A DNA stretch of 49,559 nt from a virus, in IMG/VR virus record IMGVR_UViG_3300047379_000481, positions 1-49,559 of that record. One strand, written 5' to 3'. The position numbers were made by a program, and so were the translations under genes. Of this stretch, positions 1 through 49,559 are shown piece after piece. Each line of letters begins with the position of its first letter. Position 1 is the first letter of the stretch. Below the pieces are notes generated by a model. The model worked only from the letters and a program-made list of their open reading frames with translations. It was not told the origin of the DNA and made no database searches.

Positions 1-30
1 TCTATGTAAATTTCCAGCACGTCCTGCCAT
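1..30 (-). CDS. 5' end of a further tail-fibre-region gene (truncated by the window)
   Basis: An ATG at position 30 on the minus strand opens two bases after the TAG stop of the adhesin-like gene above it and reads MAGRAGNLHR to the window edge. The tight spacing matches every other junction in this tail-fibre operon, so it is probably the start of the next gene. Only ten codons are visible, so no function can be given. Confidence 0.45.
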   Translation of the reverse strand, partial: MAGRAGNLHR

Positions 31-32
31 GT

Positions 33-1703
33 CTAGATCTCCCTAACCTCTTGGAATGTACCGCTATCATCTATCTCAACCTGAATAGGTTGATCTGCTT
101 TGATTTCAACAGGAACATCAATATCATCAACCACAATTTGTTCTGATGTTACTACCGCATCAGGTGTAATAACTGGTTGTTCGTCACGAAGTTTATCTTC
201 TGATGATGGAATATCAATAGCATCAGGTGTTCTATCGATATTGATTGATACATTGAAAAGAGCAGTAGAATACAATCCAGCATCACCAATGACATATAAC
301 TGGAACAAAATAACATCTGGTCCAAAGTCATCATAATCTGGTTGGAATAAAATGCTTCCTTGACTAGTATTTCCTGCTGGCACAGTTGTATACAAGGTCC
401 AATCTGGATCTGGATTACCTTGACTGACATATTTTCTCAATAACTGTGGTGGTTCAGTAGCATTTGTTGTGCTATATGTCAGGAGTATATCATTACCATA
501 ATCAACAGATATTGGACCATTTAAGGAAGCTTCTGGAGGATACACAACCTCAACAGTAATCTGGTCTGTATCACTTCCACCAAGACCGCTAGCAACTGCC
601 GTATATGTTGTAGTTTGTGTAGGTTGGAGTGCTATACTTGAAACAAGATTGGTCGATCCAACTCCAGGATTGATATTAACAGTATTAGCATCTCCAGTAG
701 TTACCCACGATAAGGTAAAAACATCTCCAACTGTAATCTGGGGTTTATCTACTGATAATATAATTTCTGGCGGTATCTTGATATCAACAGGAATACTTTG
801 CGCTACTGTTCCACCAGGTCCACTTGCAGTTAATGTATAAGTTGCATCTTGAGAGGGAGTAAATGTACCACTACCAGAAGTAGATGATGATCCAGGTTCT
901 GGAGTAATATTTACGCTCGAAACTGCACCAGTAACATTCCACTGCATCTGGAAAGAATTTCCAAGAATTAGTGTAGAAGGATTGATTGTAAATACACTAA
1001 TCGTTGGTGGTGGATTTGTATATGATAGAACACCATATCCGTTACCAAAGTTTCCATAACCACTGTTAGTAATCCAACCAATATCTCCATTATTATACCA
1101 CCCAGAGTTGCCCCCAATACCAGCATATCCATTAGTGGTTGTTGCACCTCCATATCCACCAGCGCCACCAGCAGTTGATCCACCACCACCACCGCCACGG
1201 TGACCAGCAGGGGCAGTTCCACCTGTTCTCCAGCTCGGAGAACTACTAGTGCCTCCACCACCAATACCACGACCAGCAGAATAATATCCACTAACACCAG
1301 TTTGGTTATCAAACCTACCAGCACCACCACCGCCACCGACCCATGCGATGTATCTTCCTAATCCACTATCGTAAACGCCAGAAGCTCCGCCTCCGCCACC
1401 ACCAGAACGGTGACCCCTACCACCACCTGCTAATGGAGAACCACCACCAGATCCACCAGGATTCTGGGGTCCTTGTCCTTTAGCACCTGCAGAACCGAGA
1501 TAGAAAGTTAAATTATATGCATAAGATCTTGTTGCAATAGTAAAGTTACCTGCTCTACCAAAACCACCACGCGAATGATTCCATGTAGTAGATTGAGATC
1601 CTCCACCATTTGCTGCAGCCACTGTAAAGGTTACGTTAGTAGCATATGCTGGGACCGACCAAGTAATACTTCCAGGACTAAATTTACTAAAACTTACAGT
1701 CAT
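33..1703 (-). CDS. Glycine-rich adhesin-like tail protein with Ig-like domains (paralogue 1)
   Basis: This 556-residue protein has three parts. Residues ~1-230 include a region extremely rich in glycine (runs such as GGGGGGASG and RGGGGGGSTAGGAGG), like the polyglycine sandwich of T-even gp38-type tip adhesins. Residues ~235-480 hold Ig-like repeats, each opening with PP..I and a W..TGDA-type core. The last ~70 residues (TPDAIDIPS, EDKLRDEQPVITP, SEQIVVDDID) are nearly identical to the tails of the next two genes. Its start overlaps the preceding gene's stop by 4 bases, implying coupled translation. I infer a virion surface protein involved in host recognition, with the conserved tail as attachment or trimerisation segment. 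No catalytic motif is seen. Confidence 0.65.
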   Translation of the reverse strand: MTVSFSKFSPGSITWSVPAYATNVTFTVAAANGGGSQSTTWNHSRGGFGRAGNFTIATRSYAYNLTFYLGSAGAKGQGPQNPGGSGGGSPLAGGGRGHRSGGGGGGASGVYDSGLGRYIAWVGGGGGAGRFDNQTGVSGYYSAGRGIGGGGTSSSPSWRTGGTAPAGHRGGGGGGSTAGGAGGYGGATTTNGYAGIGGNSGWYNNGDIGWITNSGYGNFGNGYGVLSYTNPPPTISVFTINPSTLILGNSFQMQWNVTGAVSSVNITPEPGSSSTSGSGTFTPSQDATYTLTASGPGGTVAQSIPVDIKIPPEIILSVDKPQITVGDVFTLSWVTTGDANTVNINPGVGSTNLVSSIALQPTQTTTYTAVASGLGGSDTDQITVEVVYPPEASLNGPISVDYGNDILLTYSTTNATEPPQLLRKYVSQGNPDPDWTLYTTVPAGNTSQGSILFQPDYDDFGPDVILFQLYVIGDAGLYSTALFNVSINIDRTPDAIDIPSSEDKLRDEQPVITPDAVVTSEQIVVDDIDVPVEIKADQPIQVEIDDSGTFQEVREI

Positions 1704-3046
1704 AGCTCTCTTATGTTATACCAGACATTAGAATTATCGATCTCAACCTGAACAGGAAAATTAGATTTAACTTCTACAGGAATATCTATATCATCAACAA
1801 CAATCTGTTCACTAGTAACCTCAACATCAGGGGTAATAACTGGTTGCTCATCTCTCAATTTATCTTCAATTGAGGGAATATCAATAGCATCTGGTGTTTG
1901 ATCGATACTAACAGGAACGGTAACTTGCCTAATCCTTATCAATCCTCCTTGACCATTAGCAGTCATAGTAACAATAATTGCCATAGGTCCACGATTTCCC
2001 CAGACTGGAGTATATTCATATAAAGATGCGTCAGTAGAAGTAGTGAAATTATAAGTGGTATCACTATTATCTAAATCTCTCTGTATCACCTCTACATCTA
2101 CACTATTTGCATTTGTTACTTCGTAAGAAAAATTAATAGTTTCCTGACCATATGGTACTACAATTGGACCACTAACTTCTAGTGATGGTGGTTGAATTAC
2201 TGTTAAAGTGAGTTGTTCACTAGTAGATCCAGCAACACCATTAGCAGTAAGCGTATATGTGGTTGTCAGTGTTGGTTGTACTATTGCATTACTACTCAAC
2301 AATGTCGCTCCAATGCTAGGACTGATAGTCATAGTGCTGGCATCACCACTAGTTGACCACCATAATCTAGTATTTCCTCCAAGAACAATAGTATTTGTAT
2401 CAAAATATGCTGTAATTTGTGGTGGTATATACACAGTCTGCTGCAAGCTCGTTGATCTACTTCCCCCATTCCATGATACTGTGAATGTATATGTGCCAGA
2501 ACTTTGGGGTTGTATACTACTACTACCAGATGTATTTACATTACCAATACCAGTTACTGTTGCACTTTGCATGTACTGTCCATAAGAAGTAGACCACGAT
2601 ATATTAGTGCTTTGTCCTCTGATAAGTGGATTATTACTAGAAGTAAGATATAGTGTTGGGTTTACAACAACACAAGATCCATCATCTACTTGTGCAGATG
2701 GATTGTAATTAATTGCAGCACTGTTTGTACATCCATATACAGGTGTGGGACTACGATACTGACTGTTATTAATAAATCCACCATTGTTGACATATATGAT
2801 CATGTCATTGTAGTCACCATCAGCTCCAGCACCTTGTCTATCGTCAAGACCAAGTGTGTTGTTGTTTAGTCTTCGCATGGCAACATTGCCAGGACCGCTA
2901 CCATTAGCAGATAGATTGTATGTTTGATTCCACCCAACATTTACAGTTCTACTACCACTATTGGGACCAATAGTTCCACCAGGCATACCATATAGGTAGT
3001 TACTGTCTCCTGCGTTTCTAGACCATGAAATACTAACTTGTGGCAT
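1700..3046 (-). CDS. Adhesin-like tail protein with acidic Ca-binding-like head and Ig-like domains (paralogue 2)
   Basis: This 448-residue protein shares its Ig-like middle and its C-terminal ~70 residues with the genes on both sides but has a different head. Residues ~1-100 contain DDRQGAGADGDYNDMIIYV, an acidic pattern like calcium-binding secreted domains (DUF4114-like). They are followed by a cysteine motif, YGCTNSAAINYNPSAQVDD then GSC, resembling a short repeat seen in secreted proteins of marine Bacteroidetes. It overlaps the gene above by one base and the gene below by four. I infer a tail-tip protein whose binding head has been swapped. Confidence is good for paralogy and modest for function. 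Confidence 0.65.
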   Translation of the reverse strand: MPQVSISWSRNAGDSNYLYGMPGGTIGPNSGSRTVNVGWNQTYNLSANGSGPGNVAMRRLNNNTLGLDDRQGAGADGDYNDMIIYVNNGGFINNSQYRSPTPVYGCTNSAAINYNPSAQVDDGSCVVVNPTLYLTSSNNPLIRGQSTNISWSTSYGQYMQSATVTGIGNVNTSGSSSIQPQSSGTYTFTVSWNGGSRSTSLQQTVYIPPQITAYFDTNTIVLGGNTRLWWSTSGDASTMTISPSIGATLLSSNAIVQPTLTTTYTLTANGVAGSTSEQLTLTVIQPPSLEVSGPIVVPYGQETINFSYEVTNANSVDVEVIQRDLDNSDTTYNFTTSTDASLYEYTPVWGNRGPMAIIVTMTANGQGGLIRIRQVTVPVSIDQTPDAIDIPSIEDKLRDEQPVITPDVEVTSEQIVVDDIDIPVEVKSNFPVQVEIDNSNVWYNIREL

Positions 3047-4551
3047 TAGATTTGCCTCACATCATACCAGACATCACCGTTCTCGATTTCAACCTGAATG
3101 GGATAATCAGACTTAATCTCAACAGGGATATCAATATCCTCAACCACAATCTGTTCTGTTGTAACCTCAACGTTAGGTGTGACAACAGGCGCTTCATCTC
3201 TCAACTTATCTTCAGTTGAGGGAATATCAATAGCATCTGGTGTCTGGTCGATATTGACAGGAATAACTACTTGCTCATATGCCAGCAATCCACCATATCC
3301 ATTGGCAGTAAACAAAAATGTTACTGATGTTGGACCAAAATTATCATATGCAGGAGTATATGAAAAATCTGTAATCTCAACCAGATCACCATTACTACCT
3401 GGAATAGTTACTGAAGCTTCCTGTTCTTGACTCTGATTTGTATTAAGATATGCAGTAGTAAAACTAACACCACCAGGTACATTTGTAGCACTGACGCTAA
3501 AAGCCATGTCATCCAAATAGTCAACAACAATTGGACCAGAAACACTCAATGATGGTGGTGGCAATACTGTTAGCACAGCAGTGTCACTACCTGTTCCACC
3601 AGCACCAGTAGCAGTTCCTGTATAAACTACAGATTGTGTTGGTGTAACTATTTGACTACCCGTCAGGTTAGTAACACCAATTCCATTATCAATAGACATT
3701 TGACTAGCATCACCACTAACATTCCAGAACAATTCAGCACTTTCTCCCAAAACAATAGTGTCATTGTCAAAATACATGTTAACTATTGGTGGAATTAATA
3801 CCGTAACTGTAACTGTATCCTGTGTTGTATATGCTGGATTAATTGCATTAATTGTCCAATTTCCTGATCCTGATGGAGTAATAGCTAAAGATCCACTCGT
3901 ACTTACATTACCTATTCCACTAATGTTAACACTATCAATATCGCCAGATGTAGTCCAGGTTAATGTAGTGGAGCTTCCTAAAATGATAGAAGAAGGATTG
4001 GCACTTATACTAGCAGCAGGTCTATCATAAGTGGTTTGATTGATATAAATCCCGCCAACATAACCTCTTCTTCTATTACCATTACCACCCTGCACTCCAC
4101 CTTGTCCGATAGTCCAACCTACGCTTTGACCACCAACAGCACCATTTGATCCTCGATAATATGTTGCGATTGACGCACCGCCGCCACCACCACCGCCAGA
4201 GTTTGGCGGACCTCGCCACTGTCCTGCACCACCAAATCCATATGGTCCATAACCAGACGCAGCACGCAAAAACTCACCACCAGAATTATTGATCTGACCA
4301 TTCCTACCATAGGAATAGTTTCCGTATCCACCATAACCACCACGATTTAGTTCGCCAGCTCTACCACCTTGAGACCATAATCCTGTTGTGTTGAGTCTGG
4401 TATCGCCACCATTTTGAGGAATTCTACCAGCTCCAGCAAAAGGTCTAGCACCACCTCCACCACCAGCAACAGTAATATACTGGACGTATTTTACATCAGC
4501 TCTTAATGTTAAGCTACTACTATAAGTATATTGACTGTTGTATTGAGCCAT
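3046..4551 (-). CDS. Glycine-rich adhesin-like tail protein with Ig-like domains (paralogue 3)
   Basis: This 501-residue protein has a Gly-rich head (residues ~25-170, with GGGGGARPFAGAGR and SGGGGGGGASIA). Ig-like repeats follow (~180-420), each with W..SGD and PT.S..YT signatures. The constant tail TPDAIDIPSTEDKLRDEAP...EQIVVEDIDIPVEIK ends at VRQI. The head resembles that of the 33-1703 gene but is clearly diverged. It is the first of the three in transcription order, directly after the two tail-collar genes, and shares one base (TAATG) with the next gene. I infer an exposed tail-fibre tip or adhesin; no enzyme motif is present. Confidence 0.65.
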   Translation of the reverse strand: MAQYNSQYTYSSSLTLRADVKYVQYITVAGGGGGARPFAGAGRIPQNGGDTRLNTTGLWSQGGRAGELNRGGYGGYGNYSYGRNGQINNSGGEFLRAASGYGPYGFGGAGQWRGPPNSGGGGGGGASIATYYRGSNGAVGGQSVGWTIGQGGVQGGNGNRRRGYVGGIYINQTTYDRPAASISANPSSIILGSSTTLTWTTSGDIDSVNISGIGNVSTSGSLAITPSGSGNWTINAINPAYTTQDTVTVTVLIPPIVNMYFDNDTIVLGESAELFWNVSGDASQMSIDNGIGVTNLTGSQIVTPTQSVVYTGTATGAGGTGSDTAVLTVLPPPSLSVSGPIVVDYLDDMAFSVSATNVPGGVSFTTAYLNTNQSQEQEASVTIPGSNGDLVEITDFSYTPAYDNFGPTSVTFLFTANGYGGLLAYEQVVIPVNIDQTPDAIDIPSTEDKLRDEAPVVTPNVEVTTEQIVVEDIDIPVEIKSDYPIQVEIENGDVWYDVRQI

Positions 4552-4552
4552 A

Positions 4553-5470
4553 TCAAAACTTGATAATGTAATGTACCATAATGAAAGGAGTTACAACCTG
4601 GTTCAATACTTCTAAATTAGTTGTGTCAACATCGATGTATGATTCCATGTCATCTAGTGGAATATTAGCAGCAGGGAAAGAATAACTGAAGTTTTGAGAG
4701 TAAGTGAAAGGTTTTGAAATTCTGTGATCGTGACTAGGTGAACCTCTCTGAACGTTTGGTTGAGTTTCATCCAAAATATTTTCTGCCTCTACATTTGCAC
4801 TATATGCTGTGGAGCTGTCGCCAGTTAGTCCATCACCATCAATACGATATTGAGACGCTGTGGTGTTTAGAACGTGTGAGTCAGCCTCATGTTGATGTGC
4901 TTGATACTGTTCAATAGAAAGAATCTCTGGACTTACATAAGAGGGCATGTTGTACTTGATATTGCCTCTAAAAGGAATAGATGTTTGTGCAGTAAGTTTC
5001 ATGCCATCACCAGTATTAGAGACGTAATTTGTAAATAGTCTTTCGCCAAGAGGTGTCTGTGGAGTTACTTCAACACCAACCTTATTCTGGTTGGGCTTGT
5101 TCTCCATTGTTGTATCACGATACTCACCAGATCCTCTACCACCGATGATAACTTTAGATCCTAGGTCAGGTATCTGAAATGTTCCAAGATCTCCTGTGTC
5201 AGCATCTGGATCACGTAGAACTGCATTTTCTTTTGCAAATCTACATTCGGTTCCTACACCTAAAATTTTAGACAATAGCAGATAATCTTTTACATTTAGA
5301 ATAGATCCATCACACCTCAAAAATCCACCAGGAATATTATCTCTGAATACTGCCGTACTAGGATCATTATTAAATCCCATTCCGTAAACAGTATGCATCT
5401 GAATAGTTCCAGGAACACCACCCCAGTGAGATTTCTGTCTGGCGTAATTAGTAGATATTGACTTTGCCAT
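4553..5470 (-). CDS. Tail-collar-domain fibre protein (gp12-like)
   Basis: This 305-residue protein has the phage tail-collar pattern near its N-terminus: IPGGFLRCDGSILNVKDYLL, then F.IPDLGSKVIIG at ~112-125. It has a His-rich stretch (AHQHEADSH) in the middle and a typical collar ending, TPFIMVHYIIKF. In T4 such domains occur in the short tail fibre gp12, which binds the cell surface. It sits between a second collar protein and the adhesin paralogues, with only one base to the upstream gene, so it belongs to one tail-fibre operon. Exact equivalence to gp12 is not certain. Confidence 0.7.
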   Translation of the reverse strand: MAKSISTNYARQKSHWGGVPGTIQMHTVYGMGFNNDPSTAVFRDNIPGGFLRCDGSILNVKDYLLLSKILGVGTECRFAKENAVLRDPDADTGDLGTFQIPDLGSKVIIGGRGSGEYRDTTMENKPNQNKVGVEVTPQTPLGERLFTNYVSNTGDGMKLTAQTSIPFRGNIKYNMPSYVSPEILSIEQYQAHQHEADSHVLNTTASQYRIDGDGLTGDSSTAYSANVEAENILDETQPNVQRGSPSHDHRISKPFTYSQNFSYSFPAANIPLDDMESYIDVDTTNLEVLNQVVTPFIMVHYIIKF

Positions 5471-5471
5471 T

Positions 5472-6848
5472 TTAGTATGCTCTGATGATGTATATGCAGG
5501 AAAGTGTTGGTTGTGAGATGTTCATATCTATTTGCAATGCTCTCTCATTCTGTGTATTATCTACATTGACTGTACCAGGCAAGTTAACGTCAGTGATAAT
5601 ACTAGTTGCAGGTCTCAAACCACCAGAGTCAAACTCAATATCAAACTCTCCGTGATCATGTGCTTCAATGGAATCACCTACATTACCACCTAAACCCAGA
5701 TCATTAGAGGTAAAATTAACTCCAGCATGACTCATCATCGTAGCACGAACTTGTGATGCTGTTTGATTTGAAGAATCATAGTAGTTCTTAAGACCAGAAG
5801 GAATATTAAAACTACCACCACGAGCTGCAGCTGGAACCGCACGATTAGAATCCAAAAATGGTCCTTCAGGTCTTAAATTAGTTACAGCAAATTGACTTGA
5901 AATTGGAGATCCTAGTACGGATTGGGGTTTCATGTTAACGGGAGGGTTCTCCGATCTCACATGTGCTACAACAACACCCTGCGATCCTCCATTATATCCA
6001 GATGGTATTGTAGCATTAGCTGCTGGCCAAGTAAACATGTAATCAAGTTCTGCACCAGCTGGAGTTGTACTACCAGTTACATTACCAGCTGCGAGTCCAG
6101 GAGCAGCATTAACATTACTAGTCGAACCATCACCAGCACTATCATCAGACCAACCAAAGTAATAAGTATCTCCTGTTTGACCACCACCCTCGTTATCAAC
6201 GTGTGAGTGATATAAGGTGTACGCAATATTCTCGTAACCAGCAACACCATCTCCAGGTAATTGTGGATTCTGAACCTCCAGAGTTGGATATGTTCCTGGG
6301 TGATTATGTCTCTTGACGTGCTTTCTTCCTAATTTTCTGGGACCAGTATAAACTGTAGCAACACCTTCTCCATCTTCTTTTGTGTTGCCTGTAATTTTTC
6401 CTTGGTATCCAGTTCTGTCATCTGCATTGATATTAAAGATAACATCAATAGTGACATTTGTGAAGATAGTAGTAATACCATTATCCTCATTGTCACCGAT
6501 AATTGGCGACATAATAGTGAGCGCATCAGGATCTATATCTGCATCCCTACCAGTACCACCAGATGCTCTGGGAGCAAAGTAAGAAGTTTCAATATCCATC
6601 AAAGCTTTTTCATTCAAATCAGGGAGTTTAATTGTCCCAGTATAATTTGGGAAATTTCCTGTAATAGATCCACCTAAAGCATCATATGTATTACCAACTG
6701 CTTGTGTAAGCAATGGATAATCTGCAGCATCTACAACACCACCACTACATAAAATCCACCCAGGAGGGATGTCACTCAACCCTCCCGTCCATGGCATGAT
6801 GGTTCCAACCACTGCCGCTCTTGCTGTCTTTGACTCCTGGTAGAACAT
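5472..6848 (-). CDS. Tail-collar-domain fibre protein (gp12-like)
   Basis: This 458-residue protein carries the tail-collar signature early: GTIMPWTGGLSDIPPGWILC, then YPLLTQAVG and KLPDLNEKALMD. A long variable region contains HVKRHNHPG and EAHDHGEFD segments, similar to His motifs that bind metal in fibre tips. It closes with the collar-like LSCIYIIRAY. It follows the giant structural gene by four bases and precedes a second, smaller collar protein. The two are probably a related pair of short tail fibres or fibre tips. Confidence 0.7.
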   Translation of the reverse strand: MFYQESKTARAAVVGTIMPWTGGLSDIPPGWILCSGGVVDAADYPLLTQAVGNTYDALGGSITGNFPNYTGTIKLPDLNEKALMDIETSYFAPRASGGTGRDADIDPDALTIMSPIIGDNEDNGITTIFTNVTIDVIFNINADDRTGYQGKITGNTKEDGEGVATVYTGPRKLGRKHVKRHNHPGTYPTLEVQNPQLPGDGVAGYENIAYTLYHSHVDNEGGGQTGDTYYFGWSDDSAGDGSTSNVNAAPGLAAGNVTGSTTPAGAELDYMFTWPAANATIPSGYNGGSQGVVVAHVRSENPPVNMKPQSVLGSPISSQFAVTNLRPEGPFLDSNRAVPAAARGGSFNIPSGLKNYYDSSNQTASQVRATMMSHAGVNFTSNDLGLGGNVGDSIEAHDHGEFDIEFDSGGLRPATSIITDVNLPGTVNVDNTQNERALQIDMNISQPTLSCIYIIRAY

Positions 6849-6852
6849 TAAA

Positions 6853-9800
6853 TCAAACCTCGATTAAGAACCATCCGTCTTTTCCTATTGGAACTGCGGT
6901 ATTACCATCTGGATCAGTTGTACCAGCAAATACTAGTGCAAATCCAGCGTTAGGTGTCTGAACGACTAGTTCGCCACCATCATAACCATTTAGGTCAGCA
7001 GTATTACCCGTCAATAGAGTGGTGCCTGTGTTATCACTTGCATTTTGAACTTTAATTGTAGATGGTGCTCTTACAACCAGCGAGAGGTTGTAGGTAAGTA
7101 GACCGCCGATATCAACGATTCTAATCATGTCACCAATCAAAGCTCCTGTAGGCAATTTAACGACCGTATTTTGAGAGATATTGAGGAAGTAGTTTGTATT
7201 TGCTTCTGCATCAACATCAAAGGAATCGCTGTAGACCCACTTACGACCACCAGTTTGTGAGAAGTAGTTGGAGATACCAGCGACAGTAACAGCGCCATCT
7301 TCATCAACACCGAAGACTTCAGTGCCACCAGAGTTAACCGTTAGATCACCGCCGTTGACAGTAAGATCACCACCAGCAAGGATACTACCACCAAATACAG
7401 ATGTTCCAGTTCCCAGAGCAGAGAATGAACCGAAGGTAGTGAAGTCACCTGAAGAATTATTGAACTGTAGACGTGGTGTAGTGCCATCAGGTCCGAAGAT
7501 ATTGAAGTCGCCACCATAAATTTCTAGATCACCAGTTGCAGTATCAACACGAAGTGTGTTTCTTTCAGCAATACCTGATGAACCGCCGTTGGTTAGTGTG
7601 AAGAACTGGGTCAGTTCTACAACAGATCCTCTTACCTTCAGAGTATCATTGGTGGTTAGTTTACCTTGAGTTACGGTATCACCAGTTCCACCATCAACAA
7701 TGAACTTGTTAAATCCTTGTCCAACCGATAGTGTGTTGCCTACGAATGTTTTACCAGTTGTAGACTCAACCTTAAATACCTCAACTTCAGGATCACCACC
7801 GTCTGTGACAATCAGAGACTGAATGTCGGTAGATACCAAAGCATCAACCTTAACAATTTCAGAATCAGATAGGAGCAGGTAATCGCTGGTAGTTAGAACA
7901 CCACCAAATTCTGCAACGCCGATTCTAACAGATGCCGAATCTGCCAGTAGACCAGCACCACTATTGATCTTAAGTTCGGCAGATGCCGCCTGATCAGACC
8001 AGACGTAAGTTCCTGTCGAAACATATTGACTTGTCTTGATCTGTAGACTAGATGCAGGACCACTGATACCACCTTGAATTGGCCATGTACCATTTAGACC
8101 AACGATGTCCGTCTGCGCGATTGTAATAAACTCACCGTAATCAGCACCAACACTAGTGTTAGTCTCGTTATTCCAATTAATGGTGACGATATCAGTGCCA
8201 TCAGCAACGATTGTTAGAATTGAATTATCGTTAATCGTAACACTAGATGTAGGATCTAGAGTTCCATTGTTATCAAAGTCAAATCCAGTGATAAACGAAG
8301 CATTGAGTTGCTTATCAAACTTGGAGACGATTGCATTATCTGGGTGATCAGTTCTTGCAGTCGTACCATCTTTAGCACGAGTAACCAAGATTCTGAAACC
8401 GAGAGGATCAGCAGGGTCGGTGATATTAGTAAGACCAGCAACTTCAAGAAGTTCACTGTACTGTTCACCAACAGGAGAAATGTTTGTATCCTGTCCAGTT
8501 ACCTGTACTGATCTCTCGATAAACAGTAGATCACCAATCTGGAAATCATTGACAGATGGTTTAGTGACTGGTAGTAAGTATACGTTACCAGAATCATTAG
8601 TTCCATTAACCCTAAATGATAGATCAGCACCGCCAGAGTTACCCAACTTCGCTGCTTCAATAGTCAGCAGATCGTTGTCAGAGTAACCAGAACCAGGAGA
8701 TACTAGACTAATGTCTGCTGTACCGTCAGATAGAACCTGAACAGTGAACAGAGCACCGTTACCTGTACCACCAGTAGGTGTGATGAACGAATAAGTCTCG
8801 TTAGCAACCCATGTTGCACTCGATTCTGGAGTAATGTTATCAATTGCAGCAACCTGACCACCAGATAGGAGGTACTGATCGCCACCCCAAGGTCCAACAC
8901 CAGCGGTATCAATTTGTCTACCAAGCTGGATGTACTTGAGGAACGTGATGTTAGGATTGTCGAGAGATCCAACGATATGCTCCGATGGAGAAGTGCCGAA
9001 TCTTGCTCTATCAATTGCAATAATACCAGCATTTAGACCACCAGACAATTTAATGGTGGAGTTGGATGTGGTGCTACCCTGAACGAGTAGCGAGTTTCTA
9101 ATCGTGGTGCGACCACCAAGTGCTGCGATGTCTACCGTAGAAGAGTTAGCACCAACAGTAACTCTCGTAGTGTTCTGTCCGTCACCAATATTCAGCGTAG
9201 CTGCAGTGGTGAAGATTCTAGCGATAGATGTACCAGCGAAAGCACCAACTTCCAGAGTACCATTTAGTCTAGTCTGATATGTACCAATTAAGGTTTGAGA
9301 GTTCAGGTTAGGAGCAGCACCACCAATCTTGATCGAACAAGCAGAACCTACTACATCCTCTACTGATGCGATATCAACAAATGCGTTAGTAGAACGCTTG
9401 TGAACCTCGAAGGTAGTGACACCAGCGTTAGCACCAACTCTCAATGTATGAGAAGAAGAATCAGAAACATTGTTACCAATGTTGATGAGTTGATCACTTG
9501 TAGTGTTGTTACCGATGTTAAACGATTCGGTATCACTTGCAGCAATAAGGAAGTCAACGTTATCAGTTAGGAACCTGAATGTTTCTGAAGTAGAGTTAAT
9601 GTCTCCACCATCTACACTCAAGTCATCCTGAATCTGCATGTTTCCAGTAAATCTGGAATCACCGATTACAACGAAGTTCTTATCAAGTTCAGTAGATGCA
9701 TCTAGACCGATGCTGGTGTTAACACCAACACGACCACCTGCTCTGTAAGTAGAGGATTGATTAGCACTTGCTAGATCAGAAGTTGCAACACGAAGAGTAG

Positions 9801-12800
9801 CAAAGTCATCAGGATCAGAACTGTCACCACCAACCAAGAATGCATTAGTGAGTGCAAAGTATGTCTTACCAACAGAAGGTTCTGCTAGGTAGTTGTTTGC
9901 AGTTACTGCACCAACAGCATCATAGGTTACTAAATTCTTACCACTGATGAATGCGTTACCAACAACATCCAAGTTAGATCTTGGATCTGTTTCAGCAGTT
10001 ACGGAAGCGGTGAGTACACCTTCCTTCGCCATTCTGCCGACAGTGTTGATACCCAGTCTGTAATCACCAGGTACTTCAGTTCTTGTGCGAAGTGTTTCAG
10101 CACCGATGACGCCAGTCTCCTTCCATCTGGACTTGGAGATTTCCATCTTCGCACCAGGACCTTCATCTCCCCATGCATAGACATTCTGTGCGATCTCATT
10201 GAAGATTCTGATCGTACAGGTGTTACCTGTTCCAGAGAATCCACCAGCAAGAACTGCCCACGTACCATTCAAGAACGAGTTACTGAAGTTAGAGATACGT
10301 AGATTTTCACCAACTCTAATTCCTAGTCCGTTATTGTCTAGACCAGCAGCCCATGTGATTGTAAGTTCTGCTGTATTATTAGAAGTAATCGAGAAGATCT
10401 GTAGATCACCTAGTTCAGTAAAGAAGTTGGAGTAAACCCAACCCATCGAACCGCTACTACCAACTTCTAGACCCTTGTATAGAACATCACCAGCTGCAGG
10501 TAGGATAGAAGATCCATAAGTAATACTCTGTAGAGTATAGAAGGCAGTTCCACCTTGACCAGCAGATAGAAGACCAGTGTTATCAGGAGAAGCATTAGAG
10601 GGAAGACCACCAGTGTAATGTGTTCTCCAGGTATAAACTTGACCAGGATCATTTACATTACCGCGTGGGTTAAACTTGTAAACCGCAGCTTCAATCTGGT
10701 TCTTGGTGAGAATAATATCACCATCTCTTGTATCTCTGAAGGAAGATCTGTCTTGTGTGGGATCATCACCAGTGTCAACCAGAGATAGGATGCGAAGTGC
10801 ATCACCTTCCAGAGGATCGACGTTAATCGTAACAGGATTGTTAAGGAAAGTATCACCTTCGATGGTTACCTTATCATTAAAGGTAACTGCTGTATCGAAA
10901 GTAGTAACTAGTGCGCCGATTCCTTCATCGTCATCACCACTATCCTCAAGAACTGCCTGCTCAAGGAACGTCTCTTCGCCTGTAATAGCGTTGATCTTAC
11001 GATTACCAATATAGAGGTCACCGTTAGAGTTTAGACCCGTGTAGAAGACAATACCGCCGTCTTCACGTTTTGCTTGTGCGTAGAAGTCTTGCTTATCAGA
11101 TAGAACAACTTCCTGGCGAAGTGGGAAACCAGTTGAGTAGTTACCAGGACCGAAACCAAGGTACTCAAACGTGTGGTTACCAGATCTTGCAATCGAAGGA
11201 CGACGCAATTCTGTATAGAATCTCTTCTCCAGAGGATATACAGAGTCACCAGAGATAGGAATCTGTCTGTTCTCGGAACCTACAGATGCATTACCTTCTT
11301 GTGCCTGCAATCTGTTGTCCAGAATTGCACTGTTCAGATCACTTGTAGTATTAGTAAACTCATAAGCAGCAAAAGGCGAAGTTCTAGTCAGGTCAACAAC
11401 TGCTTCTTTTGTTTCACTGAACTTGTAGTCGTTAAGAGTAACAAGACCATGAACGTAGTTATCTGCAGCAGCTGCTGATGCTGGGGGATCAAGAATAGTT
11501 AGATCTCTAGTTCCAGTGGTAAGACTGACCTGGAACCACAGTGGATCATTCTTATAATCCAGAGGATACAGGTTAGAAATAGGTTGAGAGAATTTGTAGT
11601 AGTGGAAGTTAGTTCCAACACCAGCACCCAGAGGATATGGAGAGATGTTACCACGAACAGCAGTCAGATAGTAGATACCATCTTGCTGAAGAGGAATCTG
11701 TTCTTGAATAGTCTCAATATTGAAGATGTAGAAGGTATCATCAATATCAGGAACATCTTCGAGTCTAGAAATAGTATATGTGTCGCCACCAGGTGTGGTG
11801 ATCTTATCACCAGGAACTGCAGTATAAACATTAGCACCCTCAATTCTATACAGGAAATTTTTTCTGTCCGATCTAGAAAGAGAAGTGGGATATGCATCAG
11901 GTTGTCCAGTTAGATTGAAGAACGTCCCATTGTTCTGAACAAAGTTAGTAGGACTATAGACATTATAATCAATCTTACCAGTGATGTTCTTCAGGATAAC
12001 AAATGCTGTTGCATCGGCTTGATAGTATGCATGAACATAACCAGATCCAGAGCAATAACCAGTCCAACTGATATAGTTGTCGGAATTACTATTGTAAATA
12101 CTGGTTTGGATGCCTGCACCTTGTGGAGGTCCAATCTCAATAACAGTGAAGATTTCATTCTTCAATTGCTGGTTGATAATTGTATGATCAAATACAGTCA
12201 ACTCAAGTCTGTCTACTTCAGTTCCTGTTCCTTGAGGGTCAACAGAAATAGTTTTAGCAGACTGAATTGTCGTCGCAATCTTGGACTCAAACTCAACTTG
12301 TAGTGGATTTTCGTATGGATCATAGAATCCACCACTAATATCAACACTAGCAGCGTCCAGATCCGCTAGAGACAGTCCTAATTGCTCGGTAGGTCTCGCA
12401 GGGTTAAAGAACTGTGCAACCGCTGGTGCGCCGTTGCTGAAGGGTTCTAGATAGAACTTCTGTGCCTTCAGGCGTCTTCTATCATCAGTTCTTGACTTAA
12501 TAACATAACCATTGAGTGGTTCACGAACTGTCTGTAGATACTGTGGCAGAACATAACGCAAGCGATAAATTCTATCGAGAGCAGGTCTATCATCCTCAAT
12601 TCTTTCATACCAGGTATCTGGGGTGAATAGATTACCAGTTCCATCTACAAAGTCAGTAGCATGGAATCTGGTGAGGATAGCATTAGGATCAGTACCACCT
12701 GAAGACTCATCCTTGACATTTAGATACCATCTTTGGAAGCTAACTGGGTCGTACTTGAGGGGGGAAGTCTTTTTGTTTCCATAGACAACAAAATCACTTC

Positions 12801-15800
12801 CGCTATTTGCAGTAAATATGACAGCGTTTGTACCAGCTTGAGCATCTGCTTGGGTGGTGTGAACGCTAAACTTCGTCTTGGAGATAAAACGTGGGAAGTA
12901 ATACACATCTGTTGCCACATCACCAGCACCCGAAATAGTCGGTAGTTGAGAACTTGCATCACCAGATGTAGCGAAGAAGATGGTTTGTGCTGGGACATTT
13001 GGTACAGGTACGTCGAATGTGTGCGGAATATCTGTTTCGATGTAAATGCCAGAGACATTACAAACATATCTGTGCAAATCATAATTCTCGTCAAGAATCT
13101 GTTGCTGAACCAATAGTTCAACGTCAGGACTCATACTCTCTGTTTCAGAAGAGTAGATATAGATACCAGCAGCAGCATTTTCTTTAGTAGCAGCAAGCAG
13201 CAACTTGGTGCCTGCACTATTATCGAACTCTGAAGTATTATTAAACGAATTTGGATATGTATCTCTGCCAGGAGCAATTACATAGTATGGTCTGTTAGTC
13301 TCAAAACCACGAGGTAGTCTGACTAGACGCTTGTCAACACCAGCATTAGTTGCTCTTGGAATAAGTCTTACAGGTGTTCCTGTTTGGAATCCATGAGGAT
13401 CAGTATCTCCATTACCAGTATCAATTACAAATACAGTTGCTCTACCAATTAGAGCCGAAGACTCAATGATAGGTTCAACTCTGGTTACCTGATTAGCATT
13501 ACCATTCAGTACCAGGTTAACAACATCAAAATATCCTTCGATAGCAGTAACAATGTTAGTACACTCGGGATATGTATCGTCTTGAGTGATCGAAAGATCT
13601 ACAAGACGGGGGGATGAAGAGTATTGGTTAACGTTCTCAAAATACAACCAAGTAGTGCTGCTATCCAGTTGTGGTTGATAAACCTGTCCAGTTGCAGGAT
13701 CAGCCAATACAATAGTAGTTGCATTGACAATATCTGCGATAATAAGTGGACTACTTCCAAGTAAGTTAGTGCCAAGACGTGAAGAACCTTGGGTCAAGAA
13801 ACCATTAACAAAATCATTCTCGGCATACTCACTGACCTGCATACCAACTACAAGACCAGAAGTATCACCAACAATAACGTTGGTGCTGCTGGTAGACGTG
13901 GTGCAGTTCTTGATTAGGAGTGTACCATTACGGATTACACCGAAGATCAATCTCTTCAGGTAGTCATATGCAATAAGAGTTTCAGTTAGTTCGGTATCAA
14001 CATAAGATACATTGCCACTAGAAATGTAAGACTCGGAAGCATATACAGTGTTGATGTTACCACCAACACGAAGATCCTTGACAACAGCATCAACAATAAA
14101 TCCAATGTCTCTCTCACACTTGGTAATAGTTAGAGATGTGTTAGTCAGAAGTGCTGGATATTGAGCGGTGATATATCCATAAGTCTCTCCAGCAAGATAA
14201 GATCTGTTCTTCTCAATAAGATTAGCAGCATCATATGCCTTGTTAAAGTCGTCATTTCCATCACCATCTAGATCGAACAATACGTTCAAGTTACTAGGTG
14301 TTAGAGTAGACAGAGATGCCGTGACTGATTTGATACCAGACGGTTCTAGTGTACCATGATATGTCTGCTTACCACCTACACCACCAGAAGGCAGTTTGAC
14401 ATATAGTCTGTCATCTTGCTTGGCACCAATTCTATATCCATCAATAGATGCTGCAGGACGTGAAGCTGGATCCTTATTAGTATCACCAGCAAGATATAGT
14501 CTGGTGTTATTAGCAACATCGTTTGATGCTTCGATGTCAAGAGTGTAGTAAGAATTCTTCTTAACCGACTCTACATTAGTATCAACAACTTTGGGAGGAA
14601 TGATAGCATCAATATAACCACCTTTATCTTGGTTGAAGGAGAATCCTTTGAAACCAATAGAGTGGAGTGAAGTGTTACCAAAGTTGGAGTTCGAGTTGGT
14701 GATAGACATGTCACCACCACTTTCCATCAGGAAGTGATCGTGGAAACCAACAGCGAAGACCGAGACGCACTGAATGAAGGAGTCATCCGAAGCACGAATG
14801 TGGAAGTTTCTCCACTCATCCTTCCAATATGCATCACCTTTAGTGTGATAAGGAATGGTAGCAAATGCATCAGTTAGTGATGCTTGATTCCATGTGTTAG
14901 TAAATCTGTCGTAACGAATGAACGCTCTGTCATCTTTCTGGAGCGAAACACCCGTGTACTGTGCAACAACCATCGACTTGAATCCAGTTGCCTTGGATCC
15001 ATCCGCCCACATGCCGCACTGACCCCAGGTAGAACGGATCGAGCAGTTGAAAACATACGGAGATGCGGACTCAACAGAGTCAATTTCCGCTTGAATCACT
15101 GCACTAGTGCCAAGACCGTTAGCAGTGCTGTAAGTTGTACCAGAAACCAGTCCTAGACCAGCAGCTGTGATAGGAATGATGTAGGTGAATACCTTTGGAT
15201 TGTTATCATCAATGGTATCAACCTTGAATGTTCCGTTGACTTCATCAGATAGACCACTGTTGATAACAGCGATGTACTGACCTTTGAAGTATCCGTGCTC
15301 AATCTTGGTAGTAACAGTGAGTCTAGAAGTAGATGTACCAGGGATATCAACAACTTCAATTTGCTCAACAGTTCTGGTATCAGATAGAGGACCAACAATT
15401 CTAGTCTCTTGTACCAGTGCTTCCAGTTCGCCATCATCAATTGTAGGCTGGAACTGTGCAAATGCTCTACCAACTTTCTCGTAGTAGCGATCTAGTTCAT
15501 CATTACCTGCATAGGTCATGATGCAGATCTTGTGGTGAGAATACTCGGGAATCTTCAGATCCGTAGAGTTCTTCTTGTAGTAAACCTTACCTACCTTATC
15601 TGTTTGATCATATAATGGGGAGTTTTCGGAGAGGTCACCATCCTTGATAGTGAACTGCCATAGGTAACAACCACCAGTCAGTTTGAAAACACCAGTTCTC
15701 TCTTGATCACCATCAACGGGATCAGGTACATATAGAGGTCTGATGATGGTACGACGGAGGTCATAACCAATTAGAGAACAACCTCTGGGGACGATACAAC

Positions 15801-18219
15801 CGCCCTCGGTAGAGTTGAACTTATAGAATACGTTATCAGGGTTACCTAGGTCAATGATGCTGTCATCTTGCCATTCCTGAAGTGCTCTGTTGTAGTCAAA
15901 GATAGGTACAACACCAGTAACTGTAACTGAACTCAATACACTCAAGCTACCAGCACTAATAACATCGGTAAGGATTGTTACCAGGGTTTGAATGTTTGTC
16001 TGAACATCAATACATGCACCAGGGTTACCAGACTCGTCATACTCGATGTCAGGGGTGTTAGCGCCTGCAATAGCAGGACCAGGAGAGATAGTCAGATCCT
16101 TGTCTAGCAAGGAGTTCGTGACTGCCAACTTCATTAGATCACGCGCTTTATTGTATGCGGTGATGCTCTCTGCCTCTTCGCCAACAATACCATTTGCTAG
16201 AGGAGCTCCTTCTCTGTCAAAGTAAGTCTTTGCTACAGAGATAGTGTTGCTGTTGCCACCGTTTCTGATGTCAGCAAGAACAGCCTCAACAATCAAACCG
16301 ATATCACGTTTACACTTGGTCTCGCCAGGTGTCTCGTGATCAGTAACAACTTCAGCAGGAAGTTGTGTTAGGTTACCATCAGTTAGGACAGTCTCTACAA
16401 TAGCAGCAAGAGTGCCAACCATGCTAGCAACATCAGCACACAGAGGAGTGCCGTTAGGATCAGCAGTGATAGTCGAATCTTTTGAGAAGAGTTCATTTCT
16501 GAACGCATCAATCATCAGATCTCTTGCCTTATTGAAAGCAGATATTGCTTCTGCCTGCTCACCATCTAGAGAACCACTAATGAAAGCATTTCCTGCCTCA
16601 TTGAAGTAAGTCTTCAGATACTTACGAGTGTATCTGTTACCACCTGCAAGTGCAACGTCAAGAGAAAGGGAATCGATGTACTCACCGATGTCACGCTTAC
16701 ACTCGATTTCATTTGCACTAGCGAAGTTTCCTAGGTTTTCAACAGGAAGTTGAGATAGGTTGCCATCATTAATGACAGTAGTAAAAATTTGTGTTAGTGT
16801 AGCGATTGCAGACTGTACGTTAGCACAACCACCACCATCTACAGTGATGGTAGAATCTTGAACCAACAAGATGTTATTGACTGCAGATTGCATCAAATCA
16901 CGAGCTTTATTGAAAGCAGTGATAGCCTGTGCTTCTTCCCCTAGTAGACCATTAGAAATTGGGGATCCGCTGTTATCAAAATATGTACCAGTAAAACGGC
17001 GAGTGTACTCGTTACCACCACTAACCAGATCAAGCCCAAGATAGTCAACAAATATACCCAGATCTCGCTTACATTTTGCTTCATTTGTTAGATCAGATCC
17101 TAGTGTTTCTGCAGGAAGTCCTGATGCATCAGCAGCAGTAAATGCATCGGTAACAATCTGAACCAAGACATTGATTGCAGACTCTACGTTAGCACATGAA
17201 TTAGGATCAATCGTGATAGTAGCATCAGTGATTGTCAACTCATTCTTCATTGCTTGGATCATCAGATCCCTAGCAGCATTATATGCGTCATTCGTAGACA
17301 ACACTTCACTAATGATGTAAGAGAATACACCACCTTGGAAATACTTCAGGGTGAACTTACGAGTATACTCGTTACCACCTTTTACAAGGTCAACACCAAC
17401 ATAATCAATTAGAAGACCGATGTCACGCTTACACTTTGTTTCATCAGAAGGATCTGCAGGGTTAGAACCAGCCTGCATTGCAGTCCAGGCACTATCAATA
17501 ATTTCAGTTCTATTCTGCTGAATCAGACGATATGCATCCTTAAATCTGTATACAGGATCGTCTGCAGGGTCGCCAGGGAAGAAGAAATCAGGGTGTGCTA
17601 CAGCAATCTCTGCTGCTGCCCTATCAACAATTTCTCTCTTGTTCTGTTGGATTAGGCGATATCCATCTTTAAATCTATATTCAGCTTCTGTTGTACCATT
17701 GCCACCAGGATAGAAGAAGTCAGGGAATTGAATTGCGAGATGTGCTGCAGATTTGTCTACAATCTCCTTACGATTCAACTGTACTAGACGATATGCGTCA
17801 GCATATCGAGACCCATCATCAGATGCAGCATCACCAGGATAGAAGAAATCAGGGTGTTGTACGAAAATTTCTGCAGCAGAACGATCAACAATGAGCTGTT
17901 TATTCGCTTCAATTAGATTACCAGAATCAAAATATCTAGATTCAGGATTAGCAGTCTCTACAAGACCAGGACGGTTATCAATGTAGTGGTTACCAGGCAT
18001 CAGCATGATGCTGAACTGGTCAAACCTATCATTATCCTTACCAGGTAGGTAAGAGTATCGTGCTACCTCAAGGAATGCCCTCTGGATAGACTTAAATGGA
18101 CGTAATGGGGAGTTACCTCTATTGTCTAACTCGTCTGTCGCATTAAAGTCATCTGGCGATACATATAGATACTTACCTGTTTTACTTGAGTAAAGATTAT
18201 CAAGTCTTGTAAGAGGCAT
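6853..18219 (-). CDS. Giant repeat-containing virion protein, probable long tail fibre or baseplate-attached fibre
   Basis: At 3788 residues this is about a quarter of the window. Residues ~100-245 hold three to four ~43-residue repeats built on YRLIQ.N..EIVD..A..I...HPDFFYPGD. Residues ~258-760 hold four ~125-residue repeats beginning KCKRDIG, with a GGN.YTR core and an FNKARDLM helix. A fifth, degenerate copy starts near 14.13 kb (KCERDIGFIVDAV). The last third is rich in short Gly/Asp/Asn beta-type repeats (GGDLTVNGGDLTVNSGG), as in phage fibre shafts. A TATAAATA late motif lies 37 bp before the start. Position directly before collar proteins suggests a proximal fibre or fibre scaffold. 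No T4 fibre gene is clearly recognised, so the role is inferred. Confidence 0.7.
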   Translation of the reverse strand: MPLTRLDNLYSSKTGKYLYVSPDDFNATDELDNRGNSPLRPFKSIQRAFLEVARYSYLPGKDNDRFDQFSIMLMPGNHYIDNRPGLVETANPESRYFDSGNLIEANKQLIVDRSAAEIFVQHPDFFYPGDAASDDGSRYADAYRLVQLNRKEIVDKSAAHLAIQFPDFFYPGGNGTTEAEYRFKDGYRLIQQNKREIVDRAAAEIAVAHPDFFFPGDPADDPVYRFKDAYRLIQQNRTEIIDSAWTAMQAGSNPADPSDETKCKRDIGLLIDYVGVDLVKGGNEYTRKFTLKYFQGGVFSYIISEVLSTNDAYNAARDLMIQAMKNELTITDATITIDPNSCANVESAINVLVQIVTDAFTAADASGLPAETLGSDLTNEAKCKRDLGIFVDYLGLDLVSGGNEYTRRFTGTYFDNSGSPISNGLLGEEAQAITAFNKARDLMQSAVNNILLVQDSTITVDGGGCANVQSAIATLTQIFTTVINDGNLSQLPVENLGNFASANEIECKRDIGEYIDSLSLDVALAGGNRYTRKYLKTYFNEAGNAFISGSLDGEQAEAISAFNKARDLMIDAFRNELFSKDSTITADPNGTPLCADVASMVGTLAAIVETVLTDGNLTQLPAEVVTDHETPGETKCKRDIGLIVEAVLADIRNGGNSNTISVAKTYFDREGAPLANGIVGEEAESITAYNKARDLMKLAVTNSLLDKDLTISPGPAIAGANTPDIEYDESGNPGACIDVQTNIQTLVTILTDVISAGSLSVLSSVTVTGVVPIFDYNRALQEWQDDSIIDLGNPDNVFYKFNSTEGGCIVPRGCSLIGYDLRRTIIRPLYVPDPVDGDQERTGVFKLTGGCYLWQFTIKDGDLSENSPLYDQTDKVGKVYYKKNSTDLKIPEYSHHKICIMTYAGNDELDRYYEKVGRAFAQFQPTIDDGELEALVQETRIVGPLSDTRTVEQIEVVDIPGTSTSRLTVTTKIEHGYFKGQYIAVINSGLSDEVNGTFKVDTIDDNNPKVFTYIIPITAAGLGLVSGTTYSTANGLGTSAVIQAEIDSVESASPYVFNCSIRSTWGQCGMWADGSKATGFKSMVVAQYTGVSLQKDDRAFIRYDRFTNTWNQASLTDAFATIPYHTKGDAYWKDEWRNFHIRASDDSFIQCVSVFAVGFHDHFLMESGGDMSITNSNSNFGNTSLHSIGFKGFSFNQDKGGYIDAIIPPKVVDTNVESVKKNSYYTLDIEASNDVANNTRLYLAGDTNKDPASRPAASIDGYRIGAKQDDRLYVKLPSGGVGGKQTYHGTLEPSGIKSVTASLSTLTPSNLNVLFDLDGDGNDDFNKAYDAANLIEKNRSYLAGETYGYITAQYPALLTNTSLTITKCERDIGFIVDAVVKDLRVGGNINTVYASESYISSGNVSYVDTELTETLIAYDYLKRLIFGVIRNGTLLIKNCTTSTSSTNVIVGDTSGLVVGMQVSEYAENDFVNGFLTQGSSRLGTNLLGSSPLIIADIVNATTIVLADPATGQVYQPQLDSSTTWLYFENVNQYSSSPRLVDLSITQDDTYPECTNIVTAIEGYFDVVNLVLNGNANQVTRVEPIIESSALIGRATVFVIDTGNGDTDPHGFQTGTPVRLIPRATNAGVDKRLVRLPRGFETNRPYYVIAPGRDTYPNSFNNTSEFDNSAGTKLLLAATKENAAAGIYIYSSETESMSPDVELLVQQQILDENYDLHRYVCNVSGIYIETDIPHTFDVPVPNVPAQTIFFATSGDASSQLPTISGAGDVATDVYYFPRFISKTKFSVHTTQADAQAGTNAVIFTANSGSDFVVYGNKKTSPLKYDPVSFQRWYLNVKDESSGGTDPNAILTRFHATDFVDGTGNLFTPDTWYERIEDDRPALDRIYRLRYVLPQYLQTVREPLNGYVIKSRTDDRRRLKAQKFYLEPFSNGAPAVAQFFNPARPTEQLGLSLADLDAASVDISGGFYDPYENPLQVEFESKIATTIQSAKTISVDPQGTGTEVDRLELTVFDHTIINQQLKNEIFTVIEIGPPQGAGIQTSIYNSNSDNYISWTGYCSGSGYVHAYYQADATAFVILKNITGKIDYNVYSPTNFVQNNGTFFNLTGQPDAYPTSLSRSDRKNFLYRIEGANVYTAVPGDKITTPGGDTYTISRLEDVPDIDDTFYIFNIETIQEQIPLQQDGIYYLTAVRGNISPYPLGAGVGTNFHYYKFSQPISNLYPLDYKNDPLWFQVSLTTGTRDLTILDPPASAAAADNYVHGLVTLNDYKFSETKEAVVDLTRTSPFAAYEFTNTTSDLNSAILDNRLQAQEGNASVGSENRQIPISGDSVYPLEKRFYTELRRPSIARSGNHTFEYLGFGPGNYSTGFPLRQEVVLSDKQDFYAQAKREDGGIVFYTGLNSNGDLYIGNRKINAITGEETFLEQAVLEDSGDDDEGIGALVTTFDTAVTFNDKVTIEGDTFLNNPVTINVDPLEGDALRILSLVDTGDDPTQDRSSFRDTRDGDIILTKNQIEAAVYKFNPRGNVNDPGQVYTWRTHYTGGLPSNASPDNTGLLSAGQGGTAFYTLQSITYGSSILPAAGDVLYKGLEVGSSGSMGWVYSNFFTELGDLQIFSITSNNTAELTITWAAGLDNNGLGIRVGENLRISNFSNSFLNGTWAVLAGGFSGTGNTCTIRIFNEIAQNVYAWGDEGPGAKMEISKSRWKETGVIGAETLRTRTEVPGDYRLGINTVGRMAKEGVLTASVTAETDPRSNLDVVGNAFISGKNLVTYDAVGAVTANNYLAEPSVGKTYFALTNAFLVGGDSSDPDDFATLRVATSDLASANQSSTYRAGGRVGVNTSIGLDASTELDKNFVVIGDSRFTGNMQIQDDLSVDGGDINSTSETFRFLTDNVDFLIAASDTESFNIGNNTTSDQLINIGNNVSDSSSHTLRVGANAGVTTFEVHKRSTNAFVDIASVEDVVGSACSIKIGGAAPNLNSQTLIGTYQTRLNGTLEVGAFAGTSIARIFTTAATLNIGDGQNTTRVTVGANSSTVDIAALGGRTTIRNSLLVQGSTTSNSTIKLSGGLNAGIIAIDRARFGTSPSEHIVGSLDNPNITFLKYIQLGRQIDTAGVGPWGGDQYLLSGGQVAAIDNITPESSATWVANETYSFITPTGGTGNGALFTVQVLSDGTADISLVSPGSGYSDNDLLTIEAAKLGNSGGADLSFRVNGTNDSGNVYLLPVTKPSVNDFQIGDLLFIERSVQVTGQDTNISPVGEQYSELLEVAGLTNITDPADPLGFRILVTRAKDGTTARTDHPDNAIVSKFDKQLNASFITGFDFDNNGTLDPTSSVTINDNSILTIVADGTDIVTINWNNETNTSVGADYGEFITIAQTDIVGLNGTWPIQGGISGPASSLQIKTSQYVSTGTYVWSDQAASAELKINSGAGLLADSASVRIGVAEFGGVLTTSDYLLLSDSEIVKVDALVSTDIQSLIVTDGGDPEVEVFKVESTTGKTFVGNTLSVGQGFNKFIVDGGTGDTVTQGKLTTNDTLKVRGSVVELTQFFTLTNGGSSGIAERNTLRVDTATGDLEIYGGDFNIFGPDGTTPRLQFNNSSGDFTTFGSFSALGTGTSVFGGSILAGGDLTVNGGDLTVNSGGTEVFGVDEDGAVTVAGISNYFSQTGGRKWVYSDSFDVDAEANTNYFLNISQNTVVKLPTGALIGDMIRIVDIGGLLTYNLSLVVRAPSTIKVQNASDNTGTTLLTGNTADLNGYDGGELVVQTPNAGFALVFAGTTDPDGNTAVPIGKDGWFLIEV

Positions 18220-18255
18220 AATTAACCCGTTCCTTCTAGGACTATTCTTCTGGAT

Positions 18256-18263
18256 TATTTATA
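18256..18263 (-). promoter_or_regulatory. Late promoter (TATAAATA) for the giant fibre gene
   Basis: The minus strand reads TATAAATA, the exact T4-type late promoter motif recognised by the gp55/gp33 system. It lies 37 bp before the start of the 3788-residue gene and just after a terminator. Confidence 0.75.
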
Positions 18264-18268
18264 CAATA

Positions 18269-18292
18269 AAACCTCCCCTTGCAGGGAGGTTT
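18269..18292 (-). terminator. Rho-independent terminator after tRNA-Asn
   Basis: On the minus strand AAACCTCCC pairs perfectly with GGGAGGTTT around a six-base loop and runs into TTTTATT. It separates the tRNA and small-gene operon from the late fibre operon. Confidence 0.75.
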
Positions 18293-18333
18293 CATAGCAC
18301 ACGGAAGGGGTTTGGTTTGGCAGTATCGCCAAC

Positions 18334-18405
18334 TCCTCCACCTGGACTCGAACCAGGGACAACAGAATTAACAGTTCCGTGCTCTACCAGCTGAGCTATA
18401 GAGGA
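18334..18405 (-). tRNA. tRNA-Asn (anticodon GTT)
   Basis: A 72-nt cloverleaf on the minus strand. The acceptor stem is TCCTCTA with TGGAGGA, the D arm is GCTCAGCTGGTAGAGC, the anticodon loop is CTGTTAA with GTT, and the T arm contains GGTTCGAGTCC. CCA is not encoded. Its first ten bases overlap the end of the preceding ORF. The terminator lies about 40 bp downstream. Confidence 0.9.
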
Positions 18406-18605
18406 TTGTTTGCCTTCTCTTCCTTCTTTTTTTGATAGTAGAGTTTGTAATATCTACGTTTCATTTCATCAATAATGTCCATATCTTCTCTCAATCCCAT
18501 ATATTTGAGATTTTGATAAGATCCTTCTAACTCGCTGATGAGAAGAAGGATATTCATGGAGGTCACTGGACGACCATTAAAATTGTATTCATCCAGTGAT
18601 TTCAT
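18396..18605 (-). CDS. Small hypothetical protein (69 aa) ending inside tRNA-Asn
   Basis: The sequence begins MKSLDEYNFNGRPVTSMNIL and ends in a highly charged KK/EE-rich helix. I recognise no domain. It overlaps the oxygenase gene above by 17 bases. Its stop codon is the TAG formed by tRNA-Asn bases 8-10, so the last codons and stop lie within the tRNA 5' half. The charged, helical composition is compatible with a small cytoplasmic binding protein, but no function can be assigned. Confidence 0.6.
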   Translation of the reverse strand: MKSLDEYNFNGRPVTSMNILLLISELEGSYQNLKYMGLREDMDIIDEMKRRYYKLYYQKKKEEKANNPL

Positions 18606-19167
18606 AGTTAAACCAACCAGTAATTATATACTTATCTTCATTCGGAGCAACTTCGCCTCTATGAGTATAAGTCCAGTCTGCAGGCCATATCAAGGTTTTA
18701 CCTTTCTTCGCTCCTACAGTTGCGTTTTGGTGATAGAACTGTGTTCCACCTCCATTTTCAACATCATTTAGATATGTCATCCAAACAAGATGTCGATCTC
18801 TCATGGGAGAACTAGCATCACACCGCTCTGTGTGCCAATCATAATACCCCTCACCTGGTTTGTACCATTGGATATTGATACCTTCGGTCAAACCCCAAGG
18901 AGCATATTCATTACACCATGGGAATTTTGCGATATATTGATCAGCACACGAAATTAATTGATTTAGATATCGCATGATTATAGGAAATTGTCGCTGTTCT
19001 GAAGGAAATACAGAGAGATCTGTGGACTTTTTACCCACTTTTCCTCTGCTGCCATATACAGTACCAGGACCGCGATTCATACTTGAGAAACGAGACTCAT
19101 GAAAGAATTTAATGAGATCATCACAGACAGAAATGTCTTTAATGTAAGTTTCTAAAGCGAATTGCAT
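18589..19167 (-). CDS. 2OG-Fe(II) dioxygenase (prolyl-4-hydroxylase-like)
   Basis: This 192-residue protein has the facial triad of 2-oxoglutarate/Fe(II) oxygenases: H112-x-E114 in DWHTERCD, distal H169 in YTHRGE, and K179 in EDKYIITGWF as the likely 2OG-binding residue. The GGGTQFY strand after a conserved TYLN segment is also typical. Such enzymes hydroxylate protein or nucleic-acid side chains; they are common in cyanophages, with mostly unknown substrates. It sits between tRNA-Leu and the 69-aa ORF in a mixed tRNA/mRNA operon. Family membership is well supported; the substrate cannot be inferred. Confidence 0.85.
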   Translation of the reverse strand: MQFALETYIKDISVCDDLIKFFHESRFSSMNRGPGTVYGSRGKVGKKSTDLSVFPSEQRQFPIIMRYLNQLISCADQYIAKFPWCNEYAPWGLTEGINIQWYKPGEGYYDWHTERCDASSPMRDRHLVWMTYLNDVENGGGTQFYHQNATVGAKKGKTLIWPADWTYTHRGEVAPNEDKYIITGWFNYEITG

Positions 19168-19178
19168 AATTTCCTAAT

Positions 19179-19259
19179 GTCGATGAGAGGACTTGAACCT
19201 CCACGAGTTACCCCACCAGAACCTAAACCTGGCGCGTCTACCAATTCCGCCACATCGAC
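19179..19259 (-). tRNA. tRNA-Leu (anticodon TAG)
   Basis: An 81-nt class II tRNA on the minus strand. The acceptor GTCGATG pairs with CATCGAC. The D arm is GCGGAATTGGTAGACGC, and the anticodon loop TTTAGGT carries TAG between CCAGG and TCTGG. A variable arm (GTGGGGTAACTCGT region) and the T loop TTCAAGT follow. It sits 3 bp after tRNA-Thr and 11 bp before the oxygenase start. Confidence 0.9.
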
Positions 19260-19262
19260 TGG

Positions 19263-19335
19263 AGCCCCCGACAAGATTTGAACTTGCGACAACCGCTTTA
19301 CAAAAGCGGTGCTCTACCAGCTGAGCTACAGGGGC
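19263..19335 (-). tRNA. tRNA-Thr (anticodon TGT)
   Basis: A 73-nt tRNA on the minus strand. The acceptor GCCCCTG pairs with CGGGGGC, the D arm is GCTCAGCTGGTAGAGC, the anticodon loop TTTGTAA carries TGT between CCGCT and AGCGG, and the T arm has GTTCAAATC. Its first ten bases overlap the end of cpeT, whose stop is the TAG at tRNA positions 8-10. Confidence 0.9.
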
Positions 19336-19868
19336 ATACGTTTGAATTGAAACTCTCCAAAACGACCACCCCATACTTGGTCTACAGTTCCTACAAGGAA
19401 TCCACGATCAACCACATTATAAAAGTCTACGCCAAGAGTTGCCTCATTTCTGACATAGGTCATTTGATCTACCTTGTAGGGAACCAAGCACTCACAACCG
19501 TCAATAGAACCGTTAAATTGGTTTTTATTTGGGTCGTAAGTCATAATTGTATCACACTTTTGCTTGTGTGTCAACCCTTTGTCGTACTTGATTTGATCTA
19601 GATTTAGAGCACCCAAATAACGCCATTTCTCGAAATCATAGTTAAGAACCCTAATTTGACCATTAGGGTCTTCAATTGCTTCTACAATAAACTGCCTGTA
19701 AGGGGCATGTAGTTGATAATTGTAAGCTTGTTCGCCATAGAACATAGCGTCCGTTCCAGGTACTTTGTGGTGCTGTAGGCGCACCATAGCAAACCTAGCG
19801 GGATTTGAAAATGCCTGGACTTTGTTCTCCCATGTTCCTTCAAACCATTCTATAAATTGTTCAATCAT
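19326..19868 (-). CDS. cpeT: CpeT/CpcT-type phycobiliprotein bilin lyase
   Basis: From the ATG at 19868 the 180-residue protein reads MIEQFIEWFEGTWENKVQAF and contains FSNPARFAMVRL, YQLHAPYRQFIVEAI and NEATLGVDFYNVVDRGFLVG. These are hallmarks of CpcT/CpeT lyases, which attach bilin chromophores to phycobiliprotein cysteines. This start overlaps the upstream gene by 8 bases; an in-frame ATG 39 bp earlier is less likely. Cyanophages carry cpeT as an auxiliary gene thought to maintain or alter host light harvesting. The stop codon lies within tRNA-Thr, so RNase P cleavage of the tRNA would remove the end of this mRNA. Confidence 0.88.
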   Translation of the reverse strand: MIEQFIEWFEGTWENKVQAFSNPARFAMVRLQHHKVPGTDAMFYGEQAYNYQLHAPYRQFIVEAIEDPNGQIRVLNYDFEKWRYLGALNLDQIKYDKGLTHKQKCDTIMTYDPNKNQFNGSIDGCECLVPYKVDQMTYVRNEATLGVDFYNVVDRGFLVGTVDQVWGGRFGEFQFKRMPL

Positions 19869-20127
19869 CTTTAGGTAATAGTTCAGGATCATTAACTTCA
19901 ATATCAAACATCAGAGGATTACATTCCTCTTCCACAAGATATGAAGAGCACTTATATAATTCTTCATCATCCCAATCACGACCTTGCAATGCTTCAGTCT
20001 GAACTGATGGATGCTCTTGAATAATTAATGGCAATTCGTCAAATGTATACGGGATACCTTGTATGAAATACATACGCACCACCATACCCATGTAAAAAAC
20101 ATATGCTTGAGATAATGAGTATTTCAT
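19861..20127 (-). CDS. Conserved-looking hypothetical protein (88 aa)
   Basis: The N-terminus MKYSLSQAYVFYMGMVVRMY is hydrophobic and aromatic; the C-terminus is strongly acidic (DWDDEELY, EVNDPELLPKDD). No family is recognised. It is the first gene after a paired early and late promoter and is translationally coupled to cpeT, so it is likely made with the bilin lyase and the tRNAs. A peripheral membrane association is possible but not shown. Confidence 0.7.
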   Translation of the reverse strand: MKYSLSQAYVFYMGMVVRMYFIQGIPYTFDELPLIIQEHPSVQTEALQGRDWDDEELYKCSSYLVEEECNPLMFDIEVNDPELLPKDD

Positions 20128-20145
20128 AACATTTTGACCACATTT

Positions 20146-20152
20146 TATTTAG
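20146..20152 (-). promoter_or_regulatory. Late promoter motif (CTAAATA)
   Basis: The minus strand reads GACTAAATAAAATG 18 bp before the 88-aa gene start. CTAAATA is the variant of the T4 late motif that recurs at several structural gene starts in this window. Confidence 0.55.
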
Positions 20153-20168
20153 TCGCCAACATGTTGTT

Positions 20169-20197
20169 ATTATATCACACAAACATTCCTTTGTCAC
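20169..20197 (-). promoter_or_regulatory. Sigma-70-type promoter for the cpeT/tRNA operon
   Basis: On the minus strand GTGACA and TATAAT are separated by exactly 17 bp. The -35 lies inside the end of the glutaredoxin-like gene and the late motif sits about 17 bp downstream of the -10, giving an early/late pair. Confidence 0.65.
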
Positions 20198-20411
20198 TCA
20201 TGTAATGAAGTGTGTCATGCAAGTTACCAAGGTGCTTGGCACCAATAGAAACTTGTGGATATGTAGCTTCTTCTCCAAACTCTGCTTCAAATGCTCTTTG
20301 AGTAAAATGTTCATTGAGTTTATACTCAAGAAACTCACCACCCATCGACTTAAGTAGTGCTGCAATACGCTGACACTCTTGACTACCGTTAGAATAGATT
20401 ACTGCTGTCAT
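20175..20411 (-). CDS. Glutaredoxin-like protein lacking the CxxC pair
   Basis: The 78-residue protein has the glutaredoxin layout: MTAVIYSNGSQECQRIAALL, a cis-proline TYPQVSIG, and GNLHDTLHYM for the GG..D region. The active-site pair is absent: the loop reads SNGSQEC with a single cysteine at residue 12. This resembles the Grx-like proteins of T4-type cyanophages that may not be classical dithiol reductases. It overlaps the 50-aa gene above by an ATGA. Monothiol or structural roles are possible. A canonical CTYC glutaredoxin is encoded elsewhere at 45.8 kb. Confidence 0.7.
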   Translation of the reverse strand: MTAVIYSNGSQECQRIAALLKSMGGEFLEYKLNEHFTQRAFEAEFGEEATYPQVSIGAKHLGNLHDTLHYMSDKGMFV

Positions 20412-20560
20412 TTATTTACGTGGTTGTATTCGATTACAATTTTTTCGTGTTGAGTTTTCTTATCGGTGCAAATATAATGCTTGACTTCACCCCCTAATAT
20501 TCTGCATATATTATCTAGTTGCATTTCAAGTGCAAAGTTTTTATCATTTTTGAACTTCAT
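20408..20560 (-). CDS. Small hypothetical protein (50 aa)
   Basis: This short ORF starts MKFKNDKNFALEMQLDNICR and ends EYNHVNK. It overlaps the upstream 70-aa gene by 17 bases and the glutaredoxin-like gene by ATGA, so it fills the only gap in the operon with in-phase coupling. The composition is charged, with two cysteines, and no domain is recognised. Coupling on both sides is the main evidence that it is real. Confidence 0.6.
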   Translation of the reverse strand: MKFKNDKNFALEMQLDNICRILGGEVKHYICTDKKTQHEKIVIEYNHVNK

Positions 20561-20756
20561 TAGGGCGTCCTCCAATAGCATCCCACATTTCTTGTACCAT
20601 ATCTACTGCTGGTGGTGTCTGATAATGTTGCGCTGGTTGCGATTGCCACTTATCAATTGCTTCCTGTGTAGGTATACTAATACGAAAAGGAATATCATCT
20701 TTGATAAATTCCTCATTCATATCAATATATGTTTGAGGGGTGATCTTAATTGTCAT
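20544..20756 (-). CDS. Hypothetical protein (70 aa)
   Basis: The sequence MTIKITPQTYIDMNEEFIKD leads into IPFRISIPTQEAIDKWQSQP and a C-terminal MVQEMWDAIGGRP. No family is recognised. It overlaps its upstream neighbour by 4 bases (ATGA) and continues a compact run of five tiny genes between the homing-endonuclease region and cpeT. Confidence 0.65.
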   Translation of the reverse strand: MTIKITPQTYIDMNEEFIKDDIPFRISIPTQEAIDKWQSQPAQHYQTPPAVDMVQEMWDAIGGRPNEVQK

Positions 20757-20884
20757 AACCGTTCTTGCTCTGGGTTAAGATTTTTCACGAATTGCACGGG
20801 GTCCTTTTCTGACTTGTGTACCCAATGATAGCGCATCATCTCGAAAATAGGATCCCACATGGGGATACAGACATAATCAGTCAT
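20753..20884 (-). CDS. Very small hypothetical protein (43 aa)
   Basis: I place the start at the ATG at 20884 (MTDYVCIPMWDPIFEMMRYH), which overlaps the upstream stop by 8 bases; a longer reading would run deep into the upstream gene. The motif W-D-P-I-F-E-M-M-R-Y-H-W resembles a second protein in the window (MCIPTMDYIVW at 21.3 kb). No function is known to me. Confidence 0.6.
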   Translation of the reverse strand: MTDYVCIPMWDPIFEMMRYHWVHKSEKDPVQFVKNLNPEQERL

Positions 20885-21191
20885 GTTGTCTCCAGTCATC
20901 AGGTTTATCTCGTCGGAACCAGTCTTTGATGTCATCTGCACCATCGAATCTAGTCTTGTGGTTGGATGGGTCAGGATCACCTAAACCCATCCTATTCAAA
21001 AAATCATCGGTACTACCTTCCTCAATATTTTGTGCTGATTGGCGTCTCGCCATCTTTAACATCTCATTTGCTGTTGTGTTTGCTTTTGCTAATTTTTGTG
21101 CCCAAATGATGTCATCTAGTTTTACATCGTCATTATTTGCTATTCGTTTACAAATAAATTCCAGTCGTAGTCGGTATTGTGTAGATAGCAT
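20877..21191 (-). CDS. Conserved cyanophage hypothetical protein (104 aa)
   Basis: The start is taken as the ATG at 21191 (MLSTQYRLRLEFICKRIANN); a TTG twelve bases earlier is an alternative. The protein is helical and charged (KLDDIIWAQKLAKANTTANE, then ARRQSAQNIEEGS) with an acidic tail (DPDPSNHK, DDIKDWFRRDK). I know this type of sequence from T4-like cyanophages but not its function. A CTAAATA late motif lies 24 bp upstream, so it is probably expressed late with structural genes. Confidence 0.7.
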   Translation of the reverse strand: MLSTQYRLRLEFICKRIANNDDVKLDDIIWAQKLAKANTTANEMLKMARRQSAQNIEEGSTDDFLNRMGLGDPDPSNHKTRFDGADDIKDWFRRDKPDDWRQHD

Positions 21192-21214
21192 ACGCTCACT
21201 CAATTTCCCTCTAG

Positions 21215-21221
21215 TATTTAG
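21215..21221 (-). promoter_or_regulatory. Late promoter motif (CTAAATA)
   Basis: The minus strand reads GTAACTAAATACTAGAGG. The motif is 24 bp from the ATG of the 104-aa gene and follows immediately after the repeat that ends the homing-endonuclease segment. Confidence 0.55.
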
Positions 21222-21231
21222 TTACATCAAC

Positions 21232-21249
21232 CTTTTTGGAGATTTTTTG
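21232..21249 (-). repeat. 18-bp direct repeat, left copy
   Basis: The plus strand reads CTTTTTGGAGATTTTTTG, identical to positions 22483-22500 and in the same orientation. The two copies bracket the homing endonuclease and the 94-aa ORF. Confidence 0.8.
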
Positions 21250-21519
21250 TCAGTAAATCTCTCCATTGATAATACCTTCACGGTTCTTTAGTTTCCATAC
21301 TATGTAATCCATTGTTGGGATACACATAGGGTTCCAACCAACAAAGGTTGTTGACTCTCTACTTGGTATCTTCCAACAGGGAGCATCATCATTTTCAAGG
21401 TCTAATGATTTACGATACTCTTCCTCACCAAACATAACAACAGCACGTTCTGCTTCATTCAAACTCTTGAAGCAATCAAAAGAATTCTTTCTAATGATAT
21501 CAGGGATGTGGTGTTTCAT
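21250..21519 (-). CDS. Hypothetical protein (89 aa; 94 aa from an earlier ATG)
   Basis: The start at 21519 (MKHHIPDIIRKNSFDCFKSL) overlaps the endonuclease stop by ATGA; an earlier ATG would lie 15 bases inside that gene. The C-terminal half contains FVGWNPMCIPTMDYIVWKLK. No family is recognised. Its stop is followed directly by the direct repeat and a late promoter for the next gene. It could be resident phage DNA or a passenger of the endonuclease cassette. Confidence 0.6.
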   Translation of the reverse strand: MKHHIPDIIRKNSFDCFKSLNEAERAVVMFGEEEYRKSLDLENDDAPCWKIPSRESTTFVGWNPMCIPTMDYIVWKLKNREGIINGEIY

Positions 21520-22457
21520 TTTACTATTGTCCATCCACGAAGAATATCTATTCTACCTCTCAACAAATTATTAAAACTGGTTGTTGGTAATCCATGTTCT
21601 CTAGCAAATGGTTTAGCACCTTTACCTTTATAAATTTTTCCTTCTGGACTTTTTACACAAAATTCTCTAAATCCTTTTGCATTTTTATATCTAGTCGCGA
21701 CTAACTTTTCACGAACTCCTGGTGCAAACGCTCCTGTTCCATTCTTATGATGCTCACTCTGCTGCTGTCTATAAACCTTTCTTCTTTCTTCACCTCCTTC
21801 ACCTTCAAATAATGCTTTTGTATTAGCACTTCTCTGTTCCTTTGTTAACCCACATATTCCAAGACCAAATTCTTTATTTTTTGCTCCTCCTTTTTTCCCC
21901 ATATCAGAACGAAGAGAATATCTCTCCTCCTCCGTCATAGACTTCCAATATTTTACACAACCACTCTCAATAGCTTTAGCACTATCAGCACTATGTTGTT
22001 CTGGAGTTCTGCCAAGAGAACCTCCATTATACTCTGGATTATCTTTCAACCACTCACCAGCCAATCTTGATTGAATCGCCAAAGCTTGATTTTTTTTTCT
22101 CTCTTCATAAGTAAGTCCACCAAGACCAATACCCATTTGCCACTGAAGTCGTGAAGATTCTGCGTTCTTTCTTCTTGCTTCTGGTGAAGGATTTGAATGA
22201 CCCTCACCACCATCAGACATATTACGAAGAATTCCAGTTCCTAAATCTTTTCTACCGAGAACAGCAATCATATACTTTTCGTGATTGAATGCTTCTTCTT
22301 CTGTAAGATTTTGTTTTAGAAAAATAATTCTATCTTTATCATCAGGAACTTTTACATTATGCTTGGAGTCATATGCTCTCTTCCCCTGACCCTTTCCAAT
22401 ATAATATGGTGTTCTATCACCTTTACGAAGATATGCGTAAGTATAAAAATAACTCAT
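21516..22457 (-). CDS. GIY-YIG homing endonuclease
   Basis: This 313-residue protein starts with a GIY-YIG nuclease core: YFYTYAYLRKGDRTPYYIGK, with an R in KGQGKRAYDSKH and the catalytic E in FNHEKYMIAVLG (about residue 59). The middle is rich in short basic repeats (EERKKNQALAIQ, EERYSLRSDMGKKGG, KEQRSANTKALF), typical of modular DNA-binding NUMOD-like segments. A C-terminal helix-turn-helix-like segment (GAKPFAREHGLPTTSFNNLL) follows. It stands free between two complete genes, with no intron, as with the Seg endonucleases of T4. Flanking direct repeats suggest mobility. Confidence 0.88.
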   Translation of the reverse strand: MSYFYTYAYLRKGDRTPYYIGKGQGKRAYDSKHNVKVPDDKDRIIFLKQNLTEEEAFNHEKYMIAVLGRKDLGTGILRNMSDGGEGHSNPSPEARRKNAESSRLQWQMGIGLGGLTYEERKKNQALAIQSRLAGEWLKDNPEYNGGSLGRTPEQHSADSAKAIESGCVKYWKSMTEEERYSLRSDMGKKGGAKNKEFGLGICGLTKEQRSANTKALFEGEGGEERRKVYRQQQSEHHKNGTGAFAPGVREKLVATRYKNAKGFREFCVKSPEGKIYKGKGAKPFAREHGLPTTSFNNLLRGRIDILRGWTIVK

Positions 22458-22482
22458 TGAATAGCAAGTGGTTGTAGTCGGT

Positions 22483-22547
22483 CTTTTTGGAGATTTTTTG
22501 GTGGCGATTTTTTTTCGGAATTTCTGTAACTGAAAGTTGATTTTCAG
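22483..22547 (-). repeat. Intergenic ~65-bp repeat, copy B (contains the 18-bp direct repeat)
   Basis: The plus strand contains GGTGGCGATTTTTTTTCGGA followed by ATTTCTGTAAC. It aligns over about 65 bp with copies at 34598-34662 and 43741-43808. As in those, it begins at the stop codon of a minus-strand gene. It also has a small hairpin, CTGAAAG/TTTTCAG. Confidence 0.75.
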
Positions 22548-23650
22548 TTGAGGAAAATTGACAGTGCTTTTACAGTCATCGTACCACCTGCAGTAACATT
22601 TAGTGTTCCTACTTTATTAACAAAGAAACTGTTACCTATTGAAGCAGTGATACCAATACCACCAGCAGATTTCATCGTCATACCCATGGCATTGGGTCCT
22701 AGCTCAAGTTTATATGTTTGTGTTGGATCAGTTGTAGCGGATGGTCCTTTAATACCGTAAATTTTTTCTTCTTTTGGACCCCAAATTGTGCTATAAGATG
22801 CTCCAGCTACCTTGGTATACATTCCACCAGTTGTAGACTCAAAGTTGAGGTTACCTAATGCTCTAACGCGATAACGTCCTTGAGCATCGACTTCATAATT
22901 ACCTTGAATTCTATGAGTAACAGTACCAACAGAGTTAATAACATGGGTAGCACCAGGTTTAGTCTGCTGATCAACAACAACTTCACCAGATCCTTTTGTA
23001 ATCTTACGACCATCAATATTTTCATTCAAAAATTCTGCATCAAAGGTGATATCACCTGCAAATACATTGAATTTACCGCTACCATCACCAACCTCGATGT
23101 TAACAAGTTCACCTGCTTTAAGAGTTAATGTCTTAACAGCATGGATGAGAACGTTATCGCCCTTAACGTTACACTCATCTCCCTGTGCTTCAATAGCAAC
23201 ACCCCCTTCGGCATAGACAGAGTATGCAGGATCTTTACTTTCGGCAGAACCTGTTCCTGTTCTACCAGATCCTGTACGTTCCGATGTTCCACCAGTTGCT
23301 TGAATTGCAATTGATCCACTAGCTTTGTGTAATTGATCACCACTATTAATAATTAATTTACCACCACAACCTGATTGACCTGGAACGCCAGTAGAGAAGG
23401 TCATGTTGCCGTTCTCGTCAAAGAACATAGCACTTTGACCGTTAGTAACGGTATAACCCCCTGGTTGACCGTCAGCACCCTCCCAACTCATGCATGTCCA
23501 ACCATCAGACACCCAGTGTACTGTTGGTTTTGCTGAACAAAATTGACCTTCTGATACTGCAGATGTTCTACCACCAGCAGGTTCTTTAACAGGTTGCCCC
23601 GAATTAGCACCTTGGTGTTGAGTGTCAGAATTATTTGATGGATGTGACAT
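22544..23650 (-). CDS. Baseplate spike-like structural protein downstream of gp5
   Basis: The ATG at 23650 shares one base with the hub gene stop (TAATG), giving 368 residues. The N-terminus is Ser/Gln-rich. The centre and C-terminus are short beta repeats (VYAEGGVAIEAQGDECNVKG, DNVLIHAVKTLTLKAGELVN, GGTMTVKALSIFLN), the pattern of a trimeric beta-helix like the T4 gp5 C-terminal needle. I infer that it forms or caps the central spike that punctures the outer membrane. A CDS for the spike separate from the gp5 OB-fold gene fits a split gp5. It is followed by repeat B. Confidence 0.6.
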   Translation of the reverse strand: MSHPSNNSDTQHQGANSGQPVKEPAGGRTSAVSEGQFCSAKPTVHWVSDGWTCMSWEGADGQPGGYTVTNGQSAMFFDENGNMTFSTGVPGQSGCGGKLIINSGDQLHKASGSIAIQATGGTSERTGSGRTGTGSAESKDPAYSVYAEGGVAIEAQGDECNVKGDNVLIHAVKTLTLKAGELVNIEVGDGSGKFNVFAGDITFDAEFLNENIDGRKITKGSGEVVVDQQTKPGATHVINSVGTVTHRIQGNYEVDAQGRYRVRALGNLNFESTTGGMYTKVAGASYSTIWGPKEEKIYGIKGPSATTDPTQTYKLELGPNAMGMTMKSAGGIGITASIGNSFFVNKVGTLNVTAGGTMTVKALSIFLN

Positions 23651-26600
23651 TATGGGCAATCAATATAGCGACCAGTTCCGATCTTAACAAGTCCTCTGCT
23701 GTTAAGATCTTCAGAGGAGAGACAGATCATGTTTGGCAACACAATAGCACCAGATCCTCCGCCACCAATTAGTTTAATAATTGGTGATTTTTCATATGTT
23801 GTTGTTCTATCTTTAATTTGAACAGAGATAACATAACCTCTATCGTCAATGATAGCAGTTGCTCTGCCTTCCTTACCATCTATGTATACCTCTGGAGCAG
23901 ACTTATATCTAATACCTGGAGAGATGAGAGTAAAAGAATCAATGATACATTGTACGTCATTTGTAGTTGCAAGATTACGCTTGTATCCTAAACCAGCTCT
24001 AGTAACTCTAACTTCAGAAACAAATCCTTTAGTATCTAGAAGGGCAATAGCAGTAGCACCGAATCCTTCGCCAGAAACGATGACTTGAGGTGCTTCAGCA
24101 TATGACTCACCCGTGTCTGTAATGGGAATACTAACAATAGATCCATCGTCTCCAGTAATAGGATTGCCTGCCTTTGGCTTGTTTGGAACATATGGATCAG
24201 GTTTGTTCGCATCATCAGCATCATCAATACCATCACCAGTAAGATCTTCAAATCCACCACTAGAGAAAATTGTTGCATCAGTTGATGCTTCAGTTCCTAG
24301 AATCTGGAATGTTAATTGTTCAGCAGGTTCTTTTCTTTCATCATCCAAGATACCAACAACAATTTGTGCTGTGTTGTCAACAATTTTAAACGATCCTGCA
24401 GTTGTACCACCAACAAAATCATCCGAGTCAACATCACCAATGATAATCCAGTCAAATTCTGTACGATCAGGGATATTTGTACTGGTAACAGTAAAGATGA
24501 TGTCTTCTCCCTCAATATATGCAGGTTTATCACTAGTAACAGAGATAGTAGGATCTGCAACAGGATTCTCTGGTCTATCAGGGAATACAATTGACTCATA
24601 GTCTGCTGCAATTTCTACATCAGCAAACGATCCAGTATCAAAGTTAACATCAGATAGATCTGAATTTCCTGGGTCAAACAGAGTAAATCTGAATGTTTGA
24701 GAAGCATTCAATTCAATATCCTCATTCATAGGAAGAGATACCGTACCACTACAGCGTGGGATGCTAATATTTTGTAGATCCCCATTTTCATCAACAAACT
24801 CTTCAGTAAGAGTCTCAAATTCAATAACCGTAACAGTTCCTGTCAAAGATGGATTAGCATCATTAATATATTCTTCTACTATATCACCAGTCAATGTATA
24901 TGTCAATACACTACCGCTAGGTACGTTAGAAGTATTAATGGTGTACGTTACTGTCCCACCACCAGCTACAATAGTTGGATCTACAATGACAGAGTATACT
25001 CTACTACCATCAAATGTGATAGGCAACACAACCTCCTCATCGTCCTCGGGGGGATCATCTGGAACGATAGGTGGAACCGAGGGATCATCGTCATCAGGTA
25101 ATTCAGGTGGAGGATCGACAGGAATTGGTACAAGAACTGGATTAAATGGTGGCGTGTCTTCTCTACCAGGACCAGGCGGTTCTGGATCTTGGTTAGGAAT
25201 AGGAATAGGTTCGTTAGGAATACCACCAACAAAAATAATCCTAGTTGGTTTGGGATCCAAGTAATCAGCTGACTCTTCGCAGTAGAATCTTTCTCCAGTA
25301 TCACCATCGGCAATATTGTCTAGAAGATTGTCTAACCAATCATCCTCATCATCTTTGCTACAGTCAGTACATTTAACAGTTGACTCTGGACAGCTACTAC
25401 TAGGACCACTACATGAGATACCTAGGAATGACATTACCTTTCCGATAGCACCACCAATCATGTTTAGAGGTGATGCTAATATTCCTAATATACTTTGCAG
25501 TGGTCCTAATATACTACTGATTAAACCTTCCAGAAGTTCTAGAATTTTGTTGACGATACCCTCAACTAGGTTGATGACAGCACAAGCAGCAGGAGAGAAC
25601 ACATCCATGATGAAGTCGAACAGCAGATTTGTTAAGAATCTTGCCAACATGTCAGTGATATTCTCAATAGAACATCCAAGTGCCTTAAGAATCTGATCAA
25701 GAACTTTCTGCACACCGTCTAATAGACGACCTTTCTTACCAATAGTCTTCTTTGTTACTTTTGGATCTGCAGGTACTTGCTCCTTCGCTTGTAGTGCTCC
25801 TTGAATGCCTAGGAGACCATCAACTAGGTTCTTGATACCCTCACGTAGATTCCTAATAATCTCGGACTGGGCACGACCCATCAGACTACGGACAAGTTTA
25901 GTAATCCTACCAATGTGATGTCTTGCAATAGATACTTTATCATACAAGAATCCATTGATCTTACTGACATAGAAGTCACCTAACTGTCCACCAGATGCTT
26001 GGTTAGCAGCGAGCATATCACCAATAATATTCTGTACCTGCTTACCAAAGTTACTCTCTGTACCACACTTGGGGTTGGCAATAGTAACACAGTTCTGGGA
26101 GCCAGTAGGATTGGTTTCACTATGCTTGCCACGCAGTGCAGCAATGATAGCAGGAGGACCCTTCTTTTCGTGTGATTTAGCAGCAGCTGGTTCGCCACCA
26201 TCTATGTTAGCACCAGTCTCTGGATCTACACCGTCTTGACTTGCTTGAGAGTAATGTGCTTGTGGTTTAACAGTGCTATCAGTATGAGTAGTGAAGTTCC
26301 TAGGTCCATCATCACCAGCAACAGGGTCAGTATTCTTAACGACAGTAGCACCAGCGGTGTGCCCAACAGACCCCATGATAATAGGTCTCTGCTTATCATT
26401 GTCAAGGAAGAAACCAATGACCCAGTTACCTGCTCGCAGCTCTGCTGTAGCACCAGTCACACCACCATCACTGAATGGTGTGGTCACAGGCATGACTACG
26501 TTTGCCCATGGTAGTTGCTCTGTCGGTGTCTTCTGACCTTCTCTTAAGTGTACGCCAACAATACGCACACGATATCTACCAGATTGTTTTGGGTCGCTTT

Positions 26601-26691
26601 CTCTCCCTGTCTCAACCTGTCCGATCCACCAGTTGAAACCATCAGCGCCTATCTGATTAGTCGATATAAATGACGATAGAACTGGATCCAT
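23650..26691 (-). CDS. gp5-like baseplate hub protein (OB-fold; no lysozyme seen)
   Basis: Residues ~20-115 match the gp5 N-terminal OB-fold: WWIGQVETGRESDPKQSGRY, VRIVGVHLREGQK, then GNWVIGFFLDNDKQRPIIMG. The remaining ~900 residues are unlike T4 gp5. They comprise an amphipathic, hydrophobic helical segment (residues ~330-430, ILELLEGLISSILGPLQSIL), a Cys cluster (~435-455), a Pro/Asp-rich linker (~500-565, PPELPDDDDPSVPPIVPDDP) and beta-rich C-terminal domains. No T4-type lysozyme domain is visible. A late motif is 18 bp upstream of the ATG. It probably forms the central hub beneath the tail tube. Confidence 0.75.
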   Translation of the reverse strand: MDPVLSSFISTNQIGADGFNWWIGQVETGRESDPKQSGRYRVRIVGVHLREGQKTPTEQLPWANVVMPVTTPFSDGGVTGATAELRAGNWVIGFFLDNDKQRPIIMGSVGHTAGATVVKNTDPVAGDDGPRNFTTHTDSTVKPQAHYSQASQDGVDPETGANIDGGEPAAAKSHEKKGPPAIIAALRGKHSETNPTGSQNCVTIANPKCGTESNFGKQVQNIIGDMLAANQASGGQLGDFYVSKINGFLYDKVSIARHHIGRITKLVRSLMGRAQSEIIRNLREGIKNLVDGLLGIQGALQAKEQVPADPKVTKKTIGKKGRLLDGVQKVLDQILKALGCSIENITDMLARFLTNLLFDFIMDVFSPAACAVINLVEGIVNKILELLEGLISSILGPLQSILGILASPLNMIGGAIGKVMSFLGISCSGPSSSCPESTVKCTDCSKDDEDDWLDNLLDNIADGDTGERFYCEESADYLDPKPTRIIFVGGIPNEPIPIPNQDPEPPGPGREDTPPFNPVLVPIPVDPPPELPDDDDPSVPPIVPDDPPEDDEEVVLPITFDGSRVYSVIVDPTIVAGGGTVTYTINTSNVPSGSVLTYTLTGDIVEEYINDANPSLTGTVTVIEFETLTEEFVDENGDLQNISIPRCSGTVSLPMNEDIELNASQTFRFTLFDPGNSDLSDVNFDTGSFADVEIAADYESIVFPDRPENPVADPTISVTSDKPAYIEGEDIIFTVTSTNIPDRTEFDWIIIGDVDSDDFVGGTTAGSFKIVDNTAQIVVGILDDERKEPAEQLTFQILGTEASTDATIFSSGGFEDLTGDGIDDADDANKPDPYVPNKPKAGNPITGDDGSIVSIPITDTGESYAEAPQVIVSGEGFGATAIALLDTKGFVSEVRVTRAGLGYKRNLATTNDVQCIIDSFTLISPGIRYKSAPEVYIDGKEGRATAIIDDRGYVISVQIKDRTTTYEKSPIIKLIGGGGSGAIVLPNMICLSSEDLNSRGLVKIGTGRYIDCP

Positions 26692-26707
26692 ACCAATACT
26701 TTTATTT

Positions 26708-28087
26708 TTATTTAGTCTCTACATCAGAGGGTTCATCTGGCATGCCATAAGAATCCCTTACTAAAGTAAGATATGTATTTGCTTTTGCATTCAGAACATC
26801 AGCGGAGTGCTGTAGTTTTGCAATCAAATAAGCACCGCTATGTTCCTTGTCATAAATGTCATTCTCTTCTCTTTCTGATGAAGGAATGTTATTAGGAATC
26901 ATAATCTCAACTGTCTGTCCCGCACGTAAATCTGTTCGGAAAGGTATCTGAATAAAGACTTGCTGGTTGTTCTGTGATTGTTTTCTAGCAATCGACTGCG
27001 CTACGACATATTTCTGCCAGTCAGGAAATTCTGCTGTGTTCTTCTTACCACCATCTGGTTTCTCTGGTGATGCTACTTCCACACCATCAAACCAAGTCTC
27101 ATGATCCATCAACACAGACATAATTCTACTGGGATTGACTGCAAGATCAGCCTGACCTTTAGCAAGACCAGACTGGGATCCTAGATGCTCCATGTCATCA
27201 AAGCGATCACCTAAATTATAAACATACTCTTCGTAAGTACCAGTGCTATAGTTATAGAAACAAATAACATTAGAGAACGTACCCATTCTCAACTTGGATA
27301 AGATGTCAATCTCTTGTTGGAAGTCAATGTCAAGGATTTTACGGCGAGCATTCTGTGGATTGAGTTGATCATTCTCTTGAAAGAATGTCTCCACAGGTGG
27401 ATTAGTTTCGATAGAGTTTAGTGAGTCAATTGATCTAAAATGATATCCATCATAGTTTTCGTAGAAGTAATACCCTGCACTACCCTTTGATATTTGTAAT
27501 TCTGATGTTGTACTAGAACCTGAAGGAAATGTCTTCTTATCTTCAGGTACAGTTCTCTCTTTCAACGAGCTGATAATAGAGAAAGGTGTCTTCTTACCTG
27601 GCAAGAAAGTTACCTTAAACATAGAAGGATCATTGAGAAGTCTCTTTGTAGTTCCTAACTTTTCTGTTACTAGTTGAGATACAATGCCTTCTGCTTTACC
27701 TGATAGTCTTTCTCCTAATCTAGTAGTTTCATTGACCAACAGTTCATTGGAAACCAACCCAAGAGAATACTCTTGATACCTGTCTGCAGAAAAGCGATTG
27801 TATATCTTTGACACCTTCATGTTCAGTGTCAATAGTTCTTCATCAGCAGCACCAAATACCAGTTCAACATTCTCGTATCCAGAAATAGGAAGAGAAGAAA
27901 TAATATTTGCTGCGTTGTCAACGATGTCTAGGTTGACAGAAATACTTGGCATGTCAATGTCTTCAAAGTATTGAAAACTTTTGATCAACCCTGTTAGTGG
28001 CACTTCAGTTCCATCTAGACCAGTAATAGTTGCCTCTTCTAGTTTTAAACTAGAGGCATATGGAAACTCTTGGTTATTATCACTCAT
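26708..28087 (-). CDS. gp27-like baseplate hub / tail structural protein
   Basis: This 459-residue protein opens with a beta-rich domain (TGLIKSFQYFEDIDMPSISV, NLDIVDNAANIISSLP) typical of tail-hub proteins of the gp27/gpD fold. It ends with a second beta domain (IQIPFRTDLRAGQTVEIMIP and a GAYLIAKLQHS strand). It lies directly upstream of the gp5-like gene, which is its partner in the T4 hub, and overlaps the previous gene by ATGA. The gp27 name rests on context and fold-like patterns rather than strong similarity. A GATAAATA motif 122 bp upstream may give extra late expression. Confidence 0.6.
   Translation of the reverse strand: MSDNNQEFPYASSLKLEEATITGLDGTEVPLTGLIKSFQYFEDIDMPSISVNLDIVDNAANIISSLPISGYENVELVFGAADEELLTLNMKVSKIYNRFSADRYQEYSLGLVSNELLVNETTRLGERLSGKAEGIVSQLVTEKLGTTKRLLNDPSMFKVTFLPGKKTPFSIISSLKERTVPEDKKTFPSGSSTTSELQISKGSAGYYFYENYDGYHFRSIDSLNSIETNPPVETFFQENDQLNPQNARRKILDIDFQQEIDILSKLRMGTFSNVICFYNYSTGTYEEYVYNLGDRFDDMEHLGSQSGLAKGQADLAVNPSRIMSVLMDHETWFDGVEVASPEKPDGGKKNTAEFPDWQKYVVAQSIARKQSQNNQQVFIQIPFRTDLRAGQTVEIMIPNNIPSSEREENDIYDKEHSGAYLIAKLQHSADVLNAKANTYLTLVRDSYGMPDEPSDVETK
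26709..26715 (-). promoter_or_regulatory. Late promoter motif (CTAAATA) for the gp5-like gene
   Basis: The minus strand reads GACTAAATAAAAATAAAAG 18 bp before the hub gene start. The stop codon of the upstream gene lies within the same bases, so stop and promoter overlap. Confidence 0.6.
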
Positions 28088-30657
28088 GTGGTCACACCAT
28101 CAACTGTAAATACTGATTTGGATAGAGAAGAAACAGAAGGAGCTACTGTAGTTCCCTGTGATGTAGGAACCGCACCAGTAGCAGCAGATTGTGTTTGCTC
28201 ACCGCCCATATTTATCATTGCTACTTGTGCTTTTTCTGCTGCTGTAGAACCTCGCATCGCCTGTGTTGGATCTACTTTAGTTGCTGGTGGTTTAGTTGCT
28301 GGTGGTTTAACTCTCTCCTGACCATACTCTATGAATGACTTAAGTATAGCAGCATTTTTACCACCAGTGGTATCTATCTTCATACTACCACGATATAAGT
28401 CAAACCCGCCACCACCTAGTTTGAATGCATTGTATTGTTTACCATCATGCTCGAAATATATTCTTTCCCCTGTTCTTGCACCAAAGGTTTCTGTAATTCC
28501 TTGTGAAGATTTTGATTGTGCTTCTAGATCTGAAGTATCTCCTGTTGTTTTTGGTTCTGGTTTTGGTTCTACTAACGGTCCTGGTTTTGATCCTGGTTTT
28601 GCATAAGCAATACTATATCCCTCGCCAGTACCAAGATAATTTTTAGCTGCGACACTCAAGTCAAGCATATGATTACTTGAGTGTCCTTCTACTCCAGGTC
28701 CAACATCATTAACCCTAACAACAGCAGACTTTCCTGTCTTGGTATTAGTTACAACTACATTAAAAGGTTTCTTGAGAGTTCTACCGCCAGGAAATCTCGC
28801 TGCAGGAACTGTCATATTTTTGGGAAGAGTGGCTAGCAATGGTGGAAATGCTGCCGCAGAAAAAACATCTTCCTTATATCCTTCACCAGTAGATGTAGCA
28901 GGCAATCCTTCAGCAGTCTTATGTCCGCTGGCGTTAATACCACCAAGTGATGGATCATAGTAAGTTGTCTTGGCACCAGTGCTAATCATCTCACCAGCTT
29001 CTCCTGATCCTGTAGTAGAAGGATTATGTGTGTCTTTTGGTGGTGCAGGATCGTTATCTGGATTGAACAGGTTTTTTAGACCATCAAATACTTTCTGGAA
29101 TACATTTTTCTTTTCTTTTTTCTCTTCATCACCACCAGTCAAGATAGAAGGTTCTTTCTTCAAACTTTCACCAGCCTTTGCTTTACCTACCAGTGATTTA
29201 GGTAGGTCAAATACACTGGCAAGTGGAGTGATAACTTTTGCCATCTCACTAGCAACCTCGGGACTGTCTCCAGATAGTCGTTTGACTAACTCACTACTAG
29301 CAGCCAACGCCATACCACCAGCAACCTTTGTTGGTAGTGCCATAGCATCTACTAATGGTTGTTCCAGACTACTATCTGCCATCAGGTTAGGTATCTCAAT
29401 GGGAGATGATTTACCCATAGGAGTTCCCTCTTCATAACTGTTATTGACATTAGAAAATGATTTACCCATCTCATAACTGTTATTGACATTAACATTCATA
29501 GGAGGAACCATAGGTTCTGATGGTGTTGGTCTTACCTTACCATCAACCGCACTTGGTTCTCCTTGCGTGTAGTTGTTGTCTAATGGTACGATTGCCTCAT
29601 CACCATGTAGTGTCAAACCAGGTACTTTATATCCACTATCAGGTCCAGATAAGATAGCACCTCGCTCTGCTTGTGGACCTTCTTTGACATCATCCGATGG
29701 CGATTCATTATCTGATTCTGGATCATAATCTAGTTTTATATTAGATGCTGCATCCTTTAGATCGAATGTATCATCAGTGGTGTCCACTGGGATATTAGTG
29801 GTGACAACTTTGGCTTGTTTTTCTAGATTGGATTCTTTGACCGTTCCTTCTGCATCATCAGTTTGTTTTTTCTTCAATGCAGTCTGTGCATTGATTGCTT
29901 CAGCAATCTTGGTTAACTTGTCCTCAATACTATCTGTTCTTTCACTCAACTGATTAACAATATCAGTCTTCATTGCATGAACATCAGAAGCAACCTGTTT
30001 AGAGTCACCGATGCTGTTGTTAATAGACTGTGCTGTCTTGTCTAATGACTGGGCAATAGCATTGATTGCCTGGAGAAGGTCTTCTCTAGTTGCTCTCTGC
30101 TTGTTACCAGATGCTGCTGCCGCTACTTTCTTTTCAGTTTCAGCAAGCATCCTCTCTTGAGAAAGAGACTGTCTCTTCTGCTCAAGTTCAAAGGGAGACA
30201 TCTTTTTAGGGATTGCAGGTGTCTCTGCTTTTACACCTTCAGGTGGTCTCTTTGCACTCTGAAAATTATAGTTATCAAATTGCCTACGGAATCTCTCAAC
30301 GTCAGACAGTTTCTTTATGTCTTTACCGTCAGCGTCTCTATTGTCTACGAAGTTCCAGAACTGTGCCTTTGGATTCTTTAGCAGTTTGACACGATCAACT
30401 GCCTGTTCAATGTCTTGCTTCTTGCCACTGATATATGATCCACCAAACTTATTCTTTAGTGCTGCCTTAAAAAAGAAACCTTTCTCTACACCTGCTTCTT
30501 CTAGGCTATCATATCCTGCTTTCTTTGCCTTCTCTTCTGCTGCTTCTCTCTCTTGTCTAGCAAATTTTCTTGCAGCAAGAACCTTCGAGATCATACTACC
30601 AATATGATCCTTACCTGGTTTTGTTGTATCTGTAAACCCTTCGGTAAATGCTGCCAT
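28084..30657 (-). CDS. Large tail/hub protein with double-psi beta-barrel (RlpA-like) domain
   Basis: The 857-residue protein starts MAAFTEGFTDTTKPGKD. It is highly charged and helical for ~330 residues (QEREAAEEKAKKAGYDSLEE), has a linker with LHGDEAIVPLDNNYT, and a segment FDLPKSLVGKAK shared with the next upstream gene. Residues ~560-690 match a double-psi beta barrel: TTYYDPSLGGINASGHKT, then VVRVNDVGPGVEGHSSNHM and LDLSVAAKNYLG. DPBB domains of RlpA and phage cell-wall hydrolases cut glycan. Position after the tail chaperone suggests a tape-measure or hub role with peptidoglycan activity. A late motif lies 20 bp upstream. Confidence 0.65.
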   Translation of the reverse strand: MAAFTEGFTDTTKPGKDHIGSMISKVLAARKFARQEREAAEEKAKKAGYDSLEEAGVEKGFFFKAALKNKFGGSYISGKKQDIEQAVDRVKLLKNPKAQFWNFVDNRDADGKDIKKLSDVERFRRQFDNYNFQSAKRPPEGVKAETPAIPKKMSPFELEQKRQSLSQERMLAETEKKVAAAASGNKQRATREDLLQAINAIAQSLDKTAQSINNSIGDSKQVASDVHAMKTDIVNQLSERTDSIEDKLTKIAEAINAQTALKKKQTDDAEGTVKESNLEKQAKVVTTNIPVDTTDDTFDLKDAASNIKLDYDPESDNESPSDDVKEGPQAERGAILSGPDSGYKVPGLTLHGDEAIVPLDNNYTQGEPSAVDGKVRPTPSEPMVPPMNVNVNNSYEMGKSFSNVNNSYEEGTPMGKSSPIEIPNLMADSSLEQPLVDAMALPTKVAGGMALAASSELVKRLSGDSPEVASEMAKVITPLASVFDLPKSLVGKAKAGESLKKEPSILTGGDEEKKEKKNVFQKVFDGLKNLFNPDNDPAPPKDTHNPSTTGSGEAGEMISTGAKTTYYDPSLGGINASGHKTAEGLPATSTGEGYKEDVFSAAAFPPLLATLPKNMTVPAARFPGGRTLKKPFNVVVTNTKTGKSAVVRVNDVGPGVEGHSSNHMLDLSVAAKNYLGTGEGYSIAYAKPGSKPGPLVEPKPEPKTTGDTSDLEAQSKSSQGITETFGARTGERIYFEHDGKQYNAFKLGGGGFDLYRGSMKIDTTGGKNAAILKSFIEYGQERVKPPATKPPATKVDPTQAMRGSTAAEKAQVAMINMGGEQTQSAATGAVPTSQGTTVAPSVSSLSKSVFTVDGVTT

Positions 30658-30676
30658 TTATTAGATTCCCCCTAGA

Positions 30677-30683
30677 TATTTAG
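30677..30683 (-). promoter_or_regulatory. Late promoter motif (CTAAATA)
   Basis: The minus strand reads TTAACTAAATATCTAG 20 bp before the 857-aa gene. The TAA of CTAAATA is also the stop codon of the 994-aa gene. Confidence 0.6.
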
Positions 30684-33664
30684 TTAAAGAGAGCGATGTG
30701 CATTGCTGCTTTTCCTGGCGCAACACCCATCGGAGGTCTAGTTATAGATTTATTATCACGAGGTACATCTACAGTTGGTTCTGGTGGTGCTTGCGGTGGA
30801 GTCATGACAATGATAGTCTGTGCCATTGATTCTGCCTCTTCATCATACTCTAACACTTCAGGTACAAAGGTACGATAAGTTTGAATTAATTCAGATGGTG
30901 TACTAGACGCATTCATTGCCAGCAGGTGATCAAGAACTGGTGGTGTACCATACACCAAGTTTTTCATAACAATCTCTGGTCCTTCTTCACCAACAGTAAT
31001 CTGTTCTTGACCTGACATACCAGCAACACCACCTTCGGCATATGCAGGACCACCTTTATCAAATAAATCAAAATCTCTATTGCCGCCCTCTTTCTTCATA
31101 GCAGAGAAGTGCATCGCATCTTTAACACTTCTCCATGCACCACCCCATCCTAGTCCATGCTTTGCAGCAATTTCACCGATGTTGGATGGCATATCAGTAA
31201 CTAAATTATTGCCAGTAGGATCATATGGATTTTCGTTTGCGTTTATATCAATTGATGCTCCATATGGATGAGAATATCTATTTTGATCATAATCAGGATC
31301 ATCAGGACCAGCGCCACCACCAGTGCCTGCATTTCTGAACCCACCAATAGTTCTAATTTTATATCCAGTCTCTTCTAATTCAGCAACGAATCCTTTAAAT
31401 TGATTAGCAACAACACTAGCTACCTTGTATGTATGACCATCTTTTGTAGTCAAATTAGTTAGTTTAATACCAGTGTTCCATGGTCTATCATTAATTGAAC
31501 CTGTTGATTCTAATTTAGAATCTACTGCTGGAGAAGGTGGAACTGGTTTTCCATCAGGACCCATTGGTCTGATACCAAAAAATCTAGCTAGATTTGAAAA
31601 GAAATTACCACTACCTTCATCTGCTTCTTCTAAATCCTTCTTTTCCTTTTCATTTAACTGCACCGTTTCTTCTCTAAATAAAGGATTTTCTTCTTCCGTT
31701 TTTCTAGAAATCTTATTAAGACTATTAGCAACACCGTCAATTGATCCACCAACATTTGTTGATGCAAGTGATTTAGGAACATCAAATGCGGTTGCTATTT
31801 TTGATGCCTCTTGCTGGAAGCTAGGTGCTACTGTCGCTGCTAGTGGTCCAACATCAGACAATACTTTACTACTAGCAGCCAAGATTGTACCACCAATAGG
31901 ACGCATTAGATCTTTGTAGAATCCAGGTTCAATTAAAGCCTCTGTACCATGTAATTCTGGAACACCAGTTCCACTACCGCCCTGCTCAAACTTACCAAAG
32001 AATGTACCGCCTGGAGTGATCTTTTCTATAAAACTAGGGGTGTACTGTTTAATTTGTGGGGTGAGGGGTTCGATTTCACGAGCAGCAATTTGTCTTGTGT
32101 ATTCTGCTTTTGCTTCAAGTTCCTCTGGAGTAGATCTTTGTTCTCCATACATGACTGCCTCTTGTTCTTCTGGAGTTAGATCTCCCCCAGTTTCAAGTTT
32201 CATTGTTGCATATTTTTTCTCTTTATCTTTTTCAAGATGAGACATCCTTGCTTCTGCAAGAGGAATCAATCCTAATTCAGCAGCAAGGAAAGCCCACCCA
32301 ACAGGACCAGGGATAGCACCACCACTAGCAAGAAGACCACCCACAATATCTCCTTTGGCAAATCTTTCTATAGCAAATCCAACACCAAGTGCAGTACCAA
32401 CGCCTGGTATAAATCTAGAAGCTCCTTTAGCAGCTGCTCTAGTTGCTGCTTTTTTACCAACTGCTCCCGCCACTGCTTGTGTAGTTTTCTTTCCAGCACC
32501 ACCACGTAAAAACTGTGTTCCTCTCTCAATTCCAGCAGAGATTGTTCTACCACCAGGAATCTTACGCAATTTATTACCAAGACCCATCCTACCCTTTCTT
32601 GCCAGTGCTCTTGCAGTCTTAAGAGGGTTCCTCATTCTTCGGAGCATCTTACCAATGCCACCAGTACGAAGAAATCTTAAAAAACGTAGAAATTTAAGAA
32701 AATTAGGTCCACCACCACCTTTTTTATTCTCCTTCTCTATTTCATCAGTAGTATCTTCATATCCAAAAGTATCTGCTACATCTTCCTTGTTTTCCAGGTT
32801 AGCTTCAGCTGCAGCAGTCTCCGCATCATCTATCGCCTCTTCTTCAGTCTCATTTTGCGATTGCATCGCATTTAAGATATCATCAAACCTATCGTTCAAT
32901 GAATCATATGTCGTTTCAATCTGATTGAGATTACTAACTGTAGTACCAACAGCAGCACCAAACAATTCATTCTGTTTCTTCAATTCATTATCAATTGAAG
33001 ACAACTGCCCCTGAATCTTCTCTAAAGATGAAGTCAGAGTCTTAAGTATCTTTACATTAGATATTGCTTCTACTTTCTGCTTCTTTTCTTTTGGTGTCTT
33101 CTCGTAATTCTGACCAGTCTGCTGATTAACAGCGTCAAGCATACCTGGTGGCAATAAGTCTATAATATCTGATAGATCTGGTGCAGTTTCTTCAACAACA
33201 GGTTTGTCTACTACTACTTCATCTACTGCCTTAACTGCTTCATCAATGTTTTCTTTTACTTCTTCTTCTGCTTTCTCTACAATCTCTTCTGCTTCTTCTT
33301 CTGCTACCTCTTCTTTCTTTTCTTCAGCAACAGTTGTGTCAGTAAATCCTTCTGTAAAAGATGTTTTTAGATACCTTTCTACAATCCATTCTTGATATCT
33401 TCTCTCATCCCGACCACTGGTACTACCAGTCTCAAACATAGGATATCCATCGATATCCGTCTTCATGTTCTTGATAATTATATCAGCATCTTGCGTGGAG
33501 ATTTTCTTCTCCAACATAGAAAAGTAACTGGTGCCACTATCATCCGTGCCGCCAGTTAACTTTGCTTTTAATCTATTAAAGATGCGATCCTTCTGTCCAC
33601 CACCAGGCACACCTTTCCTATACCATCTTACGATATCTTCTGGTGCTGGGGTGTTGAAAATCAT
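30680..33664 (-). CDS. Large tail/hub protein with M15 (D,D-carboxypeptidase-like) domain, tape-measure candidate
   Basis: The 994-residue protein has an N-terminal 60-residue Lys/Arg-rich domain, a FTEGFTDTT segment, a long Glu/Lys coiled coil (KEEVAEEEAEEIVEKAEEEV), and a basic Gly/Arg stretch. A hydrophobic region (GDIVGGLLASGGAIPGPVGW) follows, then a segment shared with the 857-aa protein (LHGTEALIEPG, AFDVPKSLAS). Residues ~745-860 match peptidase M15: Y-S-H-P-Y-G-A-S-I-D-I-N at ~798 and W-R-S-V-K-D-A-M-H-F near 850, supplying the zinc H/D/H set. Many tail tape measures carry such peptidoglycan peptidases. It starts TAATG after the frameshift ORF, the normal tape-measure place. Confidence 0.7.
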   Translation of the reverse strand: MIFNTPAPEDIVRWYRKGVPGGGQKDRIFNRLKAKLTGGTDDSGTSYFSMLEKKISTQDADIIIKNMKTDIDGYPMFETGSTSGRDERRYQEWIVERYLKTSFTEGFTDTTVAEEKKEEVAEEEAEEIVEKAEEEVKENIDEAVKAVDEVVVDKPVVEETAPDLSDIIDLLPPGMLDAVNQQTGQNYEKTPKEKKQKVEAISNVKILKTLTSSLEKIQGQLSSIDNELKKQNELFGAAVGTTVSNLNQIETTYDSLNDRFDDILNAMQSQNETEEEAIDDAETAAAEANLENKEDVADTFGYEDTTDEIEKENKKGGGGPNFLKFLRFLRFLRTGGIGKMLRRMRNPLKTARALARKGRMGLGNKLRKIPGGRTISAGIERGTQFLRGGAGKKTTQAVAGAVGKKAATRAAAKGASRFIPGVGTALGVGFAIERFAKGDIVGGLLASGGAIPGPVGWAFLAAELGLIPLAEARMSHLEKDKEKKYATMKLETGGDLTPEEQEAVMYGEQRSTPEELEAKAEYTRQIAAREIEPLTPQIKQYTPSFIEKITPGGTFFGKFEQGGSGTGVPELHGTEALIEPGFYKDLMRPIGGTILAASSKVLSDVGPLAATVAPSFQQEASKIATAFDVPKSLASTNVGGSIDGVANSLNKISRKTEEENPLFREETVQLNEKEKKDLEEADEGSGNFFSNLARFFGIRPMGPDGKPVPPSPAVDSKLESTGSINDRPWNTGIKLTNLTTKDGHTYKVASVVANQFKGFVAELEETGYKIRTIGGFRNAGTGGGAGPDDPDYDQNRYSHPYGASIDINANENPYDPTGNNLVTDMPSNIGEIAAKHGLGWGGAWRSVKDAMHFSAMKKEGGNRDFDLFDKGGPAYAEGGVAGMSGQEQITVGEEGPEIVMKNLVYGTPPVLDHLLAMNASSTPSELIQTYRTFVPEVLEYDEEAESMAQTIIVMTPPQAPPEPTVDVPRDNKSITRPPMGVAPGKAAMHIALFN

Positions 33665-33852
33665 TAGGCGGATCTAGATGCTTCCTGTTTCTTTTTCTCT
33701 TGTTCGATGTGCTGAATCAAGAGGGACGTGTATACTTCACGTTCCCAAGGCATCATGTTTTCAATCTCTGTCAAGCTGTATTTATGGTACTGCATTAAGG
33801 CAAAGTTAGTTTTATAGTACCCTTCCAAATTGTTTTGGAAGAGTGCTATGCG
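33664..33852 (-). CDS. Tail assembly chaperone extension, likely made by -1 frameshift from gp26 (gp51 position)
   Basis: This frame is open for 62 codons, starting exactly where a -1 slip on the gp26 heptamer would place the ribosome (R-I-A-L-F-Q-N-N). It ends SRSA-stop sharing one base with the next ATG. The sequence has YSLTEIENMMPWEREVYTSL and a charged EQEKKKQEASR tail, the pattern of the T-domain of tail assembly chaperones. No ATG with a Shine-Dalgarno opens it; the first ATG is 19 codons in and a weak TTG is 8 codons in. Fusion to gp26 would give 298 residues. In T4 this position is gene 51. Independent initiation at TTG 33828 or ATG 33795 remains possible. Confidence 0.65.
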   Translation of the reverse strand, partial: RIALFQNNLEGYYKTNFALMQYHKYSLTEIENMMPWEREVYTSLLIQHIEQEKKKQEASRSA

Positions 33853-33858
33853 AAAAAA
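33822..33858 (-). promoter_or_regulatory. Programmed -1 ribosomal frameshift signal
   Basis: On the minus strand the gp26 frame reads AGT TTT TTC GCA TAG. T-TTT-TTC (33852-33858) is a canonical X-XXY-YYZ heptamer. After a 10-nt spacer, CTTCCAAA pairs perfectly with TTTGGAAG around ACAA (33822-33841). Confidence 0.7.
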
Positions 33859-34559
33859 CTTTGCAATCCCTCAATAGTATACTCACACTCATTACCTGTG
33901 TTTGGGTTGACTACCGTAAACGTATGAGAAAGTCTAGGCATAGTCTCATAAAATTTTTGGATTGATTCAAATTGTTTGGTAGTCAATGACTCCACAAACT
34001 CACGAAACTCTTTCTTACTAGTAGTAGAAGAATCGTATACCTCTTCTTCATCAAAGATCTGTTCGATATGTTCTGCAATGAAGCTAAAGATATGATCAGC
34101 ATCAATACCTTTGTTCAAGAATTGAGACTCAATAAATCTATCCATACTAGGATACTTCATCAGGATACCAGTGGTATCAGTCAACATAATCTTTCTATCA
34201 TGCCCCTCTTCTTTGGTAACTTCTACCTCATCAATATTGATAGAAGCAGTGGCATTGGTCTCACCATCATCCGTACAGGTTACCGTCATTTCAATGACTT
34301 CACCGATAGCAGCGGCACGAATCTTAAGGAACAAATATTCTAGATCAAATGATGGTAGTTGATCTACCTTAATTCTAGAAATAACACAAGACTTCAATAC
34401 ATTTTTAACAGCATCAATAACTTGCTTTTCGTCTTGCGATTCCATTGCCAATAGCAAAACCTTTTCTTCTTTTACCAGAAATGGTCTATACTTTACCGTT
34501 TTTCCAGTAGAAGGCAGCGACAGTTCATACTGCGGTACGCCAAGTTTTGGTAATGCCAT
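33846..34559 (-). CDS. gp26-like baseplate hub / tail chaperone protein
   Basis: This 237-residue protein resembles T4 gp26: LPSTGKTVKYRPFLVKEEKV, then RAAAIGEVIEMTVTCTDDGE in the middle, and a helical C-terminus (FREFVESLTTKQFESIQKFY ... TIEGLQSFFA). Similar 'T4 baseplate' family proteins in other phages act as the short form of the tail assembly chaperone, located between tail tube and tape measure. That is the arrangement here, with a tail-tube-like gene upstream and tape-measure-like genes downstream. The last codons contain the slippery heptamer. A CTAAATA/AATAAATA late motif lies ~27 bp upstream. Confidence 0.8.
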   Translation of the reverse strand: MALPKLGVPQYELSLPSTGKTVKYRPFLVKEEKVLLLAMESQDEKQVIDAVKNVLKSCVISRIKVDQLPSFDLEYLFLKIRAAAIGEVIEMTVTCTDDGETNATASINIDEVEVTKEEGHDRKIMLTDTTGILMKYPSMDRFIESQFLNKGIDADHIFSFIAEHIEQIFDEEEVYDSSTTSKKEFREFVESLTTKQFESIQKFYETMPRLSHTFTVVNPNTGNECEYTIEGLQSFFA

Positions 34560-34585
34560 TGATATGTAAATTCAATTCGTATATT

Positions 34586-34592
34586 TATTTAG
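34586..34592 (-). promoter_or_regulatory. Late promoter motif (CTAAATAAATA)
   Basis: The minus strand reads GAGCTAAATAAATATACG 27 bp before gp26, with two overlapping late-type motifs (CTAAATA and AATAAATA). It follows repeat A directly. Confidence 0.65.
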
Positions 34593-34597
34593 CTCGA

Positions 34598-34662
34598 CTT
34601 TTTGAGTCAATTTTTGGTGGGGATTTTTTTTCGGAATTCCTGTAACCAAAAAGTCAATTTCC
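34598..34662 (-). repeat. Intergenic ~65-bp repeat, copy A
   Basis: The plus strand contains GGTGGGGATTTTTTTTCGGA followed by ATTCCTGTAACC, nearly the same as copy B at 22483-22547. It begins at the stop codon of the 254-aa gene and ends at the late promoter of gp26. Confidence 0.75.
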
Positions 34663-35418
34663 TATGCCAAATGCTTTCTTCAAGTCATCAATTATTTTCT
34701 TGAAGTCTCCTCCAGTACCATAATTTGAGATGTCATTAGTTATGATAGTATGTTTAGCATAGTGGAAGTTAACACTGACCTTGGTGAGTTGTGATGTTCC
34801 ATATGACATTGGTACAGTGTCAATAGAGTATGGATAGATATCTTCCAGAACAAATGCTACCGATGCTCTATCATCTACAGTAGCAGCACCAGGTTCAGTC
34901 TTAATAACAATACATTTACCAAGATATCTATCTGGGTACTTCAATCTTACTTGACGATTTATACTATTAGTTTCAACAGCTTTTCTCTTCAGATCATTGA
35001 AACTTCTACCAGTAAGTCGCTCACCCGTCTCTCCGTCAAACCCGAATTCTGGTTGAGTTATATTACCACTATAGATATAGTTATACCAGTAATGAAAGAA
35101 CTTGAATGGTGTCATGTTAGCATCACACATCCACGTAAAAGAAACATCACTATACAATTTTGCATAGGGATATTGAATCTGATTTTCACCAAGGTATCTG
35201 CCTTGTATTTGTCCCGTAGCAGACTGAACGTTAGGTAGCTGTGCTTCCTCAACCATCATACTAATTATACTGTCAGGTTGCTCCCATCCAGGGAATTGGA
35301 TTCCTAGATCAGTGGTCAGTAGTGATGGCAACGACCAACTAATGTTATAACCAGTCGTTAATGACATGCCACCATTGGCACTCATAGCATTAACAAATGA
35401 TGAAATAGATTTAGACAT
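34654..35418 (-). CDS. Tail-tube-family protein (gp19/gp54-like)
   Basis: This 254-residue protein has a tail-tube pattern: MVEEAQLPNVQSATGQIQGR, then YPYAKLYSDVSFTWMCDANM and FKFFHYWYNYIY, like gp19-fold proteins (aromatic strand plus a helix after a D..M..F motif). It is larger than gp19 (~163 in T4) and smaller than gp54 (~320). It starts divergently from gp4 with a shared intergenic region of ~32 bp. The most likely role is tube initiator or tube-cap paralogue at the baseplate. A GATAAATA motif lies 98 bp upstream, inside gp4 on the opposite strand. Confidence 0.55.
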   Translation of the reverse strand: MSKSISSFVNAMSANGGMSLTTGYNISWSLPSLLTTDLGIQFPGWEQPDSIISMMVEEAQLPNVQSATGQIQGRYLGENQIQYPYAKLYSDVSFTWMCDANMTPFKFFHYWYNYIYSGNITQPEFGFDGETGERLTGRSFNDLKRKAVETNSINRQVRLKYPDRYLGKCIVIKTEPGAATVDDRASVAFVLEDIYPYSIDTVPMSYGTSQLTKVSVNFHYAKHTIITNDISNYGTGGDFKKIIDDLKKAFGIGN

Positions 35419-35425
35419 CTAAATA
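35419..35425 (+). promoter_or_regulatory. Late promoter motif (CTAAATA) for the plus-strand island
   Basis: The plus strand reads ATCTAAATAGTTACGG, 26 bp before the ATG of gp4. It sits directly beside the start of the divergent minus-strand gene, so this is the turn point between the two strands. Confidence 0.6.
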
Positions 35426-35450
35426 GTTACGGAAGGTGTGCGGAAACATT

Positions 35451-35912
35451 ATGCCTTACTCTGGAAAATATAAACCAGCCTACCCACGGAAGTATAAGGG
35501 CAATCCCACTAATATTATTTATCGTAGTTTGTGGGAGCGTAAGTTCATGGACTTCTGTGATCATAATAACAGTATCATTGAGTGGGGTAGTGAGGAAATA
35601 ATTATTCCTTACCGTTGCCCTACTGATGGGAGAGTTCATAGATACTATCCAGACTTCTACATCAAAGTCAAGTCACGCACTGGGCAGGCAAAGAAGTACA
35701 TCATTGAAGTGAAACCAAAGAAACAAACACAAAAACCTAATGAGAAACCGAAACGCAGAACAGCTGCCTGGAAAAGAGAAGTTCTAACTTACATAAAGAA
35801 TCGCGCTAAATGGGACGCGGCGGAGGACTTCTGTGAGGACAGGCAAATGTCATTTGTAATCCTCAACGAAGATCACCTAGGGATAAAGAACAATGGCAAG
35901 AAGAAACGCTAA
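35451..35912 (+). CDS. 4: Head completion protein gp4
   Basis: From the ATG at 35451 (MPYSGKYKPAYPRKYKGNPT) the 153-residue protein matches T4 gp4 (gp50). It has the basic N-terminus, YRSLWERKFMDFCDHNNSII, WGSEEIIIPY, and a nuclease-like core HRYYPDFYIKVK...YIIEVKPKKQ with a P-D...E-V-K arrangement. An ATG 15 bases earlier is possible. gp4 seals the DNA-filled head before tail joining. It overlaps the next gene by 20 bases and opens the only plus-strand operon in the window. Confidence 0.88.
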   Translation: MPYSGKYKPAYPRKYKGNPTNIIYRSLWERKFMDFCDHNNSIIEWGSEEIIIPYRCPTDGRVHRYYPDFYIKVKSRTGQAKKYIIEVKPKKQTQKPNEKPKRRTAAWKREVLTYIKNRAKWDAAEDFCEDRQMSFVILNEDHLGIKNNGKKKR

Positions 35913-36564
35913 AGGATTTGGAAACACTAGTAACAAGTACACTACCATCTTTGAGAAGGTTAGTGATGCTACAGGAGGAGACAAGAAGTCTCTTGGTTGG
36001 TACAAAGGTAAAGTAAAACAACTAGCATCAACATACGAAGCAACACCAACTAAACTGTTGCGTCAAGAGAAGAGAGATGCTAATGATCAGGTGCAGGATG
36101 AGAATCTACTACGCATGAAAGTAAGAGAGGGTCACCTATACTTCTTTGAATACAAGGCAAAATCAAAGTGGTTGCCATACTACGATAGGTTTCCACTCGT
36201 CTATGTTATCAAGCAAGACGGAGAAGGATTCTATGGTGCCAACCTACATTACATCAGACCAAAGAGAAGAGTCAAGATCATACAGAAGTTAGAGAGAGGA
36301 TTGATTGACATGCCTCGAACATTGGTGCATAAATATCTTTATAATCACTGCGAAAGTAAGTTCCTAGATCTTGCTATTGATGAGTGGGAAACTTCCATCT
36401 TCTTACCAGTTGAAGACTTCATCATGACTAAAGGTTCAGGTAAACTACCATACGATAAAGAATATGTGTGGGAAGAAACTGAAACAAAATACAATGATCG
36501 TATCAAAGCAACACGAATCATCAAAGGTTATGGTAAACAATCAGATAAGGAGATGGTAACGTAA
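35893..36564 (+). CDS. DNA end protector-like protein (gp2-like, tentative)
   Basis: The 223-residue basic protein contains GWYKGKVKQLASTYEATPTK, then EGHLYFFEYKAKSKWLPYYD, FPLVYVI and GFYGANLHYIRPKRRVK. This L-P-Y-Y-D-x-F-P-L / N-L-H-Y pattern is what I associate with the DNA-end-protector proteins of marine T4-like phages. In T4, gene 2 also lies beside gene 4 and 53, in agreement. gp2 binds DNA ends in the packaged head and shields them from RecBCD. Assignment is by remembered pattern and synteny, not alignment. It shares one base (TAATGG) with gp48. Confidence 0.55.
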   Translation: MARRNAKGFGNTSNKYTTIFEKVSDATGGDKKSLGWYKGKVKQLASTYEATPTKLLRQEKRDANDQVQDENLLRMKVREGHLYFFEYKAKSKWLPYYDRFPLVYVIKQDGEGFYGANLHYIRPKRRVKIIQKLERGLIDMPRTLVHKYLYNHCESKFLDLAIDEWETSIFLPVEDFIMTKGSGKLPYDKEYVWEETETKYNDRIKATRIIKGYGKQSDKEMVT

Positions 36565-37544
36565 TGGCATATAGTGAAGCAGAACAAAAAGATCACCAAT
36601 CGGTAACAGATAGTGCAAAAAAAGGTAAAGTAAATATTATATCAGCTAGAGGAACTGCATTTAATAAAACATCAATACGTTATCCAGAAAAATATGATAT
36701 TGGAGTGGATTCAGACTACGTAGCATTTAAATTCTACGATTATCAACCACCATTCCAGGTTAAAAATAAGAAAGGTGGTGAAGGTGTTGGACGTGCATAT
36801 AATGATTACAACGCTGGTATCCAGAAAGAAAATTTAAAGGAAGCAGAAGGATACCAACCCATCTTCATGTACATGCCCCAAGATATTCAGGGACAGTACG
36901 GTGCAAACTGGGGTGGTGCATCCTTCGGTGTTACTTTCACAAATCTAGCAAGGATGATTGGTAGTGGTGGCATACCAGATCTTGGTTCATTTAACCGAAC
37001 CGTTCAGGGTGTTTTAACTGGACCAAAAGTTGCTGGATTTAAAATGGCAGTCGATAACTTAAACAAAGGTCTTGGAAGTAGTGTAAGTTTATCACAATTG
37101 ATGAGTGGTGTCAGTGGCACCATCGTCAACCCAAACGTAGAAATGATGTATGAATCCCCAGAGATGAGAGGGTTTCAATTAAGATTCAAGATGCAAGCAA
37201 GGAGTGCTCTGGAAGCGACAGCAATCAAAACACTTTGCTATCAATTCAAGAAAGCATTACATGCTAGTTACGGTGGTCAAACTTTTGGTGGTCTTGCAGA
37301 AACAAGTGGATTCATTACCGTACCTAAACTCTGTCAGGTATCATTCATGACTGGTACAAGTTTGAATCAATATGTACCACAATACAAACCATGTGCTATT
37401 ACTCAAGTAGATATTAACTACACTCCTGATGGTGCATGGGCATCTCTAACTGATGGTGCGCCAGTTGCTACAGAGTTAGCAGTAACATTCAAAGAAACCA
37501 AGCTCATCTACTCACAAGAAATCACCATGGGAGCTTCTTACTGA
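36564..37544 (+). CDS. 48: Baseplate tail tube cap gp48
   Basis: This 326-residue protein matches T4-like gp48. The N-terminal half has YMPQDIQGQYGANWGGASFG; the C-terminal half has NPNVEMMYESPEMRGFQLRF, then ALEATAIKTLCYQFKKALHA and a final beta part with NYTPDGAWASLTDGAPVATE. gp48 caps the baseplate hub and seeds the tail tube. It lies between the gp2-like gene and gp53, overlapping each by a single base, consistent with one co-translated baseplate unit. Confidence 0.8.
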   Translation: MAYSEAEQKDHQSVTDSAKKGKVNIISARGTAFNKTSIRYPEKYDIGVDSDYVAFKFYDYQPPFQVKNKKGGEGVGRAYNDYNAGIQKENLKEAEGYQPIFMYMPQDIQGQYGANWGGASFGVTFTNLARMIGSGGIPDLGSFNRTVQGVLTGPKVAGFKMAVDNLNKGLGSSVSLSQLMSGVSGTIVNPNVEMMYESPEMRGFQLRFKMQARSALEATAIKTLCYQFKKALHASYGGQTFGGLAETSGFITVPKLCQVSFMTGTSLNQYVPQYKPCAITQVDINYTPDGAWASLTDGAPVATELAVTFKETKLIYSQEITMGASY

Positions 37545-38233
37545 TGCCAATGTTTAATTACATTCCTGATGTCAAGTATGATGTCAAACCAGTACAATAT
37601 CCTTTCACTCAATCGGATTTTGTTACAGCAAAGAATTTCTTCAGGAGATTTGAACTCAATCCTGACGTATATAACTATGCATTGTACTACACCAAGTATG
37701 CAGTCCTAGATGGGGAACGTATCGATAACGTTGCCAAAAAATTCTACGGCAGATCATCTTACGATTGGATCATTGTCATCACAAATAATATTATCAACCC
37801 ATTAACTGACTGGCCTATGTCAGACAATGCAGTGAGAAAGTTTGCCGAGCAGAAGTATAATGATCCTTACTCGGAGATTTTATACTATGAAACAGAAGAG
37901 GTGAAGACTGGTTCCAACCTGGTTGGTGATCTATCCAGTAAAAAACTTCCTGTAATAGCATTGGAAGGTGGACTAAAAGTATCGAAGAAGTTCTATGATA
38001 GTCCATTCACTTATTATGATGGCACAAATAACGTCACTGTTCTTGGTTCTAGTGTATCCAAAGGGGTCACTGCTATTGACCATGAGTTAGCAGTAAACGA
38101 AAAGAAAAGAGAAATCTACTTATTGAATGGTGGATTTGTATCTGGATTCATCAAAGAGTTTAAGAAGAAGAATCTCTACAGTGCAAAGTCCACAGACTTT
38201 ATTAATTCAAGGCTTAAAAAAACGGGGGTGTGA
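37544..38233 (+). CDS. 53: Baseplate wedge subunit gp53
   Basis: The 229-residue protein has the gp53 hallmarks: MPMFNYIPDVKYDVKPVQYP, a LysM-like segment ERIDNVAKKFYGRSSYDWII, and ITNNIINPLTDWPMS. gp53 clamps the wedges around the hub in T4. It starts on the last base of gp48 (TGATG) and is the last gene of the plus-strand island. It ends about 7 bp before a GC-rich hairpin that also terminates the facing gp32 operon. Confidence 0.85.
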   Translation: MPMFNYIPDVKYDVKPVQYPFTQSDFVTAKNFFRRFELNPDVYNYALYYTKYAVLDGERIDNVAKKFYGRSSYDWIIVITNNIINPLTDWPMSDNAVRKFAEQKYNDPYSEILYYETEEVKTGSNLVGDLSSKKLPVIALEGGLKVSKKFYDSPFTYYDGTNNVTVLGSSVSKGVTAIDHELAVNEKKREIYLLNGGFVSGFIKEFKKKNLYSAKSTDFINSRLKKTGV

Positions 38234-38240
38234 CCCCCCG
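38216..38240 (-). terminator. Terminator of the gp32 operon, facing gp53
   Basis: CGGGGGT pairs with ACCCCCCG (one bulged C) and the minus strand continues with seven Ts. On the plus strand the U-run is weak, so it serves the minus strand best, but it lies between two convergent operons. Confidence 0.75.
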
Positions 38241-38248
38241 AAATTTAT

Positions 38249-38365
38249 TCATCGTATGAACTTGTCCATACGAAGTTTAATGTAATACATTCCGATGACC
38301 CATACGGAGAAGAGGAACCCCTCCCCGTAGGACATGGAGTTCCAAGCGTGTACTGCTTCTCCCAT
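38249..38365 (-). CDS. Small membrane-like protein (38 aa) after gp32
   Basis: The ORF starts on the last base of the gp32 stop (TGATG) and reads MGEAVHAWNSMSYGEGFLFS then VWVIGMYYIKLRMDKFIR. A hydrophobic stretch (GFLFSVWVIGMYYIKL) could span a membrane, followed by a basic tail. It ends 9 bp before a terminator. Coupling and position make it credible despite its size; no family is recognised. Confidence 0.55.
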   Translation of the reverse strand: MGEAVHAWNSMSYGEGFLFSVWVIGMYYIKLRMDKFIR

Positions 38366-39261
38366 CACTCCTCTGCCAGACGTTGGAAGTATGATAGTGC
38401 ATCATCATCTGCAGTATCAGTAGCAGGGACGCTGGGTGCTGATTGAGTGATGTCAGGATCGTTAAACCCACCAGTGGTAGGGATAGGATCTGCTTCCTCT
38501 TCGTACTGTGCCTGTTGGACAGGACGTGAGACACCAAGCACTGTGTTCATACGAGTCTCAATCTCATCATATGATTTGAATTGATCGTTAGTAGTGAATG
38601 CTTCCAGACTGTGTGCTTGCTTCCACAATGATTCCATCTCGTCATCATCAGCACTCAATGCTGTAGGTGCTGCGAACTCGGAAGCATCATAGTTCCAGTA
38701 ACCACCGATGGTACGGATCTTCAGTTTGAAGTTAGCACCTTCCCACAAGTCAAAAGGATTGATAGGGGTTTCATCATCGAACTCGGGTTGCATTGCAGCA
38801 AGAACCTTATCGTGGATCTTCTTGCCATACTTGTACAGGAATACCTTGCCTTCGTTGTCAGGATTAGCAGAATCCTTGACGACATAGATGTTGCTGTAGT
38901 AAGAGAGTTTACGTTTGCGATTACGTGCGATCTCTTTATCGCTTTCTACTCCACTGTTCCAGAGTTTGTTGTTGGCGGCACAGACAGGGCACTGCTCACC
39001 TTTAGTGGTGGGGCAGTTGTCAATCAACCAACCACCAGGACCTTGGAAGGCATGGTTGTAGAGCTTTGCCCAAGGAAGAGACTCTCCCTCTGGTGCTGGT
39101 AGGAAACGGACGACTGCGTAACCATTACCAGTAGCGTCAAGTGCGGGCTTCCAGAGACGATCGTCGCCACTGCTGTTTGCATTGGTGGACTTCTGAAGTT
39201 CCTTCTGCAGGAAATCAAAGTTGCTCTGGGACTTGCGCTTTAGTTCTGCGAAATTAGACAT
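38365..39261 (-). CDS. 32: Single-stranded DNA-binding protein gp32
   Basis: The 298-residue protein matches gp32. It has a basic N-terminal cooperativity domain (MSNFAELKRKSQSNFDFLQK). The core has the zinc site H70, C83, C91, C94 in NHAFQGPGG...DNCPTTKGEQCPVC and aromatic RKRKLSYYSNIYVV strands. The C-terminus is acidic and flexible (ADDDEMESLWK ... TADDDALSYFQRLAEE). gp32 coats ssDNA at the replication fork and recruits partners through its acidic tail. A strong sigma-70 promoter at 39557-39585 drives it with the 73-aa gene. Confidence 0.93.
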   Translation of the reverse strand: MSNFAELKRKSQSNFDFLQKELQKSTNANSSGDDRLWKPALDATGNGYAVVRFLPAPEGESLPWAKLYNHAFQGPGGWLIDNCPTTKGEQCPVCAANNKLWNSGVESDKEIARNRKRKLSYYSNIYVVKDSANPDNEGKVFLYKYGKKIHDKVLAAMQPEFDDETPINPFDLWEGANFKLKIRTIGGYWNYDASEFAAPTALSADDDEMESLWKQAHSLEAFTTNDQFKSYDEIETRMNTVLGVSRPVQQAQYEEEADPIPTTGGFNDPDITQSAPSVPATDTADDDALSYFQRLAEE

Positions 39262-39294
39262 GGATGTTTGGGTGTTAGGATTTGGCTTGTATGA

Positions 39295-39516
39295 TCAGGA
39301 GAGAGCGTATGCTTTCTCGATCACGGATGTGTAGTCTTTCTTACAGATAGGGAACATAATTGATCCCGTACCCATCATCTCCATGAGCTTATCAAGAACA
39401 CTAGCACAGTAACCACGTTCGGTTACAGTAGCTTCGGTAACTTGAAACTTACGTACCAAGGTATAAAGTTCTCCTGCTTCGTCCATGGAAAGACTGGACA
39501 GATCAAATGTTTTCAT
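39295..39516 (-). CDS. Conserved small protein upstream of gp32 (73 aa)
   Basis: The sequence MKTFDLSSLSMDEAGELYTL leads into VRKFQVTEATVTERGYCASV and ends IEKAYALS. It looks like a compact helical protein. It is the first gene after the promoter/stem-loop and precedes gp32 by 33 bp. I do not recognise a family; position suggests a DNA-metabolism accessory role, but this is inference only. Confidence 0.65.
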   Translation of the reverse strand: MKTFDLSSLSMDEAGELYTLVRKFQVTEATVTERGYCASVLDKLMEMMGTGSIMFPICKKDYTSVIEKAYALS

Positions 39517-39556
39517 GATGTTTCTTTTCTGTTTAAGTGACCCTCGTCACTCTGAC

Positions 39557-39598
39557 ATTATAACACAGGCAGAAGGCGGGGTCAATACCCTTCTGCCT
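39557..39598 (-). promoter_or_regulatory. Sigma-70 promoter embedded in a stem-loop, driving gp32
   Basis: TTGACC and TATAAT are exactly 17 bp apart (39580-39585 and 39557-39562). The -35 sits at the loop edge of a perfect 10-bp inverted repeat, AGGCAGAAGG/CCTTCTGCCT (39567-39576 and 39589-39598). The DUF1825 stop codon is in the same loop. Confidence 0.75.
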
Positions 39599-39923
39599 TG
39601 AGATGCTGACGCATCTCTTCGATCTTTCCGATCAGTTCATCGAACACAACATTGGCGTCCTCACTGTCGGATGCACCGAACATGACAGCAGCTTGTTTAA
39701 TGCTGTCTGCCATTTCAGTTGCCTCTGGATCATCTGACAACTTCAGTCTAGTATAAAAGACTTTCTGTTTCTCGATCATCTCTTGTAAGATATCGAAATA
39801 CTCTAGTTTTTTTACAGGTGCCAATGCGGGGAAAACATGTGCTGCTTTCATGCAATACTCTTGCATCTTGGCAAGTTCTTGCAGGTCTCCTCGGACCATT
39901 TCCGACTGAAAGAAATCACTCAT
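39582..39923 (-). CDS. DUF1825-family protein
   Basis: The 113-residue protein begins MSDFFQSEMVRGDLQELAKM, has a helix-rich middle with YFDILQEMIEKQKVFYTRLK, and ends EMRQHLKAEGY. The pattern F-F-x-S-E-x-V plus the R/K-x-F-x-x-R-x-x-L-S segment matches DUF1825, a family otherwise found in cyanobacteria, of unknown function. It overlaps gp33 by ATGA and its stop codon lies inside the gp32 promoter stem-loop. Confidence 0.75.
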   Translation of the reverse strand: MSDFFQSEMVRGDLQELAKMQEYCMKAAHVFPALAPVKKLEYFDILQEMIEKQKVFYTRLKLSDDPEATEMADSIKQAAVMFGASDSEDANVVFDELIGKIEEMRQHLKAEGY

Positions 39924-40138
39924 ACCAACAATAGTTTAGCTCTACTAGTTTTCTTAATGTAATTTAGTTTCTGTGCATCATACTTAAGTTTTTCCTTAAG
40001 TGGTTTGCTAATCAATTTGGGGACCGATTCGATCTCGATCTCATTTGTTTCACAGTAAAAAACGATTGCATCAATGTAGTTCATTGCATTATCAAAGGCA
40101 ATCTTCTCAACTTCCTGCGAAAATTTCGCAGCTGTCAT
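39920..40138 (-). CDS. 33: Late transcription co-activator gp33
   Basis: The start at 40138 is fixed by a GGAGG 9 nt upstream; longer readings run into the exonuclease. The 72-residue protein MTAAKFSQEVEKIAFDNAMN continues YIDAIVFYCETNEIEIESVP, LISKPLKEKL and KLNYIKKTSRAKLLLV. This parallels T4 gp33 (EKMVEEFGMSYLEATTAFLE). gp33 links the late sigma factor gp55 on RNA polymerase to the gp45 clamp. That agrees with the many TATAAATA/CTAAATA motifs in this window. Confidence 0.8.
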   Translation of the reverse strand: MTAAKFSQEVEKIAFDNAMNYIDAIVFYCETNEIEIESVPKLISKPLKEKLKYDAQKLNYIKKTSRAKLLLV

Positions 40139-40142
40139 AAAT

Positions 40143-40835
40143 TTATCCTCCAGTTTGTCTAGCATGTTTGTCCTGGTATTCTCGGATGTACTCTTGTAAC
40201 CTAACAAAGTATTCTTTCTTGGGTGGCATAACTTTGACTTGAGTGTCGCCATTTTCACAAGCAACAATCGTCACCAACTTCTTTACTGTTACTCCATACA
40301 CTTCCTGTAGCATACATGCGTATCCACATTCTTGTACAAAATAGTCGTAAAGATATTGCTCTCGTTTTGGTGCTTCTGCTGTCTTGAAATCAATGATAGA
40401 CAGTTCCCCTTCATACTCTGCAATGCAGTCCACTCGTCCTGCAATTTGTAAATAGTCAGAGTATAACGCCGCCTCTTGTAGGTATACCCTATTTATACGA
40501 TCGAGCACTTCACGAGAAGAGTGGAACATTGTCCACGGTAGTGGCATGTCCTTGTACTTTTTTGTGTCTAACTCGTTGTTGATATAATCCTCAACAAGTT
40601 TGTGATACCTAGTACCACGGGTAGCTCCACGAGTAGTTTTTGCTTGCGCTTTTTCTTTACCTACTCGTGCTCTCCATTTAGCAAGACCTGCTTGCTTCCT
40701 TGCATTGTTACTAATCACGGTGGTGATAGAAGGATACTTACCACCAGTAGGAGTGACATAGTATCTCTTCCCATCAATCATCTCTGCTTTCATTTCAATT
40801 GGCAGGATGCCATCTACATGATTAAAAATATGCAT
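40143..40835 (-). CDS. PD-(D/E)XK exonuclease (RecB/MGME1-like)
   Basis: The 230-residue protein contains an N-terminal YPSITTVIS segment, RGTRYHKLVE (R73-G-T..H78), and the catalytic core GRVDCIAEYEGELSIIDFKT with D136, D149 and K151. A downstream Q-x-x-x-Y helix (ECGYACMLQEVYG) is typical of RecB-like nucleases. In T4-like cyanophages this gene stands in the replication cluster and likely trims or degrades DNA. It abuts PhoH by one base and gp33 by its ribosome-binding site. Confidence 0.8.
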   Translation of the reverse strand: MHIFNHVDGILPIEMKAEMIDGKRYYVTPTGGKYPSITTVISNNARKQAGLAKWRARVGKEKAQAKTTRGATRGTRYHKLVEDYINNELDTKKYKDMPLPWTMFHSSREVLDRINRVYLQEAALYSDYLQIAGRVDCIAEYEGELSIIDFKTAEAPKREQYLYDYFVQECGYACMLQEVYGVTVKKLVTIVACENGDTQVKVMPPKKEYFVRLQEYIREYQDKHARQTGG

Positions 40836-41587
40836 TAAAGACCCAAGTTAATTTTGCTAATTAGATACGATTTGACTAGACCAGATCGAACGATGTCCTC
40901 AATGTTGTATTCAACTAAAGAGAACTCTTTCATGTCTTCTAGGATTCTTTGGAAATCAACGATGCCTGTGCGTTCATTGCTCTTCTGCAAGTCAGACTGA
41001 CGGGCATCACCACAGAACATGATCTTTGTATCTTGACCACAACGTGTCATGATTGAATCGAGTTCGTGGAAGTTTAAGTTCTGGCACTCATCGATAAGAA
41101 CAATAGAATTATCTAGTGTAGTACCACGTAGGAATGATGTGGACCAGAATGATACCGTTTCCTGTGCCTTCAGGTTCTCATACAGCATCTCAAAGCTGTT
41201 GTCATCAGGCATCTCGAACATGTATTTTACCATGTTCTTGTATGGAATCTGATAAAGAGATGCTTTATCCTCATGTGTACCAGGAAGGAAACCAATTTCC
41301 CTCGTAGCAACTAGAGAACGTACAATGTATACCTTATCATATGGTGTGTATTCATCTAATACATCACGGAGAGCCAGGTACAAAGCAACAAACGTTTTAC
41401 CTGTACCAGCGCATCCATAAGCATAGATGTTTTGCCCCTTACCATACTCCTCAAACATAATCTTTTGATTATCTGTCAGAGGTTCTACAGGCAACAGATA
41501 AGAAGAATCAATAGGTTTCTTCCTCTTCATCTGTTTGTTTGACATACCATTAATGTCAGGTTGGTTGCGCTTTCTAGATCTAGGCAT
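40835..41587 (-). CDS. phoH: PhoH-like P-loop ATPase
   Basis: From the ATG at 41587 (MPRSRKRNQPDING) the protein has ~250 residues. Walker A is GCAGTGKT (about residues 58-65), Walker B is SIVLIDECQN, and a sensor-like MFCGDARQSD follows. PhoH proteins are ATPases of uncertain cellular role, common in cyanophages and often listed as phosphate-linked. A GTG nine bases earlier is an alternative start. It lies two bases downstream of the small 79-aa gene. The functional link to phosphate is not shown by this sequence. Confidence 0.88.
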   Translation of the reverse strand: MPRSRKRNQPDINGMSNKQMKRKKPIDSSYLLPVEPLTDNQKIMFEEYGKGQNIYAYGCAGTGKTFVALYLALRDVLDEYTPYDKVYIVRSLVATREIGFLPGTHEDKASLYQIPYKNMVKYMFEMPDDNSFEMLYENLKAQETVSFWSTSFLRGTTLDNSIVLIDECQNLNFHELDSIMTRCGQDTKIMFCGDARQSDLQKSNERTGIVDFQRILEDMKEFSLVEYNIEDIVRSGLVKSYLISKINLGL

Positions 41588-41589
41588 AG

Positions 41590-41829
41590 TTACCACTCAA
41601 TAGTTGAATTCCTAATTTTAGATGCACGAGTCATGATATCGTTCCATCCTGGATGAGTCTTACTCATCTTGTTTTTCCAGTCGCCTGCTTCGCCTACGCC
41701 AGCGACACCTGCTTGCCAATCTTTATCCCATTCGGGGTTGGCGTCTTTCCATTCACAATACTCTTTCATTGTCATGGAGAGTTCTTTCTTCTCTCCAGTC
41801 TCCTTATGAATCACTGGGTACGTCGGCAT
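41590..41829 (-). CDS. Conserved small cyanophage protein (79 aa)
   Basis: The start at 41829 (MPTYPVIHKETGEKKELSMT) is preceded by GGAGAAAG. It then reads MKEYCEWKDANPEWDKDWQA and ends SKIRNSTIEW. The first lines resemble short zinc-ribbon-like proteins of cyanophages, although only one cysteine remains. It overlaps the 76-aa gene above by 26 bases. Function unknown. Confidence 0.7.
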   Translation of the reverse strand: MPTYPVIHKETGEKKELSMTMKEYCEWKDANPEWDKDWQAGVAGVGEAGDWKNKMSKTHPGWNDIMTRASKIRNSTIEW

Positions 41830-42034
41830 TTTCTTTCTCCTTTTTATTAAAACCAAATGGACCTGCTGCCTGTTCTTCTAGTGCTAGCTTCAATGCAACA
41901 CCACCGATTGCTTCCATACATTTAAGAACATCTTCTGTCCTGGCACCTTCACCAAGTTCTTTGGCAACGTACCAATACTTTGGCCAGAATGTTTCTCCTG
42001 CTCTTTGATAATCATCTAGTGTAAGTAATTTCAT
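41804..42034 (-). CDS. Hypothetical protein coupled to thyX (76 aa)
   Basis: The ATG at 42034 overlaps the thyX stop (ATGA). The protein begins MKLLTLDDYQRAGETFWPKY, has an A/G-rich helical middle (MEAIGGVALKLALEEQAAG) and a charged tail. No family is recognised. Position between thyX and the small basic gene suggests a co-expressed nucleotide or replication accessory. Confidence 0.65.
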   Translation of the reverse strand: MKLLTLDDYQRAGETFWPKYWYVAKELGEGARTEDVLKCMEAIGGVALKLALEEQAAGPFGFNKKEKENADVPSDS

Positions 42035-42669
42035 AACCAATCTAGTGCTTCGGATACTGTAGGGAATTGTTTAATAAAGATGCTACGTGCGCCTTCCGCA
42101 ATATCCATGTGTTCTTTCTGTGTTCCATGTGCAGAACGCAGTTGAATATAATGAATCCACGAACGACATGAGCCTGTCATGTAGATCTTTGTTGGTACGG
42201 CAAGAGGAAGCACGAAACGAGCACACTCCTTTGCAATATTTCTATCAAGCATTTCTTGATAGAGTTTCATTCCTGCATCAAAGTGCTGTTGCATTTTGAT
42301 CTGGAATTCTTGCTTAACAAAAGGGTCAATGTCATCGATAGAGTTCTGTCGATTCTTTGAGTCCTGACGGCGTAGTTCAGGAAGAGGAATTGTTTCAGCT
42401 AGTAGAGATGAATCTGCATACCGTTGAGAAAACTCTTGATATGTAAATGATCTATGCCGTAGCACTTGAGCTGCCACACCTCGTGTTGTATTTATCTCAA
42501 GAGTCATGTATGCCTGCTCAAACACAGACCAGTGCTGGTGTTTGACGCAATACTTAAGGAGTCCCGCTACCTTCGGGTTCTCCTGGTTCGCTGGATTGCT
42601 CACCCTCGCTACGTACCCCATCATCTTCTCTGCTTCTGGAGTTACGCTTATCAGATTTACTGATGTCAT
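42031..42669 (-). CDS. thyX: Flavin-dependent thymidylate synthase ThyX
   Basis: From the ATG at 42669 the 212-residue protein shows the ThyX signature RHRSFTYQEFSQRY (R-H-R-x7-S), with WSVFEQAYMTLEI before it and RSWIHYIQLRSAHGTQKEHM after. It makes dTMP from dUMP using FADH2 and methylene-tetrahydrofolate, boosting thymidine supply for phage DNA. The start is chosen over TTG at 42675 because of the AGGAAAGGA upstream. The first 116 bp overlap the preceding ORF in another frame. Confidence 0.92.
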   Translation of the reverse strand: MTSVNLISVTPEAEKMMGYVARVSNPANQENPKVAGLLKYCVKHQHWSVFEQAYMTLEINTTRGVAAQVLRHRSFTYQEFSQRYADSSLLAETIPLPELRRQDSKNRQNSIDDIDPFVKQEFQIKMQQHFDAGMKLYQEMLDRNIAKECARFVLPLAVPTKIYMTGSCRSWIHYIQLRSAHGTQKEHMDIAEGARSIFIKQFPTVSEALDWL

Positions 42670-42829
42670 ACCCAAATCCTTTCCTCTTTTGTTCTTGTTT
42701 AATTAGTTCTCTTTCAAGCATGGCATCATAAAGATCACTCACTGACCGCTGAACTTCTTCGTTAGTCATTGTATTGAGTTGTTCTTTCATTGCTTTCTTG
42801 AGTGCTCGCACCCTCGGTAGCTTCTTCAT
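42554..42829 (-). CDS. Hypothetical basic protein (91 aa) overlapping thyX
   Basis: The N-terminal half is plausible coding sequence (MKKLPRVRALKKAMKEQLNT ... VSDLYDAMLERELIKQEQKR). The C-terminal ~40 residues, low-complexity GEQSSEPGEPEGSGTP, lie over the start of thyX. A sigma-70-like promoter is 22 bp upstream. I see no strong Shine-Dalgarno. The gene may be real with an overlapping tail, or the extended end may be incidental. Confidence 0.5.
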   Translation of the reverse strand: MKKLPRVRALKKAMKEQLNTMTNEEVQRSVSDLYDAMLERELIKQEQKRKGFGYDISKSDKRNSRSREDDGVRSEGEQSSEPGEPEGSGTP

Positions 42830-42850
42830 ACGTATGTTAAAGACCTATAC

Positions 42851-42879
42851 ATTATAGCATAAAAAAAGAGGGGTCGCAA
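42851..42879 (-). promoter_or_regulatory. Sigma-70-like promoter overlapping a terminator
   Basis: On the minus strand TTGCGA and TATAAT are separated by 17 bp. The -35 lies in the loop of the terminator hairpin at 42868-42885. It would start transcription ~15 nt before the 91-aa gene leading to thyX and phoH. Confidence 0.55.
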
Positions 42880-42885
42880 CCCCTC
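42868..42885 (-). terminator. Rho-independent terminator after the 42893-43168 gene
   Basis: GAGGGGT pairs with ACCCCTC around TGCG on the minus strand, followed by seven Ts. It overlaps the next promoter's -35. Confidence 0.8.
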
Positions 42886-42892
42886 GAAAAAA

Positions 42893-43168
42893 TTAAGTCA
42901 AAATTTGTTTACAGATTCGTTTACATTGTGATTGATCGAGAGCATCACATTCTATTAGGCATTCATAGTAGTCATCTAGTTTTTCATTTTCAGATTCGAG
43001 ATCATCAATTGTGTGTTGAAAATGTTTCCATTCACCTAACTGATTGCGTGATAATAGTGCATGCATGTTTCCACCTCGTGTTCGTTTGGGCTCATAATGT
43101 AAGAGGGTTCTGGGTTCACTTTTTTCACCTATTTTCGCTACTGTATATATGTCTTTAAACGGTAACAT
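42893..43168 (-). CDS. Hypothetical protein (91 aa)
   Basis: The sequence MLPFKDIYTVAKIGEKSEPR includes HYEPKRTRGG, then a long acidic helix (TIDDLESENEKLDDYYECLI) and four cysteines in a C-terminal CDALDQSQCKRICKQ stretch. No family is recognised. It stands alone between two terminators (43184-43209 and 42868-42885), so it is probably a single-gene transcript or read-through product. Confidence 0.65.
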   Translation of the reverse strand: MLPFKDIYTVAKIGEKSEPRTLLHYEPKRTRGGNMHALLSRNQLGEWKHFQHTIDDLESENEKLDDYYECLIECDALDQSQCKRICKQILT

Positions 43169-43183
43169 TGGTTACAAATAAAA

Positions 43184-43209
43184 AAAGAGAGGTATAAATA
43201 CCTCTCTTT
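43184..43209 (-). terminator. Rho-independent terminator after the small-peptide genes
   Basis: GAGAGGTA pairs with TACCTCTC around a 4-base loop, with flanking AAA/TTT and a T-run on the minus strand. It closes the transcript starting at 43698. Confidence 0.75.
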
Positions 43210-43259
43210 TAACACAAAAGTATTAACTTTTATGGTCTGATCTTCAGAAGATCTATACC

Positions 43260-43427
43260 TTATTTGGTATAGGTACGTCCACGGTAGCAGAAAGTCCCAT
43301 GGGACTCTGTGCTTTCCACACAACGTGTATCATACTCAACACCACGATATGCGGCGTGACTGATCTGTGCGTCGTGAAGTGCAGCTGCTTTCTGGATCTG
43401 CTTCTTGATGATAGTTAGGGTGTTCAT
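43260..43427 (-). CDS. DUF4278-like small protein (55 aa)
   Basis: The ORF reads MNTLTIIKKQIQKAAALHDA, then QISHAAYRGVEYDTRC and ends GTFCYRGRTYTK. The paired Y-R-G-x-x-Y motifs match the short cyanobacterial DUF4278 family. AGGAGT lies 7 nt before the ATG. It is the second gene of a short transcript behind the riboswitch-like leader, followed by a terminator. Function unknown; the family is confined largely to cyanobacteria and their phages. Confidence 0.7.
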   Translation of the reverse strand: MNTLTIIKKQIQKAAALHDAQISHAAYRGVEYDTRCVESTESHGTFCYRGRTYTK

Positions 43428-43467
43428 TGTAGGTACTCCTAAAGTAGTTGGATTTTAATCCGTTCCT

Positions 43468-43635
43468 TTAGTCGTTTGCGTCCCAATACCATTGACATTC
43501 AGGTGCTGAATCCTTCAGGGTATCAACCAACTCAATCTTAACTTGGTGGTGAAGATTGTCATTGTTCTGAATCTTCAGCATGATAGCATCAGTTTGAGAA
43601 CAAGTTAGTGTGCTATAGAATAATATTTCTAGCAT
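43468..43635 (-). CDS. Peptide gene (55 aa) downstream of glutamine-riboswitch-like leader
   Basis: The ORF reads MLEILFYSTLTCSQTDAIML, then KIQNNDNLHHQVKIELVDTL and ends QWYWDAND. It starts five bases after the end of the leader's inverted repeat (GAACGG/CCGTTC). A GGAG in the leader 11 nt upstream would be its ribosome-binding site and would be hidden by that pairing. The 'downstream-peptide' RNA is named for such short ORFs in cyanobacteria and cyanophages. Function unknown; a nitrogen-metabolism regulator is an inference from the riboswitch. Confidence 0.7.
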   Translation of the reverse strand: MLEILFYSTLTCSQTDAIMLKIQNNDNLHHQVKIELVDTLKDSAPECQWYWDAND

Positions 43636-43690
43636 GGGATGAACGGCTCCGTTCCGCGACTTACTTGCGTCCGATCTCTCGGATGAACGA
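43636..43690 (-). promoter_or_regulatory. Glutamine riboswitch, downstream-peptide type
   Basis: The minus strand reads ATCGTTCATCC, then CGGACGCAAGTAAG, TCGCGGAACG and GAGCCGTTCATCCC before the ATG. CGTTC can pair with GAACG (P1), and GAACGG can instead pair with the downstream CCGTTC, covering the GGAG. CGCAAGTAAG is the conserved core. The predicted start site from the promoter at 43698 falls at base 43691. Confidence 0.75.
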
Positions 43691-43697
43691 TGGTATT

Positions 43698-43726
43698 ATT
43701 ATACCATATGTATTTAGGCGTGTCAA
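43698..43726 (-). promoter_or_regulatory. Consensus sigma-70 promoter with embedded late motif
   Basis: The minus strand has perfect TTGACA and TATAAT boxes separated by exactly 17 bp. The spacer contains CTAAATA (43711-43717), the late-type motif. It would start at about 43691, the first base of the riboswitch-like leader. Confidence 0.85.
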
Positions 43727-43740
43727 CTTGTATTGTGTGA

Positions 43741-43808
43741 CACCTATTGAGGCAATTTTTTACGGGGAATTTTTTTAGGAATCCTGGTAATCAAAAGCTC
43801 AATTTCAG
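43741..43808 (-). repeat. Intergenic ~65-bp repeat, copy C
   Basis: The plus strand contains ACGGGGAATTTTTTTAGGAA followed by TCCTGGTAATC, aligning with copies A and B. It begins just after the stop of the 87-aa gene and ends before the riboswitch promoter. It is the most diverged copy. Confidence 0.7.
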
Positions 43809-43812
43809 TTTA

Positions 43813-44076
43813 CTATTTTTTATCAGTCACTTTGTTGGGATCAGTCCAGAGTCTTGGGTTGATCCTACCTTCAGTCTGTGTGAACCTGATAAAATCTTGT
43901 TTATACATGTCATAATAGTGATCAAAAAGATCTACTCTCTTACTAGCAATACAGATGTCAAATTTTGTCATGCCATCTTGTGAGTATTCAACTAGGTACG
44001 CAATATATGGGAGAGATTTATCCTCTGCTTCAGAAGGATCACAACCTTTCTTATATACTATAACTTTATCAGCCAT
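43813..44076 (-). CDS. Conserved small protein (87 aa)
   Basis: The sequence MADKVIVYKKGCDPSEAEDK continues SLPYIAYLVEYSQDGMTKFD and ends NPRLWTDPNKVTDKK. It starts on the last base of the gene above (TAATG). No family is recognised. It ends at repeat C, so it is the last gene of the RNase H operon. Confidence 0.7.
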   Translation of the reverse strand: MADKVIVYKKGCDPSEAEDKSLPYIAYLVEYSQDGMTKFDICIASKRVDLFDHYYDMYKQDFIRFTQTEGRINPRLWTDPNKVTDKK

Positions 44077-44510
44077 TAAGATCGATTACCCCAATTGATA
44101 GATGGGAATGCTGCTTCGACACATGCTTTGGTGACCTTCCAACGCTTGCCTAGTTTCTTATCCTTGGCAAGAGCAAGCACCTCTGCCTCACCCTCTGTGA
44201 GACCCTCTAGCATCTGGATGAACAGTTCCTCACGACGGGACTGCTTAAGGGTGCTGCTGCCGCCCTTGAAGAAGAGATAGAGTTTGCGGTACTCTTTCTC
44301 CAGGACAGTGTGTTCCGTCCCTTCAGGGGCATCGTTGGGTATGTAGGGGACTTCTCCTGGGGGCAACAGACTGATGATGCTCTCGTCGAAGTTCGCAATT
44401 AGAATAGAACGAAGAGCAGGTGTGTTGTACTGCTGAAGTAGTTTAATCTTCTGCGGTTTGGTCTTTGCATTGCTCACTTTCTGGAGCACTTCATTAATTA
44501 ACAATTTCAT
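44076..44510 (-). CDS. Conserved protein downstream of RNase H (144 aa, DUF6433-like)
   Basis: The protein MKLLINEVLQKVSNAKTKPQ is helical and charged and ends in KKLGKRWKVTKACVEAAFPS then INWGNRS. It resembles a widespread T4-like phage family next to RNase H genes that I associate with DUF6433, of unknown function. It overlaps RNase H by ATGA. Given its neighbourhood it probably supports DNA metabolism, but no catalytic residues are evident. Confidence 0.65.
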   Translation of the reverse strand: MKLLINEVLQKVSNAKTKPQKIKLLQQYNTPALRSILIANFDESIISLLPPGEVPYIPNDAPEGTEHTVLEKEYRKLYLFFKGGSSTLKQSRREELFIQMLEGLTEGEAEVLALAKDKKLGKRWKVTKACVEAAFPSINWGNRS

Positions 44511-45370
44511 TTATCAAAAGGTGATGAACTACGAAAAAAGAATTCTTGCAACAGATCGTTCAGTTGATGTTCCTTAAAGTATTCTAAAGGAACTTTCTTT
44601 CCACTGATATTTATCGAGTTATATTCATCAAGGATTTTTTCCTCGATCTCTTCTGGTACACAATCAAAGTCAATCAAATTACGATTGCGATGATAGTTAG
44701 CCAGTTGTTGAGTTGTAGCACAAAACTCTTCTGGTTTTTGCTCAATCCATTTAGCAACTTTCTTTTGACTGATTGGTTTCTGTCTAACGCCAGTCACAAA
44801 AGTATCATCATCAGATAGAAAATTAGGAATACCATCTGACTTGTCACCCCGCATGACATGTTCCTTGGCATAATGCCAGGGATCATCATTAGCAACAGGT
44901 CTTTTTGTAATTGGATTGTACTGTTTAATGCCTGGGTATTTCTGCAATTGAATGAAATCCTTATCCCCAGATAGAATAAGAATCCTGTCCTTTGGTCCCT
45001 TGTTCTTGCAGAGTGTAGAGATTACATCATCTGCTTCAGCACCGTGGACTTCTACTACTTTGTAAGGAAAAAATTCTTTGATCTCATCTCTGATTTTGTT
45101 CAGCACTTCAAAGATTGCTGACCAGTTATGAGATGATTCTGCTCTTGCTTTCTTTCTACTTGCTTTGTAAAAAGGAAACAGATCTTTCCTCCAGTAGTGT
45201 CTGCTATCGTAGGCTAGAACAACTTCACCATATTCTTTGGTGTATTGTTTCTCATAAGAACGAAGACTGGTAAGCACCATATGTCTTACCAGTTTTTCGT
45301 TCAGTTCACTTTGTTTGATCTGTGCCATCAGGTTACTAATCATAACCTGATTCATATCAATAATAACCAT
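44507..45370 (-). CDS. rnh: RNase H / 5'-3' flap nuclease (T4 Rnh-like)
   Basis: This 287-residue protein has the FEN-family acidic core: VIIDMN (D5), VVLAYDSRHYWRKDLFPFYK, EVHGAEADDVISTL, ILSGDKDFIQLQKY, and RGDKSDGIPNF. T4 RNase H removes RNA primers and 5' flaps at the lagging strand, working with gp32 and the gp45 clamp. It follows the membrane-like 77-aa gene with a 14-base overlap, starting at 45370. The full set of acidic motifs is present, so it should be active. Confidence 0.9.
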   Translation of the reverse strand: MVIIDMNQVMISNLMAQIKQSELNEKLVRHMVLTSLRSYEKQYTKEYGEVVLAYDSRHYWRKDLFPFYKASRKKARAESSHNWSAIFEVLNKIRDEIKEFFPYKVVEVHGAEADDVISTLCKNKGPKDRILILSGDKDFIQLQKYPGIKQYNPITKRPVANDDPWHYAKEHVMRGDKSDGIPNFLSDDDTFVTGVRQKPISQKKVAKWIEQKPEEFCATTQQLANYHRNRNLIDFDCVPEEIEEKILDEYNSINISGKKVPLEYFKEHQLNDLLQEFFFRSSSPFDK

Positions 45371-45590
45371 CCTCTTCAGGGTCCTCCTCGTCTACAAAAC
45401 GTACTGATAAGAGTTCTTCGTTGACAACCATACCTTCATCATCATACATTTCTGGATGCTGGGGAAGGTTTGCTCGTGTATTCATGTATGCATAAAGGAA
45501 ATCATTTGCTGTCCATCCAACTAATCCACCAACAATTCCAAATAAAACCATTAAAATCGTTGAGAATGTAAGAATTACTGCAGTAGTCAT
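45357..45590 (-). CDS. Small membrane protein (77 aa)
   Basis: From the ATG at 45590 the protein begins MTTAVILTFSTILMVLFGIV followed by GGLVGWTANDFLYAY, a single hydrophobic span, then an acidic tail (EMYDDEGMVVNEELLS ... DEEDPEEDGYY). An earlier ATG (45638) would run into the preceding ORF. Similar small anchored proteins are common in cyanophages; the function is unknown. It overlaps RNase H by 14 bases. Confidence 0.7.
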   Translation of the reverse strand: MTTAVILTFSTILMVLFGIVGGLVGWTANDFLYAYMNTRANLPQHPEMYDDEGMVVNEELLSVRFVDEEDPEEDGYY

Positions 45591-45603
45591 AGCATCTTTC
45601 CTG

Positions 45604-45771
45604 TTAGGTAGTGCTCTCCTCCCTCCATGTAAATTCAATTTTGCATTGAAATACTTTTTTGAGGAGAGATAAACTGTGATTGATCTTGAACCCCCTCTCT
45701 TGTGGAGGAGGTTGTTTCGCCCTCCTGCGAAGCATTAATTCCACACCTTTATTTATCTCAAGATCATCCAT
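45604..45771 (-). CDS. Small hypothetical protein (55 aa) between glutaredoxin and the membrane protein
   Basis: The ORF reads MDDLEINKGVELMLRRRAKQ, then PPPQERGFKINHSLSLLKKV and FQCKIEFTWREE. It overlaps the glutaredoxin stop by 8 bases and fills the only gap in this operon. It is basic, with a Pro-rich turn followed by a likely beta hairpin. No family is recognised, and a real gene is supported mainly by phasing and packing. Confidence 0.55.
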   Translation of the reverse strand: MDDLEINKGVELMLRRRAKQPPPQERGFKINHSLSLLKKVFQCKIEFTWREESTT

Positions 45772-46021
45772 TTTTCTTACGGGATTGCACCAATCCTTTA
45801 TCCATTAGATACTTTGCTGTCTGGGTCAGACCTCCGACTGGTTCTCCGTCTATAATAACATACGGGAACCCTTTTGCCAAGGGGTAAGACCGAACAAGTT
45901 CTTCTCTAGTCAGGTCTGTGCCCACTAGGAAATGCTCGTACTCCAAGTCAGCACGTACCATAAGCTCTTTTACTTTTGTACAGTAGGTACATCCAGGAAT
46001 GGTGTAGATAGTAATTTTCAT
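45764..46021 (-). CDS. Glutaredoxin (NrdC-like)
   Basis: The 85-residue protein has the dithiol active site C11-T-Y-C14 in IYTIPGCTYCTKVKEL, a cis-proline region FPYVIIDGEPVGG, and the GG..T motif. It would reduce ribonucleotide reductase or other phage thiol targets using host glutathione. It overlaps the oxygenase gene above by 4 bases. The other Grx-like ORF in this window (20175-20411) lacks the CxxC, so this is the functional one. Confidence 0.9.
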   Translation of the reverse strand: MKITIYTIPGCTYCTKVKELMVRADLEYEHFLVGTDLTREELVRSYPLAKGFPYVIIDGEPVGGLTQTAKYLMDKGLVQSRKKNG

Positions 46022-46599
46022 GCGACTTTAAGATTGAGATTAAAAGAAATTGAATAGCGATCTTCTACACTTTTATTTGGAGTAACCTGGTGTAGAAGAT
46101 GGGAAGGAAACATAATTACCCTACCAGTTTCAGGTGGGATAGTATGCATACTGTCTCTATATCCATAGAGTTGATGTTCATGGGGAGATCTGAATACTAG
46201 ATCACCAGAATCTTCAGGAGCACAAATCCACAGCACACCAGAATAAAATGAGTGTGGATGTGTATGAGCTACGTTCCAATTCCCTGGTCCATTAATGTTG
46301 AACCACATATTATCTAGTTGTAATTGAGTTCCACGATATCCGTTAGCAGAAAACTGTTCAGTAATCTCATGACAACATGGTTCTATCATCTCCCATATTC
46401 TAGTAGCAAGAGGAATAAAGTCAACGTCTTGATGGATATCAGATACTGATTGATAACCACCCATATTACTCACAACTTCTGTCGGAAACGTGTCTCTGTA
46501 TTGATGAAAGTATTCGATGTACTCGTCACTTACAAAGTCTTCATCATAAACAGAATGTATTACAAGTGGAAACAAGTCCATCATGTTGTGCTCACTCAC
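46018..46599 (-). CDS. 2OG-Fe(II) oxygenase family protein (second type)
   Basis: This 193-residue protein has H112-x-H114-P-H116 in AHTHPHSFYSGVLWICAPED, a distal H170 in PSHLLHQVTPN and R181 in EDRYSISFNLNL. This matches the phage and cyanobacterial TIGR02466-type oxygenases, distinct from the P4H-like gene at 18.6 kb. N-terminal MDLFPLVIHSVYD and W-x-N-I-N-G strands also fit. Substrate unknown. It overlaps genes on both sides by 4 bases, between a small protein and glutaredoxin. Confidence 0.82.
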   Translation of the reverse strand: MSEHNMMDLFPLVIHSVYDEDFVSDEYIEYFHQYRDTFPTEVVSNMGGYQSVSDIHQDVDFIPLATRIWEMIEPCCHEITEQFSANGYRGTQLQLDNMWFNINGPGNWNVAHTHPHSFYSGVLWICAPEDSGDLVFRSPHEHQLYGYRDSMHTIPPETGRVIMFPSHLLHQVTPNKSVEDRYSISFNLNLKVA

Positions 46600-46823
46600 G
46601 CAAATCCTCCTGATTTTTCTTTCTTCTTCGGATCAACAACCTCAATGTGAGATAAGAATTGGTTTGGTGTTTGGAACCACCTAGCTTGTACCACATCCCA
46701 GTGTTCATACCATTCAGACTGACCATTGGAAAAGACTATCCTATAGTTGTGTCTTACATATGGTTTGGGACAAGTCTCGGTAAAATACCTGGGATCATTA
46801 GGCGGGATCAATTCGTAAGACAT
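46596..46823 (-). CDS. Hypothetical protein (75 aa)
   Basis: The sequence MSYELIPPNDPRYFTETCPK continues NYRIVFSNGQSEWYEHWDVV and ends KKKEKSGGFA. Its ATG follows directly on the terminator U-run of the gene above, leaving almost no leader. No family is recognised. It is the first gene of the run oxygenase, glutaredoxin, small proteins, RNase H. Confidence 0.65.
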   Translation of the reverse strand: MSYELIPPNDPRYFTETCPKPYVRHNYRIVFSNGQSEWYEHWDVVQARWFQTPNQFLSHIEVVDPKKKEKSGGFA

Positions 46824-46829
46824 TAAAAA

Positions 46830-46847
46830 AGGGGTCCGAAGACCCCT
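46830..46847 (-). terminator. Rho-independent terminator (UUCG hairpin)
   Basis: AGGGGTC pairs with GACCCCT around TTCG, followed by a T-run that ends at the next start codon. GGTATACT, a -10-like sequence, lies immediately upstream. Confidence 0.8.
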
Positions 46848-46856
46848 AGTATACCA

Positions 46857-47075
46857 CTATTTGTTTTTCTTGTAAAGCTCTTCTAGTTTTTCTCTAGAGA
46901 AATCTACATACATCAGTTCTTCACCTGCTTCAGGTGCCTCTGGATGCTTTGGTTTGGGAGGAGCACTCATCTCTATGTTAATAGATCGAATGTTACTCCA
47001 CATCATAGCGAAGGCACCACCTGCAATGAGAGCGAAGCATACAAAGTAAAGTGCGAACTCGAAACTATTCATCAT
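46857..47075 (-). CDS. Small membrane protein (72 aa)
   Basis: The start at 47075 (MMNSFEFALYFVCFALIAGG) overlaps the upstream stop by ATGA; an ATG three bases later is equally possible. A hydrophobic span (ALYFVCFALIAGGAFAMM) is followed by a proline/charge-rich tail (PPKPKHPEAPEAGEE, KLEELYKKNK). It lies after psbD, so may be involved in membrane or photosystem support, but no family is recognised. Confidence 0.7.
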   Translation of the reverse strand: MMNSFEFALYFVCFALIAGGAFAMMWSNIRSINIEMSAPPKPKHPEAPEAGEELMYVDFSREKLEELYKKNK

Positions 47076-47317
47076 GCTCCTTGAAGAGATTGAACTGTGT
47101 TGTGAAGTTCTCCAATATCTAGGAGACCTTCTGCACTGAACCATGGGGCATTCGCCCAACTAAATCCTTCACCCATAGTGCTATCGGGTGCTGTGATGTA
47201 CCAATGACATTGAACATCAGGTACATCTACAGCGCACTTACTCCAATCATCCTGCCACTGTGGGACTTGCACCCACATCACTGCAGCAAATATAAAACTG
47301 AAGAGTGATTTAATCAT
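47072..47317 (-). CDS. Small secreted or membrane-associated protein (81 aa)
   Basis: The N-terminus MIKSLFSFIFAAVMWVQVPQ looks like a signal peptide or single anchor. The rest is Trp-rich (WQDDWSKC, WYITAPDS, SWANAPWFSAEG) with two cysteines. No family is recognised. It lies directly downstream of psbD, 46 bp from its stop, and overlaps the next small gene by four bases. Confidence 0.65.
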   Translation of the reverse strand: MIKSLFSFIFAAVMWVQVPQWQDDWSKCAVDVPDVQCHWYITAPDSTMGEGFSWANAPWFSAEGLLDIGELHNTVQSLQGA

Positions 47318-47363
47318 GTCTTATTAACGGTTGGGGCGAAAGTTTTAATAACAAGAATCATTA

Positions 47364-48419
47364 TTAAAGGGCATTACCACGAGGTAATACTTCCTCTGGA
47401 AAAATGAACTGCTCATGTGGTTGATCAACTGGTGCCAACCATGCACGTAGTCCTTCATTCAATAGGATGTTCTTTGTATAGAACGTCTCGAATTCTGGAT
47501 CTTCTGCTGCTCTGATCTCTTGACTCACAAAATCATAAGCACGAAGATTAAGAGCAAGCCCAATGATGCCAATAGAAGATGTCCAAAGACCCATGACAGG
47601 AACAAACAACATAAAGAAGTGCAACCAACGCTTATTGCTAAACGCAATCCCGAAGATCTGCGACCAGAAGCGGTTCGCCGTAACCATAGAGTAAGTTTCC
47701 TCTTCTTGAGTGGAATCAAATGCCTTGAATGTGTTTGCTTGGTCTCCATCTTCATACAATGTATTCTCTACGGTGACACCATGGATTGCTGACAGCAATG
47801 CTCCCCCCAAGATACCTGCAACTCCCATCATATGGAAGGGGTTGAGCGTCCAATTATGAAAGCCCTGGAGGAAGAGAAGGAACCTGAAAATCGCCGCGAC
47901 ACCGAAACTCGGCGCAAAGAACCAAGATGACTGTCCCAAAGGATAGATGAGGAATACAGACACGAATACAGCAATAGGACCAGAAAAAGCAATCGCATTG
48001 TAGGGTCTGATACCAATCAGGCGAGCAAGTTCAAACTGTCGAAGCATGAAACCAATGAGAGCAAAGGCTCCGTGGAGTGCCACAAAATTCCAGAGTCCCC
48101 CAAGTTGGATCCAACGGACGAAACTGCCTTGAGCTTCAGGACCCCAAAGTAGAAGAAGAGAATGACCCATAGCATCAGCAGGCGTTGAGACAGCCGCTGT
48201 AAGGAAATTAGCACCCTCAAGGTACGAACTTGCAAGTCCGTGGGTGTACCAACTCGTAGCAAATGTTGTGCCCGTAAGCCAGCCACCAATTGCAAGATAA
48301 GCAGTGGGAAGAAGAAGTAGTCCAGACCAACCCACAAAGACAAAGCGATCCCGTTTAAGCCAGTCATCAAGGATATCAAACCATCCCCTCCGTTGTTGTT
48401 GTAGTGTTGAAGCAACCAT
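47364..48419 (-). CDS. psbD: Photosystem II D2 protein
   Basis: The 351-residue protein is a full-length D2: it has the N-terminal [20 protein letters not shown], the iron/chlorophyll helices ([20 protein letters not shown], then [20 protein letters not shown]) and a C-terminal [11 protein letters not shown]2 pairs with D1 in the photosystem II reaction centre, binding pheophytin, P680 chlorophyll and QA. Phage copies keep photosynthetic energy flowing during infection. AAGGA precedes the ATG by 7 nt. It is co-oriented with petF and psbA. Confidence 0.97.
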
Positions 48420-48430
48420 TGTTTGTTCCT

Positions 48431-48652
48431 TTAATTATGCTCGGTAAAATGTTTGTCAAGAACTTCGATACGCTCTTCTTCATGAGCAATAATATCTACT
48501 TGTTCTTGGATGGCAGCGAGTACGTCAGGGTGCTCACCAATACCTACAGGATTGTGTAGGTAAACTTCAATGTTTGTTTTTGCTTTTGAAATGTTTCCTT
48601 CTGCTTGAGCACGAAGTGATTCCAAAATTTGTAGACGAAGATTACAAGACAT
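48431..48652 (-). CDS. Small helical protein between psbD and petF (73 aa)
   Basis: The sequence [20 protein letters not shown] continues [20 protein letters not shown] and [20 protein letters not shown]. It is predicted mostly helical with a conserved-looking H-P-x-G-I-G-E-H turn. It begins on the last base of petF and is followed 11 bp later by psbD. No family is recognised, but its place inside the photosystem gene group suggests co-expression with D2. Confidence 0.75.
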
Positions 48653-48945
48653 TAGTATAGAGACTCCTCTTGTTCAGTAAGAATAGTTAGATCTGATGTA
48701 GGATATGCTACACAAGTGAGAACAAATCCTGCTTCTAGTTGATCATCATCCAAGAACGATTGATCACCTTGATCTACAGTACCAGATTCAATCTTACCAG
48801 CACATGTAGAACAGGCACCAGCACGACAGGAGTAAGGCAAGTCAATACCAGCTTCGTCAGTAGCGTCTAGAATGTATTGATCATCTTCGCAGGTGATTGT
48901 GTGTTCACCCTCCGAAGTTTTAAGAGTGACGTTGAATGTTGCCAT
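48652..48945 (-). CDS. petF: Plant-type [2Fe-2S] ferredoxin
   Basis: From the ATG at 48945 ([20 protein letters not shown]) the 97-residue protein has the cluster ligands C40, C45, C48 and C78 in [14 protein letters not shown] and VLTCVAYP, as in photosynthetic ferredoxins. An ATG 42 bases upstream would run back into the terminator. Ferredoxin takes electrons from photosystem I to reductases; phage copies may redirect them to nucleotide or bilin synthesis. It shares one base with the next small gene. Confidence 0.93.
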
Positions 48946-48967
48946 AGTAAATTTTGAGATTAAAAAA

Positions 48968-48985
48968 GAGGGTCCGAAGACCCTC
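48968..48985 (-). terminator. Terminator after psbA (UUCG hairpin)
   Basis: GAGGGTC pairs with GACCCTC around TTCG on the minus strand, followed by six Ts. TATAAT (48988-48993) and GATAAATA (49000-49007) lie just upstream, so promoter-like and terminator elements are stacked. Confidence 0.8.
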
Positions 48986-49005
48986 ATATTATACCACGTT
49001 ATTTA

Positions 49006-49559
<554 letters not shown>

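Follow-up and report, generated by a model that had tools for sequence, protein, structure and literature searches.

A conserved slippery heptamer, a Shine-Dalgarno-like element and a covarying hairpin suggest -1 frameshifting at the gp26 locus of T4-like cyanophages

Background

The use of frameshifting by the tail-chaperone genes of other phages is well established, and the case of T4-like phages has apparently been reported already. A 2025 account (PMC12846349) cites Vladimirov et al. 2022 for -1 signals of the poly-T type in the tail-chaperone genes of T4-like phages; the PRFect description cites the same work (Virology 566:9) for T4-like phages with a short and a fused gene. The hub assembly chaperones of T4 include gp26 and gp51, of which gp51 is required for assembly and is not found in the final particle (PMC3004832). 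Among bacterial systems, Shine-Dalgarno (SD) stimulators of -1 frameshifting are located 9-14 nt upstream, and the functional stem of dnaX comprises 11 bp (Atkins et al., PMC5009743). A literature search on frameshifting in cyanophages found no paper on the gp26 locus, and the SD-like element and the covarying hairpin presented here may constitute new details.

The locus has practical importance for annotation. In hundreds of marine T4-like genomes the long chaperone is split, mis-started or unannotated, its C-terminal part being recorded as 'gp51, baseplate hub assembly catalyst'. Recognition of the frameshift corrects the gene model and explains why a start of the small ORF is so frequently missing. 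The window analyzed here is the complete 49,559-base virus record IMGVR_UViG_3300047379_000481; all features of the locus lie on its minus strand.

Results and discussion

The 3' end of gp26 and its -1 frame

The gp26 gene (33846..34559, minus strand) encodes, in the zero frame, the 237-aa short form (TAC-N), with matches to PF12322 (E 4e-70) and to phrog_150, 'baseplate hub' (E 3e-81), and an AlphaFold2 pLDDT of 85. It is the only PF12322 copy in the record. The 3' end of the gene reads CAA AGT TTT TTC GCA TAG, in which TTT TTC are zero-frame codons in the X_XXY_YYZ register. An in-register slippery heptamer at this place, proposed previously in a sequence-only reading of the window, is thus confirmed as T_TTT_TTC (33852..33858, minus strand), and the zero-frame stop TAG (33846..33848, minus strand) follows one codon past it, a placing shared by 338 of 401 loci. 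The same reading described a -1 frame open for 62 codons and a fusion of 298 residues; both hold, as the extension (33664..33852, minus strand) runs for 62 codons up to a TAA at 33666-33664. The extension, which would supply the C-terminus of the long form (TAC-NC) and is homologous to the C-terminus of T4 gp51, matches phrog_634 (E 4e-28), with the match beginning only at position 59 of 121. Of the window's ORFs with 100 aa or more, just three carry an in-register XXXYYYZ sequence within their last 15 codons, and gp26 alone of these three also has a strong hairpin and a long extension in the -1 frame.

Very probably, gp26 is a tail or baseplate-hub assembly chaperone gene that gives rise to two proteins from one start by a -1 slip, the extension not being an independent gene. 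Most ribosomes would terminate at the TAG, yielding the 237-aa short form, while a minority would pause on T_TTT_TTC. Two elements would hold the pause: an 11-bp hairpin 7 nt downstream, and a GAGG 10 nt upstream to which 16S rRNA would pair. Both Phe-tRNAs would then move back by one base, and translation of 62 more codons would yield the 298-aa long form. By analogy with gpG/gpGT of lambda, coating of the tape measure would fall to the short form, and recruitment of tail subunits or hub parts to the extension. Slippage in cells, its efficiency and these chaperone roles are to be read as predictions.

Searching the PDB with the gp26 sequence returned nothing convincing. A fold search among solved structures likewise gave no significant match, the HK97 tail chaperone 2ob9 scoring E 1.8 (prob 0.11). 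Among predicted viral structures, the matches that carried a name were mostly T4-like baseplate-hub (gp26) proteins. As no significant structural likeness to solved tail chaperones was found, the tail-chaperone role rests on the literature.

Conservation of the site in relatives

Relatives were collected from viral contigs and named phages by means of gp26 protein patterns from which the slip site was left out. The sequence-only reading had suggested that gp26 ends of related phages be compared for the heptamer, an open -1 frame and a covarying hairpin. The heptamer is retained as TTTTTTN, in register, in 401 of the 404 related loci (303 unique), and the -1 extensions of these relatives, about 60 codons long, are kept open as well. 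The codon ahead of the heptamer specifies S, D, N, A, T, G or H, yet its third base is always T, while the A-site codon may be TTC, TTT, TTA or TTG. Elsewhere in the same genes, an in-register T6 is found only 17 times in 70,371 codon positions. The heptamer is present in cultured phages as widely separated from one another as pf16, Vibrio phage R10Z, CC2, RHph_I9 and Marzo. At the level of sequence, these comparisons, together with those of the following sections, show a conserved site, a -1 coding frame, a covarying hairpin and an SD-like bias.

The homopolymer run at the junction raises the question of whether one gene has been split by a sequencing or assembly error. The same frame break recurs across hundreds of loci that were assembled independently, as well as in cultured phages; its conservation refutes this explanation, the probability of which is negligible.

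Three loci depart from the heptamer, namely those of Vibrio phage K474 and of the Ackermannviridae phages Det7 and Kuja. In K474 (L090:3221-3230), the gp26 stop overlaps starts in TAATGATG, and the slip site may have been replaced by stop-start coupling. In the Ackermannviridae relatives of Det7 (L093:3280-3474; L426-L440), gp26 ends with GAG ATT TTC ATT TAA; the -1 frame contains a tail-chaperone-like extension that has neither a T6 heptamer nor an obvious start at its beginning. A nearly invariant GATTTTCATTTAATTTTTGAAATTGATTTA is present in these phages, which probably use some other device for recoding or re-initiation. Another variation concerns the position of the stop: in one group of loci (L201, L216, L228, L231, L373 and L392), the zero-frame stop lies eight codons past the heptamer, not one, and the hairpin is located within the frame overlap.

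Coding of the -1 frame ahead of any start

Many GenBank records describe a free-standing small gp51, which would require termination-reinitiation or independent initiation downstream of gp26. Some relatives offer an opportunity for such initiation: 111 of the 303 unique loci have a -1-frame ATG close to the gp26 stop, in 40 of these 111 there is also a candidate start accompanied by a 4-nt SD match, and gp51 is annotated as beginning at a start of this kind in S-PM2 and other records. However, 153 of the 303 loci have no -1-frame ATG, GTG or TTG before the conserved core, and 192 of the 303 have no ATG. In the window, the sole candidate start ahead of the core is a TTG located 23 nt past the heptamer; with no ATG and no SD preceding this TTG, the earlier statement that the -1 frame has no convincing start of its own is upheld.

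Among the startless loci, from just after the gp26 stop to position +22, changes at -1-frame codon positions 1:2:3 number 420:495:1919, with a crude omega of 0.09. As the stretch ahead of any start evolves as a -1-frame protein, it is explained by a frame change from gp26 and not by an independent downstream start. Under reinitiation, moreover, the invariant heptamer would be purposeless, and the GAGG, about 24 nt from the post-stop ATG as counted on the alignment, is too distant to serve that ATG. The pattern that would speak for a separate gene, relatives devoid of the heptamer but equipped with an SD-led start, was looked for and not found, since 401 of 404 loci keep the heptamer and 153 of 303 are startless. 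A free-standing gp51 is therefore improbable, and slippage within gp26 is the preferred reading.

A hairpin downstream of the heptamer

Downstream of the heptamer, a hairpin (33819..33844, minus strand) consists of an 11-bp stem with an ACAA loop, separated from the slip site by a 7-nt spacer. Its arms, ACTCTTCCAAA with TTTGGAAGGGT, pair 33844-33834 to 33829-33819, and four further outer pairs join 33849-33846 with 33817-33814. The sequence-only reading had correctly placed a hairpin 3' of the slip site, but its dimensions required revision: the 8-bp stem with a 10-nt spacer described there is the inner part of the 11-bp stem.

The window hairpin has a minimum free energy of -16.7 kcal/mol versus a shuffled mean of -4.9 (z -6.19), and none of 200 shuffles was equally stable. 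Across the representatives, the 45 nt that follow the heptamer have the lowest mean folding energy (-8.9, compared with -2.2 to -7.7 for the other windows). The covariation anticipated earlier was found in two clades, with a score reached by 0 of 500 shuffles. In the clade of the window, 95% of cells are paired and compensatory C-G to G-C exchange is seen; in the second clade, one pair alternates between U-A, A-U and G-C, and the signal is lost when the partner is slid. Some relatives fold weakly, and as other clades use different stem registers or have little structure, the hairpin is common but not universal. Counting contiguous stems of 7 bp or more failed to distinguish the site from control windows; folding energy and covariation were therefore relied upon.

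An SD-like element upstream of the heptamer

An SD-like GAGGGA (33867..33872, minus strand), absent from the sequence-only reading and added by the present analysis, is positioned such that its GAGG ends 10 nt 5' of the heptamer, within the 9-14 nt range given for stimulators in PMC5009743. A GAGG is found upstream of the site in 84 of 148 representatives, in 78 of them at exactly 10 nt, compared with 4.9% in control windows, while any 4-nt SD-like match is missing in 17 of the 148. Codon choice points in the same direction. The Glu codon at the SD-like position is GAG in 78 cases and GAA in 29, as opposed to 1030 and 2290, respectively, elsewhere in the same genes (Fisher 3e-18; this and the other P-values take no account of phylogeny).

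The fixed distance of this element bears on the possibility that slippage of RNA polymerase on the T run, rather than of the ribosome, gives the -1 frame. A T6 run does exist, and T7-T8 occurs in some relatives. In 270 of the 303 unique loci, however, a C breaks the run after six T, and transcriptional slippage in bacteria has been described for runs of nine (PMC5009743). Both the fixed-distance SD-like element and the hairpin suit a ribosome, not an RNA polymerase. Transcriptional slippage is very improbable, and ribosomal slippage remains favored. Owing to the covarying hairpin and the fixed SD-like element, the proposed signal is testable base by base.

Neighboring genes

The region 28084-33664 contains two large ORFs, of 994 and 857 aa, which are candidates for the tape measure or tail-tip enzymes. 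The 994-aa ORF (30680..33664, minus strand), a tape-measure candidate, begins with an ATG that overlaps the TAA of the extension by one base and contains an M15 peptidase domain, while the 857-aa ORF has a weak match to a DPBB lytic transglycosylase. In a blastp comparison against the long ORFs of 15 phage loci including T4, both match only other cyanophage proteins, and no link was obtained for a 459-aa ORF. A GIY-YIG-like ORF recognized by eye (21516-22457) resembles a homing endonuclease that has been inserted into the tail module. At the end of the window (47364-49557), photosystem II D2-like and partial D1-like genes, also recognized by eye, flank a ferredoxin-like ORF. Such photosynthesis genes are usual in cyanophages.

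Comparison with T4 and other known systems

The sequence-only reading had likened the locus to the gp26 and gp51 pair of T4-like phages. With a profile built from 147 fusion proteins, the match to T4 gp26 (E 3e-25) is confined to the short part, and that to T4 gp51 (E 1e-14) begins inside the short part and continues through the extension; T4's two genes therefore correspond to the two proposed products. The same split is seen in Aeromonas phage Aes012, where gp51 is a stand-alone long form across the junction, and gp26 of both T4 and Aes012 lacks the slip heptamer. Homology to the pair stands, but in T4 the two are complete genes. As gp51 of T4 and Aes012 is a stand-alone long form, the cyanophage 'gp51' is most likely only the C-terminal part of the gp26 frameshift product. 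Since the T4 protein is not retained in the finished particle, proteomics of virions would probably not detect it.

On balance, a dnaX-like three-part cassette, consisting of an SD-like element at 10 nt, T_TTT_TTN and a covarying hairpin at about 7 nt, seems somewhat more plausible than not as the ancestral arrangement by which T4-like phages other than the T4 group produce the long hub chaperone. In T4, gp26 and gp51 would then have become separate genes through a duplication that made the recoding site dispensable, and the cyanophage 'gp51' would be no gene.

The GAGG at 10 nt upstream completes an arrangement like that in E. coli dnaX, which shares with the gp26 locus an SD-like stimulator upstream, a heptamer and an 11-bp stem-loop downstream; in dnaX, however, the heptamer is A_AAA_AAG and the shift leads to a shorter product, whereas at gp26 it would lead to a longer one. 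The gpG/gpGT pair of lambda (Xu et al. 2004) is another -1 frameshift of a tail assembly chaperone, but the protein family differs from the one considered here (PF12322), as does the slippery sequence from TTTTTTC. Pseudomonas phage Adele and other Vandenendeviridae, according to the available part of the account (PMC12846349), have a conserved -1 frame and a poly-T slip motif ending TAC-N, as here; the motif is GTTTTT instead of TTTTTTC, and neither an SD-like element nor a hairpin is described in that part. In T4, the homolog of the short form is gp26 and that of the long form is gp51, two genes there versus one probably recoded gene here, which provides a natural comparison, for two-form chaperones, between recoding and two separate genes.
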